A stretch of 64,000 nucleotides of DNA from Candidatus Stahliibacteriota bacterium (lineage in GTDB: Bacteria; Hydrothermota; Tepidihabitantia; B3-TA06): contig SOJW01000010.1 in the NCBI GenBank assembly GCA_004375895.1, positions 1-64,000 on the forward strand, in the 5' to 3' direction. This document shows positions 1-64,000 of this stretch, in pieces. How positions within the stretch are numbered: position 1 is the stretch's first letter; each line of letters starts with the position of its first letter. Under the pieces are notes generated by a model. It saw nothing but the letters and a program-made list of their open reading frames with translations, was not told the origin of the DNA and searched no databases. Both the position numbers and the translations under genes were made by a program.

Positions 1-87
1 ATGAATCCTCGCAAGGACGCAGTTGAGTTTGCAGCCGACCCCTGGCCCGACTCCTGGAAGGATGTGGAGCTGGTTGAGACGCGCTAA
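1..87 (+). CDS. 3' end of an unidentified gene (partial)
   Basis: An open frame runs from the first base to a TAA at 85-87 and encodes 28 residues ending in WKDVELVETR. It happens to begin with ATG at base 1, but no upstream sequence is available, so it is more likely the C-terminal tail of a longer protein cut by the window edge. The promoter of the cold-shock gene starts about 20 bases downstream. No family is recognisable from so short a tail. Confidence 0.4.
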   Translation: MNPRKDAVEFAADPWPDSWKDVELVETR

Positions 88-105
88 CATTCCTCTTAAA
101 CGAGC

Positions 106-133
106 TTGACAAACATCCTACAAGCCGTAATAT
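106..133 (+). promoter_or_regulatory. Sigma-70-type promoter of the cold-shock gene
   Basis: TTGACA at 106-111, a 16-bp spacer and TAATAT at 128-133. The expected start near 140 leaves a leader of about 57 bases before the cold-shock ATG. Structured leaders are common in this family. An AAGGAGG ribosome site lies at 183-189. Confidence 0.7.
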
Positions 134-196
134 AACACGTAATGGTTCGCACGAAACGAACCTGGGTATTGGTTTTTCCGGTAAGGAGGAAAGTCT

Positions 197-400
197 ATGC
201 CGACGGGCAAAGTTAAATGGTTCGACAACAAGAAGGGCTACGGCTTTATTGAGCTGGATGACGGGGCGGGTGACATCTTTGTTCACTACTCCGACATCCT
301 GGAGGAAGGGTTCAAGTCGCTCTCCGAAGGAGATGCGGTTGAGTTCGAGATCTCCGAGTCCGACCAGGCCCGCAAAGCGATTAAAGTCAAGAAGATTTAG
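197..400 (+). CDS. Cold-shock domain protein (CspA family)
   Basis: 67 residues, the usual length of a single cold-shock domain. It is a cytoplasmic five-stranded OB-fold protein that binds single-stranded RNA/DNA and acts as an RNA chaperone. RNP1 is visible as KGYGFI (residues 13-18) and RNP2 as DIFVHY (26-31), with the typical GKVKWF start. The ATG follows a strong AAGGAGG at 183-189 and a TTGACA/TAATAT promoter. The folK frame overlaps its 3' part, which is unusual (see folK). Family assignment is secure; which paralogue it is cannot be told. Confidence 0.95.
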
Positions 401-905
401 TTCCAGCAGCGATCCGGGCCGGGCTCCTGTCCATGTCTACATAGCCCTGGGAAGTAACTGGGGCAGGAGAGAGGGGTTTTTAACCAAGGCCCGCATGCTT
501 CTCGAAGCGCAAGGAGTAAGAATCCTTAACGCGTCATCTATCTATCGCACCTTCCCTGAGGGCTTTCGCTTCCAGCCCTCATTCCTTAATCAGGTATTGG
601 CAGCCGAAACTTCCCTTTCTCCACTTGAGTTACTTGAAGCCAGCAGGCAAATCGAACGCAGATTGAATCGCATACGGCCATTCCCAAACGCGCCCAGAAC
701 GATTGACATTGACCTGCTTTTCTATAATAATGTAGTGATGGATACCCCGACGCTCACCCTGCCGCACCCAAGAGTTGCGGAACGCGCCTTTGTACTCGTG
801 CCCCTTGCAGAGATAGCGCCTCGGATGCAGCATCCTGTTTTTGGTCTGAGCGTTACCCAGATGCTTTCTGAGGTGGACACCAGCGGGGTCAGGCGATGGC
901 GGTGA
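339..905 (+). CDS. folK: 2-amino-4-hydroxy-6-hydroxymethyldihydropteridine pyrophosphokinase
   Basis: HPPK transfers pyrophosphate from ATP to 6-hydroxymethyl-7,8-dihydropterin in folate synthesis. The conserved core starts at VYIALGSN (435 onward) and contains the signature [17 protein letters not shown]; from there about 156 residues match the usual ~160. The start is a problem: between the csp stop (400) and the core there is no ATG, GTG or TTG in this frame. The best upstream candidate is TTG at 339, six bases after GAAGGAG (326-332), which makes a 32-residue extension translated inside csp in another frame. ATG at 333 is also possible but abuts the ribosome site. A non-canonical start or a sequencing error near 400 are alternatives. 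The 3' end overlaps the kinase gene by 10 bases. Confidence 0.8.
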
Positions 906-1531
906 GGAAGAACCTTGTGTGTGTCGAGGGGGTGATCGGTGTGGGCAAGACAACCCTTGCCTTAAAGCTTGCTCAGGAGTGGGGGGCGGTGACGTTGCTT
1001 GAGGAAGCCCTGGAGAATCCCTATCTTGAGAGATTCTACGAGGACCCGGAGACGTTTGCGTTCCCGGTCCAGCTGCACTTTCTCTCCTCCCGTTTCAAGG
1101 AACTATCAAGGCTAAAACAGACAAGTCTTTTTGATAGGGTAGCGGTAGCGGACTACACCTTCCAGAAGGACTGGGTTTTCGCATCCATAAATCTATCCGA
1201 CTCGGACTTCAAGGTATACGAGAAGATGTATGCCGAGATGCTTCCCCAGGTTCCGTTGCCTGATCTGGTCATCCTGTTGCAGGCAAGGGTTGAGAGTTTG
1301 ATGCGCAGGATCGCCAGGCGCAGTCGGTCCATGGAGCGCGGTATCGCCCGCGAGTATATCGAGGACCTTGCCGAGGCTTACAACGGCTTCTTCCTTACCT
1401 ATTATCAGGGGCCGCTGCTGGTGGTCAACACCGACAACCTGGATCTTGAGAATAACCCTACCCATTTCCGCCGGCTGCTTGCCGAGATCGAGGCCACCGG
1501 CCAGGGAAGACGGTTCCTAGGCTCCGCATAA
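896..1531 (+). CDS. Deoxynucleoside kinase (dGK/dAK-like)
   Basis: 211 residues of the deoxyribonucleoside kinase family, which phosphorylates deoxynucleosides in the salvage pathway using ATP. The P-loop is GVIGVGKT (residues 12-19) and a DRVAVAD stretch matches the DRS-like motif of the family. An arginine-rich lid (RRIARRSRSMERG) lies near residues 140-155. The start overlaps the folK stop by 10 bases and panB follows after one base, so these cofactor/nucleotide genes form one operon. Substrate preference (dG/dA versus dC/dT) cannot be read from the sequence. Confidence 0.85.
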   Translation: MAVRKNLVCVEGVIGVGKTTLALKLAQEWGAVTLLEEALENPYLERFYEDPETFAFPVQLHFLSSRFKELSRLKQTSLFDRVAVADYTFQKDWVFASINLSDSDFKVYEKMYAEMLPQVPLPDLVILLQARVESLMRRIARRSRSMERGIAREYIEDLAEAYNGFFLTYYQGPLLVVNTDNLDLENNPTHFRRLLAEIEATGQGRRFLGSA

Positions 1532-1532
1532 C

Positions 1533-2354
1533 ATGAACCACACACCGTCCCAACCCCCCAAGCCATACACAGTTCCTCGTATCCGCGAGCTAAAGGGCTC
1601 CGAGCGGATAGCAGCCATCACCTGCTACGACGCGAGCTTTGCCCGCATCATAGATCAGACACCGATCCAGCTCGTTCTGGTCGGGGATTCGGCTGCCAAC
1701 GTTATCTACGGCCTGGATACCACCCTGCCTATTAGGATCGATGAAATGGTTATGCACACCCGTGCGGTGGCCGCCGGATTAACTCGTCCGCTGCTTGTGG
1801 GTGACATGCCCTTTTTATCCTACCAACCGTCCGCAGAGATCGCCATAACCAACGCTGGCAGATTGCTTCAGGCAGGTGCCAAGGCGGTCAAGGTGGAGGG
1901 CGGTGGCGCGCATATACGGGGGATCATCACCAAGCTCGTGGAGATCGGGATACCGGTGATGGGCCATCTTGGGCTTACGCCGCAGTCGGTTCACCGGTTT
2001 GGAGGTTTCAAGCTGCAGGGCAAGAAGGCATCCGACGCGGAACGCATGCTGGTCGAGGCAAAGCTTTTGGAGCAGGCGGGCTGCTTCTCCTTGGTTCTTG
2101 AAAAGATACCATCAAAGCTTGCAGCAAAGATCACCTCCAGTGTCTCTATCCCCACTATCGGCATAGGCGCCGGTCCCTCATGTGACGGTCAGATACTTGT
2201 TCTTTACGACCTTCTGGGCCTTGACCCAGCATTCAAGCCTCGCTTCGTGCGCCGCTACGCCGAGCTTGCAGGCATAATCCTCGATGCTCTGGCACGCTAC
2301 GCCTCCGATGTGATGGCCGGTAACTTCCCATCGGATAAGGAAAGCTTCAGCTGA
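1533..2354 (+). CDS. panB: 3-methyl-2-oxobutanoate hydroxymethyltransferase
   Basis: First committed step of pantothenate (coenzyme A) synthesis: transfers a hydroxymethyl group from 5,10-methylene-tetrahydrofolate to 2-oxoisovalerate. The 273 residues show the family motifs: ITCYDASFARIID, VGDSAANVIYGLDTTLPI, VKVEGG, GHLGLTPQS and GIGAGPSCDGQILVLYD. Length is normal. It is the last gene of the csp-folK-dNK-panB run; the folate link with folK fits. No panC or panD lies in the window. Confidence 0.95.
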   Translation: MNHTPSQPPKPYTVPRIRELKGSERIAAITCYDASFARIIDQTPIQLVLVGDSAANVIYGLDTTLPIRIDEMVMHTRAVAAGLTRPLLVGDMPFLSYQPSAEIAITNAGRLLQAGAKAVKVEGGGAHIRGIITKLVEIGIPVMGHLGLTPQSVHRFGGFKLQGKKASDAERMLVEAKLLEQAGCFSLVLEKIPSKLAAKITSSVSIPTIGIGAGPSCDGQILVLYDLLGLDPAFKPRFVRRYAELAGIILDALARYASDVMAGNFPSDKESFS

Positions 2355-2410
2355 CATTCCTCTACTCTACAATTCCAAGGAGTACCGTTATCTGCAACGT
2401 GAGTTAACAG

Positions 2411-2439
2411 TTGACATCCGGGTTCCTCAGGCCTATAGT
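2411..2439 (+). promoter_or_regulatory. Promoter of the secreted barrel-like protein
   Basis: TTGACA at 2411-2416, 17-bp spacer, TATAGT at 2434-2439. The predicted start near 2446 gives a leader of only about 5 bases to the GTG at 2451 (about 11 to the ATG at 2457). Confidence 0.7.
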
Positions 2440-2450
2440 TATATAGGATT

Positions 2451-3380
2451 GTGAAGATGAAGAAGTTGTGCTTGACCGCCTTTGTGGTCTTTATGTCTAT
2501 CTCTATCCCATCGCCCGTTCTTTATGCCCGCAGGCCTTCAAGGGTGGAGGAGCAGCTGAGGGTGGCAGACACAAACGAGTTGCAGCTCCTTATAAGCATG
2601 GACGGAGAGATGCTTTTCGGCAGGATCACGAAGATCGTTGCCGATTACGTCCACTTTGCGACCGACGGGGATACGACAATTATCTTCATACCTCAGATCA
2701 AGGAGGTCAGGGAGGTTACCTCCGACAACATAAAGAACGGCAGGTACTGGTTTCCCAACCCCAACGTCACGAGGCTGTATCTATGTCCCACCGCTCGTTT
2801 GTTAGAGAAGGGGCAGGGCTACGTGGCAGCTTACTATATCCTTGCGCCTTTGGCTGCATACGCGGTGACGGATAACTTTACTATTGCCGGAGGAGCTTCG
2901 TTTCTTACCGCGGTTAATTTCGGCGGAGCCTACTTATTACCTAAAGTGGGTGTAGCTTTTGGAGAATACGTCTCGTTATCCGCAGGAGCTGTGGCTGCAC
3001 AGGGGTTTGGCCAGGAGGGTTTCAATCCGACCCTTCTTTTGGGTTATGGTGTCGGCACCTTTGGGAGGCCCGATGTCAGCATTAGCGTTGGTGCTGGTTA
3101 CGGTGTTTCCCGGCTATATACGCAAGGGCCCGAGGAGAAAACAATGTTCTACTCTACACCTGGATTCATGTTGGGCGGCGAGTTAAGGGTGGCGCGAAAG
3201 ATAGCGTTGGTCACCGAGAACTACTTTATCAGGGAGTGGGGAAACTACAGGCCGGTTATCTCCTACGGGATGCGCTTCTTTGGCGAGACCTTCAGCCTGG
3301 AGGGCGCTTTCATCTACAGCAAGGATTTGATTACCGGATTCCCTGGCTTTCCATTCGGCAGCATCGTCTACAACTTTTAG
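2451..3380 (+). CDS. Secreted protein with Sm-like N-terminal module and barrel-like C-terminus
   Basis: Not a family I can name. 309 residues: a signal peptide (about 1-26, LCLTAFVVFMSISIP), then a short beta module around 40-85 (LLISMDGEMLFGRITKI...IFIPQIKEV) that reads like the Sm-like domains placed before some outer-membrane proteins. From about residue 120 on there are alternating Gly/aromatic strands ending in terminal Phe (GSIVYNF), as in outer-membrane beta-barrels. Start is GTG 2451 or ATG 2457, with AGGA at 2445-2448. A dispersed hairpin repeat (3391-3430) follows the stop. Outer-membrane location is inferred from composition only. Confidence 0.7.
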   Translation: MKMKKLCLTAFVVFMSISIPSPVLYARRPSRVEEQLRVADTNELQLLISMDGEMLFGRITKIVADYVHFATDGDTTIIFIPQIKEVREVTSDNIKNGRYWFPNPNVTRLYLCPTARLLEKGQGYVAAYYILAPLAAYAVTDNFTIAGGASFLTAVNFGGAYLLPKVGVAFGEYVSLSAGAVAAQGFGQEGFNPTLLLGYGVGTFGRPDVSISVGAGYGVSRLYTQGPEEKTMFYSTPGFMLGGELRVARKIALVTENYFIREWGNYRPVISYGMRFFGETFSLEGAFIYSKDLITGFPGFPFGSIVYNF

Positions 3381-3390
3381 ACACCCCACG

Positions 3391-3430
3391 AATTAAATGC
3401 TCCTTTTTGCCTTCTGCAAAAAGATCGCAA
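3391..3430 (-). repeat. Dispersed hairpin repeat, copy A
   Basis: Read on the minus strand: TTGCGAT, an 8-bp stem CTTTTTGC/GCAAAAAG with loop AGAAG, then GGAGCATTTAATT. Same flanks as copies at 13675-13713, 42828-42867 and 57626-57665, with a different stem. Confidence 0.75.
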
Positions 3431-3483
3431 AACACCCCGTCGTCGCGACCGACCGTCCGCCTCGTTCAGAGGCGGGGAAGAAT

Positions 3484-3506
3484 GTAGGGGCCGACCTTCA
3501 GGTTGG
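3484..3506 (+). repeat. Short palindromic dispersed repeat
   Basis: GTAGGGGCCGACCTTCAGGT and the next three bases recur on the minus strand at 32336-32360 with a single difference. The element is a near-perfect inverted repeat (CCGACCT/AGGTTGG). It sits in the convergent gap between two genes and may help end transcription. Confidence 0.6.
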
Positions 3507-3514
3507 CACGCTTA

Positions 3515-5110
3515 CTATCTTATGAGAACAACCTTCTGTGTTTTGGATGACGCATCCCCCTCAACCCTTGCGAAGTAGACGCCGGAGGGGAGGCGGGAGG
3601 ACGGCGGCGTCCAGATGCCCTTGCCTTCGATGGTCTCCTCAAGCACTTTCCGGCCGTCAGCGGTGTAGAGGCTAAGCCTTGCCTCGCCCGTAACACTCCC
3701 GGACACGTCGTATGAAAGCCGGTTGAGCGAGGCTGAAAGCTTGATAGGGGATGCGGTCTGGATGGAAGATTCCACTACCCCTACGCCCATGTCCCAGTCA
3801 GAGATTAAGGCCCAGGCCTCACAGAGACTATCGGGCGTGGAATGGGGATATACCCACACGATTCGGTCGTCGCACACCCCTACCGCAGGTACAAAATAAG
3901 CCATCCATACGGGGTTAATTCCCTGTGCGGTATCTTTTTCGAAGGGTAACGTATACTCGAAGAGGTTAGTCTGACGCCAAGGCTCGTTGTCCCGAATCTC
4001 TCCAATTATGCCGCCCGGACGCTCCCACCACCAGTTTTCGTGTAACTCACTCCTTCGAAGATGCGTTTCAGCAAACCGCCCATCAGAAGAGAAGGCAACT
4101 GAGAACATCTTTTCCCAGGCCCCAACTTCGTGAGGATCAATCATCACCAAGCGTATGGGATACCGCGCCAACCCACGATGGCCGAACACTCGACCCATAA
4201 GCCCCCATCCATTTAAATCTATAGATTTTCTTTGCCAGAACGCCACGAAGCGGTCATTATCGAGCCAAAGGAGCGGGGCATCCCAGTTGCCGTACTTATC
4301 CCCACAATCATCCAAGAGATGCCCCCTGGACCTCCACGACAGGATTGGTTCGTCCTGCACATCGAACACCTGGAACCGCAGATACGCCGTGTCAGAATAA
4401 ACAGGAATAAGCTGATCACGCCAGGTTACCACCACGTCGCCCGCATCGTTCAAAGCAACCCTAGGATAATAGAAGAATACACACTCCTCATCACAAGCCA
4501 GGAAGGGCCGGTTCTCAGGATCACCCTCCAGATCAAAGCGCCCCACCCACACGTAGTTCTTGTAAGTGGGGGGGCCAAGCTCTATCTCACACCAGGTTAC
4601 CACGAACTCCTCATTATTGTTAAGGCTCAGGTCAATCGGGCTGAATAGCAGCGTCTGCTCACCTAAGAGTGCGCGGGCAACCAAGGTGTGCGCAGAGCCA
4701 ACAGGGCTGCCGTCAGGAGCAAAACGCTGAAAGCGCACATAGGAAGGCTCCTCCTTACCCTGAGTCTTCCTCTCTTCCCAAAGCAGGATGGTATTGCCTA
4801 CCGTGTCTATCTCAAGGCAAGGGTGGCGGATCCACGTGGTGTCCGCAAGCTTTGTAATCTTATAGGGATCGGTCATTGTGTTTCCATCCCGGTCAAAGAA
4901 GCGGATAAAAAGCTCCTGCTCTGGATCATCAAGATCATCGGGATCGCCGGAAGCTATGCCGTCTACCCAAGCTACAGCAAAATGGCCATCTGAGGCCATT
5001 GCCGCACAACCCTGTCTCTGATTATGGCCGGGCTGGTGGTCTGCTACCCGAAACGGCTCTACAAGAACACCACCCCACAGGGTCAAAGCCAAAAGACTTA
5101 TACTGAACAT
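3515..5110 (-). CDS. Secreted protein with type IX secretion-like C-terminal sorting domain
   Basis: 531 residues from the ATG at 5110, chosen because it follows AAGGAGG by five bases and starts a clean signal peptide (MFSISLLALTLWGG). An upstream TTG at 5158 lies in the -35 box and is rejected. The body has repeated sandwich- or propeller-like segments (FAVAWVDG, FVVTWCE, VVVTWRDQ) seen in large secreted proteins of uncertain function. The last ~85 residues match the T9SS type A pattern: LSLYTADGRKVLEE...LPSGVYFARVE...KVVLIR. Export across the outer membrane by a type IX-like system is inferred; no T9SS core gene other than PorV-like barrels is in the window. Confidence 0.8.
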   Translation of the reverse strand: MFSISLLALTLWGGVLVEPFRVADHQPGHNQRQGCAAMASDGHFAVAWVDGIASGDPDDLDDPEQELFIRFFDRDGNTMTDPYKITKLADTTWIRHPCLEIDTVGNTILLWEERKTQGKEEPSYVRFQRFAPDGSPVGSAHTLVARALLGEQTLLFSPIDLSLNNNEEFVVTWCEIELGPPTYKNYVWVGRFDLEGDPENRPFLACDEECVFFYYPRVALNDAGDVVVTWRDQLIPVYSDTAYLRFQVFDVQDEPILSWRSRGHLLDDCGDKYGNWDAPLLWLDNDRFVAFWQRKSIDLNGWGLMGRVFGHRGLARYPIRLVMIDPHEVGAWEKMFSVAFSSDGRFAETHLRRSELHENWWWERPGGIIGEIRDNEPWRQTNLFEYTLPFEKDTAQGINPVWMAYFVPAVGVCDDRIVWVYPHSTPDSLCEAWALISDWDMGVGVVESSIQTASPIKLSASLNRLSYDVSGSVTGEARLSLYTADGRKVLEETIEGKGIWTPPSSRLPSGVYFARVEGDASSKTQKVVLIR

Positions 5111-5129
5111 CTTGACCTCCTTTATGTCT

Positions 5130-5158
5130 ATCATAAACCGGTTCTTCGGCAATGTCAA
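5130..5158 (-). promoter_or_regulatory. Promoter of the sorting-domain protein
   Basis: Minus strand: TTGACA at 5158-5153, 17-bp spacer, TATGAT at 5135-5130. The leader is about 15 bases and includes AAGGAGG. It separates this gene from the upstream clpX. Confidence 0.7.
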
Positions 5159-5249
5159 ACTGTTTAGGGTTGGTCAGATCAAATAGTATCAGAATTTTAA
5201 CGATAGGAGCCGCCGTTTTATGGGTATATGTACTGGCGGTTAAGGATTC

Positions 5250-6506
5250 TTACCTGGCCTTGCGTTTGGCGGCGGGCTTGCGAAAGCGCGGGACCTTACC
5301 CTTGGTTAGCACCTCTTCGCCTATAGTGCACTCCACGTAGCCCTTCTTCTTGCGTTCGGGCAGCTCGAACATGATGTCGAGCATGGTCTGCTCCATGATG
5401 GAACGCAGACCTCGCGCACCTGAGCCGCGTTCTGTGGCCCGCTGGGCAACCGCCTCGAGCGCCGCGTCTGAAAAGCGCAGCTTTATCCCCTCCATATCGA
5501 AGTAGTGCTGGTATTGATTCAGGATAGCGTTGCGCGGCTCGGTAAGGATGCGCACAAGGGCGGCTTCATCAAGGGATGTCAGGGATACGACAACCGGGAT
5601 GCGCCCCACAAGCTCAGGGATAAGTCCATAGTGAACCAGATCCTCAGGCTCAACACGGGCAAGTATCTCATCGTCTGAAAGGTCCTCCACCCTGTCGCGT
5701 TGGATACCGAATCCAATCGCGGTCTTGCGCAGTCTGGAGCGGATGATTGGCACCAGGCCGTCGAACATCCCGCCGAAGATGAAGAGTATGCCGCGGGTGT
5801 CTACCGGTATGAACTGCTGCTCCGGATGCTTGCGCCCGCCGCGCGGCGGCACGTTGGCCACGGTTCCTTCTATGATTTTAAGGAGAGCTTGCTGGACTCC
5901 CTCGCCTGAGACGTCGCGGGTTATAGAGGGCGAGTCAGAGCGCCGGCCAAGCTTGTCTATCTCATCAAGATATATGATACCAGTCTGCGCTCGTTCCAGA
6001 TCGTAGTTGGCGGCCTGCAGAAGTCTGAGTATGATATTCTCAACGTCTTCCCCAACGTAACCCGCCTCGGTAAGTGGGGTTGCGTCTGAGATCGAGAACG
6101 GCACGTTCAGATACCGTGCCATGGTCTGAGCAAGCAGGGTCTTGCCAACCCCGGTAGGACCGATGAGTAGTATGTTTGCCTTCTCGATCTCAACGCCCTT
6201 GCGTCGGGTTATCAACCGCTTGTAGTGATTGTATACGGCGACCGAGAGCACCTTCTTTGCCCGCCCCTGGGCTATTACGTAGTTGTCGAGATGCGCCTTG
6301 AACTCGGCGGGTGTAGGTAGGCTGCTAAGGGAAAACGTCTGCTCTGCCCGCTCCTCATTCTCGATGACACCTGCAAACAGCTTAACGCATGAATCACAGA
6401 TGTAGCCCCGGCGTCCGGAGATCATGCGCTTCACGACCTGCTTTGGCCGGCCGCAGAACGAGCAGACTACCTCGTGACTAGCTCTTTTTTGATTCTTTTC
6501 GCTCAC
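5250..6506 (-). CDS. clpX: ATP-dependent Clp protease ATP-binding subunit ClpX
   Basis: AAA+ unfoldase that feeds substrates to ClpP. The N-terminal zinc finger (CSFC...CDSC) is followed by Walker A GPTGVGKT, pore loop GYVGED, Walker [10 protein letters not shown] and the sensor-2/arginine region [12 protein letters not shown] at 6506 is preferred because it puts the first zinc Cys at residue 15, as in orthologues. ATG at 6527 would add MRYWNLP. Neither has a clear ribosome site. The gene overlaps clpP by 29 bases and is probably translationally coupled. Part of a tig-clpP-clpX operon, the classic order. Confidence 0.95.
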
Positions 6507-7086
6507 GGGCAGGTTCCAGTATCTCATCTATCAAGCCATAGGCCTTTGCCTCATCCGGGCTCATGAAGTAATCGCGATCGGAGTCTTGCTTGATCTTTTC
6601 AACGCTTTTGCCGGTAGTTTCGGCAAGGATCTCGTTAAGCTTCTTGCGCCACTTCAGAAGCTCCTGTGCGTGGATCTCCACGTCCGCGGCCACCCCTGAA
6701 AGCCCTGAGATGGAGGGCTGGTGCAGCATTATGCGCGAGTTGGGCAAGGCGTATCGCTTACCTTTCTTGCCTGCGGCGAGAAGCACCGCCGAGATGGAAG
6801 CAGCCATCCCAACACAGATGGTCACGATGTTTGATTTGATGTAGCACATCGTGTCGTAGACGGCAAATCCTGAGGTAACGATACCGCCCGGCGAGTTGAT
6901 GTAGAGGTTGATGTCCTTCTGGGAGCTCTCGGCATCCAGAAATAAAAGCTGGGCGATAACCAGGTTGGCGACGTTATCGTCCACCGGCGAGCCCAGGAAG
7001 ATGATGCGGTCCTTAAGCAGCCGCGAGTAGATGTCGTAGGCCCGCTCACCGCGGCCCGTTTGTTCAATGACTATCGGGATATACAA
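6478..7086 (-). CDS. clpP: ATP-dependent Clp protease proteolytic subunit ClpP
   Basis: Serine peptidase that forms the tetradecameric chamber used with ClpX. The 202 residues carry the triad: Ser97 in GMAAS, His122 in MLHQPSI and Asp172 in [16 protein letters not shown] and GLIDEIL are conserved. Length is normal. It begins inside the end of tig (23-base overlap) and its own end overlaps clpX. Confidence 0.97.
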
Positions 7087-8296
7087 TTAAACCTCCTTCT
7101 GCTGCTTGCTGTAGGAGAAAATCTATAATCTTGCGTCTGCGCGCTTCGTTCATTGCTACCTCACGCCTCCAGATGGCCTGCGCCTGGGGCAAGGGAATCC
7201 CCATCCGCTCGGCGCGTTCGGCAAACCATGCTTCAAGCTCCTCATCGGAGACGCTGATCTTCTCCTTTTCAGCGATCGTCTCAAGGATGATATCGAGTTT
7301 GACGTGTTCTGCCGCCTTAGGCTCGACCTCTTGACGTGCCTCGGGTGTGTCCGGGATGCGAAGGCGTACCAGTAAGTAACGAATGCGCTCTTCGACCAGC
7401 GAGGGTGGAGGATCAAACGGATGCAACTCCAGAAGCTGGGTAAATATCTGATCCTCGCGCCGCTCCTGCATCATCCGTTCGGCTTCTTCGGTTGCGTCTG
7501 AGGCCAGCTTGGAACGCATAGCCTGAAGCGTCTCGAACCCCATCTCCTTTGCGAACCCCTCATCGAGCTCAGGCAGGCGGCGTTCCTTGATCTCGTGGAT
7601 AAAGAACTTGAAGGTGGCCTCGCGTCCGGCAAGCTCACCCGCGTCGTCAGGATACCTTACCACTGCCTCCGCGATCTCATGCACCTTCTTGCCCACCAGG
7701 GCGGCGTTTATCTGGGAAAGGTTCTCCCGGTCGCCTATCTTCACAAGCACCCTGGTCTGTTTGTCCTGTTTCTTTCCGTCGCGGTAGACCGAGTAGTCGC
7801 AGCGAACGTAGTCGCCTTCCCTTGTTTCGCGATCCACCGGCTCGAACCGGGCCGTACGCTCACGCATAGTCTCCAGATGCCTTTCTACCAGCTCATCCCC
7901 GGAGGGTTTTGGGATAGGTTCCAGCTTAAGTTTGCGGTATCCACGCACCTCGATTTCAGGCATCACCTCGGCCTCGACCTCAAAGCGGAGCTCGTCTTGC
8001 TCTATGAAGTTCCAATGCGTCAGGCGTCCCTGGGAAAGAGGACGGATGCGTTTATCTTCCAGCGCCTCGCGATACGCCCTTGATGCGAACTCCTCAACAA
8101 GCTCGACCTTGACGTCTTCGGCACAGCGGGCCGCCACCATGGACACGGGCGCCTTTCCCGGCCGGAACCCAGGGAGCTTTATCCTGCGAGTGAACCGGCG
8201 CAAGAGCTTCTCGCGCTCTTTGCGAACCTCATCAGGCTCAACCTTGCCCTCGATAGCAAGAAGCCAATCCGTCTTGTGAACCACGTTGGTTTCCAC
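7064..8296 (-). CDS. tig: Trigger factor (ribosome-associated chaperone)
   Basis: 410 residues with the three trigger-factor parts: an N-terminal ribosome-binding domain containing the signature region GFRPGKAP, a middle FKBP-like domain (about 155-235, [14 protein letters not shown]...[16 protein letters not shown]) and a C-terminal helical chaperone arm. The FKBP part is divergent, so prolyl-isomerase activity is uncertain. Start is GTG at 8296 after AAAGGAAAG. It lies about 30 bases below the tRNA-Leu gene, so it may be co-transcribed with the tRNA or use a TATAAT-like box in the gap. First gene of the tig-clpP-clpX operon. Confidence 0.93.
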
Positions 8297-8325
8297 TTAC
8301 TTCTTTCCTTTCATTATAAAACCCA

Positions 8326-8407
8326 TGCGAGGAGGGGGAGTTGAACCCCCACGGGTTACCCCACTGGATCCTAAATCCAGCGCGTCTGCCTGTTCCGCCA
8401 TCCTCGC
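8326..8407 (-). tRNA. tRNA-Leu (anticodon TAG)
   Basis: Minus-strand cloverleaf: acceptor GCGAGGA/TCCTCGC, D arm with GCGGAACAGGCAGACGC, anticodon arm CTGGA-TTTAGGA-TCCAG giving TAG, a long variable arm (TGGGGTAACCCG) as in class II tRNAs, and T arm GGGGG-TTCAACT-CCCCC. Discriminator A; CCA is not encoded. A consensus promoter lies directly upstream. Confidence 0.95.
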
Positions 8408-8418
8408 TTTAGGATTTA

Positions 8419-8446
8419 ATTATAGGTGTGGCCAGGTGGGTGTCAA
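8419..8446 (-). promoter_or_regulatory. Consensus promoter of tRNA-Leu
   Basis: TTGACA at 8446-8441, 16-bp spacer, TATAAT at 8424-8419 on the minus strand, 11 bases before the mature tRNA 5' end. Both hexamers are perfect. Confidence 0.85.
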
Positions 8447-8497
8447 CCACGCGCCAATAATCAGAGTTAAGGATAACGAACTAGTTGAAGAGTTACA

Positions 8498-8675
8498 TTG
8501 AAACCTGACGAGCTTGACTTCCGTCGAGTGGCATGGTTGGTTCAGCTTTTCTCGTTGGAGCCATCAGCGCATCGCAGTGCTCGTGAGTTGGGAATGAACT
8601 ACCGAACAGTTTACCATTTCTTTGATCGTATCCGCAGAGCTATAGCCGCAGATAATTGTAGGGATTGGCTTAGCG
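8498..8675 (+). pseudogene. Probable transposase remnant (IS1595/ISXO2-like N-terminal part)
   Basis: An open frame from TTG 8498 encodes about 60 residues (FRRVAWLVQLFSLEP...ARELGMNYRTVYHFFDRIRRAIAA) that read like the helix-turn-helix region of IS1595-type transposases. The frame then runs into a dispersed repeat at about 8676 and stops at 8737. No DDE catalytic part follows, so this is a broken fragment next to the tRNA-Leu gene, a common landing place for mobile DNA. The match is from memory of the family and is moderate. Confidence 0.45.
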
Positions 8676-8720
8676 TCATTGCGAGCCAGCCGAAGGCTGG
8701 CGTGGCAATCTCATATATCT
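8676..8720 (+). repeat. Dispersed GTCATTGCGA...ATCTCATAT repeat, copy 1
   Basis: Begins GTCATTGCGAGCCAGCCGAA and ends GGCAATCTCATAT, with a small inverted repeat (CAGCC/GGCTG) inside. The same borders recur at 8828-8893 and, more divergent, at 13497-13552 and 57472-57528. The 8408-9034 gap otherwise holds only two promoters and the transposase remnant. Confidence 0.6.
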
Positions 8721-8827
8721 GCCCGTGTAGGAATTAACACCTGTCAGTTCATCTCCCTCTAACAAGAAAGGTGGTTACCGCCTTTGTTATAAAGAAATGT
8801 TCGGACATCTCTCATCCCCGCACCGTG

Positions 8828-8893
8828 CCCCATATGAGATTATTCCGCAGGCGTCATCCTTCGGAGCTTCGTCACTTCGTTCCTCGCAATGAC
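8828..8893 (-). repeat. Dispersed GTCATTGCGA...ATCTCATAT repeat, copy 2
   Basis: Read on the minus strand it runs from GTCATTGCGAGGAACGAAGT to AATAATCTCATATGGGG, with an inner ACGAAGTGACGAAGC. It is inverted relative to copy 1, so the two copies face each other about 110 bases apart. Confidence 0.6.
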
Positions 8894-8907
8894 TAATGAC
8901 CGTGTAG

Positions 8908-8930
8908 AACAGACACTCTTGTCTGTTCAA
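8908..8930 (+). repeat. Perfect short inverted repeat
   Basis: GAACAGACA and TGTCTGTTC form a 9-bp stem with a 4-base loop (CTCT) in the gap before lepB. No T run follows. It is probably a REP-like element rather than a terminator. Confidence 0.5.
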
Positions 8931-8998
8931 AAGTCTTTGTCAAGAGGAAAAACTTACGTTCTTCCCCATCCGCGTATCGCCCTGAGAGATGTAACCGC

Positions 8999-9026
8999 TT
9001 GACTTACCCCCTGCCCCATTTATAAT
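8999..9026 (+). promoter_or_regulatory. lepB promoter, leaderless layout
   Basis: TTGACT at 8999-9004, 16-bp spacer, perfect TATAAT at 9021-9026. Only 8 bases separate the -10 box from the ATG at 9035, so transcription should start at or next to the start codon. Confidence 0.75.
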
Positions 9027-9034
9027 CAAGGTTA

Positions 9035-9919
9035 ATGGCGAAGCACAAGCGTAAAAAGAAACCCGTAACACCCGTAACACCCGTAACACAACCAGCCCAA
9101 CTAAAGCCTGGGGCTAAAGGTGCAAAGCCCAAGAAATCGGCCGGGCGCAGGGTGTGGGAGTTCGTGCGCTCGTGGGGGACGGTGATCCTTGTCGTTCTGG
9201 CGATCCGGGCGTTCGTTATCGAGGCGTTCACCGTGCCCACCGGCTCGATGGAGACAACCATCCTGCCCGGCGACTTCCTTCTGGTAAACAAGTTCGTCTA
9301 CGGGTTCAAGGCGCCGTTCACCAATGCGGGAATCATCGGCGGCCGGATGCCCCGCCGCGGCGAGATTATCGTTTTCCGCTACCCGCGCGACCCACGCTGG
9401 CCCCAACCTGAGGGACGGTATGCCCGATTCTTCCCCAAGTGGTTTCCCCTGTTGCCGATTTTCTGGGACCGCGAGCTAAAGAAGTTCCACTGGTACTCGC
9501 CGCGCAACTACGTGAAGCGCTGCGTGGGCCTGCCGGCGGACACGGTGGAGATCATCAACAAACGTGTTTACGTGAACGGCGAGCCATTCGACAATCCGCA
9601 CGCGGTGCACATGGACCGCAGGCTGATCCCGCGCACGGTAGAGTACGAGGGCTTCAACGAACGCTGGCAGAGCCTTGAGTTTGAGGGACACTACGAGGTG
9701 CGCGACAACTTCGGGCCTATCATCGTGCCTGAGGGCTACGTGTTCGGCATGGGCGACAACCGCGACTTCTCAGACGACTGCCGCTACTGGGGACCGATCC
9801 CTGTAAAGTTCCTGAAAGGCTCGCCGGTAGTGATCTACTACTCACTGGGCGAGGGCTCGAACATCCTTGAGCGCATCGTTCGCACCCAGTGGAAACGCAT
9901 CGGCCGGGTCGTCAGATAA
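9035..9919 (+). CDS. lepB: Signal peptidase I
   Basis: Membrane serine protease that removes signal peptides from exported proteins. 294 residues: a basic N-terminus with a PVTPVTPVT repeat (residues 11-19), one membrane helix (about 48-65), catalytic Ser71 in PTGSM, catalytic Lys161 in NYVKRCVGLPAD, and the GMGDNRDFSDD box near residue 250. An insert of about 35 residues (120-155) lengthens it relative to minimal enzymes. The promoter leaves essentially no leader, and the DNA encoding PVTPVTPVT is a repeat of CCCGTAACAC, also seen after tRNA-Gly. Confidence 0.95.
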   Translation: MAKHKRKKKPVTPVTPVTQPAQLKPGAKGAKPKKSAGRRVWEFVRSWGTVILVVLAIRAFVIEAFTVPTGSMETTILPGDFLLVNKFVYGFKAPFTNAGIIGGRMPRRGEIIVFRYPRDPRWPQPEGRYARFFPKWFPLLPIFWDRELKKFHWYSPRNYVKRCVGLPADTVEIINKRVYVNGEPFDNPHAVHMDRRLIPRTVEYEGFNERWQSLEFEGHYEVRDNFGPIIVPEGYVFGMGDNRDFSDDCRYWGPIPVKFLKGSPVVIYYSLGEGSNILERIVRTQWKRIGRVVR

Positions 9920-9926
9920 TCCTCGC

Positions 9927-10493
9927 TCAAATCTTTCTACCCACACTGAATCCCAGACCAAGATATTTGCCGATTCCATGATAGGTGCGAGCTCCGGGGG
10001 TGTAGACGATCGGTCTTGCCTTCTCGATGTCCGGGTATCCATCTTCGCCAAGCACCTCCTCGTCGGCCTTAACGTCGGCAATCTCGCCCACGAACTGCGT
10101 GTGCAGCCCAAGTTCAAAGGCGTGCAGCAGCTTGCATTCGAGCACCAACGGAAACTCCTTGACATACGGTGCGTCTACCAGATCGCTTTTAACCGGCGTC
10201 AATCCGGTGGCTGCAAACTTATCCGTATCCCTGCCTGAGACGATGCCGAAGTAATCGGCTTGTTTGAGGTACTTCTCCGAAGGAACGTTGATTGTGAACG
10301 CCTTTCTTCTCTTGATGTTGCCGTAGGTATACCTTGTGTTCCTGAGCGATACGTACACACATGGTGGGTCGGAGCAGCAAACCCCTACCCAGGCAGCGGT
10401 CATGACGTTCGGCTTGCCGCGAGCGTCGTAGGTGCCCACGACCCAAACCGGGACAGGCAAGACGATTGTTACGGCACCCAGAGATTTCTTCAT
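9927..10493 (-). CDS. Flavin reductase-like FMN-binding split-barrel protein
   Basis: 188 residues of the flavin reductase/high-molecular-weight-rubredoxin-type FMN-binding family. Typical segments are [11 protein letters not shown]...[24 protein letters not shown] near the N-terminus, FTINVPS (about 69-75) and [12 protein letters not shown]...FVGEIADV. Members bind FMN and either reduce free flavin with NAD(P)H or act as small redox proteins. The ATG follows AGGAG. It is convergent with lepB (7-base gap) and divergent from dgt. The physiological partner is unknown. Confidence 0.88.
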
Positions 10494-10514
10494 GATGAGC
10501 TCCTAGTTTTCAGC

Positions 10515-10542
10515 ATATTACTCGATAGTGCTTTGACTGCAA
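10515..10542 (-). promoter_or_regulatory. Likely promoter of the flavin reductase gene
   Basis: Minus strand: TTGCAG at 10542-10537, 16-bp spacer, TAATAT at 10520-10515. It overlaps the dgt control region. TTGACTGCA occurs twice there as a direct repeat (10533-10541, 10549-10557), a possible operator. Confidence 0.5.
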
Positions 10543-10548
10543 GGACGG

Positions 10549-10576
10549 TTGACTGCAGCATAGTAATCGCTAGACT
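10549..10576 (+). promoter_or_regulatory. dgt promoter, leaderless layout
   Basis: TTGACT at 10549-10554, 16-bp spacer, TAGACT at 10571-10576, then only 5 bases to the ATG at 10582. No ribosome-binding sequence fits between them. Confidence 0.7.
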
Positions 10577-10581
10577 ATCGC

Positions 10582-11733
10582 ATGAGCCAATCGATCCGCG
10601 AGCGCAGAGAAGCACTTGAGGCAAAGATCTTCTTTCACCCCTATGCGACGCTTTCGGCAAACTCCAAGGGCAGGCTGAGGCCTGAGCCACCGGATCCGGT
10701 TCGCACCGTTTTCGAGCGCGATACTCACCGCATCCTCTACAGCCTTTCGTTCCGCCGGCTGCGCCACAAGACCCAGGTTTTCCTTCTGCCTGAAAACGAC
10801 CACATCGCCACCCGGATGGAGCACGCGCTTTACGTGGCCTCGATCTCGACGACCGTTGCCAGGGCGCTGGGACTGAACTCTGATCTTGTTAACGCTATAG
10901 CCCTTGGCCACGACCTTGGGCACGCGCCGTTCGGTCACGAGGGAGAGAAGGCATTGAACGAGGTGGTCGAGCCTTACGGGCTTCGCTTCGAGCACGAGCT
11001 ACACTCGCTGAGAACGGTCGATCACCTGGCAAAGCTCATAGGTAAAGAGCAGGCAGGGCTGAACCTGACGTTCGAGGTAAGAGACGGCGTCGTGTCGCAC
11101 CTCGGGGAGACCGCCGAGCCTTTGGTGGAGCCTGACTTTGACAAGGACCCGTCACGTTTGTATGAAACGCGCCGCGGGATTGACAAGCCTGTGACGCTTG
11201 AGGGGTGCACCGTGCGGATCGTGGATAGGGTGGCTTATCTTGGCCGCGATCTTGAGGACGCGCTCCGCGCGCATCTTGTAAAAGAGGAGGATGTTCCGCA
11301 GGTTGTCCGCAAGACGCTGGGGACAAACAACGGGCGGATAATCGGGACACTGGTCGAGGATCTGATCGAGGGCAACCACGAGCACCCGCGCTCGATTGGC
11401 TTCAGCCCAAAGATCAACTCGGCGGTTCGCTCGCTTTACCGCTTCAACTACGACCGCGTCTACCTGCATCCACGTGTGGCAAAGCATCATGAGAACGTGC
11501 ACGGCATCATCAGACTCCTCTTTGAGAGACTCCACGAATACCTGGTGAAGGGGGGGTATGAGGAAGGCGATAAGCCGAGTGTTTTCACGCAGTTGGATTA
11601 CTTTGTGCGCTACACCTCCTGCGAGCAGGGTGCGGACCCTGCCCAGGTGGTGATGGACTTTGTTTCCGGCATGACCGACAACTACGCGGTTCGCTGCTTC
11701 GAGGAGCTGTATATACCAAGAGGCATCCGATAG
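10582..11733 (+). CDS. dgt: Deoxyguanosinetriphosphate triphosphohydrolase-like HD protein
   Basis: HD-domain dNTP triphosphohydrolase that cleaves dNTPs to deoxynucleoside and tripolyphosphate. 383 residues, typical of the shorter dGTPase-like class. Metal ligands are visible as RMEHAL (His81), His110-Asp111 in ALGHDLGHAPFGHEGE and a later DRVAYLGRDLEDAL. The RRLRHKTQVF motif is also typical. The start is set by a promoter only 5 bases upstream. It ends 3 bases before the stop of the convergent TPR gene with no terminator between. Exact substrate not known. Confidence 0.93.
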   Translation: MSQSIRERREALEAKIFFHPYATLSANSKGRLRPEPPDPVRTVFERDTHRILYSLSFRRLRHKTQVFLLPENDHIATRMEHALYVASISTTVARALGLNSDLVNAIALGHDLGHAPFGHEGEKALNEVVEPYGLRFEHELHSLRTVDHLAKLIGKEQAGLNLTFEVRDGVVSHLGETAEPLVEPDFDKDPSRLYETRRGIDKPVTLEGCTVRIVDRVAYLGRDLEDALRAHLVKEEDVPQVVRKTLGTNNGRIIGTLVEDLIEGNHEHPRSIGFSPKINSAVRSLYRFNYDRVYLHPRVAKHHENVHGIIRLLFERLHEYLVKGGYEEGDKPSVFTQLDYFVRYTSCEQGADPAQVVMDFVSGMTDNYAVRCFEELYIPRGIR

Positions 11734-11736
11734 CGG

Positions 11737-13326
11737 CTAATTGTTGTTCTTTTGTTGCTCCTCCAACTTGACTCGAATACGATTTAGATTGTAATCGCAA
11801 CTTTCAACTTTATCGGTGGCACCTATTTCTTTAAATAAATCTCTAGCCTGTTGATAATAAGAAGATGCTTCATCCAAACGTCCGAGTTTTGAAAAAATAT
11901 TCCCAATATTGGCAAGGCTATGGGCTTTAATTCCGGGGTTCGCAGTTTCTTCCCCAATAGCCAAAGCCTTTTTATAGGAATCAAGGGCTTCCGTATGCTT
12001 TTTTTCGAGTGTGTAAACAACGCCAATCATGTTTAATACATTAGCTTGTAATTCCGGTTCTTGAATCTCTTGAGCTATTTTTAGGGCCGATTCAAGAAAT
12101 TCTAATGCGTTCTTATAATCCCCAGAATCTGTAAGAATCATTCCGATATTAGCAAGATTTGAGGCTTGCCCCCCTAAATAACTAATCTTCTCAGAAAGCC
12201 GGAGTGCTCGTTTGTAATAATCTAAAGCTTCTTCTCGGTTGCCGCAGGTGTGGTACGCAGCTCCCAGATTCCCTAGTTCAGTAGCTTCCAATCTAGGGTT
12301 TCCAAAATCCTTTGCCATTTTTAAAGCCTGCTTATGATAATTAATCGATTCTTCAGCTCTTCCCAAAGTTCGTATAGCGACTCCTAGGTGACTCAAGGCA
12401 TTAATCTTTACTCCGATATCCCCGGTTTTTTCGGAGAGATTTAGAGCACGTTGATGGAAATCAATCGCTTTCTTGATCTCCCCAATATTCTGATAAACAA
12501 CCCCTATATTATTAAAGGCTATGGCTATGCCGACCAGATTACCAACCTCTTCACATATTGCTAAAGCCTGCTTATAGTAATCTAGAGCTCTGTGAGGTTC
12601 CCCTAATGTGTTGTAGACATTTGCAATATTACCTAAAGTATGTGATTGAGTCTCCTTATTGCCACTCTTTTCGCTTAGCGCAAGTGCCTTTTCATGTAAT
12701 TCAAGCGATTTGTCAAGATTCCCCAAGAACAAATAGACGACCCCCATGCCGTCGAGTTGGATTGCCTGTGGCGCCAAATCTTCCATATCCTCGGCCAACT
12801 TTAAAGCTTTACTATAATAATCCAAAGCTGTGTCTAATTCATCCATACTCCTGTAAACAAGACTTATGTTACTAAAAGCGGGGAGTAGGGCTTCATTAAT
12901 GTTATTGCTTTGGGCCAAATTGATCATTTCAAGAAAGGTTTGTTTTGCTTTCTGCAAAAGGCCACTGTTATATTGGCTTAGTCCGATAGAGTTTAAGAGT
13001 GCGCATCGTTCAGTATCCTCCGAGGCTAAAGTCAAACATCTCTGGAAATTACTTATCGCATCAGGATAACGGAATTCAAGTACTGCCCTGAAACCATCAC
13101 GCAGAAGACGAACTTTCCTTCTATCGGTTATCTCAGGAAGACCATCAAGGTAAACCTGTAACTCCTCATGGACAACTTCCCTCAAGTCTTTTTTGAGCTT
13201 CTGTCTCTCTTTCTTCTGCCGAAGTTTATCCGTGAGGAACCAAACAAACCAAACAATTGTAATGATGCCAATCAAGACTGGCAATATAATTGTTAAAAAA
13301 TGAGTTGACACCCACTTCCAAATCAT
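11737..13326 (-). CDS. Membrane-anchored tetratricopeptide repeat protein
   Basis: 529 residues: one N-terminal membrane helix (about 9-31), a short basic coiled region (QKKERQKLKK), then from about residue 85 roughly ten 40-residue TPRs of the kinesin-light-chain type (pattern ALDYYKQAL...GNLVGIA.A.NNIG.VY) up to the C-terminus. It is likely an inner-membrane scaffold for protein-protein contacts; partner unknown. Two 60-base lines counted by hand (12121, 12481) have 42% and 38% GC, lower than the neighbours, which may mark acquisition from elsewhere. The promoter at 13332-13360 leaves only 5 bases before the ATG. Confidence 0.88.
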   Translation of the reverse strand: MIWKWVSTHFLTIILPVLIGIITIVWFVWFLTDKLRQKKERQKLKKDLREVVHEELQVYLDGLPEITDRRKVRLLRDGFRAVLEFRYPDAISNFQRCLTLASEDTERCALLNSIGLSQYNSGLLQKAKQTFLEMINLAQSNNINEALLPAFSNISLVYRSMDELDTALDYYSKALKLAEDMEDLAPQAIQLDGMGVVYLFLGNLDKSLELHEKALALSEKSGNKETQSHTLGNIANVYNTLGEPHRALDYYKQALAICEEVGNLVGIAIAFNNIGVVYQNIGEIKKAIDFHQRALNLSEKTGDIGVKINALSHLGVAIRTLGRAEESINYHKQALKMAKDFGNPRLEATELGNLGAAYHTCGNREEALDYYKRALRLSEKISYLGGQASNLANIGMILTDSGDYKNALEFLESALKIAQEIQEPELQANVLNMIGVVYTLEKKHTEALDSYKKALAIGEETANPGIKAHSLANIGNIFSKLGRLDEASSYYQQARDLFKEIGATDKVESCDYNLNRIRVKLEEQQKNNN

Positions 13327-13331
13327 ATCAC

Positions 13332-13360
13332 ATCATACCATCTTAAGCGATTTTTGTCAA
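13332..13360 (-). promoter_or_regulatory. TPR gene promoter, leaderless layout
   Basis: Minus strand: TTGACA at 13360-13355, 17-bp spacer, TATGAT at 13337-13332, then 5 bases (GTGAT) to the ATG at 13326. Confidence 0.75.
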
Positions 13361-13374
13361 GGATTTCACGCAAC

Positions 13375-13674
13375 TCCCCTCCCTTGACGGGAGGGGGGAA
13401 GGGGGAGGGTGATTTCTGTCATTGCGCTGATAGGAAATAATCGTTGACCACCTTCAATAACAGAGAGATTGATGATAAAAGTATGGGGATGAATTCTCGG
13501 ATTGCGCTCCATATGAGATCGCCACCCTCCATTCGGTCGGTCGCGATGACACTCACCCCAGCCTTTGTCCTGCCAGACGGTGGCACTTCGCCCCATCGAG
13601 TGGGAGGAGATGAGCACCCCACGCGGTTGTTTCACATCCTGGACGGCAGGACAGGTGACGTCGCGGGGACCTCG
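13375..13674. repeat. Intergenic mosaic of short dispersed repeats
   Basis: No gene seen. The stretch contains a G-rich palindrome (CCCTCCCTTGACGGGAGGG), a divergent ATCTCATATG element (13497-13552), a block CCTGCCAGACGG followed by TGGCACTTCG (13569-13590) that recurs almost unchanged at 42701-42722, and GTCGCGGGGACC, which recurs at 13958 and, in shortened form, near 57460. Confidence 0.55.
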
Positions 13675-13713
13675 AATAAATGCTTCTTTTGCACCAACGG
13701 CAAAAAATCGCAA
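13675..13713 (-). repeat. Dispersed hairpin repeat, copy B
   Basis: Minus strand: TTGCGAT, stem TTTTGC/GCAAAA with loop CGTTGGT, then GAAGCATTTATT. It keeps the flanks of copies A, C and D, with GAAGC instead of GGAGC. Confidence 0.65.
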
Positions 13714-13748
13714 TAGTAAGGGGGACAGGCGTTTGGTCGGAGAGTCTG

Positions 13749-13886
13749 TTATGCGCCGAAGATCGCTTCGCGGAAGAAGAAAAACACCAGGATAGCGAAG
13801 AAGATAAGCACCACGCTCACCACCACAGCTATGATGCCTATGCGGAAACTGCGGGCGTGACTGACCCTTGGAACCCTTTTAATCAT
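13749..13886 (-). CDS. 45-residue single-span membrane protein
   Basis: The frame starts with ATG at 13886 (MIKRVPRVSHARSFRIG) and has a positively charged N-terminus followed by one very hydrophobic helix (IIAVVVSVVLIFFAILVFFFF) and a short tail. The longer open frame to 13982 runs into repeat DNA and is not believed. The start is supported by TTGACG, 16-bp spacer, TATACT and 7 bases to the ATG, matching the leaderless layout of other genes here. No family recognised. The charge pattern suggests an N-in orientation. Confidence 0.55.
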   Translation of the reverse strand: MIKRVPRVSHARSFRIGIIAVVVSVVLIFFAILVFFFFREAIFGA

Positions 13887-13893
13887 CGTAATA

Positions 13894-13921
13894 AGTATAC
13901 CGACTCTAACCCGGCCGTCAA
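13894..13921 (-). promoter_or_regulatory. Promoter of the 45-residue membrane protein, leaderless layout
   Basis: Minus strand: TTGACG at 13921-13916, 16-bp spacer, TATACT at 13899-13894, 7 bases to ATG 13886. Confidence 0.6.
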
Positions 13922-14013
13922 GGGAACACCCCACGAAGTCACTGCGTCGGTTTGCGCCGTCGCGGGGACCCCGAAGAAACATTCAAACCCAATTCTCCCA
14001 GATTCGGGGTGAA

Positions 14014-14457
14014 TCATCTTTCGACTATGGTTACCGGAAAGCTCACGGTGCCGAACGGCGTGTCAAAGTAGACCGTGCCAACGATCTTGTAGCGTGCTCC
14101 AAGGTTCTTAATGGTAGAGATGATTGCGGCACCAACCTGGGCGTAGTCGATGGTAATCACCGGCGATATCTTGACCGACTCCCCCGAAGGGATGCGAGTC
14201 TTAAGGTTGGAAACACCGTTGGCCACATGCTCATCGTTTACGTATAGGTCAAAGCGCATCCGGTCAAGCACAACGTCTATCCTGTTCGGGTTGGTGACGT
14301 CTATGTTGATAGCGATCCGCAGGTAGCTAAGGGTGATCTTCTTGATTGAGGTTCCTGCCAGCCGGAACTCGCATTTCTGAAGCTGGGTGCGCCGGAGTAT
14401 AAAGCAGCCCGGCAGCATCGCGGCCAGAAACACCGCAGTGAGTATCTTTCGCATCAC
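14014..14457 (-). CDS. LEA14-like (LEA type 2) lipoprotein, paralogue 2
   Basis: 147 residues: a lipoprotein signal peptide with lipobox LPGC (Cys about 18) and a WHy/LEA14 domain (about 28-147) with the typical segment VTNPNRIDVVLDRMRFDLYVND. These water-stress-type domains occur in many envelope lipoproteins; the molecular job is unknown. It follows its paralogue by 3 bases and the start (GTG 14457 or ATG 14454) lies just after that stop, so they are one operon. The two arose by duplication. Confidence 0.82.
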   Translation of the reverse strand: MMRKILTAVFLAAMLPGCFILRRTQLQKCEFRLAGTSIKKITLSYLRIAINIDVTNPNRIDVVLDRMRFDLYVNDEHVANGVSNLKTRIPSGESVKISPVITIDYAQVGAAIISTIKNLGARYKIVGTVYFDTPFGTVSFPVTIVER

Positions 14458-14460
14458 CCT

Positions 14461-14925
14461 CTAAAGAAGTGGGAGGTAAAGGCTTGAGATGGTCGTCCAG
14501 GAGTGATATGCGCCGAGCGGGGTCTCGTAGTAAACCTTTGCCCTGATGCTGTAGGAAGCGGAGTGTGATTTGATCATATTGAAGATGGCCAGGCCTGCGC
14601 TGAGGTAGTCGATGGCAATGTCGGCTTTGAATTTTACCGACTCGCCTGGCGGGATGGGTTTATCCTTGAAGCTCGCCGCCCCGCCGCCTATCTCCTGGCC
14701 GTTGGCGTATATCCTGAGTTGCATGCGGTCGATTATCACCCCAACCCCGTTAGGGTTGGTGACGTCCAGCTCCAGCTGTAGCTTGGCATAGGTAAGGGCT
14801 TTCTCAGTGGTCTTGACGTCGGCCACGCGGAAATCGCAGTCCTTGATTCCCTTGGGCCGCGTGCCCACGCAGCCTGCAAGAAAGATCGATGTCAAGACTG
14901 CAATCACGGATAATGTCTTTCTCAT
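14461..14925 (-). CDS. LEA14-like (LEA type 2) lipoprotein, paralogue 1
   Basis: 154 residues from ATG 14925, preceded by GGAGGAAG. Lipobox LAGC (Cys about 18), then a WHy/LEA14 domain with VTNPNGVGVIIDRMQLRIYANGQ. The pattern is shared with the downstream copy. The last ~15 residues (YHSWTTISSLYLPLL) no longer align with the paralogue's SFPVTIVER ending, so the C-terminus may have drifted or been frameshifted. Likely periplasm-facing and membrane-anchored by lipid. Confidence 0.82.
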   Translation of the reverse strand: MRKTLSVIAVLTSIFLAGCVGTRPKGIKDCDFRVADVKTTEKALTYAKLQLELDVTNPNGVGVIIDRMQLRIYANGQEIGGGAASFKDKPIPPGESVKFKADIAIDYLSAGLAIFNMIKSHSASYSIRAKVYYETPLGAYHSWTTISSLYLPLL

Positions 14926-14943
14926 AACTTCCTCCAATCAGGA

Positions 14944-14971
14944 AGACTACGTTCTAAAACCTGCTTGTCAA
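14944..14971 (-). promoter_or_regulatory. Promoter of the LEA14-like pair
   Basis: Minus strand: TTGACA at 14971-14966, 16-bp spacer, TAGTCT at 14949-14944; short leader with GGAGGAAG. It is divergent from the nitroreductase promoter, about 30 bases away. Confidence 0.6.
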
Positions 14972-15002
14972 GTAGTTCCTTCAATCGAGCAGACGGTCGG
15001 TG

Positions 15003-15030
15003 TTGACTTGAGGTTTCAAGGAGGTATTCT
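15003..15030 (+). promoter_or_regulatory. Nitroreductase promoter, leaderless layout
   Basis: TTGACT at 15003-15008, 16-bp spacer, TATTCT at 15025-15030, 5 bases to ATG 15036. An AAGGAGG lies inside the spacer, 11 bases from the ATG. If it is used for translation, a second promoter further upstream would be needed. Confidence 0.55.
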
Positions 15031-15035
15031 TAGTC

Positions 15036-15611
15036 ATGGATAGATGGAGCGCATTTTTTGAATTGGTTGAAACCAGACGAAGCATCCGCCGCTTCGAGGA
15101 TAAGGAGGTAGAGGAAGAAAAGATCACGAAGATACTTGAAGCTCTCAGGCTTGCGCCCTCATCCTCGAACTCGCAGCCCTGGCACGTGGTGGTGGTGAGA
15201 GATAAGGAGGTAATCTCAGCACTCTCAAAGGCCGCACCTTTAGGGTCGCGCTTCGTGATCTCCTGGATGTCCGGGGCTCCGTTGGTGTTCGTCTTAACAG
15301 TGCGCCGGAAACTAACCCACAGGGTGGCCCATGTATTCGGACACTCAAACCTCTGGCTTGATGCAGGGATAGCCGGTGAGCATCTTGTATTGGCAGCGCA
15401 CGCCCTCGGGCTCGGCACCTGCTGGATCGGCTGGTTCAACGAGAAAAAGGTGCGCGAGCTTGTGGATATACCTCGTTCCTACGAGGTGGTCGCTTTGATA
15501 CCGTGCGGTTACCCTGCCGAAGAACCCGAACCCCGGACACGGAAAAACCTGAACCAGATATACTCAATTGAGCGATTCGGCACCTCAGAGGGGATGGATG
15601 AGATATCCTAA
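15036..15611 (+). CDS. Nitroreductase family FMN-dependent oxidoreductase
   Basis: 191 residues. The N-terminal RRSIRRFEDKEV motif binds FMN phosphate. APSSSNSQPWHVVVVRD is the classic second motif, and the AHALGLGTCWIGWF segment plus ...IPCGYPAEEP complete the fold. Members are homodimers that use NAD(P)H to reduce nitro groups, quinones, enones or related substrates. The physiological substrate cannot be inferred. Single-gene unit, divergent from the LEA14-like pair. Confidence 0.93.
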   Translation: MDRWSAFFELVETRRSIRRFEDKEVEEEKITKILEALRLAPSSSNSQPWHVVVVRDKEVISALSKAAPLGSRFVISWMSGAPLVFVLTVRRKLTHRVAHVFGHSNLWLDAGIAGEHLVLAAHALGLGTCWIGWFNEKKVRELVDIPRSYEVVALIPCGYPAEEPEPRTRKNLNQIYSIERFGTSEGMDEIS

Positions 15612-15629
15612 GGAACTTATCCTGGGGTA

Positions 15630-15657
15630 TTGACAAGTTGCGTTACTTCATTATCAT
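15630..15657 (+). promoter_or_regulatory. Candidate promoter upstream of the PorV-OmpA gene
   Basis: TTGACA at 15630-15635, 16-bp spacer, TATCAT at 15652-15657. The leader to the ATG at 15910 would be about 245 bases and would include the possible small ORF at 15691. Confidence 0.5.
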
Positions 15658-15690
15658 TGTGAGAGTGAAGAAGTGCGTGGGAGAGTATAA

Positions 15691-15831
15691 GTGGATTTAA
15701 GGATTTACGATCGTGCCGGGGATTATCTTGGCACGCGGGTCGAGGATCACAGCTATAGGGCTAAGGGACAGTTTGAGCCCTGCAATGATCTTAGCCCTCA
15801 AACCGATCAGGCAGGCGGTTATGCCTTATAG
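15691..15831 (+). CDS. Possible 46-residue protein in the PorV-OmpA leader
   Basis: GTG at 15691 follows GGGAGAG and opens a 46-codon frame (MDLRIYDRAGDYLGTR...QAGGYAL) ending at 15831. The composition reads like a soluble peptide and it lies between the promoter and the next gene. No family, no conservation evidence; it could be a leader ORF or chance. Confidence 0.25.
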   Translation: MDLRIYDRAGDYLGTRVEDHSYRAKGQFEPCNDLSPQTDQAGGYAL

Positions 15832-15909
15832 CTTTAAGTGCATTCCCGACAGTTATGGACATAAACCAAGAAACGTAGTTAAAAAAGCACTCTGCCAAGG
15901 AGGGGGCTT

Positions 15910-17766
15910 ATGAAGAAAACCCTTCTCATTTTATTGCTTGTAGCAGTAGCGGCGTCTGCTCAGTTCAGCGACGTCAGAGGTACTACTGCACATCCTCTTT
16001 TAAAGATAGGATTCGGGCCGCGTGCGGCTGCTATGGGCAACGCCTATGTAGGACTCGCACAAGACATCACGGCCCTTTGGTGGAACCCAGCAGGGCTCAA
16101 CCAGCTCAACACCTACGAAGCCCTGATCTCGCATCACGAATGGCTGCGGGGCATAAGAGACGAGTTTGCAGCACTCATATGGCCGCAATCGCCCTCGAAC
16201 ACCTTTGGTTTCGCCGTGAACTTTACAAGTGCGGTAGGCATAGAACACTGGGATGAGCAAAACCAGCCCTACACTGGGGCAGATTCACTCGTTACGGCCT
16301 ACGAGGCTATGTTTGTAGGTTCATACACTCGTCTACTGGGTGAAAGATTCGGCGTAGGAGCAAGCGTTAAGGGTCTTTATGAGAATCTCAACGGCCCGGC
16401 AGGCTACGGCGGAGCGGTTGATCTCTCGCTTCACTGGAAGGCCTCTCCCGTCTTCGGTCTGGGTCTTGCCGTGCAGAATCTCGGACCCGGGATGTTCTAT
16501 CCAGGCGGCATGTACCTGTTCCCGATGCAGGCTCAGATAGGAGTTGCACTGACATTTGAGGATGTACTCTACGGAACGAACTTCCTTCTAGATGTCCGCT
16601 TGCCATTTGACAACAACGTGAGCGTGCATGCCGGCGCCGAGGTTTGGCCGCTTGAGATCCTGGCGGCGCGTATAGGGTTCCAGTCAGGTCCTCAGACATT
16701 GGGAGAACTCAACTACCTTGCCGGCCTGACCGGAGGGGTCGGACTCCTCCTGGGCAACTATCGTGTTGATTACGCGATTGCCCCCTACGCCCACCTTGGA
16801 TTGACTCATCGACTGGCCCTTATCGCGGCCTTCGGCGAGAGGCCGCGTTACGGCGGTGTAATAGTTCGTGTGATCGATGCAGAGACGAAAAAAACGCTTG
16901 CGGCCCACATTAAAGTGGAAGGGGTTACCAGGACAGAGAAGGATCTGGCCGAGAATGAAACCTGGGAGCGCAAGGGACTCGCCACAGGAAGGGTCTCTGC
17001 AACCGCCAGCAAGAAAGACTACTTCCCATCCTCCGCTCAAGCCGAGATCAAAGCCGGCCAGACAGCCAAACTCGTCATCGCCCTCTCAAAGATCCCGCCT
17101 GGAGGGATAACCGGTCGTGTCTTCGACGTGAAGACCAACGATCCCCTCGTGGCCACGATCACCTACGAAGGACCCAAAGGGGTCAAGGGCGAGGTCAAAA
17201 CCGACGAAGACGGCAACTACACCATACCTGCACTCCACAGAGGCGACTATGCGCTGTTTGCTCAACCACAGCACCCCAAGTACTTCCCACAGGATGCCGA
17301 GGTTAAGGTAGAGGCGGCAAAAGGCGCCAGGAAGGACTTTGCGCTGCTACGTGAGAAAGAGGTAATCGTCTTCTACAACGTCAACTTCGAGACCGGCGAG
17401 GCCAGGGTTCTGCCCGATTTCTACGACGTGCTCAATGAGATCGGCCAGATTTTTGTGGATAACCCCGCGATCGCGGTGGAGCTGGCTGGACACACCGATT
17501 CACGTCCAATAAAGACCCCGGAGTTCGCAGACAACATGGAGCTCTCCCAGGCGCGTGTAGAAGCAGTCCGTGAGTATCTCATAGACAAGTTCCAAATCGA
17601 TGAAGAACGACTCTCAGCCAAAGGCTACGGAGATACACAGCCTGTCGCCTCCAACGAGACCGAAGAGGGCATGGCGAAGAACCGCCGCGTGGAGTTCAAG
17701 GTACTGACCGGGATCGAATACTTCCACGAGATCCGCAACATCAGACTAGAGGAAGAGGAAGACTAG
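15910..17766 (+). CDS. PorV-like beta-barrel fused to a carboxypeptidase-regulatory-like domain and OmpA domain
   Basis: 618 residues in three parts. After a signal peptide (MKKTLLILLLVAVAASAQFS) comes a PorV/UPF0164-type barrel (about 20-310), with the hallmark GPRAAAMGNAYVGLAQDITALWWNPAGL. Next are two Ig-like carboxypeptidase-regulatory repeats (about 315-490, including GGITGRVFDVKTNDPLVATI). Last is an OmpA peptidoglycan-binding domain (about 495-605, with LAGHTDSRP...LSQARVEAVREYL...NRRVEFKVL). It probably tethers the outer membrane to the cell wall and may dock type-IX-like cargo. Start: AAGGAGGGGGCTT then ATG. A clear terminator follows. Confidence 0.9.
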   Translation: MKKTLLILLLVAVAASAQFSDVRGTTAHPLLKIGFGPRAAAMGNAYVGLAQDITALWWNPAGLNQLNTYEALISHHEWLRGIRDEFAALIWPQSPSNTFGFAVNFTSAVGIEHWDEQNQPYTGADSLVTAYEAMFVGSYTRLLGERFGVGASVKGLYENLNGPAGYGGAVDLSLHWKASPVFGLGLAVQNLGPGMFYPGGMYLFPMQAQIGVALTFEDVLYGTNFLLDVRLPFDNNVSVHAGAEVWPLEILAARIGFQSGPQTLGELNYLAGLTGGVGLLLGNYRVDYAIAPYAHLGLTHRLALIAAFGERPRYGGVIVRVIDAETKKTLAAHIKVEGVTRTEKDLAENETWERKGLATGRVSATASKKDYFPSSAQAEIKAGQTAKLVIALSKIPPGGITGRVFDVKTNDPLVATITYEGPKGVKGEVKTDEDGNYTIPALHRGDYALFAQPQHPKYFPQDAEVKVEAAKGARKDFALLREKEVIVFYNVNFETGEARVLPDFYDVLNEIGQIFVDNPAIAVELAGHTDSRPIKTPEFADNMELSQARVEAVREYLIDKFQIDEERLSAKGYGDTQPVASNETEEGMAKNRRVEFKVLTGIEYFHEIRNIRLEEEED

Positions 17767-17795
17767 AAGAAACCCTATAAGCAACACAGAACTTT

Positions 17796-17833
17796 CAGCC
17801 CCCGTGAGAAGACCTCACAGGGGCTGTTATTAT
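17796..17833 (+). terminator. Rho-independent terminator after the PorV-OmpA gene
   Basis: Stem CAGCCCCCGTGAG / CTCACAGGGGCTG (one mismatch) with loop AAGAC, followed by TTATTAT. It lies 30 bases after the stop. Confidence 0.75.
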
Positions 17834-17871
17834 GCAATCCTCAAGTGAGGTATCCAAAAGGCCCCCACTCG

Positions 17872-17903
17872 ATACCACAAAAGCAAGTCCCCTAACCAGG
17901 GGC
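17872..17903 (-). terminator. Weak terminator of the ACP-like operon
   Basis: On the minus strand a short stem CCCC-TGGTTA-GGGG is followed by ACTTGCTTTTGTGG. The T tract is interrupted and the stem only four pairs, so this is tentative. Confidence 0.35.
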
Positions 17904-17931
17904 TCTGGCCTTTAGAAATAGAATCCGCTAG

Positions 17932-18171
17932 CTAATCAGCGCCCAGATACCTGTCAATCTCGTCAACATGTGCCCATATCTCATAATCAACGTCTGGGAT
18001 ATTGCAGCCGCATAACTCCTCAAGGACAGAGATAAGTAAGGGGGCATCCTCGGGCCAAGACTTGCCTCCCAACCCGTTGAGGGGCGTTCGTACACTCACC
18101 TGATCCACCGGCACACCCGCCCATGCAGCCACCGCCTGATGAACCTGTTCTTTAGAACAAGGGCTAAGCAT
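17932..18171 (-). CDS. Acyl-carrier-protein-like protein with altered DSL motif
   Basis: 79 residues that align well by eye with acyl carrier protein: helix 1 EQVHQAVAAWAGV, then VDQVSVRTPL, LGGKSW where ACPs have LGADSL, then LLISVLEELCGCNIPD and EIWAHVDEIDRYL. The phosphopantetheine Ser (Ser38) is kept but the Asp before it is Lys and the Leu after it is Trp. It may be a specialised carrier or a non-acylated ACP-fold adaptor. AAGGAG precedes the ATG, and it lies 14 bases after the TPR gene in the same operon. Confidence 0.65.
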   Translation of the reverse strand: MLSPCSKEQVHQAVAAWAGVPVDQVSVRTPLNGLGGKSWPEDAPLLISVLEELCGCNIPDVDYEIWAHVDEIDRYLGAD

Positions 18172-18185
18172 AATTTGCTCCTTAA

Positions 18186-19367
18186 CTATATGTTTTTATC
18201 CTCCTCAACACCTGAGCTGGGCACTTGCTTAAGCCACTCGTCCAGCTCGGCGAGCTCGTTCTTCAGCCCCACAGAGGGGTAAGCACGACGAGCTCGCTTA
18301 AGAAGCTGCTCCAAGCCAGGGACCTTAAACCCTAGTTCCTTCACCATTTCACCAAGCCTTCCGTGAAGCGAGCGAAATCGCTCCACATCATCCGCTTTCT
18401 CAGCATAGGACAAAGCCTCGGTAAAGTAACGTATCGCCCGATCCCTGGCCCCCTCGTAGACGGCCATCTCACCACGAACCATTTGAATCATACTCATCAG
18501 CGAAGCCGAGTCAACCCCTTTTGCCAAACCCACAGCTTCCCTGAGGCAAGCGCCAACCTTATCGAGTTGCTTTAATCCGATGTGAATCCGGATAAGGTTA
18601 CACAAAACAATGGCCCGATTCTTGCGATCCCCTAACCTCTTAAAAAGTCTGTATGCCTCTTCCAAAGGTTCCAGCGCCTCGGCAAACTCGTCTTGCTTGA
18701 GGTGCAGTGCACCCCGCCGGAATTGGGTGATTGCATCGAGTCTTTTATCGTCAAGTTGTCGAGCGAGCTCCTCAAGTTTCTCGAAACTCTGCATGGCGAG
18801 CTTCGGTTCATCCTTTTCCATATAGGAAGAAGCGATGCACTCATAGCACCCGGCAAGCCCGCGCAGATCGCCAACCTTCTCCAATCGCTTCCTCGCGTCA
18901 TCAAGGATTGCAAGGGCCTGGCTGTGATCCCCGCGACGTTGATTGAGGGCAGCCCTGTTTACCAGGATACGTCCTTGAAGACGAACATCCCCGTTGATGT
19001 TTGCAAGTATCAACGCCTCGCTCCACGCCTTATCGGCCAGGGCGTAACGGTTCATGCGTCCGTAAACCCTGCCTAAAGTCAAGATACTCTTGCAGAGCAC
19101 CTCAGAATCCCCGCAGGTAAGAGCATACCTGCGTGCAATTGTAACGTAATCAAAGGCCTCGCTCAGTTGACTGCGGTTAAGAAGCGCCTCTCCCGCGATC
19201 CGATTCAACTCTGCGCTCTCTACAGTTGTAGGGGCGTGCTTAAGCCCCTGCACAGCGCAACGCAAGGCGTCCTCCGATTTGCCCTTCCCGAGATACTTAC
19301 AGGCCTCGGCAAGGAGCCGCGCACTCTCACTTACTCCAGAAGGTGGTTTACTCACATTGTTGTTCAA
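18186..19367 (-). CDS. Cytoplasmic TPR protein
   Basis: 393 residues from TTG 19367, chosen because GGAGAGG precedes it by five bases; another TTG at 19394 is possible. No signal peptide or membrane helix. From about residue 20 to 370 there are repeated helix pairs of TPR type (ALADKAWSEALILANINGD, SQALAILDDARKRLEKVGD, AIRYFTEALSYAEKADD). TPR arrays of this sort are scaffolds. It is co-transcribed with the ACP-like gene, so a functional link between the two is a reasonable guess. Confidence 0.8.
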   Translation of the reverse strand: MNNNVSKPPSGVSESARLLAEACKYLGKGKSEDALRCAVQGLKHAPTTVESAELNRIAGEALLNRSQLSEAFDYVTIARRYALTCGDSEVLCKSILTLGRVYGRMNRYALADKAWSEALILANINGDVRLQGRILVNRAALNQRRGDHSQALAILDDARKRLEKVGDLRGLAGCYECIASSYMEKDEPKLAMQSFEKLEELARQLDDKRLDAITQFRRGALHLKQDEFAEALEPLEEAYRLFKRLGDRKNRAIVLCNLIRIHIGLKQLDKVGACLREAVGLAKGVDSASLMSMIQMVRGEMAVYEGARDRAIRYFTEALSYAEKADDVERFRSLHGRLGEMVKELGFKVPGLEQLLKRARRAYPSVGLKNELAELDEWLKQVPSSGVEEDKNI

Positions 19368-19412
19368 CGTATCCTCTCCATACTTGAGACTCAACGTATT
19401 TTTAATAATTAC

Positions 19413-19440
19413 AGTTTACTAAAGATAAGATTCTTGTCAA
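19413..19440 (-). promoter_or_regulatory. Promoter of the TPR/ACP-like operon
   Basis: Minus strand: TTGACA at 19440-19435, 16-bp spacer, TAAACT at 19418-19413. The leader is about 40 bases to TTG 19367 and includes GGAGAGG. Confidence 0.65.
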
Positions 19441-19489
19441 GTTTCGCGTCGTCAACCGGGGAGGACCGATACTTATTTGTTTTAAATAT

Positions 19490-19690
19490 TTATACTGTTG
19501 GTTGCGCATCAAGGGTCTCAGTCAATCCGAAACCCTTCCCAAAGGATAGAACCTCATACTTCTCCGTAGCTAACCCTACTCATAGCTCCCAGGCAGCTTT
19601 CTGACTAAGACGTGCCCATAGTGATATAGCCGGCTGGATTGCTTGGGCTGCGTCGCTTGTCGGTATCCTTATAGGCGTAGAGAGTCTTCG
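19490..19690 (-). other. Possible degenerate coding remnant
   Basis: The 19441-19860 gap has no intact gene. On the minus strand one frame reads plausibly as protein (AAQAIQPAISLWARLSQKAAWEL, one TGA, then VGLATEKYEVLSFGKGFGLTE) to a TAA at 19490. It may be an eroded gene piece. Composition is the only support. Confidence 0.2.
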
Positions 19691-19860
19691 TCAGGAGAAG
19701 GACAAGAGCCTTATTTAGCCAATAACCGCCTCAGCTTCCTATACCTTAGGGGTATCTTACACCTTAGTATAGGACACCTGTCTTTGATCAACAAAGTAGC
19801 TTCCGTTGAAAGACAAACAAGGTTTTAGCAGGTTTGATTTAGAGGTCCTATCCTCGGAAC

Positions 19861-19899
19861 AAAAAAGATCCCGGTCTGAGACAATCTCAGACCGGGATC
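19861..19899 (-). terminator. Strong intrinsic terminator of the small RNA
   Basis: Perfect 14-bp stem (GATCCCGGTCTGAG and its complement) with a 5-base loop, followed on the minus strand by TTTTTT. On the plus strand no T run follows, which fixes the direction. Confidence 0.85.
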
Positions 19900-20056
19900 A
19901 GAGGAGGCATTTAATGCGTTATACCTGTTGCGCGTAAATCCTACATTATCTGAACCAGCTTCCTTCAGAGGAGGTAATGTCCTTACAGATCGTGGCTCAG
20001 TACCTCGCTTTCTCTGCCGAGGCTTGCAAGTCCAGGAGCCAATGATCAAAAAGTCT
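19861..20056 (-). ncRNA. Candidate ~196-nt small RNA with two CCUCCUCUGA motifs
   Basis: A free-standing minus-strand transcript with perfect promoter hexamers (TTGACA 20090-20085, TATAAT 20068-20063) and a very strong terminator (14-bp stem, six U). No long ORF. Stem 1: GGCUC (20040-20036) pairs with GAGCC (19998-19994) and encloses CCUCG/CGAGG. Stem 2: ACAUUA (19980-19975) and UCUGAA (19969-19964) pair with UUCAGA (19954-19949) and UAAUGU (19948-19943), leaving exactly CCUCC bulged at 19974-19970. A second CCUCCUCUGA lies single-stranded just before the terminator (19907-19898). CCUCC is complementary to Shine-Dalgarno sequences, so translational control or ribosome interaction is possible. 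I do not recognise it as 6S, tmRNA, SRP or RNase P RNA. Confidence 0.65.
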
Positions 20057-20062
20057 ATTATA

Positions 20063-20090
20063 ATTATAGGAATTTTTTGGCCCATGTCAA
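20063..20090 (-). promoter_or_regulatory. Consensus promoter of the small RNA
   Basis: TTGACA at 20090-20085, 16-bp spacer and TATAAT at 20068-20063. Both hexamers are perfect. A second TATAAT at 20062-20057 follows directly. Confidence 0.8.
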
Positions 20091-20282
20091 GGTATTTTTG
20101 GGAACCCCTCCATCCTCATCGCAGCCCCAGAGGCTGACCCATGCCGAGTCAAGTTCACCGCCGTACTTGAGATCTGAAGGGGCAAACGGTTTATCTTGGG
20201 GGATCTTTCCCTGAGGAGAGGTTTGGGGTCTTGGATGCCAAGCATCCTGCGGGGTAGATTTTTGATGAGGCAATGCTGCATC

Positions 20283-20310
20283 TTGACATCAGCAGAATTC
20301 TGGCTAAAGT
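20283..20310 (+). promoter_or_regulatory. NHL-protein operon promoter, leaderless layout
   Basis: TTGACA at 20283-20288, 16-bp spacer, TAAAGT at 20305-20310, 8 bases to ATG 20319. The start should fall within 1-2 bases of the ATG. TATAGG further downstream is a poorer -10 candidate. Confidence 0.6.
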
Positions 20311-20318
20311 TATAGGGG

Positions 20319-21617
20319 ATGAGAGGTTTAATCTTTATCTTAAGTGCGCTTGTATCAGCAAGCAACTATCATCCTTCAACCCTGTTGGTGCCGCCCTACC
20401 GTCATACCCTGGGATATAACCGTGCAAACCGCTTCTATCTCTCGCTGTATCTGGGGGGAAGCTTCCATTTCCAGGATCCTCAAGGGCTTGCGGGCATAAA
20501 ACTTCGTATGTATGACGATACCATAACCAAACGCGACGATGACGAGTTGACGCTCTTTGCCGTGCACTCCGGGGCCGGAGAGATAATCTATAACGTGGAG
20601 TTCAAGCGCCTGGAGCGTTACGGGGAGAAAGGCTCAGGGATGGGTCAGTTCAACCAGCCCATGGGGATAGCGGCAACCAGTGATGGAGACGTTTATGTGG
20701 CGGACGCAGGCAATAACCGGGTGGTTCATCTTCGCTACGCAGAGGACGGCAGCATCGCCTGGCTGCAAACGATTGGCTCAGGCTACAACCATCCGACCGA
20801 CGTTGCGGTAGACTCCAAGGGAGCAATATACGTGGCGGATGAGGGCAACAATCGTGTGGTTGTATTCAATCCCGATGGAAGTGTGCGCTCGGTATGGAAG
20901 CGAGATCTCTTCAAACCTCGTGCTTTGGCGGTGATTGATCGTGACGCACCAGCCAACGACAACAAGGACAACTTCGTAGTAGTGATCGACAGCCGCCAGA
21001 AGCGCATCTCAATGTTCGACCCCTACGGAGATCTGAAGGTAAGGGTTACACACAAGGAAATGGGATATGAGGACGTACGTTTTGCCTACGTGGCGATTGA
21101 CCGTTCAGGAAGCATCTACGTCACGGATATGCACAACCACCAGATTCACAAGTTCGACAGGCACCTTCACTACATTATCAGTATAGGACGAGAAGGAAGC
21201 GATGACTACGAGTTCTACTCCCCGCGTGGAATCGTTATCAACCCGCCGACAGGCCAGGTATTTATCGCCGAGGCAGAAGGAGGTCAGTACTACTGGATCG
21301 GGGCCGACGGTTTCATCGCGGGATGCTACCCGAACCCATTTGATGCAAATCAGGGAACAACCATCTCGATCTATCTCACCGAAACCGCCACCATCGCGGT
21401 TGAGATATACGACGAGGACGGCTTCCTTGTTCGCAAGCTTAGCCCACGCCATAAATACCCCATCGGAGAGGCTCTGATTGTATGGGACGGACGAGACGAA
21501 CGAGGAGAACGGGTGAAAGCCGGTAGATACACGGTAAAGGCCGAGCTCAAACCCGCAAACATATCAAAACGCTACTTCAAAAAAGAGCTCCAAACAACGG
21601 TGAGATGCACAGAATAG
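20319..21617 (+). CDS. Secreted NHL-repeat protein with FlgD-like C-terminal domain
   Basis: 432 residues: signal peptide (MRGLIFILSALVSAS), then NHL repeats forming a beta-propeller (about 95-330; typical units GQFNQPMGIAATSDGDVYVADAGNNRVV and HPTDVAVDSKGAIYVADEGNNRVVVF), and a FlgD-type Ig-like domain (about 345-425; IAVEIYDEDGFLVRKL...WDGRDERGERVKAGRYTV). The last domain is common at the ends of exported proteins in related uncultured bacteria. It is first in an operon with the barrel protein, whose start overlaps it by 13 bases. Probably extracellular or periplasmic; ligand unknown. Confidence 0.87.
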   Translation: MRGLIFILSALVSASNYHPSTLLVPPYRHTLGYNRANRFYLSLYLGGSFHFQDPQGLAGIKLRMYDDTITKRDDDELTLFAVHSGAGEIIYNVEFKRLERYGEKGSGMGQFNQPMGIAATSDGDVYVADAGNNRVVHLRYAEDGSIAWLQTIGSGYNHPTDVAVDSKGAIYVADEGNNRVVVFNPDGSVRSVWKRDLFKPRALAVIDRDAPANDNKDNFVVVIDSRQKRISMFDPYGDLKVRVTHKEMGYEDVRFAYVAIDRSGSIYVTDMHNHQIHKFDRHLHYIISIGREGSDDYEFYSPRGIVINPPTGQVFIAEAEGGQYYWIGADGFIAGCYPNPFDANQGTTISIYLTETATIAVEIYDEDGFLVRKLSPRHKYPIGEALIVWDGRDERGERVKAGRYTVKAELKPANISKRYFKKELQTTVRCTE

Positions 21618-22546
21618 TGATACTGGGGCTTGCGCCCCTTCTGCTCGCTGCGGCTTTAACGGATATAGGCGCAGATTTCGAGGACTATCGTGAGAGCCCG
21701 GCAACCGCAGGATTGGGCGGGTGTGGATTAAGCATGGGGCAGGACCCCGCTGCCTGGGGCTATAACCCGGCCACCGGTCTCGATGCAGGTTCGGGCATTC
21801 TTCTTAAACATACCGAGGCGTTCGGGGGAGAGGCGAGAGTGACAAACGACCTCCTCGCTCTAAGCTACAGAACCTCTTTCGGAGGTATAGGATTAATGGC
21901 TCTACGTAACGGGGCTGGCAACATCCACTTCACCAGCTTGCCCGATACAACCCGGCCGGTCGGTCCAGACAACCGGCCACAGATTGATTCAACCGTCACC
22001 GCCTCAGACTGGATCGGCCAGCTCTCAGCAGCACTTGTCCGCAATCGCCTCTCGCTTGGGGCAAGCCTAAAGGTATTCTACAGGGATCTTGTCGCGGCAA
22101 AGGGTTTTGGGCTGGGCGCAGATATTGGAGCGCGTTACCGCTTTGAGTGGGGCCTGGCGCTTGCCGCACGGATCAAAAACGCCTCTGCCAGTCCTTTATT
22201 CTGGAGCACCGAGGAAACCGACCTCCTTATCCCGCGTGGTGCATTAGGAGCAATGCAGGAGTTCAAGCTGGGCCGCCAAACACTCCGCCTGCTTCTTGAA
22301 AGCGAGGTGAGTTTCATGGGTCTTGACAGCCTCGAGACTCACCTGGGGCCCTTCTACCTGAGGCCACGTGGGGGGATGGAGTTTGTTCTCTATGATATTA
22401 TCTCGCTGCGTTTAGGGCGCGCTGACTACGGATGGAGCGTGGGTGCAGGTGGCCGGTATAGAGGTTTCTTTATTGATTATGCATACCGAGGTCATGACGG
22501 CGGCCTTGGAGCAACGCATCTTGTCGGAGCAGGATATACCTTCTGA
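21605..22546 (+). CDS. PorV/UPF0164-like outer-membrane barrel protein
   Basis: 313 residues: signal peptide (MHRIVILGLAPLLLAAALTDIGA), a PorV-like opening (ESPATAGLGGCGLSMGQDPAAWGYNPATGL), amphipathic strands with many Gly/aromatics throughout and a C-terminal Phe (HLVGAGYTF) for barrel assembly. PorV-type proteins shuttle type IX cargo to the attachment complex, but many homologues are only annotated as UPF0164. Start overlaps the NHL-protein stop by 13 bases, so the two are translationally coupled and probably work together. Confidence 0.82.
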   Translation: MHRIVILGLAPLLLAAALTDIGADFEDYRESPATAGLGGCGLSMGQDPAAWGYNPATGLDAGSGILLKHTEAFGGEARVTNDLLALSYRTSFGGIGLMALRNGAGNIHFTSLPDTTRPVGPDNRPQIDSTVTASDWIGQLSAALVRNRLSLGASLKVFYRDLVAAKGFGLGADIGARYRFEWGLALAARIKNASASPLFWSTEETDLLIPRGALGAMQEFKLGRQTLRLLLESEVSFMGLDSLETHLGPFYLRPRGGMEFVLYDIISLRLGRADYGWSVGAGGRYRGFFIDYAYRGHDGGLGATHLVGAGYTF

Positions 22547-22648
22547 AAGATATCGGGGGGAAAAGTAGGGTATTAGAAGATCAAAAGCAGAAGATGAGGT
22601 GATCGGGACAGGTAAAGGATCGTGGTTCAAGGAAACGAAAGGAGCATC

Positions 22649-24721
22649 ATGAAACTAGCAATGGCTGTTGTGGGGGTTCTTCTGGCGGCTTCAATTATTG
22701 GAGCCAGGGATACAGAGGATGTGCTGAAGGCTGCCAGGAGGATGTGTGTAAATGACTCCCTGCCTCAGGCACTCGCCATGCTGGAAGAGGAAGTGAAAGG
22801 TGAGTGGAGTAAATCGGAAGAATTTCTTCTGCAACAGGAAAAGGCGGATATTCTCCTGTATCACGCCGGGCTACCGCGCAAGGCCTACAAGGCTTATACT
22901 ATGCTTACCAGACTGACCACCCCTAAAGACAAAGAAGCCAGACTCTACTACTGCCTTGGGTTGGGTCTCGAACGCGGCGAAGAGTTCAGACGTGCGGCGC
23001 GTTCATACGAAAAGGTCATAACCGAGTATCCTGACTCGCCCTTCTATGAAGGTGCCCTTTCGGCAATCGAGAGATGTTTCCTTAAGAACTATCAGATGAA
23101 GGCAGCCGAAGTAGACGGCTATCCAATAACCGAGCTGGAGTTGGAGGAGATTGCCTCAAAAAAGCTCTCACCTTCTGAACAGGAACACATCTCGACCCCG
23201 GAAGGTCGTAAGGAACTTACAGATCGCATCATCTACGAACGTCTTCTAAAGCTGGCAGCCGCCCAGGGGTTCGCACCGATTGAGTCGACAGAAGTAAGCA
23301 TCAAACTGAGCTGCGGCGGCTGCAGACCGAAACGTGTCCTCATACCTGGCCATTTGAGCGATGCCGATCTTGCCTATCAAATAAAGAAAGCTACGAGTGG
23401 GGTTCTACTAAAGGAGCTTTACCAGAAGGAGGTGCTGGATAAGATCGAGATAACTGAGAAGGACAAGAAGCGTTACTACAAGGAGAATCCAAAGCGCTTC
23501 ATCCAACACGCGAAATACACCATTCGCGAGATTGTAACCGACTCGACGATGCTGGATTCTGCGCTTGCGGCCCTGGATGCAGGCATACCATTCGACTCGG
23601 TGGCCAAGATATACTCTACCGCTTCAACAAAGACAAGAGGCGGTCTGTTGAGTGCCCGACCTCTGCATACATTCCCCCAGAGCATGCAGCCTGTGATAGA
23701 AAACCTAGGGGTAGATTCTGTAAGTGAGCCTTACGAGACCGAACGAGGCTGGGAGATTCTTTTGCTCGAGGACAAAACCGAGGAGACGCGCACACCCTAT
23801 GAGGAGGCTAAGCCTTCGATTGAAGAGCTCTTGCGGCGCGAGGAGATAGGTAAAATGAGCGAGGAAGCGCTCGAGCGTTTCCGCGAGAACGCAGACCTCG
23901 ATTCAATATCTTCGGCTGATACCCTGGCTCGCGTAGCGGGTAAAGTGATACTTAATGCCGATCTGGATGCATACATTGCAACGATGCCGCTCGGAACCCC
24001 TGAGCAGGCCGAAGATACCCTTCTCCGCAGGCAAGCACTGGCGCAGTTAATCGGCGAGATGGTCTTCGATCACGAACTTGCCCAACAGAGGCTCTATCTC
24101 AGCGACAGCCTGTCGGCTATAACGGAATCTAAACGCATCCAGCTTCTGGTAGACGCTTTTCTCCGCAAGGAAGTAGACTCAAAAGCCGAGCCAACGGCGG
24201 AAGAAATCGCCGCCTATTACAAGGAACACAAAAAAGAGTTCTGGCGTCCGGCACAGGTCCGGCTCCGCGAGATACTGGTCTCCTCAGCCGACACCGCCAG
24301 GATGATATATCATCTGCTTCAGGAAGGAGCCGGGTTTGACTCGCTGGCAAAGGTCCTCTCAGAAGCCGAGACAGGGTCGAGAAGCGGATATGTAGGTTAC
24401 ATCAAAAAGGATCAGAGTGACAAACCATACGAACGTCAGGCCTTCAGACTCAAAGAGGGCAAGTTCTCCAAACCAATTCAAACCGACCAGGGTTACTGGT
24501 TAATCACGGTGGAAAAGAAGAATGAAGGCTATCAACGCTCGCTTGAGGAGTCCCAAGCACAGATCCGTTCCATCCTCTACGGTGAAAAGCGAGGAAAAGC
24601 CGAAGAGGAGTTGAAGGAACGCTTGATGGCAAAAGCCCGGATCGTGTACTTCCTGGACGAGCAAGAACCCTCGTTCAAGGTTGCCCCACAGGAAGCGACA
24701 CCCGCAGGCGAAGAAAAATAG
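22649..24721 (+). CDS. SurA/PpiC-like periplasmic peptidyl-prolyl isomerase with tandem parvulin domains
   Basis: 690 residues from ATG 22649, chosen because AAAGGAG precedes it and it starts a signal peptide (MKLAMAVVGVLLAASIIGA). An N-terminal helical TPR-like part (about 25-165) is followed by a SurA-type segment and two parvulin PPIC domains (about 280-380 and 535-640). The second ends ...GYWLITVEKKNEGY. Such proteins help fold outer-membrane barrels, in keeping with the barrel gene just upstream. The C-terminus is acidic and low-complexity. Assignment as a parvulin foldase is firm, as SurA itself less so. Confidence 0.88.
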   Translation: MKLAMAVVGVLLAASIIGARDTEDVLKAARRMCVNDSLPQALAMLEEEVKGEWSKSEEFLLQQEKADILLYHAGLPRKAYKAYTMLTRLTTPKDKEARLYYCLGLGLERGEEFRRAARSYEKVITEYPDSPFYEGALSAIERCFLKNYQMKAAEVDGYPITELELEEIASKKLSPSEQEHISTPEGRKELTDRIIYERLLKLAAAQGFAPIESTEVSIKLSCGGCRPKRVLIPGHLSDADLAYQIKKATSGVLLKELYQKEVLDKIEITEKDKKRYYKENPKRFIQHAKYTIREIVTDSTMLDSALAALDAGIPFDSVAKIYSTASTKTRGGLLSARPLHTFPQSMQPVIENLGVDSVSEPYETERGWEILLLEDKTEETRTPYEEAKPSIEELLRREEIGKMSEEALERFRENADLDSISSADTLARVAGKVILNADLDAYIATMPLGTPEQAEDTLLRRQALAQLIGEMVFDHELAQQRLYLSDSLSAITESKRIQLLVDAFLRKEVDSKAEPTAEEIAAYYKEHKKEFWRPAQVRLREILVSSADTARMIYHLLQEGAGFDSLAKVLSEAETGSRSGYVGYIKKDQSDKPYERQAFRLKEGKFSKPIQTDQGYWLITVEKKNEGYQRSLEESQAQIRSILYGEKRGKAEEELKERLMAKARIVYFLDEQEPSFKVAPQEATPAGEEK

Positions 24722-24740
24722 TTTAAACCTTGGGATCAAG

Positions 24741-25685
24741 ATGGGCTTAAAGGAAAGAGACTACCTTCTACTCGAGGACACCCTGGGTTCCTCCTGGGTT
24801 CTGATCTCACCTGGGCGCTGCTCAAGACCAAAGGACGCAAAGGGTAAATGTCCCTTCTGCCCAGGCTCAGAGCACCTCACTCCGCCTACCCTATTCAAGC
24901 TGCCTGAGGAAGGGGATTGGCAGGTTCGCGTCTTTGCCAACCGCTATCCCTTCTTTCCATCAAACGAGGATGATGAGGTCTACGGGATACACGAGGTTAT
25001 AGTTGAAACCCCGAAACACGACGCACTCCTGCACCAGATGTCCGTTCAAACCATATCCAGGGTGATGCGCGTGATTCGCGACAGGATGAGCCATCATGGT
25101 TCCAACGAGCGCCTGCGTGCACTCATAGCCTTCCGCAACGAGGGATTACGCGGCGGTGCATCACGTAAACATCCACACACACAGCTGGTCGGACTCTCAT
25201 GGCTGCCTCCTCGCCTGGCTAAAGAATCGGAGGCTTTCTTGAACATGGCCGAGCAAGGCCGTTGTCCCTTGTGTCTTGCGCCAACCGATCCGCTTATAAT
25301 CGTTGAAGAGGAGTCTTTCAGGGCATTCTCCCCGCCCACCCCCCGCTTCCCGCATGAAACCTGGATAGCACCTGTACACCACGAGCCCGCCTTCACAAAC
25401 CTCAAGGATGCAGAGATCGACGATCTGGCTGCACTTTTAAAGAAGATGCTCTCAGCCATTGCCAAGCTCTCATCACGAGGACAAAAACCCAAGCCCTTCG
25501 ACTACAACCTGGTGCTGCATACCGAACCCCTTGACGAGGAGCAGGGAACCTTCCATACCCATATAGAGATACTTCCGCGTCCTGAGGCGCTGGCAGGGTT
25601 CGAGATAGGAAGCGGTCTTTTAATAAATCCTATACCTCCGGAACAGGCGGTATCCGAGTTAAGGGAGGTGCTTTTCTCCAAGTAG
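24741..25685 (+). CDS. galT: Galactose-1-phosphate uridylyltransferase-like protein
   Basis: 314 residues from ATG 24741 (an upstream frame inside the isomerase gene is not needed). HIT-superfamily nucleotidyltransferase. Zinc Cys pair CPFC (37-40), NRYPFF, EVIVETPKHD, and the active-site His-Pro-His (144-146) in GGASRKHPHTQLVGLSWLP are present, plus a second CPLC. Family enzymes move UMP between UDP-glucose and galactose-1-phosphate; some relatives use other nucleotides, so substrate is inferred. The gap to the upstream stop is 19 bases, suggesting one transcript. Confidence 0.87.
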   Translation: MGLKERDYLLLEDTLGSSWVLISPGRCSRPKDAKGKCPFCPGSEHLTPPTLFKLPEEGDWQVRVFANRYPFFPSNEDDEVYGIHEVIVETPKHDALLHQMSVQTISRVMRVIRDRMSHHGSNERLRALIAFRNEGLRGGASRKHPHTQLVGLSWLPPRLAKESEAFLNMAEQGRCPLCLAPTDPLIIVEEESFRAFSPPTPRFPHETWIAPVHHEPAFTNLKDAEIDDLAALLKKMLSAIAKLSSRGQKPKPFDYNLVLHTEPLDEEQGTFHTHIEILPRPEALAGFEIGSGLLINPIPPEQAVSELREVLFSK

Positions 25686-25906
25686 AGGCACTCCACTCAA
25701 GCAAGTGTCCATGGTCAACACATCGTTACCAGGTAGTAGAGGGTTGAGGAGAATGCCTTTACCTACAGTGCGTGCAGCTAAGGTGCGGGGTGTCACCCCC
25801 TCTTTTATTCTACCCGACTGGTGCACTCATAGGGTAGGGGGCTAGGGGGAGGGTGAGGTTTTAACCCTGGCAATGATCTCTTGGCACACAGACCCCCCCA
25901 AGGGGG
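25686..25906. other. Intergenic region with G-rich dispersed sequence, no gene
   Basis: Contains GTGCGGGGTGTCACCCC, a small palindrome, and GGGTAGGGGGCTAGGGGGAG, a motif like those at 13390 and 34050. No ORF with coding character. Confidence 0.5.
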
Positions 25907-25934
25907 TTGACATTCGACGGTGGTTAGATATGAT
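25907..25934 (+). promoter_or_regulatory. Promoter of tRNA-Gly
   Basis: TTGACA at 25907-25912, 16-bp spacer, TATGAT at 25929-25934; the tRNA begins 33 bases further on. Confidence 0.75.
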
Positions 25935-25967
25935 TTTACCTCCGGTCGTCGGGCGAGCGGAGCAAAA

Positions 25968-26039
25968 GCGGGAGTAGCTCAGTGGTAGAGCATCACCTTG
26001 CCAAGGTGGGGGTCACGGGTTCGAAACCCGTCTCCCGCT
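25968..26039 (+). tRNA. tRNA-Gly (anticodon GCC)
   Basis: Acceptor GCGGGAG/CTCCCGC, D arm GCTC...GAGC, anticodon arm TCACC-TTGCCAA-GGTGG, T arm ACGGG-TTCGAAA-CCCGT. Discriminator T, CCA not encoded. It is followed by CCCCGTAACACC repeats. Confidence 0.96.
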
Positions 26040-26156
26040 TTCCCCGTAACACCCCCCCCCCGTAACACACCCCAAAATCATCGAATCGTTCAGGCTACCT
26101 CGCTTGCAAAATCGCCGAATTCGACTATGCTGTAACAAACAGAGATAAGGAGGGGG

Positions 26157-27158
26157 ATGACTATTCTCTATCGGATACTCAAACTACTTGCAGCCTTCCT
26201 TGCCGGAACTGCAGGTGTCTGGCTTGCACGAACTATCGCACGGAAACTCAGGCTGTTAAACAACCCTAACCCCATCGTAGAAACCCATAGGGAGCCTGTC
26301 CCCTATCTAGGCGGTGCCGGCATCTTCCTGGCGTACGGCGTGCTCCTTGTTTTATTCTCATGGTTCAAGACCTGGGCGCTTCTCTTTTTAGCGGCTGTAT
26401 GGATTCTGGTGATTTTGGGAACGATAGACGATCTGCGCCCCCTGCGCTGGTGGATCAAGCTTGCTGTTGAAGTAGTGGTTGTATCCATCTTTCTCCCTTT
26501 GATTCTTGGCTCACTGGGGATCGCAATTCATCCGATCTTAACCGCATTGGGAGTCATTGCAGTACTGATCATAACCAACGGCTTCAATCTCATCGACGTA
26601 GCTGACGGTCTTGCCGCAGGAGCAGGCGGTATGATCTCACTTGGATTATTCTGGGCGCTGCTCTTCTACTCTTCCCGACCCGAGCTGGCCACCGCCCCCC
26701 TGCTACTGATAGGGGCATTGGGAGGATTCCTTATCTTTAATAGACCTAAGGCCAGCATCTACCTGGGTGACGGCGGCAGCCTTCCTCTAGGAATGGCTCT
26801 AGGTATACTGCTGGTGGTCTGGTTTTACGATGCAGGCTTGGATACGAGGACTCTGATTGTTTTTCTGGCACTGGCAAGCCCTTTTTTGTTCGAGATAGCC
26901 TTGGTCTCTTTTCATCGCATACGCAAGGGCAAATCTCCCTTTAAGGGCAGCCCCGACCACTTCGCGCTACGGCTTATTCATAAAGGTTGGAAGGCACACC
27001 AAGTGCTTCTGGTTACTTTAGTGGTGTGTGTCTATCTCGTTGCCTCAGTCGCCCTCCTGTGGCTGCCTGAGTTCTGCTCCTGGATCTATGCAGGGCTGCT
27101 TCTTGCTTTCTACTTTACGAGTTTCATCTGGCTCTCGAGAATAAAGGTGAACGCGTGA
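26157..27158 (+). CDS. Undecaprenyl-phosphate N-acetylglucosaminyl 1-phosphate transferase (WecA/TagO-like)
   Basis: 333 residues, about ten membrane helices, MraY/WecA family. Conserved loops: PNPIVETHREPVPYLGGAGIF near the N-terminus, DDLRPLRW (the catalytic DD), NGFNLIDVADGLAAG, YLGDGGSLPLG and a later cytosolic loop KGSPDHFALRL with the His motif. Such enzymes attach a sugar-1-phosphate to undecaprenyl phosphate and start surface-polysaccharide synthesis. ATAAGGAGGGGG precedes the ATG. The next gene overlaps by 4 bases, giving a three-gene polysaccharide operon. Confidence 0.92.
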   Translation: MTILYRILKLLAAFLAGTAGVWLARTIARKLRLLNNPNPIVETHREPVPYLGGAGIFLAYGVLLVLFSWFKTWALLFLAAVWILVILGTIDDLRPLRWWIKLAVEVVVVSIFLPLILGSLGIAIHPILTALGVIAVLIITNGFNLIDVADGLAAGAGGMISLGLFWALLFYSSRPELATAPLLLIGALGGFLIFNRPKASIYLGDGGSLPLGMALGILLVVWFYDAGLDTRTLIVFLALASPFLFEIALVSFHRIRKGKSPFKGSPDHFALRLIHKGWKAHQVLLVTLVVCVYLVASVALLWLPEFCSWIYAGLLLAFYFTSFIWLSRIKVNA

Positions 27159-28423
27159 GGAAGCCGATCATAATTATTGGGGCAGGACTTGCAGGGCTGG
27201 CGGCCGCATACAAGCTAAAAGAGAAAGCAGAGGTTTTCGAGGCAAGCGATGCAGTTGGTGGTGTTGCAAGAACATACAAATGCAAAGGCTTCAGTTACGA
27301 TCTTGGCCCCCACGTGCTTTACTTCCGCAACGAGAGGATACGAAGATGGGTTGAGAGGATTCTTGGGAGCAAATGGGAAAAACAGGTAAGGAGAGCACGG
27401 ATAGCCATCAACGGCGAAAGAGTGGACTACCCCATCCAGGAAGGCTTTCTGCAGTCCGAGAAACTCACCAGACGCTTTCTTGACGATCTCCTAAAAGCTC
27501 CTCAGACGAGGAAGGGAAACTTCAAAGAGATGGCGGCGAATCTATACGGCTCGGCCCTTGCCGAGGACTTCTTTATGCCCTACAACGATAAACTTTGGTG
27601 TCACCCTCTCGATGAGATGGATAAGGAATGGGCGCAGCGATTCCTTCCCTCCTTCCCCAGGGACGATCTAAAGCGCCTGGCTAAAGGAGAGACCCTGCCA
27701 CGAGGTCCGAACGCCTACTTCTTCTATCCGGAGAAGAGCGGGATAGGAACCTTATCGCAAGCGTTGTGGGAAGAATTAAGCAATCGCATTCATCTATCAA
27801 CTAAGGTGACAAGTATCAACACCGAGGAGGGATGGGTAGAGACGAATAGCGGAACAAGACATCACTACTCCTATCTGATCTCAACCATACCTCTGCCTGA
27901 GATATTAAGGGCCTCTGTGGATCTGCCGGAATCTGACAGGAACCGGGCAAAAGAACTAAGAAGCGTAGGCATGGTTTTCGTGCATCTTTCCCTTGCACAC
28001 CCTTTAAGCGACGACTCACACTGGGTGTACTTTTCCGATCCAGAGATATGTTTCCACCGCATCTCAATACCTCGCAACTACTCTGACGGCATGACCCCAC
28101 CGGACAGAGGCTCAATCGTCGCCGAGGTTTCTTTCCCCTCGGATAAGAACCCGGATATCCAAACCATTGTAGAGAAGGTGAAGATGGATACGGTTAAATC
28201 CGGGATGGTTGGCGGATTGGAGGATATCATCTCCCACGACGCTCAGGTGCTTCGCCACGCCTACGTCTTCCCCACCATGAAAGGCGAGAAGGCCCGTGAA
28301 GAGCTGCGTTGGATTCTGAAGCACAGGGACATACTTCTTGCAGGACGATACGGAGTGTGGGAGTATGCAAACATGGAGCGGGCTTTAGAACAAGGAATAA
28401 AGGCGGCGGAGGCTTTGTGCTGA
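27155..28423 (+). CDS. FAD-dependent UDP-galactopyranose mutase/amine-oxidase-like protein
   Basis: 422 residues. N-terminal Rossmann motif IIIGAGLAGLAAAYKL and EASDAVGGVARTY are shared by UDP-galactopyranose mutases and protoporphyrinogen-oxidase-like proteins. GPHVLYFRNERI and PYNDKLW resemble UGM-like proteins of polysaccharide clusters. The C-terminal segment LLAGRYGVWEYANMERALEQGIKAAEAL closes the FAD site. With the WecA-like gene upstream and a GT2 downstream, a role in making or rearranging a sugar nucleotide is likely; the exact reaction is not proven. Confidence 0.78.
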   Translation: MRKPIIIIGAGLAGLAAAYKLKEKAEVFEASDAVGGVARTYKCKGFSYDLGPHVLYFRNERIRRWVERILGSKWEKQVRRARIAINGERVDYPIQEGFLQSEKLTRRFLDDLLKAPQTRKGNFKEMAANLYGSALAEDFFMPYNDKLWCHPLDEMDKEWAQRFLPSFPRDDLKRLAKGETLPRGPNAYFFYPEKSGIGTLSQALWEELSNRIHLSTKVTSINTEEGWVETNSGTRHHYSYLISTIPLPEILRASVDLPESDRNRAKELRSVGMVFVHLSLAHPLSDDSHWVYFSDPEICFHRISIPRNYSDGMTPPDRGSIVAEVSFPSDKNPDIQTIVEKVKMDTVKSGMVGGLEDIISHDAQVLRHAYVFPTMKGEKAREELRWILKHRDILLAGRYGVWEYANMERALEQGIKAAEALC

Positions 28424-29562
28424 CGATCATTGCCAGAATCGTCTTCTGGGTTTGCCTGGGGGTATTCCTGTATATACTTTTCGGCCACGGACTACTGCTT
28501 GTCTTACTTAAGGCCTTTTTCTCCAGACCGGTAAAACGTAAACCGATCACCCCTGACGTTTGCTTCATCATACCTGCCTACAACGAAGAACGGAATATCG
28601 GTGCAAAACTCGAAAACACCCTTGCACTTGATTATCCGAAGGATAAACTAAAGATCGTTGTGGTCTCGGACGAGAGCACTGATCAAACGGATGAGATAGT
28701 TAAACAAGCCTCTAAGAAAGAAGGCCGAATCATCCTCTTGAGACAACGCTCCAGACAAGGCAGGACTATCGCCATAAACACCGCTGCCGAAAGATATAAA
28801 GCCAAGGTGTACGCTATCTCAGATGCCAACGTGATGCTTGACAAACATGCCCTGCGAGAGCTGGCGGCGAACTTTGCCGACCCGCAGGTAGGGGCAGTCA
28901 CTGCAAGATTTATCGCCCTGCAAAGCAAAGGTAATCCAACCGAAAAGGGGATAGGCGGATATTGGAACTACGAGCAATGGCTGCGCTATCTGGAAAGCCA
29001 AATCGGTTCCGTATCATTCATATCGGGCAGTTTTAATGCTGTAGCGGGGAATCTTCTTACACCTGTACCTGCAGATATAACCCACGATCACTACGTACCC
29101 GCGGATCTCACCGAGAAGGGGTTCCGCTCGGTATACGAACCTCGTGCGGTTGTATACGAGTATCCAGCGGATACCCCTTTGGAGGAAACCAAGATACGGG
29201 CGCGCAACTTCCTCATGGGGATGAATTTTCTGCGCGAACTGCCACGTATACTCAATATCTGGCGCCATCCCTGGTTCTTTTTGAATCTCTTATTCCGAAA
29301 AATCCTGCGCTGGTTCTGTCCTTTATTTCTCATCATATCACTGATAGCGGCTGTATTCCTTATACCCGAACCAGCTCCACTGACCTTACTCGGTCTGACA
29401 GGAATCGGAGCAACAATGACTGCTCTCATGTTGGTTTTCAAATCACCCCCCGGTTGGTTATCTACCGCAGGATTCTTTGGTCTGGCGCAAATAGGCTTGT
29501 TTTGGGGAATCATCCAGTTCGTATTCGGGAAACGCATCACCCACTGGGAGCCGCCGAGATAA
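28417..29562 (+). CDS. Membrane glycosyltransferase family 2
   Basis: 381 residues from GTG 28417, overlapping the previous stop (GTGCTGA); a longer frame from 28309 would lie entirely inside that gene. One N-terminal membrane helix, then a GT-A domain: CFIIPAYNEERNIGAKLENTL, VVSDESTDQTDEIV and an acidic YAISDANVML in place of DxD. Next comes HDHYVPADLTEKGFRSVYEPRA, then three or four C-terminal membrane helices. It resembles processive cell-surface synthases. Donor and acceptor unknown. Confidence 0.9.
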   Translation: MLTIIARIVFWVCLGVFLYILFGHGLLLVLLKAFFSRPVKRKPITPDVCFIIPAYNEERNIGAKLENTLALDYPKDKLKIVVVSDESTDQTDEIVKQASKKEGRIILLRQRSRQGRTIAINTAAERYKAKVYAISDANVMLDKHALRELAANFADPQVGAVTARFIALQSKGNPTEKGIGGYWNYEQWLRYLESQIGSVSFISGSFNAVAGNLLTPVPADITHDHYVPADLTEKGFRSVYEPRAVVYEYPADTPLEETKIRARNFLMGMNFLRELPRILNIWRHPWFFLNLLFRKILRWFCPLFLIISLIAAVFLIPEPAPLTLLGLTGIGATMTALMLVFKSPPGWLSTAGFFGLAQIGLFWGIIQFVFGKRITHWEPPR

Positions 29563-29719
29563 AACGCTTCTCGAATTCCAGACTTGTTCGATGCTACTGC
29601 GACCGCTCTACTACTGAAACCCCGGACTAATCTAGAACCAGTCTCAAGCAATAAAATCAATTATCTATGGAAAAGAACAAATTTCTGAACGCCAGCATCA
29701 CTTCAATGCTACAGCTCAA

Positions 29720-30673
29720 TCACTCCTTCCCTCTAAACCAACTTATTATGGTCCGCTTTAGTCCCTCCTCGAGCGTAACCTTGGGGTTCCATCCCAACAA
29801 ACGTTTTGCGCGAGATATATCCGGCAGGCGACGTTGAGGATCTTCTGAGATAGCAGGCAGGTAGTTGATCTTACTGGAGCTCTTCGTGAGGCGAAGCACC
29901 AGATTAGCAAGCTCTCCTATCTCAACCTCTTGTGGAAAACCCAGATTGAGAGGTCCCTCAACCTCGCTATTCATGAGCTTTATCAGCCCTTCAACAATAT
30001 CGTCAACGTAACAGAAGCTCCGGCTGGATTGACCGGTCCCGTAAATAATAAGTGGATTTCCAGATGCAGCCGACTTTATGAACTGTGGGATGACCCTTGG
30101 GTCATCTGAGCGAAACCCCGGCCCATAAACGTTGAACAAACGGGCAATACGTACGGAGAGTCCATGTTTTATCCGATATGCACGGCACAATGCCTCCCCT
30201 GCACGCTTGGCCTCCACATAAGGGGAACGCGGCCCCACAGGATTAGCATGGCCCCAATAACTTTCAGATTGCGGATGCATATCACCACTTCCGTAAATCT
30301 CAGAACTCGAGACGTAAAGAACGCGTACCCCTCTATCCGCCGCCCAGCGAAGAATACGCAGAGCACCCTCTATACCTGTAAGTATCACCTCCAGAGGTTC
30401 GTGCTCCACAAGCGGCACCCCGCACAGAGCGGCAAGATGATACACCCTTGTTACGGATAAACCTTCCAAATCCACGCTGCGGACATCCCCTTCTATAAAG
30501 GAGAAACAGGGATTCTCAAGCAACCTTGCAACATTCTCTCGAATACCGGTCGCCATATTGTCGATACAGATAACACTCTCACCACTTTTAAGCAGCGCAT
30601 CACATAAGTGGCTGCCTATAAAACCCGCTCCACCTGTAACGAGATATCCCTTGCCTTTAGAGTCAACTTCCAT
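29720..30673 (-). CDS. NAD-dependent sugar-nucleotide epimerase/dehydratase
   Basis: 317 residues from ATG 30673, after GGGAG and a good promoter; the longer frame to 30823 would run through that promoter. Extended short-chain dehydrogenase: GGAGFIGSHL binds NAD, VSSSEIYG and SPYVEAKRAGE give the catalytic Ser/Tyr/Lys, and FNVYGPG and SFCYVDDIVEGL are typical. Closest by eye to UDP-glucuronate decarboxylase/UDP-glucose 4-epimerase enzymes. It probably supplies a sugar for the nearby polysaccharide genes, on the opposite strand. Confidence 0.88.
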   Translation of the reverse strand: MEVDSKGKGYLVTGGAGFIGSHLCDALLKSGESVICIDNMATGIRENVARLLENPCFSFIEGDVRSVDLEGLSVTRVYHLAALCGVPLVEHEPLEVILTGIEGALRILRWAADRGVRVLYVSSSEIYGSGDMHPQSESYWGHANPVGPRSPYVEAKRAGEALCRAYRIKHGLSVRIARLFNVYGPGFRSDDPRVIPQFIKSAASGNPLIIYGTGQSSRSFCYVDDIVEGLIKLMNSEVEGPLNLGFPQEVEIGELANLVLRLTKSSSKINYLPAISEDPQRRLPDISRAKRLLGWNPKVTLEEGLKRTIISWFRGKE

Positions 30674-30707
30674 CACTACTCCCTTTTTGTTGACAAATGA
30701 CAAATAG

Positions 30708-30736
30708 AGTATAGGCCGGCTATCTGCAAAAGTCAA
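30708..30736 (-). promoter_or_regulatory. Promoter of the epimerase gene
   Basis: Minus strand: TTGACT at 30736-30731, 17-bp spacer, TATACT at 30713-30708; leader about 30 bases with GGGAG before ATG 30673. Confidence 0.7.
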
Positions 30737-30907
30737 GTTGTCTTGTTCGTGCGCCAGGAGATAGTTGCCAGGGTGAATGGATAAGGAGTGTATTGGAAAA
30801 AGCGGGAATCTCCCCTCGATCAAGTCTCCGGCCCCCTTCTGATTTCGAGCAGCCCTCTGTCAGATTTCTACCTCGAGACCCCGCTCCACCCCCAACACCC
30901 TTTGCTA

Positions 30908-32170
30908 TCATACACCCTGCCTCCCATCGATTCGAGGTGTCATCTCCCCTAGTTTTTTGGTCAGGAAGTGCCAGAAGTAGGCGGACTGTCCGTAGAACGC
31001 CAGGCGGTACGCCGCCTGCGGCAGAAAGAACTCGAACTTCTGGTTCCACACAACGTTGGCCCCCTTCATCTCCCTCAGAGGGATATCTATGAGGACTTTG
31101 TTATCACTGGTTCGGGTAAATACCATTCTGAAATCCGGGGTGAGACTGGCCGTACCCTCCTGAGGGACCTTAAATCTGCGGTCGCTTCGTGTTTGGATGG
31201 AAGAGGACCACATCCTGGCAGCAAGTGAAACCAGAGGATTCTTGCCTTTCCTTTTGCGATCAAGTAGCATGGGCATGGTCACAGCGTCGTTGTAATGCGC
31301 CCAATCTATGTATCGCTTGAAGTTGCGTGCTTCAGGCACTGCTGGCTCGCCAAACCTCTTTAATACGAACGTTCCGTTCCCACTTAACTCCCAGCGCGCC
31401 CCGCAGTTGGAACAGTAAAGATGCCTGCCTTTGGATTCAAGCACGAAGAAGTTACGGCAGTGCGGACAGAGCCAGAACCGAAGTTCCAGGTGCTCGGCGA
31501 CCTTACGGTGACCGAAGACATGTTTGGTGATCTCAGGGTCTTCAAGCTCGCTGTAGCGAAGTTTCTCGTTTATCATTCGAGCGATCTCGGCTACGTCGTC
31601 CGGGATCTCGGCCGGGTTCTCGAACAGATAATTGAACTGAAGGATAATCTTTCCCCGGCGAGGCAGGTTTGTCCAGCGAGGCCAGGTAAGGTAGGTTCCC
31701 CTCTGTTTCACACAGATAACAGGCAGGCGCAGTTTCTTCACAAGGCGAGGGATCGTTTCATCTAAGGGGGGCACCTCACCGTCCCAGTTGCGGCCGCCTT
31801 CAGGGGAAACAGCTACTATCTGTCCCTGTTTGACCGCTTTAATCAACGTGCGCATGGTAACGTAGTCAGGGATGTTTTTGGCTGTGGGAATGACCTTTAG
31901 CCAGCCAAGCAGAATGCGGGTAATCTTATATCTGAAGTCATCGTCCGTGACAACGAAGCATATGGGCCGCTTGATAAAGGAGGAGATAATGAAGGGGTCA
32001 AGTGTGTTTGTGTGATTACCTACCAAAAACGCTGGCTGACCCCTAGGGGGGTTGAATATCTTGCCTTCGCTTTGTGTATGAAGTAAAAAACGCAGGGGTA
32101 GCCCGACGAAGATCTTTAACCACCACCATAAGATGTCCCTCCACATAAAGGAGAGGCGTCTACCTATCAT
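30908..32170 (-). CDS. PlsC-like acyltransferase with a zinc-ribbon insertion
   Basis: 420 residues. The first ~210 form a glycerolipid acyltransferase domain: HX4D motif NHTNTLDP, then SPEGGRNWDGE and a late LPVICVKQRGTYL. Around residue 235 a four-cysteine ribbon (CPHC...CSNC) follows, then about 160 residues of unknown fold. An N-terminal helix anchors it to the inner membrane. The acyltransferase half suggests 1-acyl-glycerol-3-phosphate or a related acceptor. The fused ribbon is unusual. A weak promoter (TTGACT 32204-32199, TTTGCT) lies just before the ATG. Confidence 0.75.
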   Translation of the reverse strand: MIGRRLSFMWRDILWWWLKIFVGLPLRFLLHTQSEGKIFNPPRGQPAFLVGNHTNTLDPFIISSFIKRPICFVVTDDDFRYKITRILLGWLKVIPTAKNIPDYVTMRTLIKAVKQGQIVAVSPEGGRNWDGEVPPLDETIPRLVKKLRLPVICVKQRGTYLTWPRWTNLPRRGKIILQFNYLFENPAEIPDDVAEIARMINEKLRYSELEDPEITKHVFGHRKVAEHLELRFWLCPHCRNFFVLESKGRHLYCSNCGARWELSGNGTFVLKRFGEPAVPEARNFKRYIDWAHYNDAVTMPMLLDRKRKGKNPLVSLAARMWSSSIQTRSDRRFKVPQEGTASLTPDFRMVFTRTSDNKVLIDIPLREMKGANVVWNQKFEFFLPQAAYRLAFYGQSAYFWHFLTKKLGEMTPRIDGRQGV

Positions 32171-32335
32171 AGTCTAAGCAAACGCAAAATTCGGCAAAAG
32201 TCAAGGGTTCGCATTGCCTCATTAAAAATCTACTTGAGATTGGATCGTTGCCTCACGTGAAAATCTACTCCAAAGGTTAGACATTCAACCGATTTGCTCC
32301 GTTGACGTCGTCCTTCGGACGTGTAGCAGATAAAG

Positions 32336-32360
32336 GGCCGACCTGAAGGTCGGCCCCTAC
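32336..32360 (-). repeat. Short palindromic dispersed repeat, second copy
   Basis: Minus strand GTAGGGGCCGACCTTCAGGT plus CGG, matching 3484-3506 with one change. The 32171-32412 gap holds nothing else clear apart from a small palindrome near CGTCCTTCGGACG. Confidence 0.6.
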
Positions 32361-32412
32361 GACTTTGAAGAGCAAGTACTTGAGTTCAGCAGTTGCAGGG
32401 ACTAAGTGTTTA

Positions 32413-32985
32413 TCACCGACTTTCAACGTAACGCTTGAAGTTTTTCATGATGCGTCGGCCGTCACGTTTGGCGATAGGGGTGTAAAGCCATTCCATACCT
32501 GCGGCCTGGACCTCAAGAACGTTCTTGAAGTAAACTCGAGAACGATTAGGCCCCAAGGAGTCCAACCGCCAAAACCCTTCTGCACATATGAAGGCAAAGG
32601 GAAGAGGTGATTTAACCACAAAATTGACTAATTTAGTCCCTACAGATTTTCCTTCATCAATTATCCATTTGCGGTTTGTGATCTCGGCATGAAGAAGAGG
32701 GAAGTCACCGACATATCTCACGTCATACCAATCTTCGCCTCCCCCAAGGGAGTCGATGCGTTCGACGTTATCCGCATATCCCTTGATGTGTCGAAACTCC
32801 CACATGAAAGGCCAGACTTCCTCGACAGAGCGTTCGATTTCTATGGAGGTAATAACGGTAAAGATCCCGCCGTCACGAGTTATCTCAATATAGGGCTCGG
32901 CAAGGGCTGTTGGAAAAAGGAAAAGCAAAAGGAGGAAGGCGACCGTAGTCAATCTGGGTTTGAAGACCAAGACCATGGTTCTCAA
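32413..32985 (-). CDS. Exported SRPBCC/polyketide-cyclase-like protein
   Basis: 190 residues: signal peptide (about 1-29, LTTVAFLLLLFLFPTALA) and a START-like domain (about 35-180): IEIERSVEEVWPFMWEFRHIKGYADNV is the typical first strand/helix of the polyketide cyclase/COQ10 group. The family binds hydrophobic ligands in a deep cavity. The ligand here is unknown. The gene overlaps purC by 4 bases (ATGA), so it is co-expressed, though no pathway link to purines is evident. Confidence 0.72.
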   Translation of the reverse strand: MRTMVLVFKPRLTTVAFLLLLFLFPTALAEPYIEITRDGGIFTVITSIEIERSVEEVWPFMWEFRHIKGYADNVERIDSLGGGEDWYDVRYVGDFPLLHAEITNRKWIIDEGKSVGTKLVNFVVKSPLPFAFICAEGFWRLDSLGPNRSRVYFKNVLEVQAAGMEWLYTPIAKRDGRRIMKNFKRYVESR

Positions 32986-33770
32986 GACCCCCGGGGTAGA
33001 ACACGGGGAAAGCGGTCGGTGAGGTCGGCGACTACGGCATATTTCGAACGGGTGCTTTCAAGATCGCGCGTGTCGCGGTAGACCTGCTTGTCAAGCTGCT
33101 TTGTCTTATCCCCACCCGGCCAGATGCGCCATGAGTCGTTATCAATCACGTCGGCAACCACGAGATCACCTTTGTCCGTTCGACCGACCTCTATCTTGAG
33201 ATCGATGAGTTTTATGTTCAGCTTGGCCCAAGCTGCGAAGAGGACATCGAAAACCTGCCGGGCGAGGCAGGTTACCTCTTTTATCTCTGCAGGAGTAAGG
33301 AGGGGCTCCATCTCATCGATAACGTTTGAATCCGAGACCGGTTCCTTCGGCGGGTGAAGCTGCCAGCGCTTGGAGCCGAAGGTAACGATAGGGTCGTGGC
33401 GGGCGTCGTCTTTCAGGAAAAACTCCACCGGCCTGGGATCGAAGTCTTGCCCTTCGACAGCCTCTGGATTGCGTTTGAGATAGGAACCGGCGGCGGTGCC
33501 GCGGATTACCACCTCTAAAGGAATCATCTTGCAGCGCTTGCAGAGGAGTGTGTGAGGATCAACCCGTTCGATAAAGTGGGTGGCGATTTCATGTCGGTTG
33601 AGTAGTTCGAACACGTTGGCGGTGGTGCGGGTGGCGAGCTCGGCCTTGCCTTTGATAACGTCGCGCTGGGAGCCGTCGCCTGCGGTGATGTCGTCCTTTG
33701 CCACCACCTCGACCGTCCCGTCACCCCTGTTGTAGATTATCTTGGTTTTGCCTTCAGCAATCTTTTGCAT
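32982..33770 (-). CDS. purC: Phosphoribosylaminoimidazole-succinocarboxamide synthase
   Basis: SAICAR synthetase joins aspartate to CAIR with ATP in purine synthesis. 262 residues from ATG 33770 (MQKIAEGKTKIIY), preceded by CGAGGAG. The longer start at 33803 adds only the -35 region. Conserved parts: DDITAGDGS, RRxxPLEVVIRGTAAGSYLKR-type segment, DPIVTFGSKRW, LIDLKIEVGRTDKGDLVVADVIDNDSWRIWPGG. A TTGACT (33803-33798) and GAGAAT (33781-33776) five bases from the ATG fit the leaderless layout too, so its translation mode is ambiguous. Confidence 0.95.
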   Translation of the reverse strand: MQKIAEGKTKIIYNRGDGTVEVVAKDDITAGDGSQRDVIKGKAELATRTTANVFELLNRHEIATHFIERVDPHTLLCKRCKMIPLEVVIRGTAAGSYLKRNPEAVEGQDFDPRPVEFFLKDDARHDPIVTFGSKRWQLHPPKEPVSDSNVIDEMEPLLTPAEIKEVTCLARQVFDVLFAAWAKLNIKLIDLKIEVGRTDKGDLVVADVIDNDSWRIWPGGDKTKQLDKQVYRDTRDLESTRSKYAVVADLTDRFPRVLPRGS

Positions 33771-33892
33771 GTGGAATTCTCCTCGCAATTTAGGAAAAGT
33801 CAACCGCCTGCCCTTACTCGTTTCGTGCCACGTTTCCGCAAAAAGTTGCTACGAACTCGTCAGGTTTACATGGCACTCGTCACAAAAAAGGT

Positions 33893-33931
33893 GGTCAAAA
33901 GTTACCCAAAAGGTGGACAAAAGATGGACAT
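33893..33931 (-). repeat. TTTTGACCACCTTTT-type dispersed repeat, copy 1
   Basis: Minus strand: TGTCCATCTTTTGTCCACCT, then TTTGGGTAACTTTTGACCACCTTTTTT. A matching element lies at 44957-45001. The rest of 33804-34069 holds a palindrome GACTCTTCTGCGAAGAGTC and G-rich inverted repeats but no gene. Confidence 0.55.
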
Positions 33932-34069
33932 GTGTAAGGTTTTGGATATCCCCTTCCCCCGACTCTTCTGCGAAGAGTCGACCCCTCCCACCAGGGGAGG
34001 GGAACACTTTGTGTAGAAGTCATTCCTTAACCTCCCCCTCCCTTTGTGGAGGGGGGTAGGGGGAGGGGA

Positions 34070-35296
34070 TTATATTACTATCTCCTCAACAACCAAATCG
34101 TCCTCAGTGAACCGCTCGAAGCGAAGCGGACTGGCGTCAACGGTCTTGTAAGAGCCGTGAACCACAAGCTCGGCCAGAGCCTGAGCGGCGGCAGGTGCAA
34201 CCATTGCGCCGTGTCCTGACCATCCGCAGGCAAGATAGAGACCCTCATATGCCGGATGGGTGCCCAGGATGCCGTTGTGGTCGGCCCGGGTTATGCTGTA
34301 GAGTCCGCCCCACATGGATCTCACGTTGCAGTGCTCGGTGCCGGGAATCCGTTCCTGCATGTAGGGAGCTATCTCATCTTTATAGTAGGCAAGCGACGCA
34401 TCCTGATCGAACCCCGACTTCTGATCAGGGTCGGCACGACCTATCTGCAGGTTGCCTGTCTCGTACTTGAAGTAGATGCCGCGATCGATGATCACTAAGG
34501 GTATATTCTCGTAACCCGGTATATCGGGCAGATTGGTGACGAAGAGCTGACGTTTGATGGGATCAACCGGCAGGTTTTCATCGTCGTGGAAACCGGAGGC
34601 TGCAAGGAGCTGCATTGACCAGGGACCGGTTGCAAGAACTACACCTCCGGCACCGATGCGGCGCCCGTTGGAAAGCTCCACACCCTTCACCTTGTCCCGC
34701 TCGAACTCGATGCGCTTTACCTCGGTGCGCAGGTGAATCTCGGCGCTTTCGGCAAACTCGCGCTGGGCACGCTCGGTATACCCCTTGGCCGCGGCCGAAG
34801 GATCAAAGCTGCCGCAATCAGGACCGTAGAGTCCGCCTGCCAAAGGCTGGAACCCTGCAAACTCTCGGATCTCAGGATCCATGTGATCTACACCTGCCTT
34901 AAGGCCCGGAACCATGCGCTCAACCTCTTGCGGTGAAAGCAACTCGGCGCGGACACCTACCTCATCGAACGTCGGCTTGTAGGCCTTTACCCGCTCCCAC
35001 GGCTCGGCATAGAAGGTGAAAAGATAGCCGTGCTTGTGAAAGCCAATGGGTATATTGAACTCTTTTTCGAAGGCCTCCAGGAACTTGATGGAAGCAGTGG
35101 ACATCTGCATGTTGATGCGTGAGCCCCACAGGTTGCGGAACGCACCCGCGGATTTGGCCGATGTCTCCTCGGCCAGGGCATCGCCGCGTTCAAAAAGCCC
35201 TACGTTGCCCTTAAACCCCTGAGCTTTGAGATTCCACAAAATAGATGTTCCGATTATCCCTCCTCCGATAATTATTACCTCGTATGAGTCGCGCAA
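34070..35296 (-). CDS. FAD-dependent amine/amino-acid oxidoreductase (DAO family)
   Basis: 408 residues from TTG 35296, five bases after GGAGG. The glycine/D-amino-acid oxidase fold shows EVIIIGGGIIGTSILWNLK (FAD), TSAKSAGAFRNLWGSRIN, a central PGYENIPLVIIDRGIYFKYE and a C-terminal DHNGILGTHPAYEGLYLACGWSGHGAMVAPAAAQALAEL typical of sarcosine-oxidase-like enzymes. Likely oxidises a secondary or primary amine; substrate not determined. It has its own promoter and is divergent from the next sorting-domain protein. Confidence 0.9.
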   Translation of the reverse strand: MRDSYEVIIIGGGIIGTSILWNLKAQGFKGNVGLFERGDALAEETSAKSAGAFRNLWGSRINMQMSTASIKFLEAFEKEFNIPIGFHKHGYLFTFYAEPWERVKAYKPTFDEVGVRAELLSPQEVERMVPGLKAGVDHMDPEIREFAGFQPLAGGLYGPDCGSFDPSAAAKGYTERAQREFAESAEIHLRTEVKRIEFERDKVKGVELSNGRRIGAGGVVLATGPWSMQLLAASGFHDDENLPVDPIKRQLFVTNLPDIPGYENIPLVIIDRGIYFKYETGNLQIGRADPDQKSGFDQDASLAYYKDEIAPYMQERIPGTEHCNVRSMWGGLYSITRADHNGILGTHPAYEGLYLACGWSGHGAMVAPAAAQALAELVVHGSYKTVDASPLRFERFTEDDLVVEEIVI

Positions 35297-35320
35297 GCTA
35301 GCCTCCGATTTTTAAAAATA

Positions 35321-35348
35321 AGTCTATTCCCAACCAGATGTTTGTCAA
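35321..35348 (-). promoter_or_regulatory. Promoter of the DAO gene
   Basis: Minus strand: TTGACA at 35348-35343, 16-bp spacer, TAGACT at 35326-35321; leader about 20 bases with GGAGG. Confidence 0.65.
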
Positions 35349-35410
35349 GTTACCCCAAGCTTATGTAGATGGGAACTTACAATATATTCTTAAAAAAAGC
35401 TCCATTTATC

Positions 35411-35439
35411 TTGACAGGGGATAAAACAATGTCTATACT
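35411..35439 (+). promoter_or_regulatory. Promoter of the second sorting-domain protein
   Basis: TTGACA at 35411-35416, 17-bp spacer, TATACT at 35434-35439; leader includes AAAGGAGGAA before ATG 35467. Confidence 0.75.
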
Positions 35440-35466
35440 TGATCAGAATTAAAGGAGGAAATCGTT

Positions 35467-36534
35467 ATGAGAAAAGCTTGGACGTTTTTATTCCTTATCG
35501 CCTTCCTGCCTCTTTCGGCGCAGCCGGTTTTTACTGCCGACGACCTGCCGCCAATCGGATATGAAGCTGAGTTCTTGAGCGACACCTCAGAATACATAAT
35601 CGTAGATGTAGGCACCACAGGCGGCCCGCAGACCTGGGATTTCTCTCGGGAGGTGGAGGGTGAAACTATACCGTTTGAGGTACTCGACCCTACTGCTACA
35701 CCTGTAGGGTTCCTTTTCCCTGATGCTGAGTTCGTTTATCACCTTGCTGGGACTCTCATGGACACTCTTAGTGGCGAAATCTGGCAGTATTATAAAACAA
35801 CCTCGACCGAAATGTTAATGGTCGGAGATTATATCGAGTCCTACCACCCGATACTCGACAGCATAAAGATAACCCATAATTACGAACCTAACCGCATCAA
35901 CTCCGTATTCCCCCTTCAAATGGGTGCACAATGGCATGACTTTTTCCACACTGTGGATTCACTTGATCCTACCGGTGTATTTACCATAGAAACGACATCA
36001 TCGAGTTCAAGCAGAGTGGACGCATGGGGAACCGTCATCACTCCAGCAGATAGCTTTAAAGCCCTCCGTTATGTCACCTATGACACAACCGACATTATCG
36101 TGAGAATCATGGCTGTTCCAGATACCATACTTAGCCGTACTATCAACTACAACTGGGTGGCGGCCGATGCCGGGTCGGTAACGCGCATCGCCAGTCTGGA
36201 AGATGAAACCGATCCCCAGTTCGATACAGCCGGCACGTACATGGTGCTTATAGAGAATAACCTCACCCCGGGCATCGAAGAGACAAAAATGGCCACCTCG
36301 CCAGAGATACGCATACGAAACCAAAAGGTCTTCTTCAATACAGCCCGGGCAGGGGTTGTAGAGCTTAATCTTTACGATGCGGGAGGCAGAATGGCCGCTT
36401 GCCTGTGTCATGGAATCCTGCCTTCGGGAGAACACAGCTTGCCGCTGCCCGCTGATCTTCCTCGAGGGGTATACTTCATCAGGATAAACACCTCTGGCGG
36501 AACCCTCTCAGGCAAGTTTGTAGTCCTGGATTAA
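35467..36534 (+). CDS. Secreted protein with type IX-like C-terminal sorting domain
   Basis: 355 residues: signal peptide (MRKAWTFLFLIAFLPLSAQP), a body of beta-strands with many Asp/Thr (no family recognised) and a C-terminal ~75-residue sorting domain: VELNLYDAGGRMAACL...LPRGVYFIRINTSGGTLSGKFVVLD. The ending matches the Por/T9SS type A pattern and that of the 3515-5110 protein. Strong ribosome site AAAGGAGGAA. Single-gene unit. Calcium-binding or adhesin roles are conceivable but unsupported. Confidence 0.8.
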   Translation: MRKAWTFLFLIAFLPLSAQPVFTADDLPPIGYEAEFLSDTSEYIIVDVGTTGGPQTWDFSREVEGETIPFEVLDPTATPVGFLFPDAEFVYHLAGTLMDTLSGEIWQYYKTTSTEMLMVGDYIESYHPILDSIKITHNYEPNRINSVFPLQMGAQWHDFFHTVDSLDPTGVFTIETTSSSSSRVDAWGTVITPADSFKALRYVTYDTTDIIVRIMAVPDTILSRTINYNWVAADAGSVTRIASLEDETDPQFDTAGTYMVLIENNLTPGIEETKMATSPEIRIRNQKVFFNTARAGVVELNLYDAGGRMAACLCHGILPSGEHSLPLPADLPRGVYFIRINTSGGTLSGKFVVLD

Positions 36535-36536
36535 AA

Positions 36537-36580
36537 AGGCTTTAGCACTCCAGGCGGGAGTGATCCTCCAGCCTATTATT
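36537..36580 (+). terminator. Possible terminator before pyrG
   Basis: AGGCT...AGCCT encloses CACTCC/GGAGTG, followed by ATTATTCTA. The T tract is poor; tentative. Confidence 0.4.
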
Positions 36581-36608
36581 CTATGGGGGTTCCTGCCATA
36601 TCTCAAGA

Positions 36609-36624
36609 TGGCACCCTAATTGCT
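36609..36624 (+). promoter_or_regulatory. Candidate sigma-54 promoter upstream of pyrG
   Basis: TGGCAC, five bases, TTGCT: an exact match to the -24/-12 consensus, with GG and GC at the required 12-bp phase (36610-36611 and 36622-36623). Transcription would start near 36635. rpoN itself lies 4.6 kb downstream in the same gene series. No enhancer-binding protein gene is in the window. Confidence 0.5.
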
Positions 36625-36634
36625 AGAAAAGTCC

Positions 36635-38298
<1,664 letters not shown>

Positions 38299-38315
38299 AA
38301 AAGAGGAATGACCCC

Positions 38316-39071
38316 GTGTTGGTCGTATTCTTTTTGATTCTGCTGCGGGTAACACCATTTGAGCTGGCAGTGATGCTCGCAAGGCTGCTTGTGAGGATGT
38401 ATACGGTTATTTCTCCCATCGCCCGCTCCCAGTTGCGCAAGGCAAAAGAAACACTGGGGCAAGGCCGATTCCCGGCAAAGGCTTACATTAACCATGCGGC
38501 ATTTAACCTGACCCTCGCGGCACGCATGGGAACAGGCTTCTCAAGGGAGTTAACTGAACGTGTGGTAATCGAGGGAGAAGAGAACGTGCGCACCCTTAAG
38601 GACAGAGGAGATTCAGCCGTGGTGGCGACGTTCCACTACGGGCCGTGGGAGCTTCTTGCCGAGGTATTTACAAAAAAAGGATATCGCGTTGCTGCGCTCG
38701 TAGGTCGTCAGCGCATGCGTATCTTCGAGGGTTATCTTGCTGCCTTACGACGCAGGGTGGGGCTTTTAACCGTAAATGACCTTAGCACGGCATCGCGCGC
38801 ACTGGGTAACGGAATGTTTCTTGCAACACTTCTTGATAAGACCCGCCGTGCGAAGGGAGGGGCTTGTGGATTGTCCTACTACGACTATACTGTATCCGTG
38901 ATACCTGAACGTCTTGCAAAGAGAACCCGCACGGTTCTACTGCCGGTGATCTGTCGCTTCCGCAACCGAAGGCTAGAGATAACGATAGGTTCTTCTGACC
39001 AGAACCTTCGTGAGTTCTTTGCCCCCTTCTTTGCCGAAACCCCGTTCGAGTGGCTCGTGTGGGGGGAATAA
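38316..39071 (+). CDS. Lipid A biosynthesis acyltransferase (LpxL/HtrB-like)
   Basis: 251 residues, shorter than typical 300-residue LpxL. One N-terminal membrane helix, catalytic HX4(D/E)-type motif in ATFHYGPWELL, and LLDKTRRAKGG and RNRRLEITIG segments of the lysophospholipid acyltransferase fold. It likely adds a secondary acyl chain to lipid A or a similar lipid. GTG start 17 bases after pyrG; the LptC-like gene overlaps its stop by one base. Position next to lpt genes supports the lipid A role. Confidence 0.82.
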   Translation: MLVVFFLILLRVTPFELAVMLARLLVRMYTVISPIARSQLRKAKETLGQGRFPAKAYINHAAFNLTLAARMGTGFSRELTERVVIEGEENVRTLKDRGDSAVVATFHYGPWELLAEVFTKKGYRVAALVGRQRMRIFEGYLAALRRRVGLLTVNDLSTASRALGNGMFLATLLDKTRRAKGGACGLSYYDYTVSVIPERLAKRTRTVLLPVICRFRNRRLEITIGSSDQNLREFFAPFFAETPFEWLVWGE

Positions 39072-39619
39072 TGCGAAAGATCCTTTGGTTAACTTCCTGG
39101 ATGTTGGGCTGCGTATTGCTTCTTGGGTCGTGTTCAGAGGAAGAACGTGAAAAGGTCGCCGAAGAAGAACTGCCAAGCCAGATAGTAGATAACTTCCAGA
39201 TGCAGGAGTCTAAAAGCGGCAGGGACCTTTACTTCCTGCGGGGCCGCCGCGCGTTCTACTACGATAAACGAAACGAGATCGTCGTTCTTGAGCCGCACAT
39301 AACCTTTTACGGCCCTGGTAGGGAGATAACCTCTAAGGTAGTATGCGACTCAGGTGTGATATCGAACCGCACAGGCGACCTTGTGGCCTACGGGAACGTT
39401 GTTGTCACTGCGCAGGATAGCACGATCCTTCGCACAGACTCACTCGCCTGGTTCAACCGACGCGCCAAGATAGAGACCGACGCAGAGGTGTCGATCTCTT
39501 CACCCCAGGGGACCATCAGGGGTAAGGGACTGATATCCGACGCTGACCTAAATCGCATAGAGATCAAGGAAGAGGTCAAGGGAACCACCCCATTCTCGGT
39601 ACAGGAGGAGAGTGAATGA
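39071..39619 (+). CDS. lptC: LptC-like lipoprotein (LPS export)
   Basis: 182 residues from ATG 39071, which overlaps the previous stop (TAATG). The N-terminus carries a hydrophobic stretch and lipobox LGSC (about Cys19). The rest is the beta-jellyroll of LptC/LptA type: FLRGRRAFYYD, GREITSKVVCDSGVISNRTGDLVAYGNVVVTAQD. LptC normally is a single-span protein of the LptBFG complex. A lipoprotein form is a variation found in some phyla. Overlaps the OstA-like gene by 4 bases. Confidence 0.85.
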   Translation: MRKILWLTSWMLGCVLLLGSCSEEEREKVAEEELPSQIVDNFQMQESKSGRDLYFLRGRRAFYYDKRNEIVVLEPHITFYGPGREITSKVVCDSGVISNRTGDLVAYGNVVVTAQDSTILRTDSLAWFNRRAKIETDAEVSISSPQGTIRGKGLISDADLNRIEIKEEVKGTTPFSVQEESE

Positions 39620-40524
39620 TGATGATTGTATTCTTCCTGCTCTTTTCGGCTCTTGAGTTCGAGGCGGACAAGATGGAAAGCCTGCGTGAGGAATCGGGCA
39701 GGACAACCCATCTTACGGGCAACGTGCATCTTTATGAAGAAAAGCTCGATATCCGCGGTGCCGAGGCGTGGTTTAAGCCTGCAGAACAGAGCCTTATCGT
39801 ATACGGCTCGCTTCGCATAAAGGCGCAGGATGCGGATATAACCGCGGACTCGCTGTGGTTTGAGACCGGGAACCGCATCTCGCATCTCTACCGTCGAGTG
39901 GTCGTAAAAAGAGGGAACACGGAGATAAGAGCCCCTGAAATCTCAATATACCACCGCTCAAGGATTGCCAAGATCCCATACGCGGCCCAGATACGCGACC
40001 TCAAAGAAGGAATCCTTATCACAGGGGATGATGTCTCCTACGATCTGGGGAAGGACAAAGGCAGCGTTTCACGTAATCCCATTCTTAGAGATGAGCGGGA
40101 TTCGTCCGATTTCAGAATCACAAGCGAGCGCATGCACATCGATCAAGGTGCCAGGGCCGCAAGTGCCGCAGGTAAAGTACGTATCCTGACGGAGGATGCA
40201 ACGGTCTACTGCGATACGCTCGTTCTTTTCTACGAGGAGGACTTTGGGCATGCGTCCGGAAACACGGCAATAGAGAGTCCTGAGGGCCGAATTGACGCAG
40301 ACTCGGCAGATTTCTGGCTTACCGGCCGCAACCTTAAGGAGATATTCCTTTATACAGATGTCGTGACCCGTTACCGTACCGAAGGCCAAGACTCGGTGGT
40401 AGTTAACTCCCCTTACCTGACCATCGATTTTAGTAAAAAGAACGCAGAAATCCTGATCTTTACTGGAGGAACAAGTGGCACCTACTTCTGGCGAGAAGAA
40501 GCAGCAGCACCGCAGCAAGACTAA
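39616..40524 (+). CDS. OstA/LptA-like periplasmic LPS-transport protein
   Basis: 302 residues: short signal peptide (MMMIVFFLLFSALEF) and about 280 residues of repeated OstA-like beta units (TTHLTGNVHLYEEKLDIRGAEAW, VSRNPILRDERD, AASAAGKVRILTEDATVYCDTLVLF). This is roughly twice a minimal LptA, as in OstA-like proteins of other phyla. It should bridge LPS between inner and outer membranes. No LptD, LptF or LptG in the window. Its 3' end overlaps lptB by 50 bases. Confidence 0.83.
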   Translation: MMMIVFFLLFSALEFEADKMESLREESGRTTHLTGNVHLYEEKLDIRGAEAWFKPAEQSLIVYGSLRIKAQDADITADSLWFETGNRISHLYRRVVVKRGNTEIRAPEISIYHRSRIAKIPYAAQIRDLKEGILITGDDVSYDLGKDKGSVSRNPILRDERDSSDFRITSERMHIDQGARAASAAGKVRILTEDATVYCDTLVLFYEEDFGHASGNTAIESPEGRIDADSADFWLTGRNLKEIFLYTDVVTRYRTEGQDSVVVNSPYLTIDFSKKNAEILIFTGGTSGTYFWREEAAAPQQD

Positions 40525-41260
40525 AGTTAAGGCCAATACAAGTGTCTTGCGCACCGAAGGTCTGTGTAAGGAGTTCGGCAAACGGCAAGTTGTGCAGGAT
40601 GTATCCTTACAGCTGCATCAGGGTGAGGTGGTAGGGCTTCTGGGGCCCAACGGAGCGGGCAAGACCACAACCTTCTCGATGATCATCGGATTCCTGCAGC
40701 CGACAGCAGGAGAGATTAGATTAGACGACCAACGGATCAACGATCTGCCTATCTTCCGCCGTGCCCGACTGGGGATAGGATATCTCTCACAGGAAGCATC
40801 CATCTTCCGCAAGTTAAGCGTTGAGGATAACATAAAGGCCGTTCTTGAGCTAAGAGGCTACTCCAAGGAAGAGATCGGGGAACGCACAGAGACCCTCTTA
40901 AAGAAGTTCGAGATCGGGAACCTGCGGCGGTCGAAGGGAAACACTCTATCAGGTGGCGAAAGACGCAGGGTGGAGATAGCCCGCGCGCTTGCCACCCAAC
41001 CCAAGTTCCTCTTACTTGACGAGCCCTTCACCGGTATCGACCCGATAGTGCGAGGTGAGATACAGGAGATGATCCTCCTTTTAAAGAAAGAGGGGATCGG
41101 GATATTCGTAACCGACCACAACGTGCGAGAGACCCTTGAGATCACCGACCGTGCATACCTGATGTACGACTCACGGATCCTTGTCTCAGGTACACCTCAC
41201 GAGCTTGTCTCGAACAAGAGGGTGCGCGAGGTTTACCTGGGCAAAGAATTCAAGATATGA
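40475..41260 (+). CDS. lptB: LPS export ABC transporter ATP-binding protein
   Basis: 261 residues with Walker A GPNGAGKTT, Q-loop, signature LSGGERRRVEIARAL, Walker B FLLLDEPFTGID and the LptB-typical IFVTDHNVRETLEITDRAYLMYDSRIL. An N-terminal basic tail of ~20 residues is added. GTG start after GGAGGA with 5-base spacing, within the OstA-like gene. It powers LPS extraction from the inner membrane. The lptB-rpoN order that follows is widely conserved. Confidence 0.95.
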   Translation: MAPTSGEKKQQHRSKTKVKANTSVLRTEGLCKEFGKRQVVQDVSLQLHQGEVVGLLGPNGAGKTTTFSMIIGFLQPTAGEIRLDDQRINDLPIFRRARLGIGYLSQEASIFRKLSVEDNIKAVLELRGYSKEEIGERTETLLKKFEIGNLRRSKGNTLSGGERRRVEIARALATQPKFLLLDEPFTGIDPIVRGEIQEMILLLKKEGIGIFVTDHNVRETLEITDRAYLMYDSRILVSGTPHELVSNKRVREVYLGKEFKI

Positions 41261-42618
41261 GACCCCCGTCCCCTTACGGAACACAGCGCCTTGAGACCTC
41301 GCTTCGACCTGAACTCTCCATACACCTTACCCCCCAGATGCGTCTGCGGCTTGAGATACTGCAAGCCAATATACTCTCCCTTGAGGAGATGCTTTCACTT
41401 GAGGTTCAACAAAATCCAGCTCTTGAGTTGATCGAGGGGGAGCCGGAAGGGGAGGAAGCAAGGACAACAGAGGAGTTTTCGATCGAGGACTTCTATCCCC
41501 ACAACCCTGGTGCGGATTATGAGGGGGCCGAAGAAAAACCTGAACCCGGACCACAATGCGCGGATCGTTCATCTCTTGAGGAACATATGATGTTAACCGT
41601 AGTGCATGAGTTCTCAGGTTGCGAGAAAGACTACCGAATTGCACGCTATATCCTCGAGGGTCTTGACGAGGACGGGTTCCTGCACGAGGACTCTAACTCT
41701 ATAGCCAAAGCCCTTGGTATAACAGAAGAACAAGTAGAGAATATAAGGCGACGTATCCAGCTCCTAGATCCGATCGGGATAGCCTCACATGATATTCCTG
41801 AAGCGCTTTTGGTCCAGCTCGAAGCCCTTGGGTATAACGAAGAATCTACGGAGATACGCATCATTAAGGAAGGCTTCGGTGCCTTGCTCCAGAAAAGGAT
41901 CACATCCCTATCCAAAAGGTTAAGGCTTCCAACCGAAGTAATTGCTGAGGCATTTGAAACGATCTCCAGCCTTGATCCAAAACCTGGGCGCAACTTCCAT
42001 GAGATAGCATCTCGTTCTGTTCAGCCGGATATAACGATTCGTTACCGTGAAGGAAAGCTGGAGGTGGTTATAAATGAAAGCCCGTTGCCCGGCCTGAGAC
42101 TCGCAGCAAAGTTCAAGGAGATCCTTATAAATCCAAAAAAATTCTCCAACGAGGAGATCGAGTTTGCCAAGCGCAAGCTTGAGAGCGCGCAACTCTTTAT
42201 CAAGGGAATCCTGCAGCGCCGCGATACCCTGGACCATCTGGCTCAAAACATACTTCTTCGCAACTACGACTTCTTCAGCGGACGAACCAACCAATCAACC
42301 CCCCTTCTTATGAAGGATGCTGCCGAGGAGTTGAGGTTGCATGCTTCAACGATCTCACGCGCGGTGCGGGACAAGTATATTGAAACCCCGGTCGGCATCT
42401 TCCCATTGCGCTCCTTCTTCGCCAAGGGCGAGAGAAACCCTGTAATGGAGAAGCTTAAGAACATAATAAAAACTGAAGAAAAAACCAATCCTCTCACCGA
42501 CGCGGAGATAACCGAGCGGTTGAAAGCCACGGGTAGCAGCATATCACGCCGGACCGTGGCCAAGTACCGCCTTCGTCTTAATATTCCGGATTGCTTCCAG
42601 CGCAAAGCGCTGGGGTAG
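41257..42618 (+). CDS. rpoN: RNA polymerase sigma-54 factor
   Basis: 453 residues. The N-terminal glutamine/leucine-rich activator region (LTPQMRLRLEILQANILSLEEML) is followed by an acidic linker, the core-binding domain (about 100-290) and the C-terminal DNA-binding domain ending with the RpoN box as SRRTVAKYR, then LNIPDCFQRKALG. It directs transcription from -24/-12 promoters with enhancer-binding ATPases. A good -24/-12 site lies before pyrG. Overlaps lptB by 4 bases. Confidence 0.96.
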   Translation: MRPPSPYGTQRLETSLRPELSIHLTPQMRLRLEILQANILSLEEMLSLEVQQNPALELIEGEPEGEEARTTEEFSIEDFYPHNPGADYEGAEEKPEPGPQCADRSSLEEHMMLTVVHEFSGCEKDYRIARYILEGLDEDGFLHEDSNSIAKALGITEEQVENIRRRIQLLDPIGIASHDIPEALLVQLEALGYNEESTEIRIIKEGFGALLQKRITSLSKRLRLPTEVIAEAFETISSLDPKPGRNFHEIASRSVQPDITIRYREGKLEVVINESPLPGLRLAAKFKEILINPKKFSNEEIEFAKRKLESAQLFIKGILQRRDTLDHLAQNILLRNYDFFSGRTNQSTPLLMKDAAEELRLHASTISRAVRDKYIETPVGIFPLRSFFAKGERNPVMEKLKNIIKTEEKTNPLTDAEITERLKATGSSISRRTVAKYRLRLNIPDCFQRKALG

Positions 42619-42827
42619 TAAATCGGGCGAACGCTCCCTTCCAAACAATACCAGAAAGCCGAGGGTGTCGGCGACAATGGAAAACGCTCCCCGGCCCATC
42701 CCTGCCAGAGGGCGGCACCTCGTCTCCCATTGGGAGAGGGCGGCTCCGCAGGAATCGGGTGAGGGTTCCTACTCCTCCTCCCCTGGTGTAGGGGGTCGGC
42801 GCCTTGGCGCCGGGGGGAGGGCTTCCC
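42619..42827. repeat. Intergenic mosaic of palindromes and dispersed repeats
   Basis: CCTGCCAGAGGG and CGGCACCTCG (42701-42722) match the block at 13569-13590; next come CTCCCATTGGGAG and GGCGCCTTGGCGCC palindromes. No gene seen. It directly precedes hairpin copy C and the AT-rich cassette. Confidence 0.55.
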
Positions 42828-42867
42828 TGCGATCTTTTGTGCGCAGCACAAAAGGAGCATTCAATTA
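42828..42867 (+). repeat. Dispersed hairpin repeat, copy C
   Basis: CTGCGAT, perfect 9-bp stem CTTTTGTGC/GCACAAAAG with loop GCA, then GAGCATTCAATT. The stem centre GTGC/GCAC replaces GCCC/GGGC of copy D. Confidence 0.8.
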
Positions 42868-42894
42868 AGGAAGGAAGTCAAGGAGAATGGGGAA

Positions 42895-42915
42895 CACATA
42901 AGGTGCGAATAAAAG
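42895..42915 (-). repeat. 21-bp repeat shared with 57361-57381
   Basis: The minus strand CTTTTATTCGCACCTTATGT plus G is identical to 57361-57381. Both copies are close to a hairpin repeat and to a junction of foreign or broken genes. Confidence 0.6.
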
Positions 42916-42920
42916 GTCAC

Positions 42921-42948
42921 TTGACAAACAAGCTGTTTAGCCTAAAAT
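42921..42948 (+). promoter_or_regulatory. Promoter of the DUF4365 cassette
   Basis: TTGACA at 42921-42926, 16-bp spacer, TAAAAT at 42943-42948; leader about 60 bases. Confidence 0.65.
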
Positions 42949-43014
42949 ATATTTTAGAGTGGCTCACATGACTTTACTTTCACTGAAATTCGAGTATGAT
43001 GCGGGAGTATGGTT

Positions 43015-43527
43015 ATGCTGACTAGGCCTATGACCCTGGCCAACCAAAAGGAGCAATTCAGTAAAGCATATGTCAGGGCTGTTGTTAGTGTAGCTGGCTA
43101 TACGATTTACGAACCAGTTGTAGATGATGACAGTGTAGACATTGGAATCGCTGCTAGAGGAGGAAGAGGTACAATTCGTTCGCCAAAGTTGGATCTTCAA
43201 CTCAAGTGCACTGAACGAGACATTCTATCTGATGAAGAGTGTCGTTTCCAATTGGGTATCAAGAACTACAACGATCTTCGGGGAGAAGGTTTGCAAGTTC
43301 CACGTGTCTTAGTAGTTCTAATCGTTCCAGATGAACTCGATGACTGGGTTTCTCAATCAGAAGAAGAAATGATTGTGAGACATTGTGCGTATTGGGTTTC
43401 TTTACGTGAATATAAAGAAACTGCTAACATTTCCTCCGTGACCATCCCCATCCCTAGAGATAATATTTTCTCAGTAGATGCATTGAAAGAGATTATGGAT
43501 ATGATTGCATCTGGGAGGCGCCCGTGA
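43015..43527 (+). CDS. DUF4365 protein, Mrr-like PD-(D/E)xK nuclease fold
   Basis: 170 residues from ATG 43015 (GGGAG seven bases upstream; ATG 43009 also possible). The sequence matches the DUF4365 pattern: KAYVRAVVSVAGYTIYEPVVDDDSVDI, LDLQLKCT, LGIKNYNDLR, VPRVLVVLIVP and RHCAYWVSL. Asp42 and Gln62-x-Lys64 would form a nuclease site of the Mrr kind (QxK). It overlaps the next gene by 4 bases. Base composition is AT-rich against its neighbours, and repeats flank the pair. Such genes are frequent in defence islands; a role here is inferred. Confidence 0.75.
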   Translation: MLTRPMTLANQKEQFSKAYVRAVVSVAGYTIYEPVVDDDSVDIGIAARGGRGTIRSPKLDLQLKCTERDILSDEECRFQLGIKNYNDLRGEGLQVPRVLVVLIVPDELDDWVSQSEEEMIVRHCAYWVSLREYKETANISSVTIPIPRDNIFSVDALKEIMDMIASGRRP

Positions 43528-44696
43528 GAGTATCCATTCGTGATCCCAAGGTTCTACAAGAAGTAGACCCCCAAGATTTGCTCATCTATTTGGATGCACA
43601 TGGGTGGAAGGAATCGGAATCCAGTATTATTGGAAAAGCAGCTTGGATTCTCAAACGAGACGAAGAGGAATTCGAAGTGTTAGTCCCTTTGGATAAATCA
43701 TATCGTGACTATGCAATGCGGATTTCAGATGCATTGAAGGTTTTGGAAGTTGTTGAGGATAGATCGCAAATCGATATCTTAAAAGATATCCAAGCTGCTT
43801 CAGTAGACTTAATTCGTATCAAACCAGATATAGATAGATCTGAGAAAGGAAGTATACCCCTCATTGATGGTGTTGCGTTGGTTGAAAAAGCCAAAGAGCT
43901 AATGCTCGCAGCCGCATGTGCTGCTGTATCTGCCCGCAAAACTTACCCCACACAAAAGCCTCATCAAGCATTAAAGTATCTTGAAAATGTCCGATTGGGT
44001 CAAACAGAAGAAGGAAGTTATATAATTACTATTCATTCTCCTGTCTCGCCAGAAAAAACTCCTTTGAAACTAGAAGCCGAGCCATTTGAACGGAAGGTAA
44101 CAAAGACCTTAATACATGCTTTTGAAGCCATTCTTAATGCTGCAGAGATTGGTTCTTCTACGGGGGACTTAAAACTCTTTGAGGAGTCTGTGAAGAGGGG
44201 GGTAAGTTCAAACTTGTGTGATGCCATTGTAGACCTTCAAGAAGAAACTCATGCAAAATCTCTTTCTGTAAATATCAGTTGGTCTCCGATACTAAAAGTG
44301 CCTAAAGGTACGCGTTCTTCTGTCGAGATATCCGCAAATTTGGTTCCTACAATCAAAAAGGCAAGCCAGATGTTCAAAGGGGTAGAACCTGAAACATTAG
44401 AAAAAACGGGCTTTGTGGTGAAGGGGTTCGTAATCAATCTCCATAGAGAATATACACCTGAAGGAATTATTACTATCGCAACGACAATAGATGAAATCCC
44501 CCGGAAAGTCAAAATAGAGTTGGACGAAAAGGATTACAAACGTGCTGTCGACGCACACAAGGCAGATCGGTGGGTTAGCTGCACTGGGACACTTATTCCA
44601 AAAGCGCGAGCCTTCGTACTCAGTAACCCTCGAAAATTTACGATAGAAGACGAACCACCACACAAAGACAAACAAACAAAGCTAGACGTAGAATAG
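43524..44696 (+). CDS. Unknown partner of the DUF4365 protein
   Basis: 390 residues, no family name known to me. GTG start overlapping the DUF4365 stop (GTGA). An N-terminal ~90-residue part (LLIYLDAHGWKESES...WILKRDEEEFEVLVPLDKSYRDYAMRISDALKVLEVVEDRSQ) is followed by a conserved-looking centre (LMLAAACAAVSARKTYPTQKP, YLENVRLGQTEEGSYIITIHSPVSP) and a C-terminal beta-rich region (KVKIELDEKDYKRAVDAHKADRWVSCTGTL) that resembles an OB/translocation-like fold. No membrane helices or catalytic motif obvious. Three 60-base lines of the gene counted by hand have 35-42% GC versus 57% for one rpoN line. Confidence 0.7.
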   Translation: MRVSIRDPKVLQEVDPQDLLIYLDAHGWKESESSIIGKAAWILKRDEEEFEVLVPLDKSYRDYAMRISDALKVLEVVEDRSQIDILKDIQAASVDLIRIKPDIDRSEKGSIPLIDGVALVEKAKELMLAAACAAVSARKTYPTQKPHQALKYLENVRLGQTEEGSYIITIHSPVSPEKTPLKLEAEPFERKVTKTLIHAFEAILNAAEIGSSTGDLKLFEESVKRGVSSNLCDAIVDLQEETHAKSLSVNISWSPILKVPKGTRSSVEISANLVPTIKKASQMFKGVEPETLEKTGFVVKGFVINLHREYTPEGIITIATTIDEIPRKVKIELDEKDYKRAVDAHKADRWVSCTGTLIPKARAFVLSNPRKFTIEDEPPHKDKQTKLDVE

Positions 44697-45060
44697 TTCT
44701 CTCCTTTCCTTCCCCTCTCCCCGCATATCACCTTCACCCTCTCCCCCGTCACCTTTAAACTCAACTCGTCACCTCAGACGTTCACTCCGCTTCGCTTCGC
44801 ATCCGTCCGGGGACCCATACGATTCGCCGACAGCTGTTAACCCCCCTAGGAGCTCACGGCAAACAGCTTACAGCTCACGGCTGACGGCTGTCAGCCCCTT
44901 AACTTTGCATTTTGCAATTTGAAATTTGCATTTTGATATTGCGACGCAGTCGCGTTCTTGTCCATCTTTTGACCAGTATTTGACCACCTTTTGACCAGCT
45001 TATTTTTTACCCCGGACGTCTGCTTCGCGTGGACAGAATGGATGCTGTGGGTAATCTTAG
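44697..45060. other. Repeat-rich intergenic region
   Basis: Contains AGCTCACGG and CTGACGGCTGTCAG, an AT-rich block alternating TTTGCATTTTG/GCAATTTG, and the element at 44957-45001. No gene is seen. Confidence 0.5.
44957..45001 (+). repeat. TTTTGACCACCTTTT-type dispersed repeat, copy 2
   Basis: TTGTCCATCTTTTGACCAGT, then ATTTGACCACCTTTTGACCAGCTTA: three close copies of TTTGACCA. Corresponds to the inverted copy at 33893-33931. Confidence 0.55.
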
Positions 45061-45089
45061 TTGACTTATACTCTTCGGCAGGTTAGAAT
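45061..45089 (+). promoter_or_regulatory. YitT gene promoter, leaderless layout
   Basis: TTGACT at 45061-45066, 17-bp spacer, TAGAAT at 45084-45089, 5 bases (TTAAT) to ATG 45095. Confidence 0.7.
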
Positions 45090-45094
45090 TTAAT

Positions 45095-45979
45095 ATGCGG
45101 GAAAAGAAGTTTGTACTCAAGATAAATTGGAGACACGAGCTGCGCGACGCCGCGTTCATTGCGGTGGGAAGTGCCGTCTGCGGCATAGCTTACGCGATGT
45201 TCCTCATCCCGCACCATATAGTCTCCGGAGGGGTAGGCGGCATCTCCATAATAATCAACTACCTGACCGACTTACCTGTATCCCTGTTCTATATAGCCAT
45301 CAACGTACCGATCTTCTTCCTCGGGCTGCGCGGGATGGGAAAACGCTACGCTCTAAAGAGCCTGGCCGGTATCCTGGCCGTATCAGGGTTCATCTTTCTC
45401 TTTGGAAACGTCCTTCAGTTACAGGAAGTTACCAAGGAGATCGACATCATCCTGAGCGCAATCTACGGCGGTGCTCTCCTTGGACTGGGTCTGGGCATAG
45501 TCTTCCGGGGCCACGGCTCCACCGGTGGAACCGACGTCGCCGGTCAGTTCTTAAACAAGCATACCAACATCTCGGTGGGCGGATGGATACTGATCATCGA
45601 TGCCGTCATCATCGGTTCAGCAGGGGTAGTGTTCGGCACCCTTGAGGCCCCCTTGTACGGGGCTTTGGCACTGATCGTGAACACCAAGGTGATAGACCTG
45701 GTGCTTGAGGGTTTCAGCTACGCGCGCGCCGCGCATATCATTACATCCAAGCCTCAGGAGGTCTCCTGGGCCATCTCACTGGAGATGCGCAGAGGCGTCA
45801 CCTCGCTTCAAGGACATTCATATTTCTCAGGCGAAAAAAGGGAAGTGCTCTACGTGGTGCTTACCCGCAGGGAGATCTCACACCTCAAGTATATCGTTAA
45901 GCAGATAGATCCCGACGCGTTCGTGGTCATATCCGACGTATACGAAGTGCTGGGCAAGGGCTTCAGGCCAAGGGTGTAG
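45095..45979 (+). CDS. YitT family membrane protein (DUF161/DUF2179)
   Basis: 294 residues: five or six membrane helices in the first 200 residues, with family features AMFLIPHHIVSGGVGGISIIINY, GTGLGIVFRGHGSTGGTDVAGQFL-type loop and a C-terminal cytosolic DUF2179 domain (about 215-290; TSLQGHSYFSGEKREVLYVVLTRREISHLKYIVKQIDPDAFVVISDVYEVLGKGF). Function is unknown in general; transport roles are suggested for relatives. Its promoter ends 5 bases before the ATG. Confidence 0.93.
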   Translation: MREKKFVLKINWRHELRDAAFIAVGSAVCGIAYAMFLIPHHIVSGGVGGISIIINYLTDLPVSLFYIAINVPIFFLGLRGMGKRYALKSLAGILAVSGFIFLFGNVLQLQEVTKEIDIILSAIYGGALLGLGLGIVFRGHGSTGGTDVAGQFLNKHTNISVGGWILIIDAVIIGSAGVVFGTLEAPLYGALALIVNTKVIDLVLEGFSYARAAHIITSKPQEVSWAISLEMRRGVTSLQGHSYFSGEKREVLYVVLTRREISHLKYIVKQIDPDAFVVISDVYEVLGKGFRPRV

Positions 45980-46033
45980 CTGACATCTCTATATCCAGAG
46001 ACTAAGGCCGCCGTAGGCAAGAGGGTCTCTGTC

Positions 46034-46061
46034 TTGACACGACCCGATCTACCAATACCAT
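46034..46061 (+). promoter_or_regulatory. Promoter of the 48-residue membrane protein
   Basis: TTGACA at 46034-46039, 16-bp spacer, TACCAT at 46056-46061; leader about 75 bases with AAAGGAG. Confidence 0.6.
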
Positions 46062-46143
46062 AGGGGGATCAGAAAGGCGAAGAGCAACCGCTTCAGACGA
46101 TAGGGAAAGCAAACCAGTTTGTCAGGGTAAGAAAGGAGTTACC

Positions 46144-46290
46144 ATGCAGCCACGAGATGCGGAAAACCAGGAAGCTAAAGTCGACAAAACCCTTATCACA
46201 GTCTCCGTCGTTTTGGGCGGCATATACTTCCTTCTAATATTCGGGTACATAGCTTTGATTGCGTTTCTGTTTTCACGAACCTGGTGGTAA
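46144..46290 (+). CDS. 48-residue single-span membrane protein
   Basis: ATG at 46144 after AAAGGAG. The product has a charged N-terminus (MQPRDAENQEAKVDK) followed by a helix-rich hydrophobic stretch (TLITVSVVLGGIYFLLIFGY, then IALIAFLF) and ends SRTWW. No family recognised. It has its own promoter and good ribosome site, so it is likely real. It resembles in size and layout, but not in sequence, the small protein at 13749-13886. Confidence 0.65.
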   Translation: MQPRDAENQEAKVDKTLITVSVVLGGIYFLLIFGYIALIAFLFSRTWW

Positions 46291-46383
46291 TTCACAAGAA
46301 AGAGCAAGCACACCAATCTCTGCTTCTATCTCTTTCCATGAACCCCGGATCAGGGGATGAAAAAGCTAAGCCTATCCTTGAGG

Positions 46384-46851
46384 TTAGTCCTTCTTTACTG
46401 CCTTGAACTCCACCGACTTCTCGGAGCTAGGAATCGAAATGATCTGACAGGGATAGGTAAGTGCCATGGTAACCATGGCATCTGGGGGCGGGGATTTCTC
46501 AAGATACTCAACCACAAGTCTCTTTGGCCCATCTAGCACGCGCTGAATCGAAATACTGTAGCCACCAGTGGGCTTTTCGCCAGAAAAGACACCCACAAGC
46601 ATCTGAGCAGAGAAATCAACCTCCGGAGCAGGAAGCTTGTTGCCTTCGCCGGTTATCACCATGCAGTAGCGATTCCAGAACGCCTCCCAGCTCTCTGCAT
46701 CGCGAAAAACCATACCGCCGGACTCAGGATACTGCAAACCACTACAAGGTATCGATTCAAGTGGGGAGACCGGTTTAAGGGTCTTCACGTTGGAACACCC
46801 CATCATCAATAAGAGGGCCGCAATGGACCCAAAGATGAATTTGCTTATCAT
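46384..46851 (-). CDS. Lipoprotein with PrcB-like C-terminal domain
   Basis: 155 residues: lipobox LMMGC (Cys about 19), then a domain with SGEKPTGGYSISIQRV and a late TYPCQIISIPSSEKSVEF, as in the C-terminal domain of the protease-complex subunit PrcB. The role of this domain is uncertain; PTGGY is its signature. It overlaps the upstream iron-sulfur gene by 4 bases and ends the Hdr operon, which is odd for a lipoprotein. Confidence 0.75.
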   Translation of the reverse strand: MISKFIFGSIAALLLMMGCSNVKTLKPVSPLESIPCSGLQYPESGGMVFRDAESWEAFWNRYCMVITGEGNKLPAPEVDFSAQMLVGVFSGEKPTGGYSISIQRVLDGPKRLVVEYLEKSPPPDAMVTMALTYPCQIISIPSSEKSVEFKAVKKD

Positions 46852-47954
46852 ACTTTCTCCTCGCCCATCTCAGTGAACTCCTCCTCTCTGAAAGTTGCCA
46901 ATGGCAATGGATCGGTCACAGACATACCGGCGTGGATATCCAGCTCCTTCTGGGCAATGGTGCTTATGAGAGCAAAGAGCTGCCCCACCTTGATGTCGTG
47001 GGGACAGGCCTGCTCGCACATCCCGCAGCCAACGCAGGAGAGTCCGATGTGGTTCATCCGACCGAGGTGAAAGAGCATCTCGTCGCGCGGCATTTGAAGA
47101 ACCACGCGGCGGGCGGCCCACTCCTCGTAGCGAGGACCCTCGAAGTGGAAGGTGGCCGAATCGAAGAAACACTCGTTGCAGTAGCACACCGGACACATGC
47201 TCCGGCAGTTATGGCAGTTCACGCATTTGGCAAAAAACTTGATAAGATTATCAATTCCTGCAACTTCCTTTTGCAGTTCTGCCAGATGTTTATCCGCATA
47301 CGCAGTACGTTTATCCGTTTCCGATTTGAGGGCTGCGTCACGGGCAGAGGTATCTTCAAGCTCTGCTTCGAGTTTTATGTGCTTGAGGATCTCTGCACCC
47401 TTCTCGGTCTTGGCTTCCAAAATGATGCCGCCTTCGGCGTCCGCACCGAAGGTACCGATGTTGATGTCGGCCACCGGTGCTTCAGGATAGGAGCACATAC
47501 GACAAACAGGGCGAAGGTCGTCTTCGGTGAAATCGGAGAATCCAGGCAGGGTATCGGATGCTTTCTCTTCGAACGTCTCAGGCTCAACCGTACCCGGGCA
47601 GTCGCGGGTGATTAAAAGAACGTTATCCAGGCTTATCTGGCGGAGCTTAACCAGTTCCACCGCGGCACGGGACTCGCAGGGACGAAGCAGCACGGCGACG
47701 GTATTAGTTGGATTAGCAAACCGGGTGATCTTGGAGAGTTGAACGGCGGTAGAGAGAGGCATAACAGGAGCGAACGGAAAGGTCTGATCAAGGGAATCCT
47801 TGGAGGATAGCAGTGCTGGGAATATCTGGTTCAAGCCAGCCTTGCGTGCGGGTAGGAGAGCTGAGGAGATAAGATTGGCCCCGAAGAGCTCGGCAAAGAA
47901 CTCCCTCGTTGCCTCGCGAGGATTCAGACCCTTCGCATAGATTCCAATCATCAT
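46848..47954 (-). CDS. FrhB/FdhB-like iron-sulfur oxidoreductase subunit
   Basis: 368 residues. The N-terminal two thirds resemble the F420-hydrogenase/formate-dehydrogenase beta family (VAVLLRPCESRAAVELVKLRQ...VLLITRDCPG). Cysteine clusters follow: CRMC, CVNCHNC...CPVCYCNEC and a ferredoxin motif CVGCGMCEQACPHD near the C-terminus. Such subunits pass electrons from a donor (F420H2, formate or NAD(P)H) to HdrA through MvhD. Which donor is used here is not visible. It follows mvhD directly and precedes the lipoprotein. Confidence 0.8.
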   Translation of the reverse strand: MMIGIYAKGLNPREATREFFAELFGANLISSALLPARKAGLNQIFPALLSSKDSLDQTFPFAPVMPLSTAVQLSKITRFANPTNTVAVLLRPCESRAAVELVKLRQISLDNVLLITRDCPGTVEPETFEEKASDTLPGFSDFTEDDLRPVCRMCSYPEAPVADINIGTFGADAEGGIILEAKTEKGAEILKHIKLEAELEDTSARDAALKSETDKRTAYADKHLAELQKEVAGIDNLIKFFAKCVNCHNCRSMCPVCYCNECFFDSATFHFEGPRYEEWAARRVVLQMPRDEMLFHLGRMNHIGLSCVGCGMCEQACPHDIKVGQLFALISTIAQKELDIHAGMSVTDPLPLATFREEEFTEMGEEKV

Positions 47955-47959
47955 TACAC

Positions 47960-48385
47960 CTAGGTCTGCGGGGATTTGCCCATCGGGTTCGGGCCTTTTT
48001 GGCTAAGCTCTTCGGTCATCTGCCTGATCACCTTGGCGAACCGCAAACCTTCGGACGCCGATATCCAGCGCAGCCACACCCGGTCAGGATCGAGATCAAG
48101 GGTTGTGAGGATGGATTTTAGAAGTGCCACCCTGCGCCTGGCCTTATAGTTTCCGTTAACGTAGTGGCAGTCGCCGGGATGGCAGCCGCCGATGAGCACA
48201 CCGTCGGCACCTTCAAGAAGCGCTTTGATAACGTAGCTTGCATCCACCGAACCGGAGCACATCACCCGTATGGGCCGCACGTTGGCCGGATACTGGATAC
48301 GCGAGGTGCCGGCCAGGTCCGCGGCAGCAGCGGTGCACCAGTTGCAGAAGAATCCCACGATCTTTGGTTCAAAATTCTCACTCAT
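47960..48385 (-). CDS. mvhD: MvhD/FrhD-type iron-sulfur protein
   Basis: 141 residues with the [2Fe-2S] binding cysteines of the methyl-viologen hydrogenase delta family: FFCNWCT near the N-terminus, VMCSGSVD and GGCHPGDCHYVNGN. MvhD links a hydrogenase or dehydrogenase to heterodisulfide reductase. ATG with short overlap to the HdrA-like gene. No hydrogenase large subunit is in the window. Confidence 0.93.
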   Translation of the reverse strand: MSENFEPKIVGFFCNWCTAAAADLAGTSRIQYPANVRPIRVMCSGSVDASYVIKALLEGADGVLIGGCHPGDCHYVNGNYKARRRVALLKSILTTLDLDPDRVWLRWISASEGLRFAKVIRQMTEELSQKGPNPMGKSPQT

Positions 48386-51365
48386 CTACGCCCCTTTCTT
48401 GCTGGGACAGTAAAACGTCAATCATCGCAAAAGCCTGATCACTTTCTAAAGTCAAAAGATGTGCTGCCTGCGACGGGCAGGCGGAAGCACAGACTCCACA
48501 CCCCTGACAGATGCTCTCGATCACACGAGCAGACTCGAGTTCCTCATCCATCACCCTTGCCTTATTGGGACAGGCATCGATACAGATGCCGCAGAAGGCA
48601 CACCGACGGGTGTTGGTTCGCGCAACGTAGTACTTGGGTTCAAGCTTTTCGCGGCGCAGGAACACAAGGGCTTTGGCCACAGCGGCGGATGCCTCGGTTA
48701 GGGCCTCAGACAACCGCTTAGGTCCTTTGGCCAGGCCGGCGGCAAAAAGACCATCCGCTTCAAGCTCGGTGGGCCTGAACTTGGGATTGACCTCGGCAAA
48801 GAAGGCGAACTTATCGAACGCGATCGGCTTATCGTTGTAGAGGATGGGAGGCGTGGATGCGGTGATCCCGTTAGCAAGCACCACGTTATTGGCAGTGAGT
48901 TCCACGGTGGCATCGAGGAGTCTATCATAAACGGACACAACCAGCTTGCCGTCGCGCTGGGAGACTTCGGGCGGGCTGTCTTTCTCGTAGCGGATGAAGT
49001 TCACGCCCAGCTCTCGCGCCTTGAGATAGTAAATTTCTGAGAGTCCCCAGGTCATCACGTCCCGGGCAAGGATGGTGACCTCTATCTTGGGATCCGCTTC
49101 CTTGAGTGCAATGGCGTTTGCCAGAGCCCGCCGGCAGCACACCCGCGAGCAGTAGGGATGCTCCTCGTTGCGCGATCCCACGCACTGGATCATGACGACA
49201 GATTCCAGATTGTCGGTCTCTCCCTGAGCGATCCGCCAGGCAAAATCTCTTTCACTTATCACACCTTCCAGTCCCCAGCCGAACTCGCCCTCCTTGGGTT
49301 CGTACTCTTCGGCTCCGGTAGCAAAGAGGATTATCGCAGCACCCCGTATCAGTTCTTCCTCACCCCGTTTGAGGTAGCAGGTGAACTTGCCCAACTCACC
49401 CTCTATTCGGTCAAGAGTGGTATCTGTGAGTAGTTCGATCTTTTTGGACTTGGCAACTTTCTTGATGAGTTCGTCGAGGAAAGGCTTAGCCTCGAACCCC
49501 TCTAAAGTCCGGGTGAGCTTGCTCGCCTGACCTCCGGGCTGCTCGGTCTTTTCGATAAGTGTTACCGAGACTCCAACGTCTGCAAAGTGCTTGGCCGCCC
49601 ACAGCCCTGTTGCACCACCACCCACTACCAGCGCTCTGCCAATCAACAGCTGGGGTTCTGTCTGTTCAAAACTGAGAAGCCGCAGCTTTTCGGCGTGGGC
49701 AAGGGCAAGAGAGAGCGCGGCCTCGTTGACCCTGGATTGATCTTCAAATCCCCAGATGACATGCTCGCGGAAATCCAAAAGCTCAAGCTGTGCAGGATGC
49801 CAGCCAAGTTTCTGAACACGTCCCTTGAGTAAACGCTCAGCCTTGTTTGGCGAGGGACCTGCAACCACCAGCCGACCAACCTCCTTCTCTTTGATAAACT
49901 GCTCAAGCTCATCCAAACCCTGCTCGGTCTCGGTGTAGTTGATGAATCTCGCCTCGATCCCCTTGGAGGCAAAGAAGGTCTTTATTAAATCCTGATCCAG
50001 TCCGGCTCCGCCGTCGCCGACCGGATCAAAGACAATCCCGACCTTAGGAAAGGGTTCCACGGATTTACTCGGTACAGCCGACTTTTTGGATATTCCGAGG
50101 AGAGATGCAATTCGTCCCGCCGCCGCCTGGGCCTCGGTTATCGAGTCGGGCAGATCCTTGGGTCCTCCTGCCGAACCGATAGCAAACACCCGCGGGTTTG
50201 CTGTCTCAATCTCGGTCCCTTCCTTGATCTTGATAAATCCTTCTGTGGTCTCAAGCTCAAAGAGCTCTGCAAAATCTTGTGCCCTGCCTTCCTGCCCCAC
50301 CACCAGGGTCAGCAGATCGAACTCCTCTTTGTGGAACTTGCCGTCCTCGGACTCGTAATGCACCAGGAGGTTACCGTTCGCCGTCTCTTCGACTTTAGCC
50401 GGGCGGCAGGGAACCCAGCGAACGTCGGTCTCTTCCATATAAGAATAGTATGATTTTCCATATCCCCTTCTGTCCATGTAGAAAATGGTTAGCTCGGTAT
50501 CCGGATATTTATCCCCCAGCATCCGCGCTTCCTTGGCACCGTACATGCAGCACGCCGAAGAGCAGTACTGGTGAACCCTATCGCGCGAGCCGGCGCAGAA
50601 GATGAAAGCAATCTTATCAGGTGTTGAGCCGTCGGACGGACGTTTGAGCTCGCCCTGGGTGGGGCCGAAACAGGAGAGGATGCGCTCGAGTTCCAGGCTG
50701 GTAACCACGTTGGGGAAGCGGATGCCGAGCTCGGTGAGATATGAAGGATCAATAAGGGCAAAGCCGGTGGAGATTACGACCGCGTCGGCTTCGATTGAAA
50801 ACTCCTCCGGCTGCATCGCAAGGTCAATGCAGTCTGTGGGACACACCTTTACGCACTCACCGCAGCGGGTGCAGTTGGAGCCGTCAATCACCCAGGTTGA
50901 GGGAATCGCCATGGGGTAGCGGATGTAGGCCGCCTTGCGCTTACCCAAGAGGTTGAAATCGTCCGGGACCTCTACCGGGCACACATCCTCGCACAGGCGG
51001 CAGCGCACGCACAGCTCAGGCTTGATGTATGCCGGCTCCTGGTTGAAGGTGAGTTTAAGCCGATCGCCCTTGGCCTTTTCAACGTTCCAGAGTGTGGAGA
51101 GGTTGTAGATGTCAAGACCTTCCGCTCCAAGGTCATGGCGCAGGCAGAGCTCGGAGGAACCCGGCTCGATGCGCGAGCGAAGCTGACAGAACCCGCAGGC
51201 GTCGTTTGGAAACTGCTTGTCAAGCTGGCCGATTGTGCCAAGCAAGTGGGATTGCTTCTCTACAAGTGAGACGCGGAACCCCAAATCGTTGAGAGCCAGT
51301 GCCGCCGCGATGCCTGCCGCTCCGCCGCCCAGAACCACTATGTGTTTTTCGACTTCCTTGGCCAT
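48378..51365 (-). CDS. HdrA-like protein with two flavin modules (QmoB-like)
   Basis: 995 residues from ATG 51365, which overlaps the stop of the previous gene (TGATG); TTG 51368 is a possible longer start. Module 1 (about 1-430): FAD motif IVVLGGGAAGIAAALAL, CVRCRLCEDVCP and CTRCGECVKVCP, then YCSSACCMYGAKEA. A spacer domain (about 455-570) follows. Module 2 (about 580-990): VVGGGATGLWAAKHF, CSRVCCRRALANAIAL, and C-terminal ferredoxins CAFCGICIDACP and CQGCGVCASACP. Two HdrA-like flavin domains in one chain resemble QmoB/HdrA fusions. It likely participates in electron bifurcation or confurcation with HdrBC. Confidence 0.88.
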   Translation of the reverse strand: MAKEVEKHIVVLGGGAAGIAAALALNDLGFRVSLVEKQSHLLGTIGQLDKQFPNDACGFCQLRSRIEPGSSELCLRHDLGAEGLDIYNLSTLWNVEKAKGDRLKLTFNQEPAYIKPELCVRCRLCEDVCPVEVPDDFNLLGKRKAAYIRYPMAIPSTWVIDGSNCTRCGECVKVCPTDCIDLAMQPEEFSIEADAVVISTGFALIDPSYLTELGIRFPNVVTSLELERILSCFGPTQGELKRPSDGSTPDKIAFIFCAGSRDRVHQYCSSACCMYGAKEARMLGDKYPDTELTIFYMDRRGYGKSYYSYMEETDVRWVPCRPAKVEETANGNLLVHYESEDGKFHKEEFDLLTLVVGQEGRAQDFAELFELETTEGFIKIKEGTEIETANPRVFAIGSAGGPKDLPDSITEAQAAAGRIASLLGISKKSAVPSKSVEPFPKVGIVFDPVGDGGAGLDQDLIKTFFASKGIEARFINYTETEQGLDELEQFIKEKEVGRLVVAGPSPNKAERLLKGRVQKLGWHPAQLELLDFREHVIWGFEDQSRVNEAALSLALAHAEKLRLLSFEQTEPQLLIGRALVVGGGATGLWAAKHFADVGVSVTLIEKTEQPGGQASKLTRTLEGFEAKPFLDELIKKVAKSKKIELLTDTTLDRIEGELGKFTCYLKRGEEELIRGAAIILFATGAEEYEPKEGEFGWGLEGVISERDFAWRIAQGETDNLESVVMIQCVGSRNEEHPYCSRVCCRRALANAIALKEADPKIEVTILARDVMTWGLSEIYYLKARELGVNFIRYEKDSPPEVSQRDGKLVVSVYDRLLDATVELTANNVVLANGITASTPPILYNDKPIAFDKFAFFAEVNPKFRPTELEADGLFAAGLAKGPKRLSEALTEASAAVAKALVFLRREKLEPKYYVARTNTRRCAFCGICIDACPNKARVMDEELESARVIESICQGCGVCASACPSQAAHLLTLESDQAFAMIDVLLSQQERGVDE

Positions 51366-54300
51366 CAATAATCCTTGGTTGCTTCGTCAATCATTGCAAA
51401 TAGCTGTGTGCGGGTATAGTTGCGGTGTTTGACCGCCTGTGAAGGACACGCCGCAGCGCACGCCCCGCAGCCTTCACACAGGGCCTCGTTTATCTTGGCT
51501 ATCTTCTTTACAGGATCGACCTTGGGCGCGTCATATGGACAAATCTCCTCGCAGACTCCGCACCCGGTGCAGATATCGGCATCGACCTCGGCGATCAAAG
51601 GTTCACGCTCAAGCGTTTCTTTGGAGAACATGACCAGCACCTTGCCTGCCGCACCCGAAGCCTGGGATACGGCATCGGTTATATCCTTGGGAAACTGGGT
51701 CACCCCGGCCACGAAGATGCCAGCGGTGAGTGTTTCGATCGCGCGGAGCTTGGGATGGGCTTCTGATATCCAGCCGTATTCGTCGGTGGCCAGACGCAAT
51801 TTGGATGCAAGCTCTGTAGCACCTTTGGAGGGCAGCATGGCCGGAGCCACCACCACCAGGTCGGCATCCATCTTCACCGGCTGACTGCTGAGTGTGTCCT
51901 CGGCGAACACGGTCACCACCCCGTCATGCTCGTACAAACGTGAGACTTTACCCCGGATAAACGTTGCGTGATCTTCCTCCATTGTGCGTGCGTAGAACTC
52001 CTCGTAGCGCTTGCCGTTGGAGCGGATGTCGATGTAAAAAAGATACGCCTCGCCGTCTTCAACCGCGTGCTTGTAGAGCATCGCCTGCTTTATGAGATAC
52101 ATGCAGCACACGCGCGAGCAGTAGGCAACACCGTGCTCGGGATCGCGCGAGCCGGCGCAGTGCACGAACGCAACCTTTTTGGGAACCTTGCCGTCGGAGG
52201 GCCGGCGCACCTCGCCCGCGGTGGGGCCGGAAGCACACAGGATGCGTTCGAACTGGAGTGCGTTGATCACGTTGGGGAACCGACCCCCGCCGTATTCAGG
52301 CATTGCCGATAACGGCATCAGCTCGAACCCGGTGGCGACCACGATGGCACCAACGCTTATCTCCTCTATCCAGTCTTTGAGGTCGTGGGCGATAGCGTCG
52401 GGCTCGCAGGCAGCCTCGCACAGCCGGCATTCGGAGCACCCGCCGCAGTGGATGCACCGCTTGGCCTGATCAATGATCTCTTCTTCCGAGTATCCGAGCT
52501 CAACCTCGTTGAAGTTGGAGATTCTGTCCGCCACTTCGAGCTCAGGCATGGGCTTAAGGGGTGAGGGATAAGCGAGGTCTTTATCACCCACCAGGTCGCT
52601 CTTACGTGAGAGTTCGTTGGCACGATCGAGGGTGAAGTCCTTGCCTTCCAGCATCAGATTGATGGAGCGTGCCGCCTTACGGCCCGCGCCCGCCGCGTCG
52701 ATGAACGTGGCCGGGCCGGTAACGCAGTCCCCGCCTGAAAAGACTTTCGGATTCGAGGTAACCAGCGTCTCATCATCCACAGCGATGGTTCCCCATGGGG
52801 TAAGCTCGATGCCCTCTTCGGAGGAGATGAAGGATAAATCCGGCTTCTCTCCGATGGCCAAAAAGACATTGTCAAACTCCAAGATCTCTTCCGAACCCTC
52901 GATGGGTATGGGCCTGCGGCGGCCTGAGGAATCCAGTTCGCCCAGCTTCATGCCGATGACTTCGACAGCTTTGAGCTTACCGCCCGAGCCGATGAACTTT
53001 GTCGGGTTGGTCAGAAGCATGAACCTGATGCCCTCCTCTTTTGCGGCCTTGACCTCCTCTGCGATGGCAGGCATCTCCTTCTCGGTGCGGCGGTAGAGAA
53101 CGGTAACATCAGCACCCAGACGAAGTGCAGAGCGGGCGGTATCAATGGCCGAGTTGCCGCCGCCAACCACGGCCACCCGCTTACCGATCTCAGGTGTTTC
53201 GCCCTTATTTATGCTTGCGAGAAAATCAATTGCTCCACCTACCCCGTCCAGATCCTCACCCGGGATGCCCATCTTACCCTCCTTGTAAGCTCCGACAGCA
53301 AGGAACACCGCATCGTGTGAATCTATGAGTTTCTTTAGTGAGATATCCTCACCGATCCTGGTATTGGGCACAAACTTCACCCCCAGTTTGAACACCAGTT
53401 CGCACTCTTTTGCCAGAATATTCTTGGGCAGGCGGAACGCAGGGATGCCGGTAAGTAACATACCTCCTGGCTTGTCCTGTGCATCGTAGATAGTAACCTC
53501 ATGACCGGACTTTCTCAGGTCGACCGCCGCCTGCAGTCCGCCGGGTCCGGCTCCTACGATAGCGACCTTTTGTCCAGACGGAGACTCAATCTCAATCTCC
53601 ATACTAGCCTCACCCTTCTCCTTCAACTCCCAGTCCGCGAGCCAGCGCTTGATATGCCTGATGGTTACCGAGTTGGAATCAACCTCCTGCCTTTTGCAAG
53701 CCTCTTGGCATGGATGGGTGCAGATGCGTCCGGCCACACCGGCAAACGGGAAGCGGGCTTCGTTACGGATGAGCGAGAGCGCCTGCTCATACTTACCTAC
53801 GGATATCGCGGCAACGTAGCCGTGCGCGTTGAGATGCACCGGGCATGCTGCTCGGCAGGGCGGCTCACCCTGTTTATCTATGGTGAACTTGTTGGGCACG
53901 GCCTGTTCAAACGGGCGGTAGGCGGCCTTTCTTAAAGCAAGTCCTTCGTCCCATTCCGATTTCATGTTAACGGGACAGACCTCGGCACAGTCCGCGCATC
54001 CGTTGCACTTGACCCAGTCGATGAAGGGCGAACGGTGTTTGACCTTCACCTCGAAGTTGCCGATGTAGCCTGAGACCTCCTCAATCTCAGAGCAGGCCAT
54101 GATGTGGATATTTGAATGCTGTGCGGCCTCGGTCATCTTGGGGGTCATGATGCACTGCGGGCAGTCCAGGGTAGGGAAGGTCTCGGAGAGCTGAAGCATC
54201 CTGCCGCCGATGGAAGGTGTGCGTTCGACCAGGTAGACGTCGTGTCCGGCATCGGCGATATCCAGCGCAGCCTGGATTCCGGCCACACCGCCGCCTACAA

Positions 54301-54742
54301 TCAGCGCCTTATGAGTAACCGGAATCTGAAACGGCTCGAGCTCCAGGTCGCCTGCGAGCTTGCGCACCGTCTCCCGGACAACAACCATTGCCTTGCGGGT
54401 GGCTTCTTCTTTATTATTAAGGTGCGGCCAGGAGACCTGCTCCCGGATGTTGGCGACCTCAACCTTGAAGGGATTGAGCCCGGCGCGCTTGGCCAGGTTG
54501 CGGAAAGTCTTCTCGTGAAGCGAAGGCGAGCAGTTGGCCACCACGATGCCGTCCAGGTGTTCTTCCTTGATGGTCTCTTCAACCATATCCTGACCAGGCT
54601 CAGAGCACAGGTAGATGTAGGACTTGGCATAAACCACCCCGGGAATCACTTTGGACTCGGAGGCCACACGCTCCACGTCCACCGATTCAGCAATGTTAAG
54701 ACCGCAGTGGCAGACGAAAACGCCTATCCGGGGCTTCTTCAC
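51365..54742 (-). CDS. hdrA: HdrA with inserted GltD/NfnB-like NAD(P)-FAD domain
   Basis: 1125 residues, far above the ~650 of a typical HdrA. The HdrA N-terminal domain and FAD motif (ALIVGGGVAGIQAALDI, about 145-165; DCPQCIMTPKM; CNGCADCAEVCP near 247) are interrupted at about residue 285. The insertion to about 755 reads as a glutamate-synthase small subunit/NfnB unit: CRAACPVHLNAHGYVAAI, CTHPCQEACKR, VAIVGAGPGGLQAAVDL, VAVVGGGNSAIDTARSALR, GGDCVTGPATFIDAAGAGRKAA. HdrA resumes with CIHCGGCSECRLCEAACEP, CSRVCCMYLIKQA and two terminal [4Fe-4S] motifs (CTGCGVCEEICP, CEGCGACAAACP). This would couple NAD(P)H to heterodisulfide-type chemistry in one chain. Confidence 0.9.
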   Translation of the reverse strand: MKKPRIGVFVCHCGLNIAESVDVERVASESKVIPGVVYAKSYIYLCSEPGQDMVEETIKEEHLDGIVVANCSPSLHEKTFRNLAKRAGLNPFKVEVANIREQVSWPHLNNKEEATRKAMVVVRETVRKLAGDLELEPFQIPVTHKALIVGGGVAGIQAALDIADAGHDVYLVERTPSIGGRMLQLSETFPTLDCPQCIMTPKMTEAAQHSNIHIMACSEIEEVSGYIGNFEVKVKHRSPFIDWVKCNGCADCAEVCPVNMKSEWDEGLALRKAAYRPFEQAVPNKFTIDKQGEPPCRAACPVHLNAHGYVAAISVGKYEQALSLIRNEARFPFAGVAGRICTHPCQEACKRQEVDSNSVTIRHIKRWLADWELKEKGEASMEIEIESPSGQKVAIVGAGPGGLQAAVDLRKSGHEVTIYDAQDKPGGMLLTGIPAFRLPKNILAKECELVFKLGVKFVPNTRIGEDISLKKLIDSHDAVFLAVGAYKEGKMGIPGEDLDGVGGAIDFLASINKGETPEIGKRVAVVGGGNSAIDTARSALRLGADVTVLYRRTEKEMPAIAEEVKAAKEEGIRFMLLTNPTKFIGSGGKLKAVEVIGMKLGELDSSGRRRPIPIEGSEEILEFDNVFLAIGEKPDLSFISSEEGIELTPWGTIAVDDETLVTSNPKVFSGGDCVTGPATFIDAAGAGRKAARSINLMLEGKDFTLDRANELSRKSDLVGDKDLAYPSPLKPMPELEVADRISNFNEVELGYSEEEIIDQAKRCIHCGGCSECRLCEAACEPDAIAHDLKDWIEEISVGAIVVATGFELMPLSAMPEYGGGRFPNVINALQFERILCASGPTAGEVRRPSDGKVPKKVAFVHCAGSRDPEHGVAYCSRVCCMYLIKQAMLYKHAVEDGEAYLFYIDIRSNGKRYEEFYARTMEEDHATFIRGKVSRLYEHDGVVTVFAEDTLSSQPVKMDADLVVVAPAMLPSKGATELASKLRLATDEYGWISEAHPKLRAIETLTAGIFVAGVTQFPKDITDAVSQASGAAGKVLVMFSKETLEREPLIAEVDADICTGCGVCEEICPYDAPKVDPVKKIAKINEALCEGCGACAAACPSQAVKHRNYTRTQLFAMIDEATKDY

Positions 54743-55614
54743 ACTTCTACCTTTTCTCTTATTAGTTTGAGGATAGCTTCGTCATCCATTCCTAACTCTT
54801 TTGGATCAATGCCAAGCGCCAGTCCCATGAGCTGGGTGAAGTAAAGGACCGGTATCTGCTTGAAACCGTAAACATGCTCGGCCACCTCAGGCTGCCTTGA
54901 GCCTACGTTGAACTCGCATAAAGGACAGGAAAGGATGATGACATCCGCACCGGCCTTCAAGGCCTCGCTTACAATCCGCTCGGTGCGCTCGAAGACAAGC
55001 TCCTTATGACCGATGGTGTGATAGGAGCCGCAGCACTCCAGTCGTGACTGCCACTGAACAGGCTCGGCACCGAGAGACGACACAAGGTCCTCCATGACTG
55101 TGGGATCTTCAAGGGAGTCCACCCCCGCACCCTCAGGCCGAACCAGCGCGCATCCATAATAAGATGCAACCTTGACGCCCTCAAGCGGATTGGTGACCTT
55201 CGCTTTGAGAGCGTCCCAGCCCACATCGTCGCGCAGGACCTCAAGAAGGTGCCGCACCTGAACATGACCCGAATATTTCAAATCTTCCTTATACATGAAG
55301 TCGTTGAGCTCGGAAAGCCTTACCGGGTCAGAGGAGATAAACTCGTTGGCGCGCTTGAGGGTGTTGTAGCACATCGAGCACAGGGTTAGCACTTCGCTCT
55401 CACCCATGGCCTCGACCCTTACCAGGTTGCGTATCGTGGCCATATGGTGCATGGTATCATCGATGGTCAAGGAGAAGACCGTGCCGCAGCAGTTCCAGCG
55501 CTCGATCTCCCGCATCTGGATGTCAAGAACCTTGGCAATGGCGAAAGCCGACTGCTCAAACGCCTTGCCGGTTGTCTTCATGGTGCAGCCGGGATAGTAA
55601 GCAAAGCTCTTCAT
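54739..55614 (-). CDS. hdrB: CoB-CoM heterodisulfide reductase subunit B-like
   Basis: 291 residues with two CCG-domain cysteine clusters: NCCGTVFSL (about 40) with downstream CSMCYN, and ECCGSYHTIGH (about 195) with CPLCEFNVG. These bind the noncubane [4Fe-4S] pair that reduces a disulfide. In bacteria the natural disulfide is unknown. Overlaps hdrC by one base and hdrA by 4 bases. Confidence 0.93.
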   Translation of the reverse strand: MKSFAYYPGCTMKTTGKAFEQSAFAIAKVLDIQMREIERWNCCGTVFSLTIDDTMHHMATIRNLVRVEAMGESEVLTLCSMCYNTLKRANEFISSDPVRLSELNDFMYKEDLKYSGHVQVRHLLEVLRDDVGWDALKAKVTNPLEGVKVASYYGCALVRPEGAGVDSLEDPTVMEDLVSSLGAEPVQWQSRLECCGSYHTIGHKELVFERTERIVSEALKAGADVIILSCPLCEFNVGSRQPEVAEHVYGFKQIPVLYFTQLMGLALGIDPKELGMDDEAILKLIREKVEV

Positions 55615-56021
55615 TATCCGGATAACTTCCTCAAGGCCGACACCCAGGCGATAGTCGGGTATCGTTCGCGCTCCTCCTCGGGTATGTTGTTAAGGTCCAG
55701 TTCGTCTATGTTCTTTCTCAGACAGACCTGGCGCAGCGCCTCAAGCACCCGCGCGATGTCTATCCCCTTGGGACAACGGGAGGTGCAGGTAAAGCAGGAG
55801 GCGCATATCCAGATGGTTTTGGATGCAAGCACCAGCTCCACCTCGCCCAACTGCAGAAGCCTGATCGCCTGGTTGGGTAGGATGTCCATGAGGTTTATAG
55901 ACGGGCAGTCGCCTGAGCAGCGCCCGCACTGGTAGCAGCTAAAGACGTCAACTTCAGAAATCCGCTCCACCTTGTCAAGGATGTCGCGGCGGGACTTGGT
56001 ATGTGTGCCAAGTTCAATCAT
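55614..56021 (-). CDS. hdrC: CoB-CoM heterodisulfide reductase subunit C-like
   Basis: 135 residues with two [4Fe-4S] motifs: CYQCGRCSGDCP (about 30-41) and CASCFTCTSRCPKGID (about 72-87). First gene of the seven-gene operon. The promoter at 56031-56059 leaves 9 bases before the ATG and there is no ribosome site, so this mRNA too should be near-leaderless. Soluble, cytoplasmic. Confidence 0.92.
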   Translation of the reverse strand: MIELGTHTKSRRDILDKVERISEVDVFSCYQCGRCSGDCPSINLMDILPNQAIRLLQLGEVELVLASKTIWICASCFTCTSRCPKGIDIARVLEALRQVCLRKNIDELDLNNIPEEERERYPTIAWVSALRKLSG

Positions 56022-56030
56022 TTAGCGGTG

Positions 56031-56059
56031 ATTATAGGAGCAAGAAGGGGGGTTGTCAA
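56031..56059 (-). promoter_or_regulatory. Hdr operon promoter, near-leaderless layout
   Basis: Minus strand: TTGACA at 56059-56054, 17-bp spacer, TATAAT at 56036-56031; both hexamers are perfect. Nine bases (CACCGCTAA) separate it from ATG 56021, so the leader should be about 2-3 bases. Confidence 0.8.
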
Positions 56060-56095
56060 CCAAAATGGCGGCATTTTTAAGGCGTTTCCTGCCCC

Positions 56096-56123
56096 TTGAC
56101 AAAACCCTGAATAGGACTACTAT
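56096..56123 (+). promoter_or_regulatory. Promoter of the lipoprotein gene
   Basis: TTGACA at 56096-56101, 16-bp spacer, TACTAT at 56118-56123; GGAGGTG at 56130-56136. Confidence 0.7.
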
Positions 56124-56140
56124 TTTTGTGGAGGTGATGC

Positions 56141-57070
56141 ATGAAGCATCTAAACCTTAGCGTTATCCTTTTGGGTGTGGTGCTGATAATAAGGTGTAGC
56201 ATGGAGCCTGACGCCCCCAAGTTGATCTTTCCCCAAGAGGGCGAGGTGTTCGATACGATCCCGCCCACGTTTATCTGGAGCTCGGAGGAGTACGCAGAAG
56301 GCTACGTTATAGAAGTAGATAAAGACACCTTCGGTCTTGGCAGCATAATAGGGCAGTTCGACCATATCTGGAAGTACACCAGTGACACTACCTACACCAT
56401 GACTCAGGCTGAGTTTGACAATCTCGAAAACTTCACCTACGACTGGCAGGTGGCGAGCCTCTGGACCGAGGATGGCGATACATCGTATAATTGGAGCGAA
56501 TGGCGCAGTTTTGTGGTTGATAAACCTGAAGAACCCCAACTCGATCTCGACACCACCTACTTTCCCTTCGGTCTGGGATACGAGTGGTGCTTTAAAAGAC
56601 ACGAGTGGGGTAAAGATGAAGTGTTGGGTGAGTGGGATTACGACGCTACTTACACATTCAAGATAGAAGTTGTGGATATTCTGCAGATAAACAGTGCTTT
56701 TTATTTCGTATTGAAACTGGAACCTACTATGAATTACTTTGAGCCAGGTTTTTGGGATCTCTCAGATTCAGTGAAAATCGCAAATGACCAAATCGAAATT
56801 CGTGGTGTTATGATAGGGCTTACACCTTCAGAAAGAACCGATCCATTCGTTGTTAGTTACAGAACCGATACTCTTGTCATTGGAGATTCGTGGTTCGGTG
56901 GCCATGAAGGCTCCAGTATAAATACTAAAAGACTCAAAGCTGTTGGTGCTATTTCCCAATGTTATTCCTACTGGTATGAAAGCACTTCAGGATTACAAAA
57001 GTGGGAAAATGTCCGAGATACCCTCCTCTACTTCTACAACGGGCAGGATACGGTGTATAAAGCGGAATAG
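56141..57070 (+). CDS. Lipoprotein with N-terminal FN3-like domain, unknown function
   Basis: 309 residues: lipoprotein signal peptide with Cys about 20 (LIIRCS), then an FN3/sandwich-like region (about 25-125: APKLIFPQEGEVFDTIPPTFIWSS...YVIEVDKDTF...YDWQVASLW) and a C-terminal beta-rich part of unknown fold. SD GGAGGTG upstream. The next gene starts 9 bases later with the same domain type, suggesting a tandem duplicate pair. Confidence 0.72.
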   Translation: MKHLNLSVILLGVVLIIRCSMEPDAPKLIFPQEGEVFDTIPPTFIWSSEEYAEGYVIEVDKDTFGLGSIIGQFDHIWKYTSDTTYTMTQAEFDNLENFTYDWQVASLWTEDGDTSYNWSEWRSFVVDKPEEPQLDLDTTYFPFGLGYEWCFKRHEWGKDEVLGEWDYDATYTFKIEVVDILQINSAFYFVLKLEPTMNYFEPGFWDLSDSVKIANDQIEIRGVMIGLTPSERTDPFVVSYRTDTLVIGDSWFGGHEGSSINTKRLKAVGAISQCYSYWYESTSGLQKWENVRDTLLYFYNGQDTVYKAE

Positions 57071-57078
57071 GAGGACGT

Positions 57079-57358
57079 GTGAAGAATTTCTTAAAGACAG
57101 CAGCGATCCTTATCGGGATCGCGCTTGTAGGGGGCTGCGAGAAGCCGCTGGAAGCCCCAAACCCGATCTCCCCTGATAAAGAGAAGGGTATCAGATCAAG
57201 GACGGCGGGGTGCTTTTCATCTGGGAGCCGGTGGAAGGCGCATTAAACTATGCCGTAGAGACCGCAGAAGACGAGAAGTCTGAGGAACTTATCTTCACCG
57301 ACGCCCAACTCGAAGACCTCAACCCCCTCCTACCTGGTAACGATGTATTGACCATGGA
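57079..57358 (+). pseudogene. Frameshifted, truncated lipoprotein related to its neighbour
   Basis: GTG at 57079 after AGGAGG starts a lipoprotein signal (MKNFLKTAAILIGIALVGGCEKP) and an APNPISPDKEKG segment, but this frame stops at 57246. From about 57186 the -1 frame continues the homology (YQIKDGGVLFIWEPVEGALNYAVETAEDEKSEELIFTDAQL), parallel to the FN3-like region of the preceding gene. A single-base deletion in the GGG at 57186-57188 would explain it. The second frame then runs into the repeat at 57361 and ends at 57413. So the gene is broken both by frameshift and by loss of its 3' part. Confidence 0.7.
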
Positions 57359-57360
57359 CA

Positions 57361-57381
57361 CTTTTATTCGCACCTTATGTG
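57361..57381 (+). repeat. 21-bp repeat shared with 42895-42915
   Basis: CTTTTATTCGCACCTTATGT plus G, identical to the minus strand at 42895-42915. It marks where the broken lipoprotein frame ends. Confidence 0.6.
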
Positions 57382-57429
57382 CGAACCCCAATCTCCTTAA
57401 CTTCCCCCCTTAATCTCCGCCAAATCGTT

Positions 57430-57625
57430 AAATACCCCACAAAATCGCTGCGCGCTTTTGCGGGGACCCCGATGGGATCGCGCTGCATATGAGATCGCCG
57501 CGGATGCTGGGGCATCCTCGCGATGACACCCCCTCACCCCCTTACCCTCTACCCTATAGGATGCAGTAAAGTAGGCATCCCAAGGGGCACGCTGAGGTAC
57601 GCCCCTACGATCTTGCAGAAGTTCC
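57430..57625. repeat. Intergenic repeat mosaic before tRNA-Lys
   Basis: Contains CCCCACAAAATCGCTGCG...GGGGACCCCGA (shared with 13926-13977), a divergent ATCTCATATG element (57472-57528), and GGGGCACGCTGAGGTACGCC with GTAGG borders. No gene. Confidence 0.5.
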
Positions 57626-57665
57626 TTGCGATCTTTTGCCCTTCGGGCAAAAGGAGCATTTAATT
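57626..57665 (+). repeat. Dispersed hairpin repeat, copy D
   Basis: TTGCGAT, perfect 9-bp stem CTTTTGCCC/GGGCAAAAG with loop TTC, then GAGCATTTAATT. It ends 3 bases before the tRNA-Lys promoter. Confidence 0.8.
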
Positions 57666-57668
57666 CAC

Positions 57669-57697
57669 TTGACATCAGGGGGTTAGGCTCCTAAAAT
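57669..57697 (+). promoter_or_regulatory. Promoter of tRNA-Lys
   Basis: TTGACA at 57669-57674, 17-bp spacer, TAAAAT at 57692-57697; the tRNA starts 12 bases later. Confidence 0.75.
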
Positions 57698-57708
57698 AGT
57701 AACTCTGC

Positions 57709-57781
57709 GGGCCGTTAGCTCAGTAGGTAGAGCACCTGATTTTTAATCCGGTGGCCGCAGGTTCAAGTCCTGCACGGCCCA
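57709..57781 (+). tRNA. tRNA-Lys (anticodon TTT)
   Basis: Acceptor GGGCCGT/ACGGCCC, D arm GCTC...GAGC, anticodon arm CCTGA-TTTTTAA-TCCGG, T arm GCAGG-TTCAAGT-CCTGC, discriminator A, no CCA. The anticodon stem has one T-C mismatch (29-41). Confidence 0.95.
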
Positions 57782-57833
57782 TTTCAGAAGTCCCAGAACC
57801 TGTGTGGAAATCAAACTCCGTGAAAGGAGATTC

Positions 57834-59207
57834 ATGAAACCCGTAATACACCTTGGCAGAGTAATAGTGATATTTTTGATTGCGGTGGTGGTCGTTTCCG
57901 CAGCAAATTCCGCACAGGTGTTTGCAAAAGCCGAGAAATATTCGGTAAGGGTTTACGCTACCACAACGGTCGCGCTTGAAAGCTCGCAGCGCGGCTCCTA
58001 CCAGGGGTCGGGATTCATCGTTTACATTGACAGGGACAAAGGCTACGCATATACGGTTACCTGCGAGCACGTGATAGGCGACGGTGTATGCAACGCTCAG
58101 ATAAGCTTCAAGGACGGCGAGCGCATCCAGGCAGAACCGATCTACATCGATCCTGTATACGACTTCGGGATGATCCGCTTTCGCCTTGACGAGGCGGGTG
58201 TGCCTTTAGATATCGCCGTTGCTCGTCTGGGAGACTCGGATAAGCTAAAGATCGGTGATCGGGTGGGCACCTTTGGTCATCCATCAGGGATCGAGTTCTC
58301 AGGCACCGAGGGAATCGTCAGCTCCACCACCAACACCCCTACTGCAGGCACGGGCAAGTTCATTCAGACCGACGCGCCCATCAACCCTGGCAACTCTGGC
58401 GGCCCCTTAATACTCATGAAGAACGGCTCGGTGATCGGCATAAACGCCGCAACGACAGGAGAGGGTATAGGCTGGAGCCTTGCCATAAACCAGTTGAAAC
58501 AGATCATCGAAGATGTCATTACAGAAGAGCTCCCCTACGGCGGACACGTGGGATGGATGGGGTTCGACGTGGAAGAAATCACCCCTACCCGGGCCAGTGA
58601 AAGCTTCAAGACCGATCTGCCGGAGCACGTGCGCAAGGCGATCCTTATCCGCACCCTTGCCCCTGACAATGTGGCAGACAAAGCGGGTGTCACGCCAGGT
58701 GATATTATATTCGCGATCAACGCCAAAACCCCGGAAGATGAAGCCGACTACGCTGTGATAATGAAGGAACTGACAGACAAGGTCTGCACCCTGACCGTCT
58801 CGCGCTTCGGCGAGAGGGTTGACTTTGAGCTACTGGCAGCGGACCGTGCTGCGGATCGGCCTAAAGAGTATATCTCAGTAGCCGGAATGATTGTTCAGCC
58901 GATGAGTAGGTTCCTTCAGTACTGGTACGACATGGATTCAAACGCGGTCTACGTGGCGGACGTGGAGGAGGAAAGCGCAGCCGCATCATGGGATGCCTAT
59001 GCGGGTCCGCTTCGTGCGGTGGCGGTTCGCGGGGTCTATCATGAGATTACGTCGTTCGACGGCTTCTGGGAGGCGATGAAGGATCTTGAGGCAGGCGAAC
59101 CGATGGAACTCTTCTACGGGCTGGATCGGATCCGCTCCATCATCAAGGTCGTATACTACGACGAGTCCGAAGCCCCCCAAAGGCACGAGATAACCCAATG
59201 GGACTAG
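57834..59207 (+). CDS. Trypsin-like serine protease with PDZ domain (HtrA/DegP-like)
   Basis: 457 residues from ATG 57834 after AAAGGAG. N-terminal membrane-anchor/signal helix (VIVIFLIAVVVVSAANSAQ), a protease domain (about 40-235) with His in CEHVIGDG, Asp in PVYDFGMIRF and Ser in APINPGNSGGPL, then a PDZ domain (about 245-345; ADKAGVTPGDIIFAINAKTPED) and a second, divergent region to the end (about 350-455). It degrades or refolds damaged envelope proteins. It may sit attached to the inner membrane facing the periplasm. Confidence 0.9.
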   Translation: MKPVIHLGRVIVIFLIAVVVVSAANSAQVFAKAEKYSVRVYATTTVALESSQRGSYQGSGFIVYIDRDKGYAYTVTCEHVIGDGVCNAQISFKDGERIQAEPIYIDPVYDFGMIRFRLDEAGVPLDIAVARLGDSDKLKIGDRVGTFGHPSGIEFSGTEGIVSSTTNTPTAGTGKFIQTDAPINPGNSGGPLILMKNGSVIGINAATTGEGIGWSLAINQLKQIIEDVITEELPYGGHVGWMGFDVEEITPTRASESFKTDLPEHVRKAILIRTLAPDNVADKAGVTPGDIIFAINAKTPEDEADYAVIMKELTDKVCTLTVSRFGERVDFELLAADRAADRPKEYISVAGMIVQPMSRFLQYWYDMDSNAVYVADVEEESAAASWDAYAGPLRAVAVRGVYHEITSFDGFWEAMKDLEAGEPMELFYGLDRIRSIIKVVYYDESEAPQRHEITQWD

Positions 59208-59239
59208 GAGACGTTCTTTAAGACAGTGTAGATTACCCC

Positions 59240-59692
59240 ATGCCATATCTGGGTGAGATCGCAGGTATCGGTACCGCGATCCTGTGGGCGGCCAACGCCA
59301 TCTTCTTCGCCGAAGGTGCAAAAAGGATAGACGCCCTTTCGGTCAGTATACTGCGTCTTATTCTGGCCTCTATTATCCTCGTGGCAACGGTTGCAGTAGC
59401 CCTGGCAACCATCGTAATCGGAAAGGCCAGAAAGGTTGTTGCGTCAACCAAGAACGCAAAGGCTATGCTCTTCGTTGCATTGGGAACCACAATCGGGCTT
59501 ATAATGGGTACCCTGCTGGCGTTCGTGTCTATAAATAACACTGAAGTCGGGGTGGGAGCAACCCTTATCTCTCTTTCTCCCCTGATACTTTTGCCTGCAT
59601 CAAGAATAATCTATGGGGAGCGCATAACCCTCATAGCCATAGTAGGCACCATTGTCACCCTTGCCGGGGTGGCGCTTTTGATGCTCCGATAA
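59240..59692 (+). CDS. Half-size EamA/DMT-family membrane protein
   Basis: 150 residues, about five membrane helices, one EamA domain: EIAGIGTAILWAANAIFFAEGAKRID near the start and NTEVGVGATLISLSPLILLPASRIIYGERITLIAIVGTIVTLAGVALLML at the end. Most EamA transporters have two such repeats, so this should work as a dimer (like small multidrug resistance proteins) or be a remnant of a full gene; the frame looks intact. TAGATT ends 5 bases before the ATG but a good -35 is not visible. Confidence 0.78.
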   Translation: MPYLGEIAGIGTAILWAANAIFFAEGAKRIDALSVSILRLILASIILVATVAVALATIVIGKARKVVASTKNAKAMLFVALGTTIGLIMGTLLAFVSINNTEVGVGATLISLSPLILLPASRIIYGERITLIAIVGTIVTLAGVALLMLR

Positions 59693-59740
59693 CAAGGCCG
59701 TTTTAATCATGGATTTTCTGCGGGTTATCTACATAGAAGG

Positions 59741-60838
59741 CTACGTCTTCGGTTGGTTTACGACCTCCTTTTCCATGTATCTGGAGTGCATGAGTGCCAA
59801 AAGTGCCGGGTAATCCAGACGGAAGCGAATCTCATCGCCAAGCTTGTAGTCTTCCTTGCTCTCGGAGACGTCCACCACCAGAAGGTCAGAGGCGCCGCCC
59901 ACGATATTTATCCCATCATCGAAAGGGATAAGATGCTCGAAGGGCGCATCCAATCGTCCAACGTTGAGCACAGCCCTTTGGGTCCTTTCACCTTCGTATC
60001 CCCACTCACCTACCTCTTCGGTCGGCGGCTCCTCACCGAACGCATTCTCCGCCATCTCTCCAATTGGGCCTGTGGGTTTTCTCTTAAGCTCAACTATCTC
60101 GACTGTAAGTGTGAACGCATCCGGTTTAAGTCCCTTGATGTATCCACCGTTGATAAGATCGGTGCCCAGAAAAAGGCTTTCACCAACCCTGAAGTGATTG
60201 ATCTCCTTGGGAAGCTGCTTGGCAAGTATATTGGGTATAGTGATGGAGGAACCTCCCGAGCACCAACGAAGGTTGGTGTTAAACTGCAGCTCTATGATCC
60301 TCTTGTAAAGTGCGAGCTGCACGAGTTTGTCGTAGGTAGGCAGTACCCCATGCATGCAGGCAAGATTGGTACCGATTCCTACAACCTCGATTCCTTTCAA
60401 CTCGAACACATCGCGATAGAACTCCAGCAACCGATCGGGCATCACCCCTTCCCTTAACTCCCCCAACTCGATCATAATAATGATACCGTGAACCTTGTTT
60501 TGCTCCAAGGCTGCCTTAGACAAGGCACGTATGGTGGCAAGCTCGGTGTTAAGGCTTATATCCGCCCATTTAACTGCGTTGGGCGCGGACTTGGGTCGCA
60601 CTGGGCGGATATAGATGGTCTCTGCCTCAGGGCATAACTTACGGATAGTCTTCAGGTTGGCAAGCCTGGAATCTGCAAAGGAACGCAGACCCAGTTCCAC
60701 CAGCAGCTTGAGGGCTGGTTTGTGTCCGCAAAGTACCTTGGTAACCGCTGTCCAGTGTATATCTCTCTTGGTGAAAAGCTTATCCAGTGCCTTGAAGTTA
60801 TGTTTGAGCACAGCTGGATCGATTAATACCCGACTCAT
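59741..60838 (-). CDS. PLP-dependent alanine/ornithine racemase-family enzyme
   Basis: 365 residues of the alanine racemase-like COG3457 group. PLP Lys in WTAVTKVLCGH (about Lys34), then a barrel with IGTNLACMHGVLPTYDKL, RWCSGGSSITIPN and HFRVGESLFLGTD, and a C-terminal beta domain. Relatives include ornithine and broad-substrate amino-acid racemases. The GNAT gene upstream overlaps by 4 bases, suggesting a two-step modification of an amino acid or D-amino acid, which is an inference. Confidence 0.87.
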   Translation of the reverse strand: MSRVLIDPAVLKHNFKALDKLFTKRDIHWTAVTKVLCGHKPALKLLVELGLRSFADSRLANLKTIRKLCPEAETIYIRPVRPKSAPNAVKWADISLNTELATIRALSKAALEQNKVHGIIIMIELGELREGVMPDRLLEFYRDVFELKGIEVVGIGTNLACMHGVLPTYDKLVQLALYKRIIELQFNTNLRWCSGGSSITIPNILAKQLPKEINHFRVGESLFLGTDLINGGYIKGLKPDAFTLTVEIVELKRKPTGPIGEMAENAFGEEPPTEEVGEWGYEGERTQRAVLNVGRLDAPFEHLIPFDDGINIVGGASDLLVVDVSESKEDYKLGDEIRFRLDYPALLALMHSRYMEKEVVNQPKT

Positions 60839-61284
60839 GTTTTCTTGTACCGCATCTCGACGTACTTGGAGGTGAACCCCAGGGTCTCGTAAAGGGTTTT
60901 TGCCGAGTTGTCGTACTCTACATGAAGAGCAACGTCTCCTTCAGCTTCGTTAATAGCCCGTTTCAGGAGGTTGGCGCCTGCCCCAAGCGGGGCCGCAGAT
61001 GAGTCGGTAGCCAGATAGACAAGAATATTCTCAGGGATATAGCCGTGCATACCAGTGGCGTTCATTACTGCAACTCCCGTGAGTGATCCATCCATTTCCT
61101 GAAGCACCACAAAGCCGCCCTTGCCTTCCGCCTTTGAGAACGCATACTCTATGGCCCCTTGTATTTGATCAGGCGGATCACGAAATTGCTTAAGGTTTTT
61201 ATGCAGAAACTCGATGATATGAGACTTCGAGTATAGATCGCTTAACTCCCTTTCTGAACGAACTATACGGCACGTTTCTTCCAC
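60835..61284 (-). CDS. GNAT family N-acetyltransferase
   Basis: 149 residues from GTG 61284 after AAAGGAG. The acetyl-CoA fold shows AEGKGGFVVLQEMDGSLTGVAVMN, then YLATDSSAAPLGAGANLLKRAINEAEGD, where the pyrophosphate-binding loop usually has Q/RxxGxG/A, and DVALHVEYDNSAKTLYETLGFTSKYVEMRY. Likely acetylates an amino group on a small molecule or peptide. It has a consensus promoter with a leader of about 100 bases, and is co-transcribed with the racemase gene. Confidence 0.88.
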   Translation of the reverse strand: MEETCRIVRSERELSDLYSKSHIIEFLHKNLKQFRDPPDQIQGAIEYAFSKAEGKGGFVVLQEMDGSLTGVAVMNATGMHGYIPENILVYLATDSSAAPLGAGANLLKRAINEAEGDVALHVEYDNSAKTLYETLGFTSKYVEMRYKKT

Positions 61285-61385
61285 AAAACTCCTTTCTTTT
61301 GTTTACAACCTGAATAACAGGAGGGAATCGAGTCGACCTATCCTGAAAAATCGAAGCCAAGTCCCCTCTCTTGCAATGATACCTT

Positions 61386-61413
61386 ATTATAGGCAATCTT
61401 AGACGGGTGTCAA
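61386..61413 (-). promoter_or_regulatory. Promoter of the GNAT-racemase operon
   Basis: Minus strand: TTGACA at 61413-61408, 16-bp spacer, TATAAT at 61391-61386; both hexamers are perfect. Unlike many others here it has a long leader (about 95 bases) with AAAGGAG. Confidence 0.8.
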
Positions 61414-61476
61414 GGGAGACCGTGCATTAAATTGCAAATATGCGAAACTTAAACGTGGGTTCCGCGGTTAGCTAAA

Positions 61477-62580
61477 CTAAACTCGCCCGGCCAACGGAAG
61501 GTGGATAGTGAAAGCAGTACCTTTGCCGACCTCGCTTTCCACATCTATTGTGCCGTTCAAGGAATCTACAATCGTCTTCACTATATAAAGCCCCAAACCG
61601 ATCCCTTTAGGGTGCTCGTCCGTGGTGCTGCGTTTGTATTTGTCGAAGATGTAAGGCAGGAGATCCGGCGCGATCCCTGCACCCTGGTCCTTAACGAGAA
61701 CCCTGATCTCCTGAGCATTGACCTGGCTTACGATACGAATCTCACCTCCTGCAGAGGTAAACTTCAAGGCATTTCCTACAAGATTGGTGAACACGCGGAA
61801 CATCTGGGTCGGGTTGCACTCAATAAACGGTATGTGGGGGCTTAGCTCTAACTCTAGCCGAACCCCCTTGTTGTCCGCATGAAGCTTGTTCATGTTGAAG
61901 ACCCGTAGAAGCACGTCGTTGATGTTAACCGACTCCCTGGTTTGCTCAAGCTTGCCCGCTTCAATCTTGGAGACAAGAAGGAAGTTTTCAACAAGACCGA
62001 GCATATCCTTGGAGGCACCCTCAATAAGGGTCACCATTTGCTTCTGACGCTCCTCGAAACCCTCTGCCTGGCTTAGGAACTCGGCTGCGGAGATAATAGT
62101 TGAGAGCGGATTCTTTAAGTCATGGGTAAGCATGGCGATGAAGTCCGCCCGCATCTGCTCGATCTGCTCACGTTCCATACGAAGATTGTATTGATCGATC
62201 GCCTGGCTGATCGTGGCAGGGAGCTGGGCGAGATGACTCATGTCTGACATCTTGGTAAGGTAATCATACGCTCCAAGCTTCATGGCGGCAACCGCGATCT
62301 TCTCGCTCCCCTGACCGGTGAGGAAGATAACAGGGGTATCCACCCCTCTAGCGTGAATCTCCTTGAGAAACTGCAGCCCGTCCATATCAATCAAAAGGAA
62401 GTCCAGAAGGATCACATCAAAGGTCTGCGCTTCAAGGTGCTTCAGGCCGTCGGCACCCCTGGCCGCGGTAACAACAGCATAGTCGAGTTCGCGCTGTTTT
62501 ACCATCCGGTGAAACGCCCACTGGTCGTACTCGTTGTCCTCGACCAGAAGCAGGCGGACCGTCGGCGTTTGACCGCTCAT
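61477..62580 (-). CDS. Hybrid response-regulator/histidine kinase
   Basis: 367 residues from ATG 62580 (MSGQTPTVRLLLVEDNEYD); a longer start at 62601 is possible. An N-terminal receiver domain (about 8-128; phospho-Asp in VILLDFLLIDMDG, LTGQGS, Lys in YLTKMSD) is followed by HisKA (His in MLTHDLKNPLSTIISAAEF) and an ATPase domain (NLVGNALKFT, VKDQGAGIAPD, GIGLGLYIVKTIVDSLNG). No membrane helices, so it is cytosolic. The receiver-first order lets a phosphorelay feed into the kinase. It follows the receiver gene by 7 bases, forming a kinase-receiver-kinase operon. Confidence 0.9.
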   Translation of the reverse strand: MSGQTPTVRLLLVEDNEYDQWAFHRMVKQRELDYAVVTAARGADGLKHLEAQTFDVILLDFLLIDMDGLQFLKEIHARGVDTPVIFLTGQGSEKIAVAAMKLGAYDYLTKMSDMSHLAQLPATISQAIDQYNLRMEREQIEQMRADFIAMLTHDLKNPLSTIISAAEFLSQAEGFEERQKQMVTLIEGASKDMLGLVENFLLVSKIEAGKLEQTRESVNINDVLLRVFNMNKLHADNKGVRLELELSPHIPFIECNPTQMFRVFTNLVGNALKFTSAGGEIRIVSQVNAQEIRVLVKDQGAGIAPDLLPYIFDKYKRSTTDEHPKGIGLGLYIVKTIVDSLNGTIDVESEVGKGTAFTIHLPLAGRV

Positions 62581-62587
62581 ATGAGCA

Positions 62588-63028
62588 TCAGGGCAGCTCA
62601 TTAAGTTCCCAGTAAAGGTTGATGGTTGCTATGGCATCCACGAACTTGTTGAAGTCTACCGGCTTAATGATGTAGGAGTTTACACCCAGGTTGTAGCTTT
62701 CGATCTTGTCCTGATCCCTTTTGGATGTAGTAAGCATCACTATAGGGATCACTTTATACTCTGGATCGCTCTTTAACCTTCTAAGAACCTCGATTCCGTT
62801 CATCTTAGGCATGTTGATGTCCAGAAGGATCAATCCCGGTCGAGGGGCCGAGGCGGGATCTGAATACTGGTTCCGGTGGTATACAAAGTCTAGGGACTCT
62901 TCGCCGTCACGAACCACATACAGGTGATTAGAGAGGTTATGCTTGGTGAATGCCCTTTTGGTTATGAGTATATCGTTCTCGTCGTCCTCGACGAGAAGTA
63001 TGTCTATAGGCTGTTTTTCAACCATCAC
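62588..63028 (-). CDS. Single-domain response regulator (Rcp1-like)
   Basis: 146 residues, receiver only: IDILLVEDDENDILITKRAF at the start, phospho-Asp in LILLDINMPKMNG, TTSKRDQDK and Lys in YIIKPVDFNKFVDAI. The long alpha4-beta5 region is like Rcp1, the partner of phytochrome-type kinases. No DNA-binding domain. ATG overlaps the upstream kinase stop by 4 bases. It likely passes phosphate between the two kinases. Confidence 0.92.
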   Translation of the reverse strand: MMVEKQPIDILLVEDDENDILITKRAFTKHNLSNHLYVVRDGEESLDFVYHRNQYSDPASAPRPGLILLDINMPKMNGIEVLRRLKSDPEYKVIPIVMLTTSKRDQDKIESYNLGVNSYIIKPVDFNKFVDAIATINLYWELNELP

Positions 63029-64000
63029 GTGCTCCTTTCAGAGTTGGCTGCCTTATCGTCCTCCTCTCTTCGCACGGGCAACGTGAAGTGGAATATTGTA
63101 CCCACTCCGAGATGAGATTCAACCCATATCCGCCCGTTGTGTTCTTCAATAACCCGTTTTACCATCGAAAGCCCCACACCCGTCCCTTCGTACGCGCCCC
63201 GCTGATGCAGGCGTTGGAATATCTTGAATATCCGTTCATAGTGGCGTTTCTCTATACCTATCCCGTTATCTGCGATCATGAACTCCCAGAACCCCACGGA
63301 GGTCTTGGCTGTGATACTTACCTGTTTGCGCGGTTTGTCGTTGAACTTAAGCCCGTTGGAGATAAGATTATAGAAGACCTCGATCATCTTGAAACGATCG
63401 CAAGGCACCAATGGAAGCGCGTCTGGATCGTAGACAACATCGGCGTTCTCGTCCAGATTGACTAACTTGATCGCCTCTTTAATCAAATCCCCTGCCGGGA
63501 CACGCTCGAACACCCCCTCTGTCCTGCTAACCGCCGAGGTCGCAAGCAGGTCATCCAACAACCTCTCCATCCGCTTGGTCGCATCTATAAGCCTTGTGAG
63601 ATAAAGCTGCCCCTCCCTGCCCAGTTTATCATGGTAGTCCACATAAAGGAACTGACTGAAACCGGAGATGGCGCGCAGCGGGGTCTTGAGGTCGTGGCTC
63701 GTCACGTAGATCATCTCCTCAAGCTCACGGGCAAAGGCGGCGGTCTTGCGGTTAGACTCCTTGAGCTCGGCTGTGCGTTGCGCAACGATTTGCTCGAGGT
63801 TCTCGTTGAGTTGCCGCAACTCCTCGCTGCGGCGGCGGTTCTCCTCGAACATGAACCGCAGATCGTCGATCATCAGGTTCAAACCGACCAGGAGTTCCGT
63901 GAACTCGTCCTCCTCCTCCGGCAGCGGGATGTTCTTGCTGAAATCGCCCACCGAGACCCGCTCCATCGCCGGCGCAATGCGGGAAAGCCGGTCGGTGACC
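63025..64000 (-). CDS. Sensor histidine kinase, 3' part (runs off the window)
   Basis: The frame is open to the end of the window; ATG 63966 is internal because an in-frame HAMP helix (VTDRLSRIAPAMERVSVGDF) crosses it. Visible: HAMP (to about 50 residues), a coiled coil (NRRRSEELRQLNENLEQIVAQRTAELKESNR), HisKA with His in VTSHDLKTPLRAISGFSQF, and ATPase motifs NLISNGLKFN, DNGIGIEKRHYERIF, GTGVGLSMVKRVIEEHNGRI. This HAMP-type layout predicts an N-terminal membrane sensor beyond the edge. Confidence 0.9.
   Translation of the reverse strand, partial: VTDRLSRIAPAMERVSVGDFSKNIPLPEEEDEFTELLVGLNLMIDDLRFMFEENRRRSEELRQLNENLEQIVAQRTAELKESNRKTAAFARELEEMIYVTSHDLKTPLRAISGFSQFLYVDYHDKLGREGQLYLTRLIDATKRMERLLDDLLATSAVSRTEGVFERVPAGDLIKEAIKLVNLDENADVVYDPDALPLVPCDRFKMIEVFYNLISNGLKFNDKPRKQVSITAKTSVGFWEFMIADNGIGIEKRHYERIFKIFQRLHQRGAYEGTGVGLSMVKRVIEEHNGRIWVESHLGVGTIFHFTLPVRREEDDKAANSERST

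Follow-up and report, generated by a model that had tools for sequence, protein, structure and literature searches.

A predicted small RNA gene with a conserved anti-Shine-Dalgarno element in a Candidatus Stahliibacteriota genome

The 64,000-nt stretch of DNA analysed here (the window), from a Candidatus Stahliibacteriota bacterium (genome G000), carries on its minus strand a compact transcription unit that has the form of a stand-alone small RNA (sRNA) gene. Its sigma-70-type promoter (20063..20090) consists of TTGACA at 20090-20085, a 16-nt spacer and TATAAT at 20068-20063; the hexamers match at 12/12 positions, no other 12/12 promoter occurs within the 10 kb scanned, and the same perfect hexamers and 16-nt spacer are found in three relatives (G001, G006 and G007). 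A second TATAAT follows directly on the first (20062-20057), and the RNA would be expected to start at ~20056 and to run for ~196 nt to the U-tract (19861..20056). At its end lies an intrinsic terminator (19861..19899) with a 15-bp stem at 19899-19867, a 3-nt loop and U6; among the four copies compared, four of its pairs have changed at both bases with pairing retained. A preliminary description of this DNA had proposed such a complete unit, with perfect hexamers and U6, and the sequence bears it out in all but the length of the terminator stem, which had been put at 14 bp. The whole RNA is predicted to fold at -66.9 kcal/mol, as against -52.2 +/- 4.25 for shuffled sequences (z -3.45), a difference contributed mostly by the terminator. 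The unit had also been described as free of open reading frames; an 86-aa frame (19825-20085) does in fact span it, but this frame takes its ATG from within the -35 region and runs through the terminator, and it is not a credible gene. As expected of a stand-alone sRNA, the unit holds no credible or conserved ORF. No Rfam family, including the 6S RNA (RF00013) that had been named as a possible refutation, matched the window locus or its homologous loci at the gathering score, and matches on the locus to SAM-II, malK-II and Polynucleobacter-1 at relaxed Rfam thresholds were at chance level only. The locus is very probably a genuine sRNA gene, one without an earlier record.

Homologues, proposed in the same description as a check, were sought at the DNA level in 100 related genomes and by running a covariance model built on the 3′ part against 293 genomes, and promoter-bearing copies were found in G001, G006 and G007. 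The DNA search returned one full-length match, in the same-genus species G001 (95% identical, predicted RNA 196 nt), together with matches to the terminator end in G004, G006 and G007; the covariance model gave convincing scores in four copies only, those of G000, G001, G006 and G007. The last two share the arrangement CCTTGACATG, a 16-nt spacer, CCTATAAT, a short RNA (141 nt in G006, 106 nt in G007) with a stem-loop, GCCUCCUC, a G.UCCCGG terminator and U6, and promoter spacing, GCCUCCUC and the start of the terminator are common to the promoter-bearing copies of the two genera. Among the 293 genomes, copies with both promoter and motif are limited to the bacterium's own family, where they occur in four species of two genera. 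Two further species, G003 and G004, retain decayed remains of it at the corresponding position, namely the terminator and a small hairpin, the promoter and the CCUCC being gone; G002 and G005 have other sequence there and no copy. One pair of the small hairpin of G003 and G004 differs, C-G versus U-A. Those weak DNA matches in other genomes that were inspected (L006, L007, L012, L014 and L025) lack the promoter-motif-terminator arrangement, and in a database pattern scan for GCCUCCUC plus a terminator no homologue was recognised among the 80 of 103 matches listed, those in Pseudomonas being the complement of a gene start. In the RNA genes of G006 and G007 (L018 and L030) the start site is spanned by a short inverted repeat, TTCCTATAATTTTAATAGGAA / TCCTATAATTTCAGTAGGA, formed by the -10 region; it may be an operator, and the RNA would begin with AGGA, complementary to its own UCCU. 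Three Proteobacteria bins (L134, L140 and L165, the first and last without an Rfam match) hold a conserved sequence with a GCCTCCTCCTTCCGGCC-type terminator, which may represent either an anti-SD-like RNA not related to the one described here or antisense sequence to a gene start.

Within the predicted RNA the 10-mer CCTCCTCTGA is present twice, at 19974-19965 and 19907-19898, as had been noted before; when the transcript is dinucleotide-shuffled, 1.2% of the shuffles contain a repeated 10-mer and 1.3% contain two CCTCC. Motif 1 (CCUCCUCUGA, 19965..19974) sits in the second predicted stem-loop (19943..19980), where in the minimum-energy fold of the G000 RNA its CCUCC forms, exactly as first described, a 5-nt bulge. 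The sister species G001 has CCUGCUCUGA here, with CCUGC for CCUCC, so that the hairpin is broken and the G001 RNA refolds. Across the motif-1 domain and the 5′ stem-loop (19988..20047), the latter lost in G001 and not alignable with G006 and G007, 4 of 6 changed pairs are broken in G001, on which ground conserved 5′ hairpins were rejected; the bulged hairpin, whose lack of conservation had been named in advance as contrary evidence, falls with them as a structural argument.

Motif 2 (GCCUCCUC, 19901..19908), directly upstream of the terminator, is the conserved anti-Shine-Dalgarno (anti-SD) element and the likely seed of the RNA. It is identical at 8/8 positions in all four promoter-bearing copies, whereas the bases upstream of it agree at 15/33 (45%) between the genera; the chance of 8/8 at that background is about 0.45^8 = 0.002, in a comparison of modest size that comprises four sequences from two genera, two of them nearly identical. 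The motif is absent from both promoter-less copies (G003 and G004). Identity between G000 and G001 in the 3′ half was rejected as a sign of selection, since the flank downstream matches equally well; the evidence therefore lies in the two-genus comparison and in the disappearance of promoter and motif together. The preliminary description had placed the second CCUCC unpaired before the terminator: its position is right, and its predicted freedom is partial in G000, where single bases are unpaired with probabilities of about 0.05-0.75, and mostly complete in G001 (about 0.8-0.97 per base, the first base excepted). It is also partly paired in the predicted folds of G006 and G007.

In G003, G004, G006 and G007 the locus adjoins one divergent lipoprotein gene, and the neighbour of the window sRNA is an NHL-repeat gene. 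The lipoprotein gene of G000 and G001 adjoins tuf; in G003 and G004, tuf adjoins the NHL-repeat gene. The lipoprotein-tuf region of G000 (G000:C34, L209) matches the NHL-tuf region of G003 and G004 at 96%, and behind the sRNA a small membrane-protein gene remnant (19607..19714, plus strand) matches the intact gene behind the G003 locus (L207) at 80% over 112 bases (E 5e-24). The two intergenic regions have thus been exchanged by rearrangement, and the window sRNA is the positional orthologue of the lipoprotein-linked copy. Homology between G000 and G001 ends just upstream of the -35 box. The exchange among the lipoprotein, tuf and NHL-repeat regions (window 20095-20320, G000:C34 (L209), L085, L086, L206 and L207) took place within one genus, with breakpoints in intergenic DNA.

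The 16S rRNA tails of G001, G004, G005, G006 and G007 read GGAUCACCUCCUUU and contain CACCUCCUUU; the 16S copy of G000 is truncated before its 3′ end. The anti-SD core of GCCUCCUC is shared with these tails. When pairing with a AAAGGAGGUAU site is computed, the sRNA reaches -13.7, compared with -13.0 for the tail of 16S rRNA. Many window genes are preceded by SD-like sites that CCUCC could pair with, as had been suggested: 40/54 long window ORFs have an SD-like match of 4-6 nt, their starts having been picked partly for SD fit. Beyond CCUCC, no significant likeness to the 16S 3′ end was seen in those promoter-bearing copies that were compared (p 0.18-0.20), which leaves the ribosome-mimicking RNA that had been imagined without support. 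A global translation regulator is unlikely as well, the gene being confined to a few species of a single family, decayed in some others and missing from most relatives.

GCCUCCUC is computed to pair with an SD about as strongly as the 16S tail does. The simplest mechanism would be that it occupies ribosome binding sites in trans, an action reported for anti-SD sRNAs (PMC3927594; PMC7143759). We consider a trans-acting sRNA that blocks ribosome binding sites with GCCUCCUC the best explanation of the locus, and a reasonably probable one. The gene would stand alone, with its own strong promoter and its own terminator, and its working part would be the 3′ end, in which a variable stem-loop region is followed by GCCUCCUC and then by the terminator hairpin. 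There, GCCUCCUC would pair with GGAGG-type ribosome binding sites and keep the 30S subunit off selected mRNAs, the choice of target being made through extra pairing of the bases that flank it. We infer that the RNA is transcribed, that the motif is freely accessible in the cell and that translation of its targets is repressed.

A serious alternative, although an unlikely one, is that the sRNA is real and its CCUCC incidental, the conserved block amounting to a terminator plus leader and another part of the RNA, or protein binding, doing the work. The terminator is indeed the strongest conserved element, three of the four folds leave the motif partly paired, and CCTCC also precedes 5 of the 43 other strong terminator-like sites of a 464-kb sample, where some such sites are probably intragenic; yet GCCUCCUC is kept at 8/8 against the 45% of its neighbouring bases, and the 5′ part is wholly unconserved, leaving no other candidate working part visible. 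It is rather improbable that the locus is decaying or non-functional and transcribed at most as noise. Such decay would agree with a patchy distribution (lost in G003 and G004, absent from G002 and G005), with the place of the window copy at a rearrangement breakpoint, with the end of G000-G001 homology just upstream of the -35 box, and with the lack of a significant target, but a consensus promoter, its 16-nt spacing, the motif and the terminator have been kept across two genera between which the rest is unalignable. We give very little credence to a plus-strand feature, in which GAGGAGG would serve a small ORF as its ribosome site (AGAGGAGG-CATTTA-ATG; 7 codons, MRYTCCA) and CCUCC would be only the complement: SD, spacing and ATG from 19899 are present in G000 and G001, and a coincidence of this kind explains the Pseudomonas database matches, but G006 and G007 have no suitable start codon after GAGGAGG, the promoter scan shows no plus-strand promoter upstream, and the orientation of U-tract and promoter fits the minus strand only. 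Least credible of all is a role in cis, as leader or attenuator for a gene farther along. A terminated leader would likewise consist of a promoter and terminator without an ORF, but the TPR protein gene (19394), next on the minus strand, begins ~470 nt away and has a promoter-like site to itself (19440-19413), the gene behind the terminator differs among species and is convergent in G003, and none of the genes downstream on this strand would suit a leader.

If the RNA is the trans-acting regulator that we favour, which mRNAs might it address? In a ranking over 464 kb and 436 genes, a sample in which the C3 stretch was included because it held the match, the best target (-36.2 kcal/mol, rank 1 of 436 genes) is the gene of a 699-aa surface-type protein on the minus strand of contig C3 (L261, G000:C3:22001-42000), an energy equalled by the best match of 12 of 60 flank-shuffled seeds and thus not beyond the shuffled controls. 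Its start region, AATCAAAGGAGGCGTGTAATGCGTAAGACC (L261; L237 in G001), is complementary to the sRNA at about 24/29 bases including SD and AUG, the predicted pairing extends over SD, AUG and codons 2-3, and the leader sequence is AAUCAAAGGAGGCGUGUAAUGCGUAAGACC. The conserved 5′UTR of this gene was set aside as evidence, the region upstream being about equally conserved and so uninformative. We take the gene as no more than a lead. No Hfq was found in the G000 genome, which is roughly 90% complete. A new, fast-turning-over family of anti-SD sRNAs that work without Hfq, perhaps aimed at the C3 surface or secreted protein (L261), is a speculative reading that we hold to be doubtful.

The locus adds an sRNA family without an Rfam entry for an uncultured lineage, of a functional kind already known. 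Having been lost, decayed or relocated among members of a single genus, it offers a small-scale natural experiment on which of its parts is important. Anti-SD trans-acting sRNAs are a functional class, not a homology family, and the window sRNA, which has no Rfam match, differs from each of the systems compared here. RsaE-type sRNAs of Staphylococcus, another phylum, carry a C-rich, single-stranded UCCC seed in loops, aimed at the SD site. AbcR1 and AbcR2 (alpha-r15) are about 110 nt long, with unpaired, CU-rich anti-SD motifs that putatively pair with ribosome binding sites (PMC7143759); they have another sequence and fold and occur in tandem copies. The Cuckoo RNA / alpha-r14 (NfeR1, SmelA075) and RSs0680a of Alphaproteobacteria are trans-encoded and said to block the ribosome binding sites of several mRNAs (PMC3927594; PMC10746234; PMC7143759). 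The window sRNA would resemble them as a trans-encoded sRNA with anti-SD motifs (single-stranded in Cuckoo) and poorly conserved stems. Cuckoo and alpha-r14 have two to four similar hairpins with CCUCCUCCC in each loop, whereas the window sRNA has CCUCCUC only, in one unconserved bulge copy and in the one conserved GCCUCCUC of its pre-terminator linker. An anti-SD seed appears to have been kept here while nearly all else in the RNA has changed, as in the alphaproteobacterial cuckoo RNAs.
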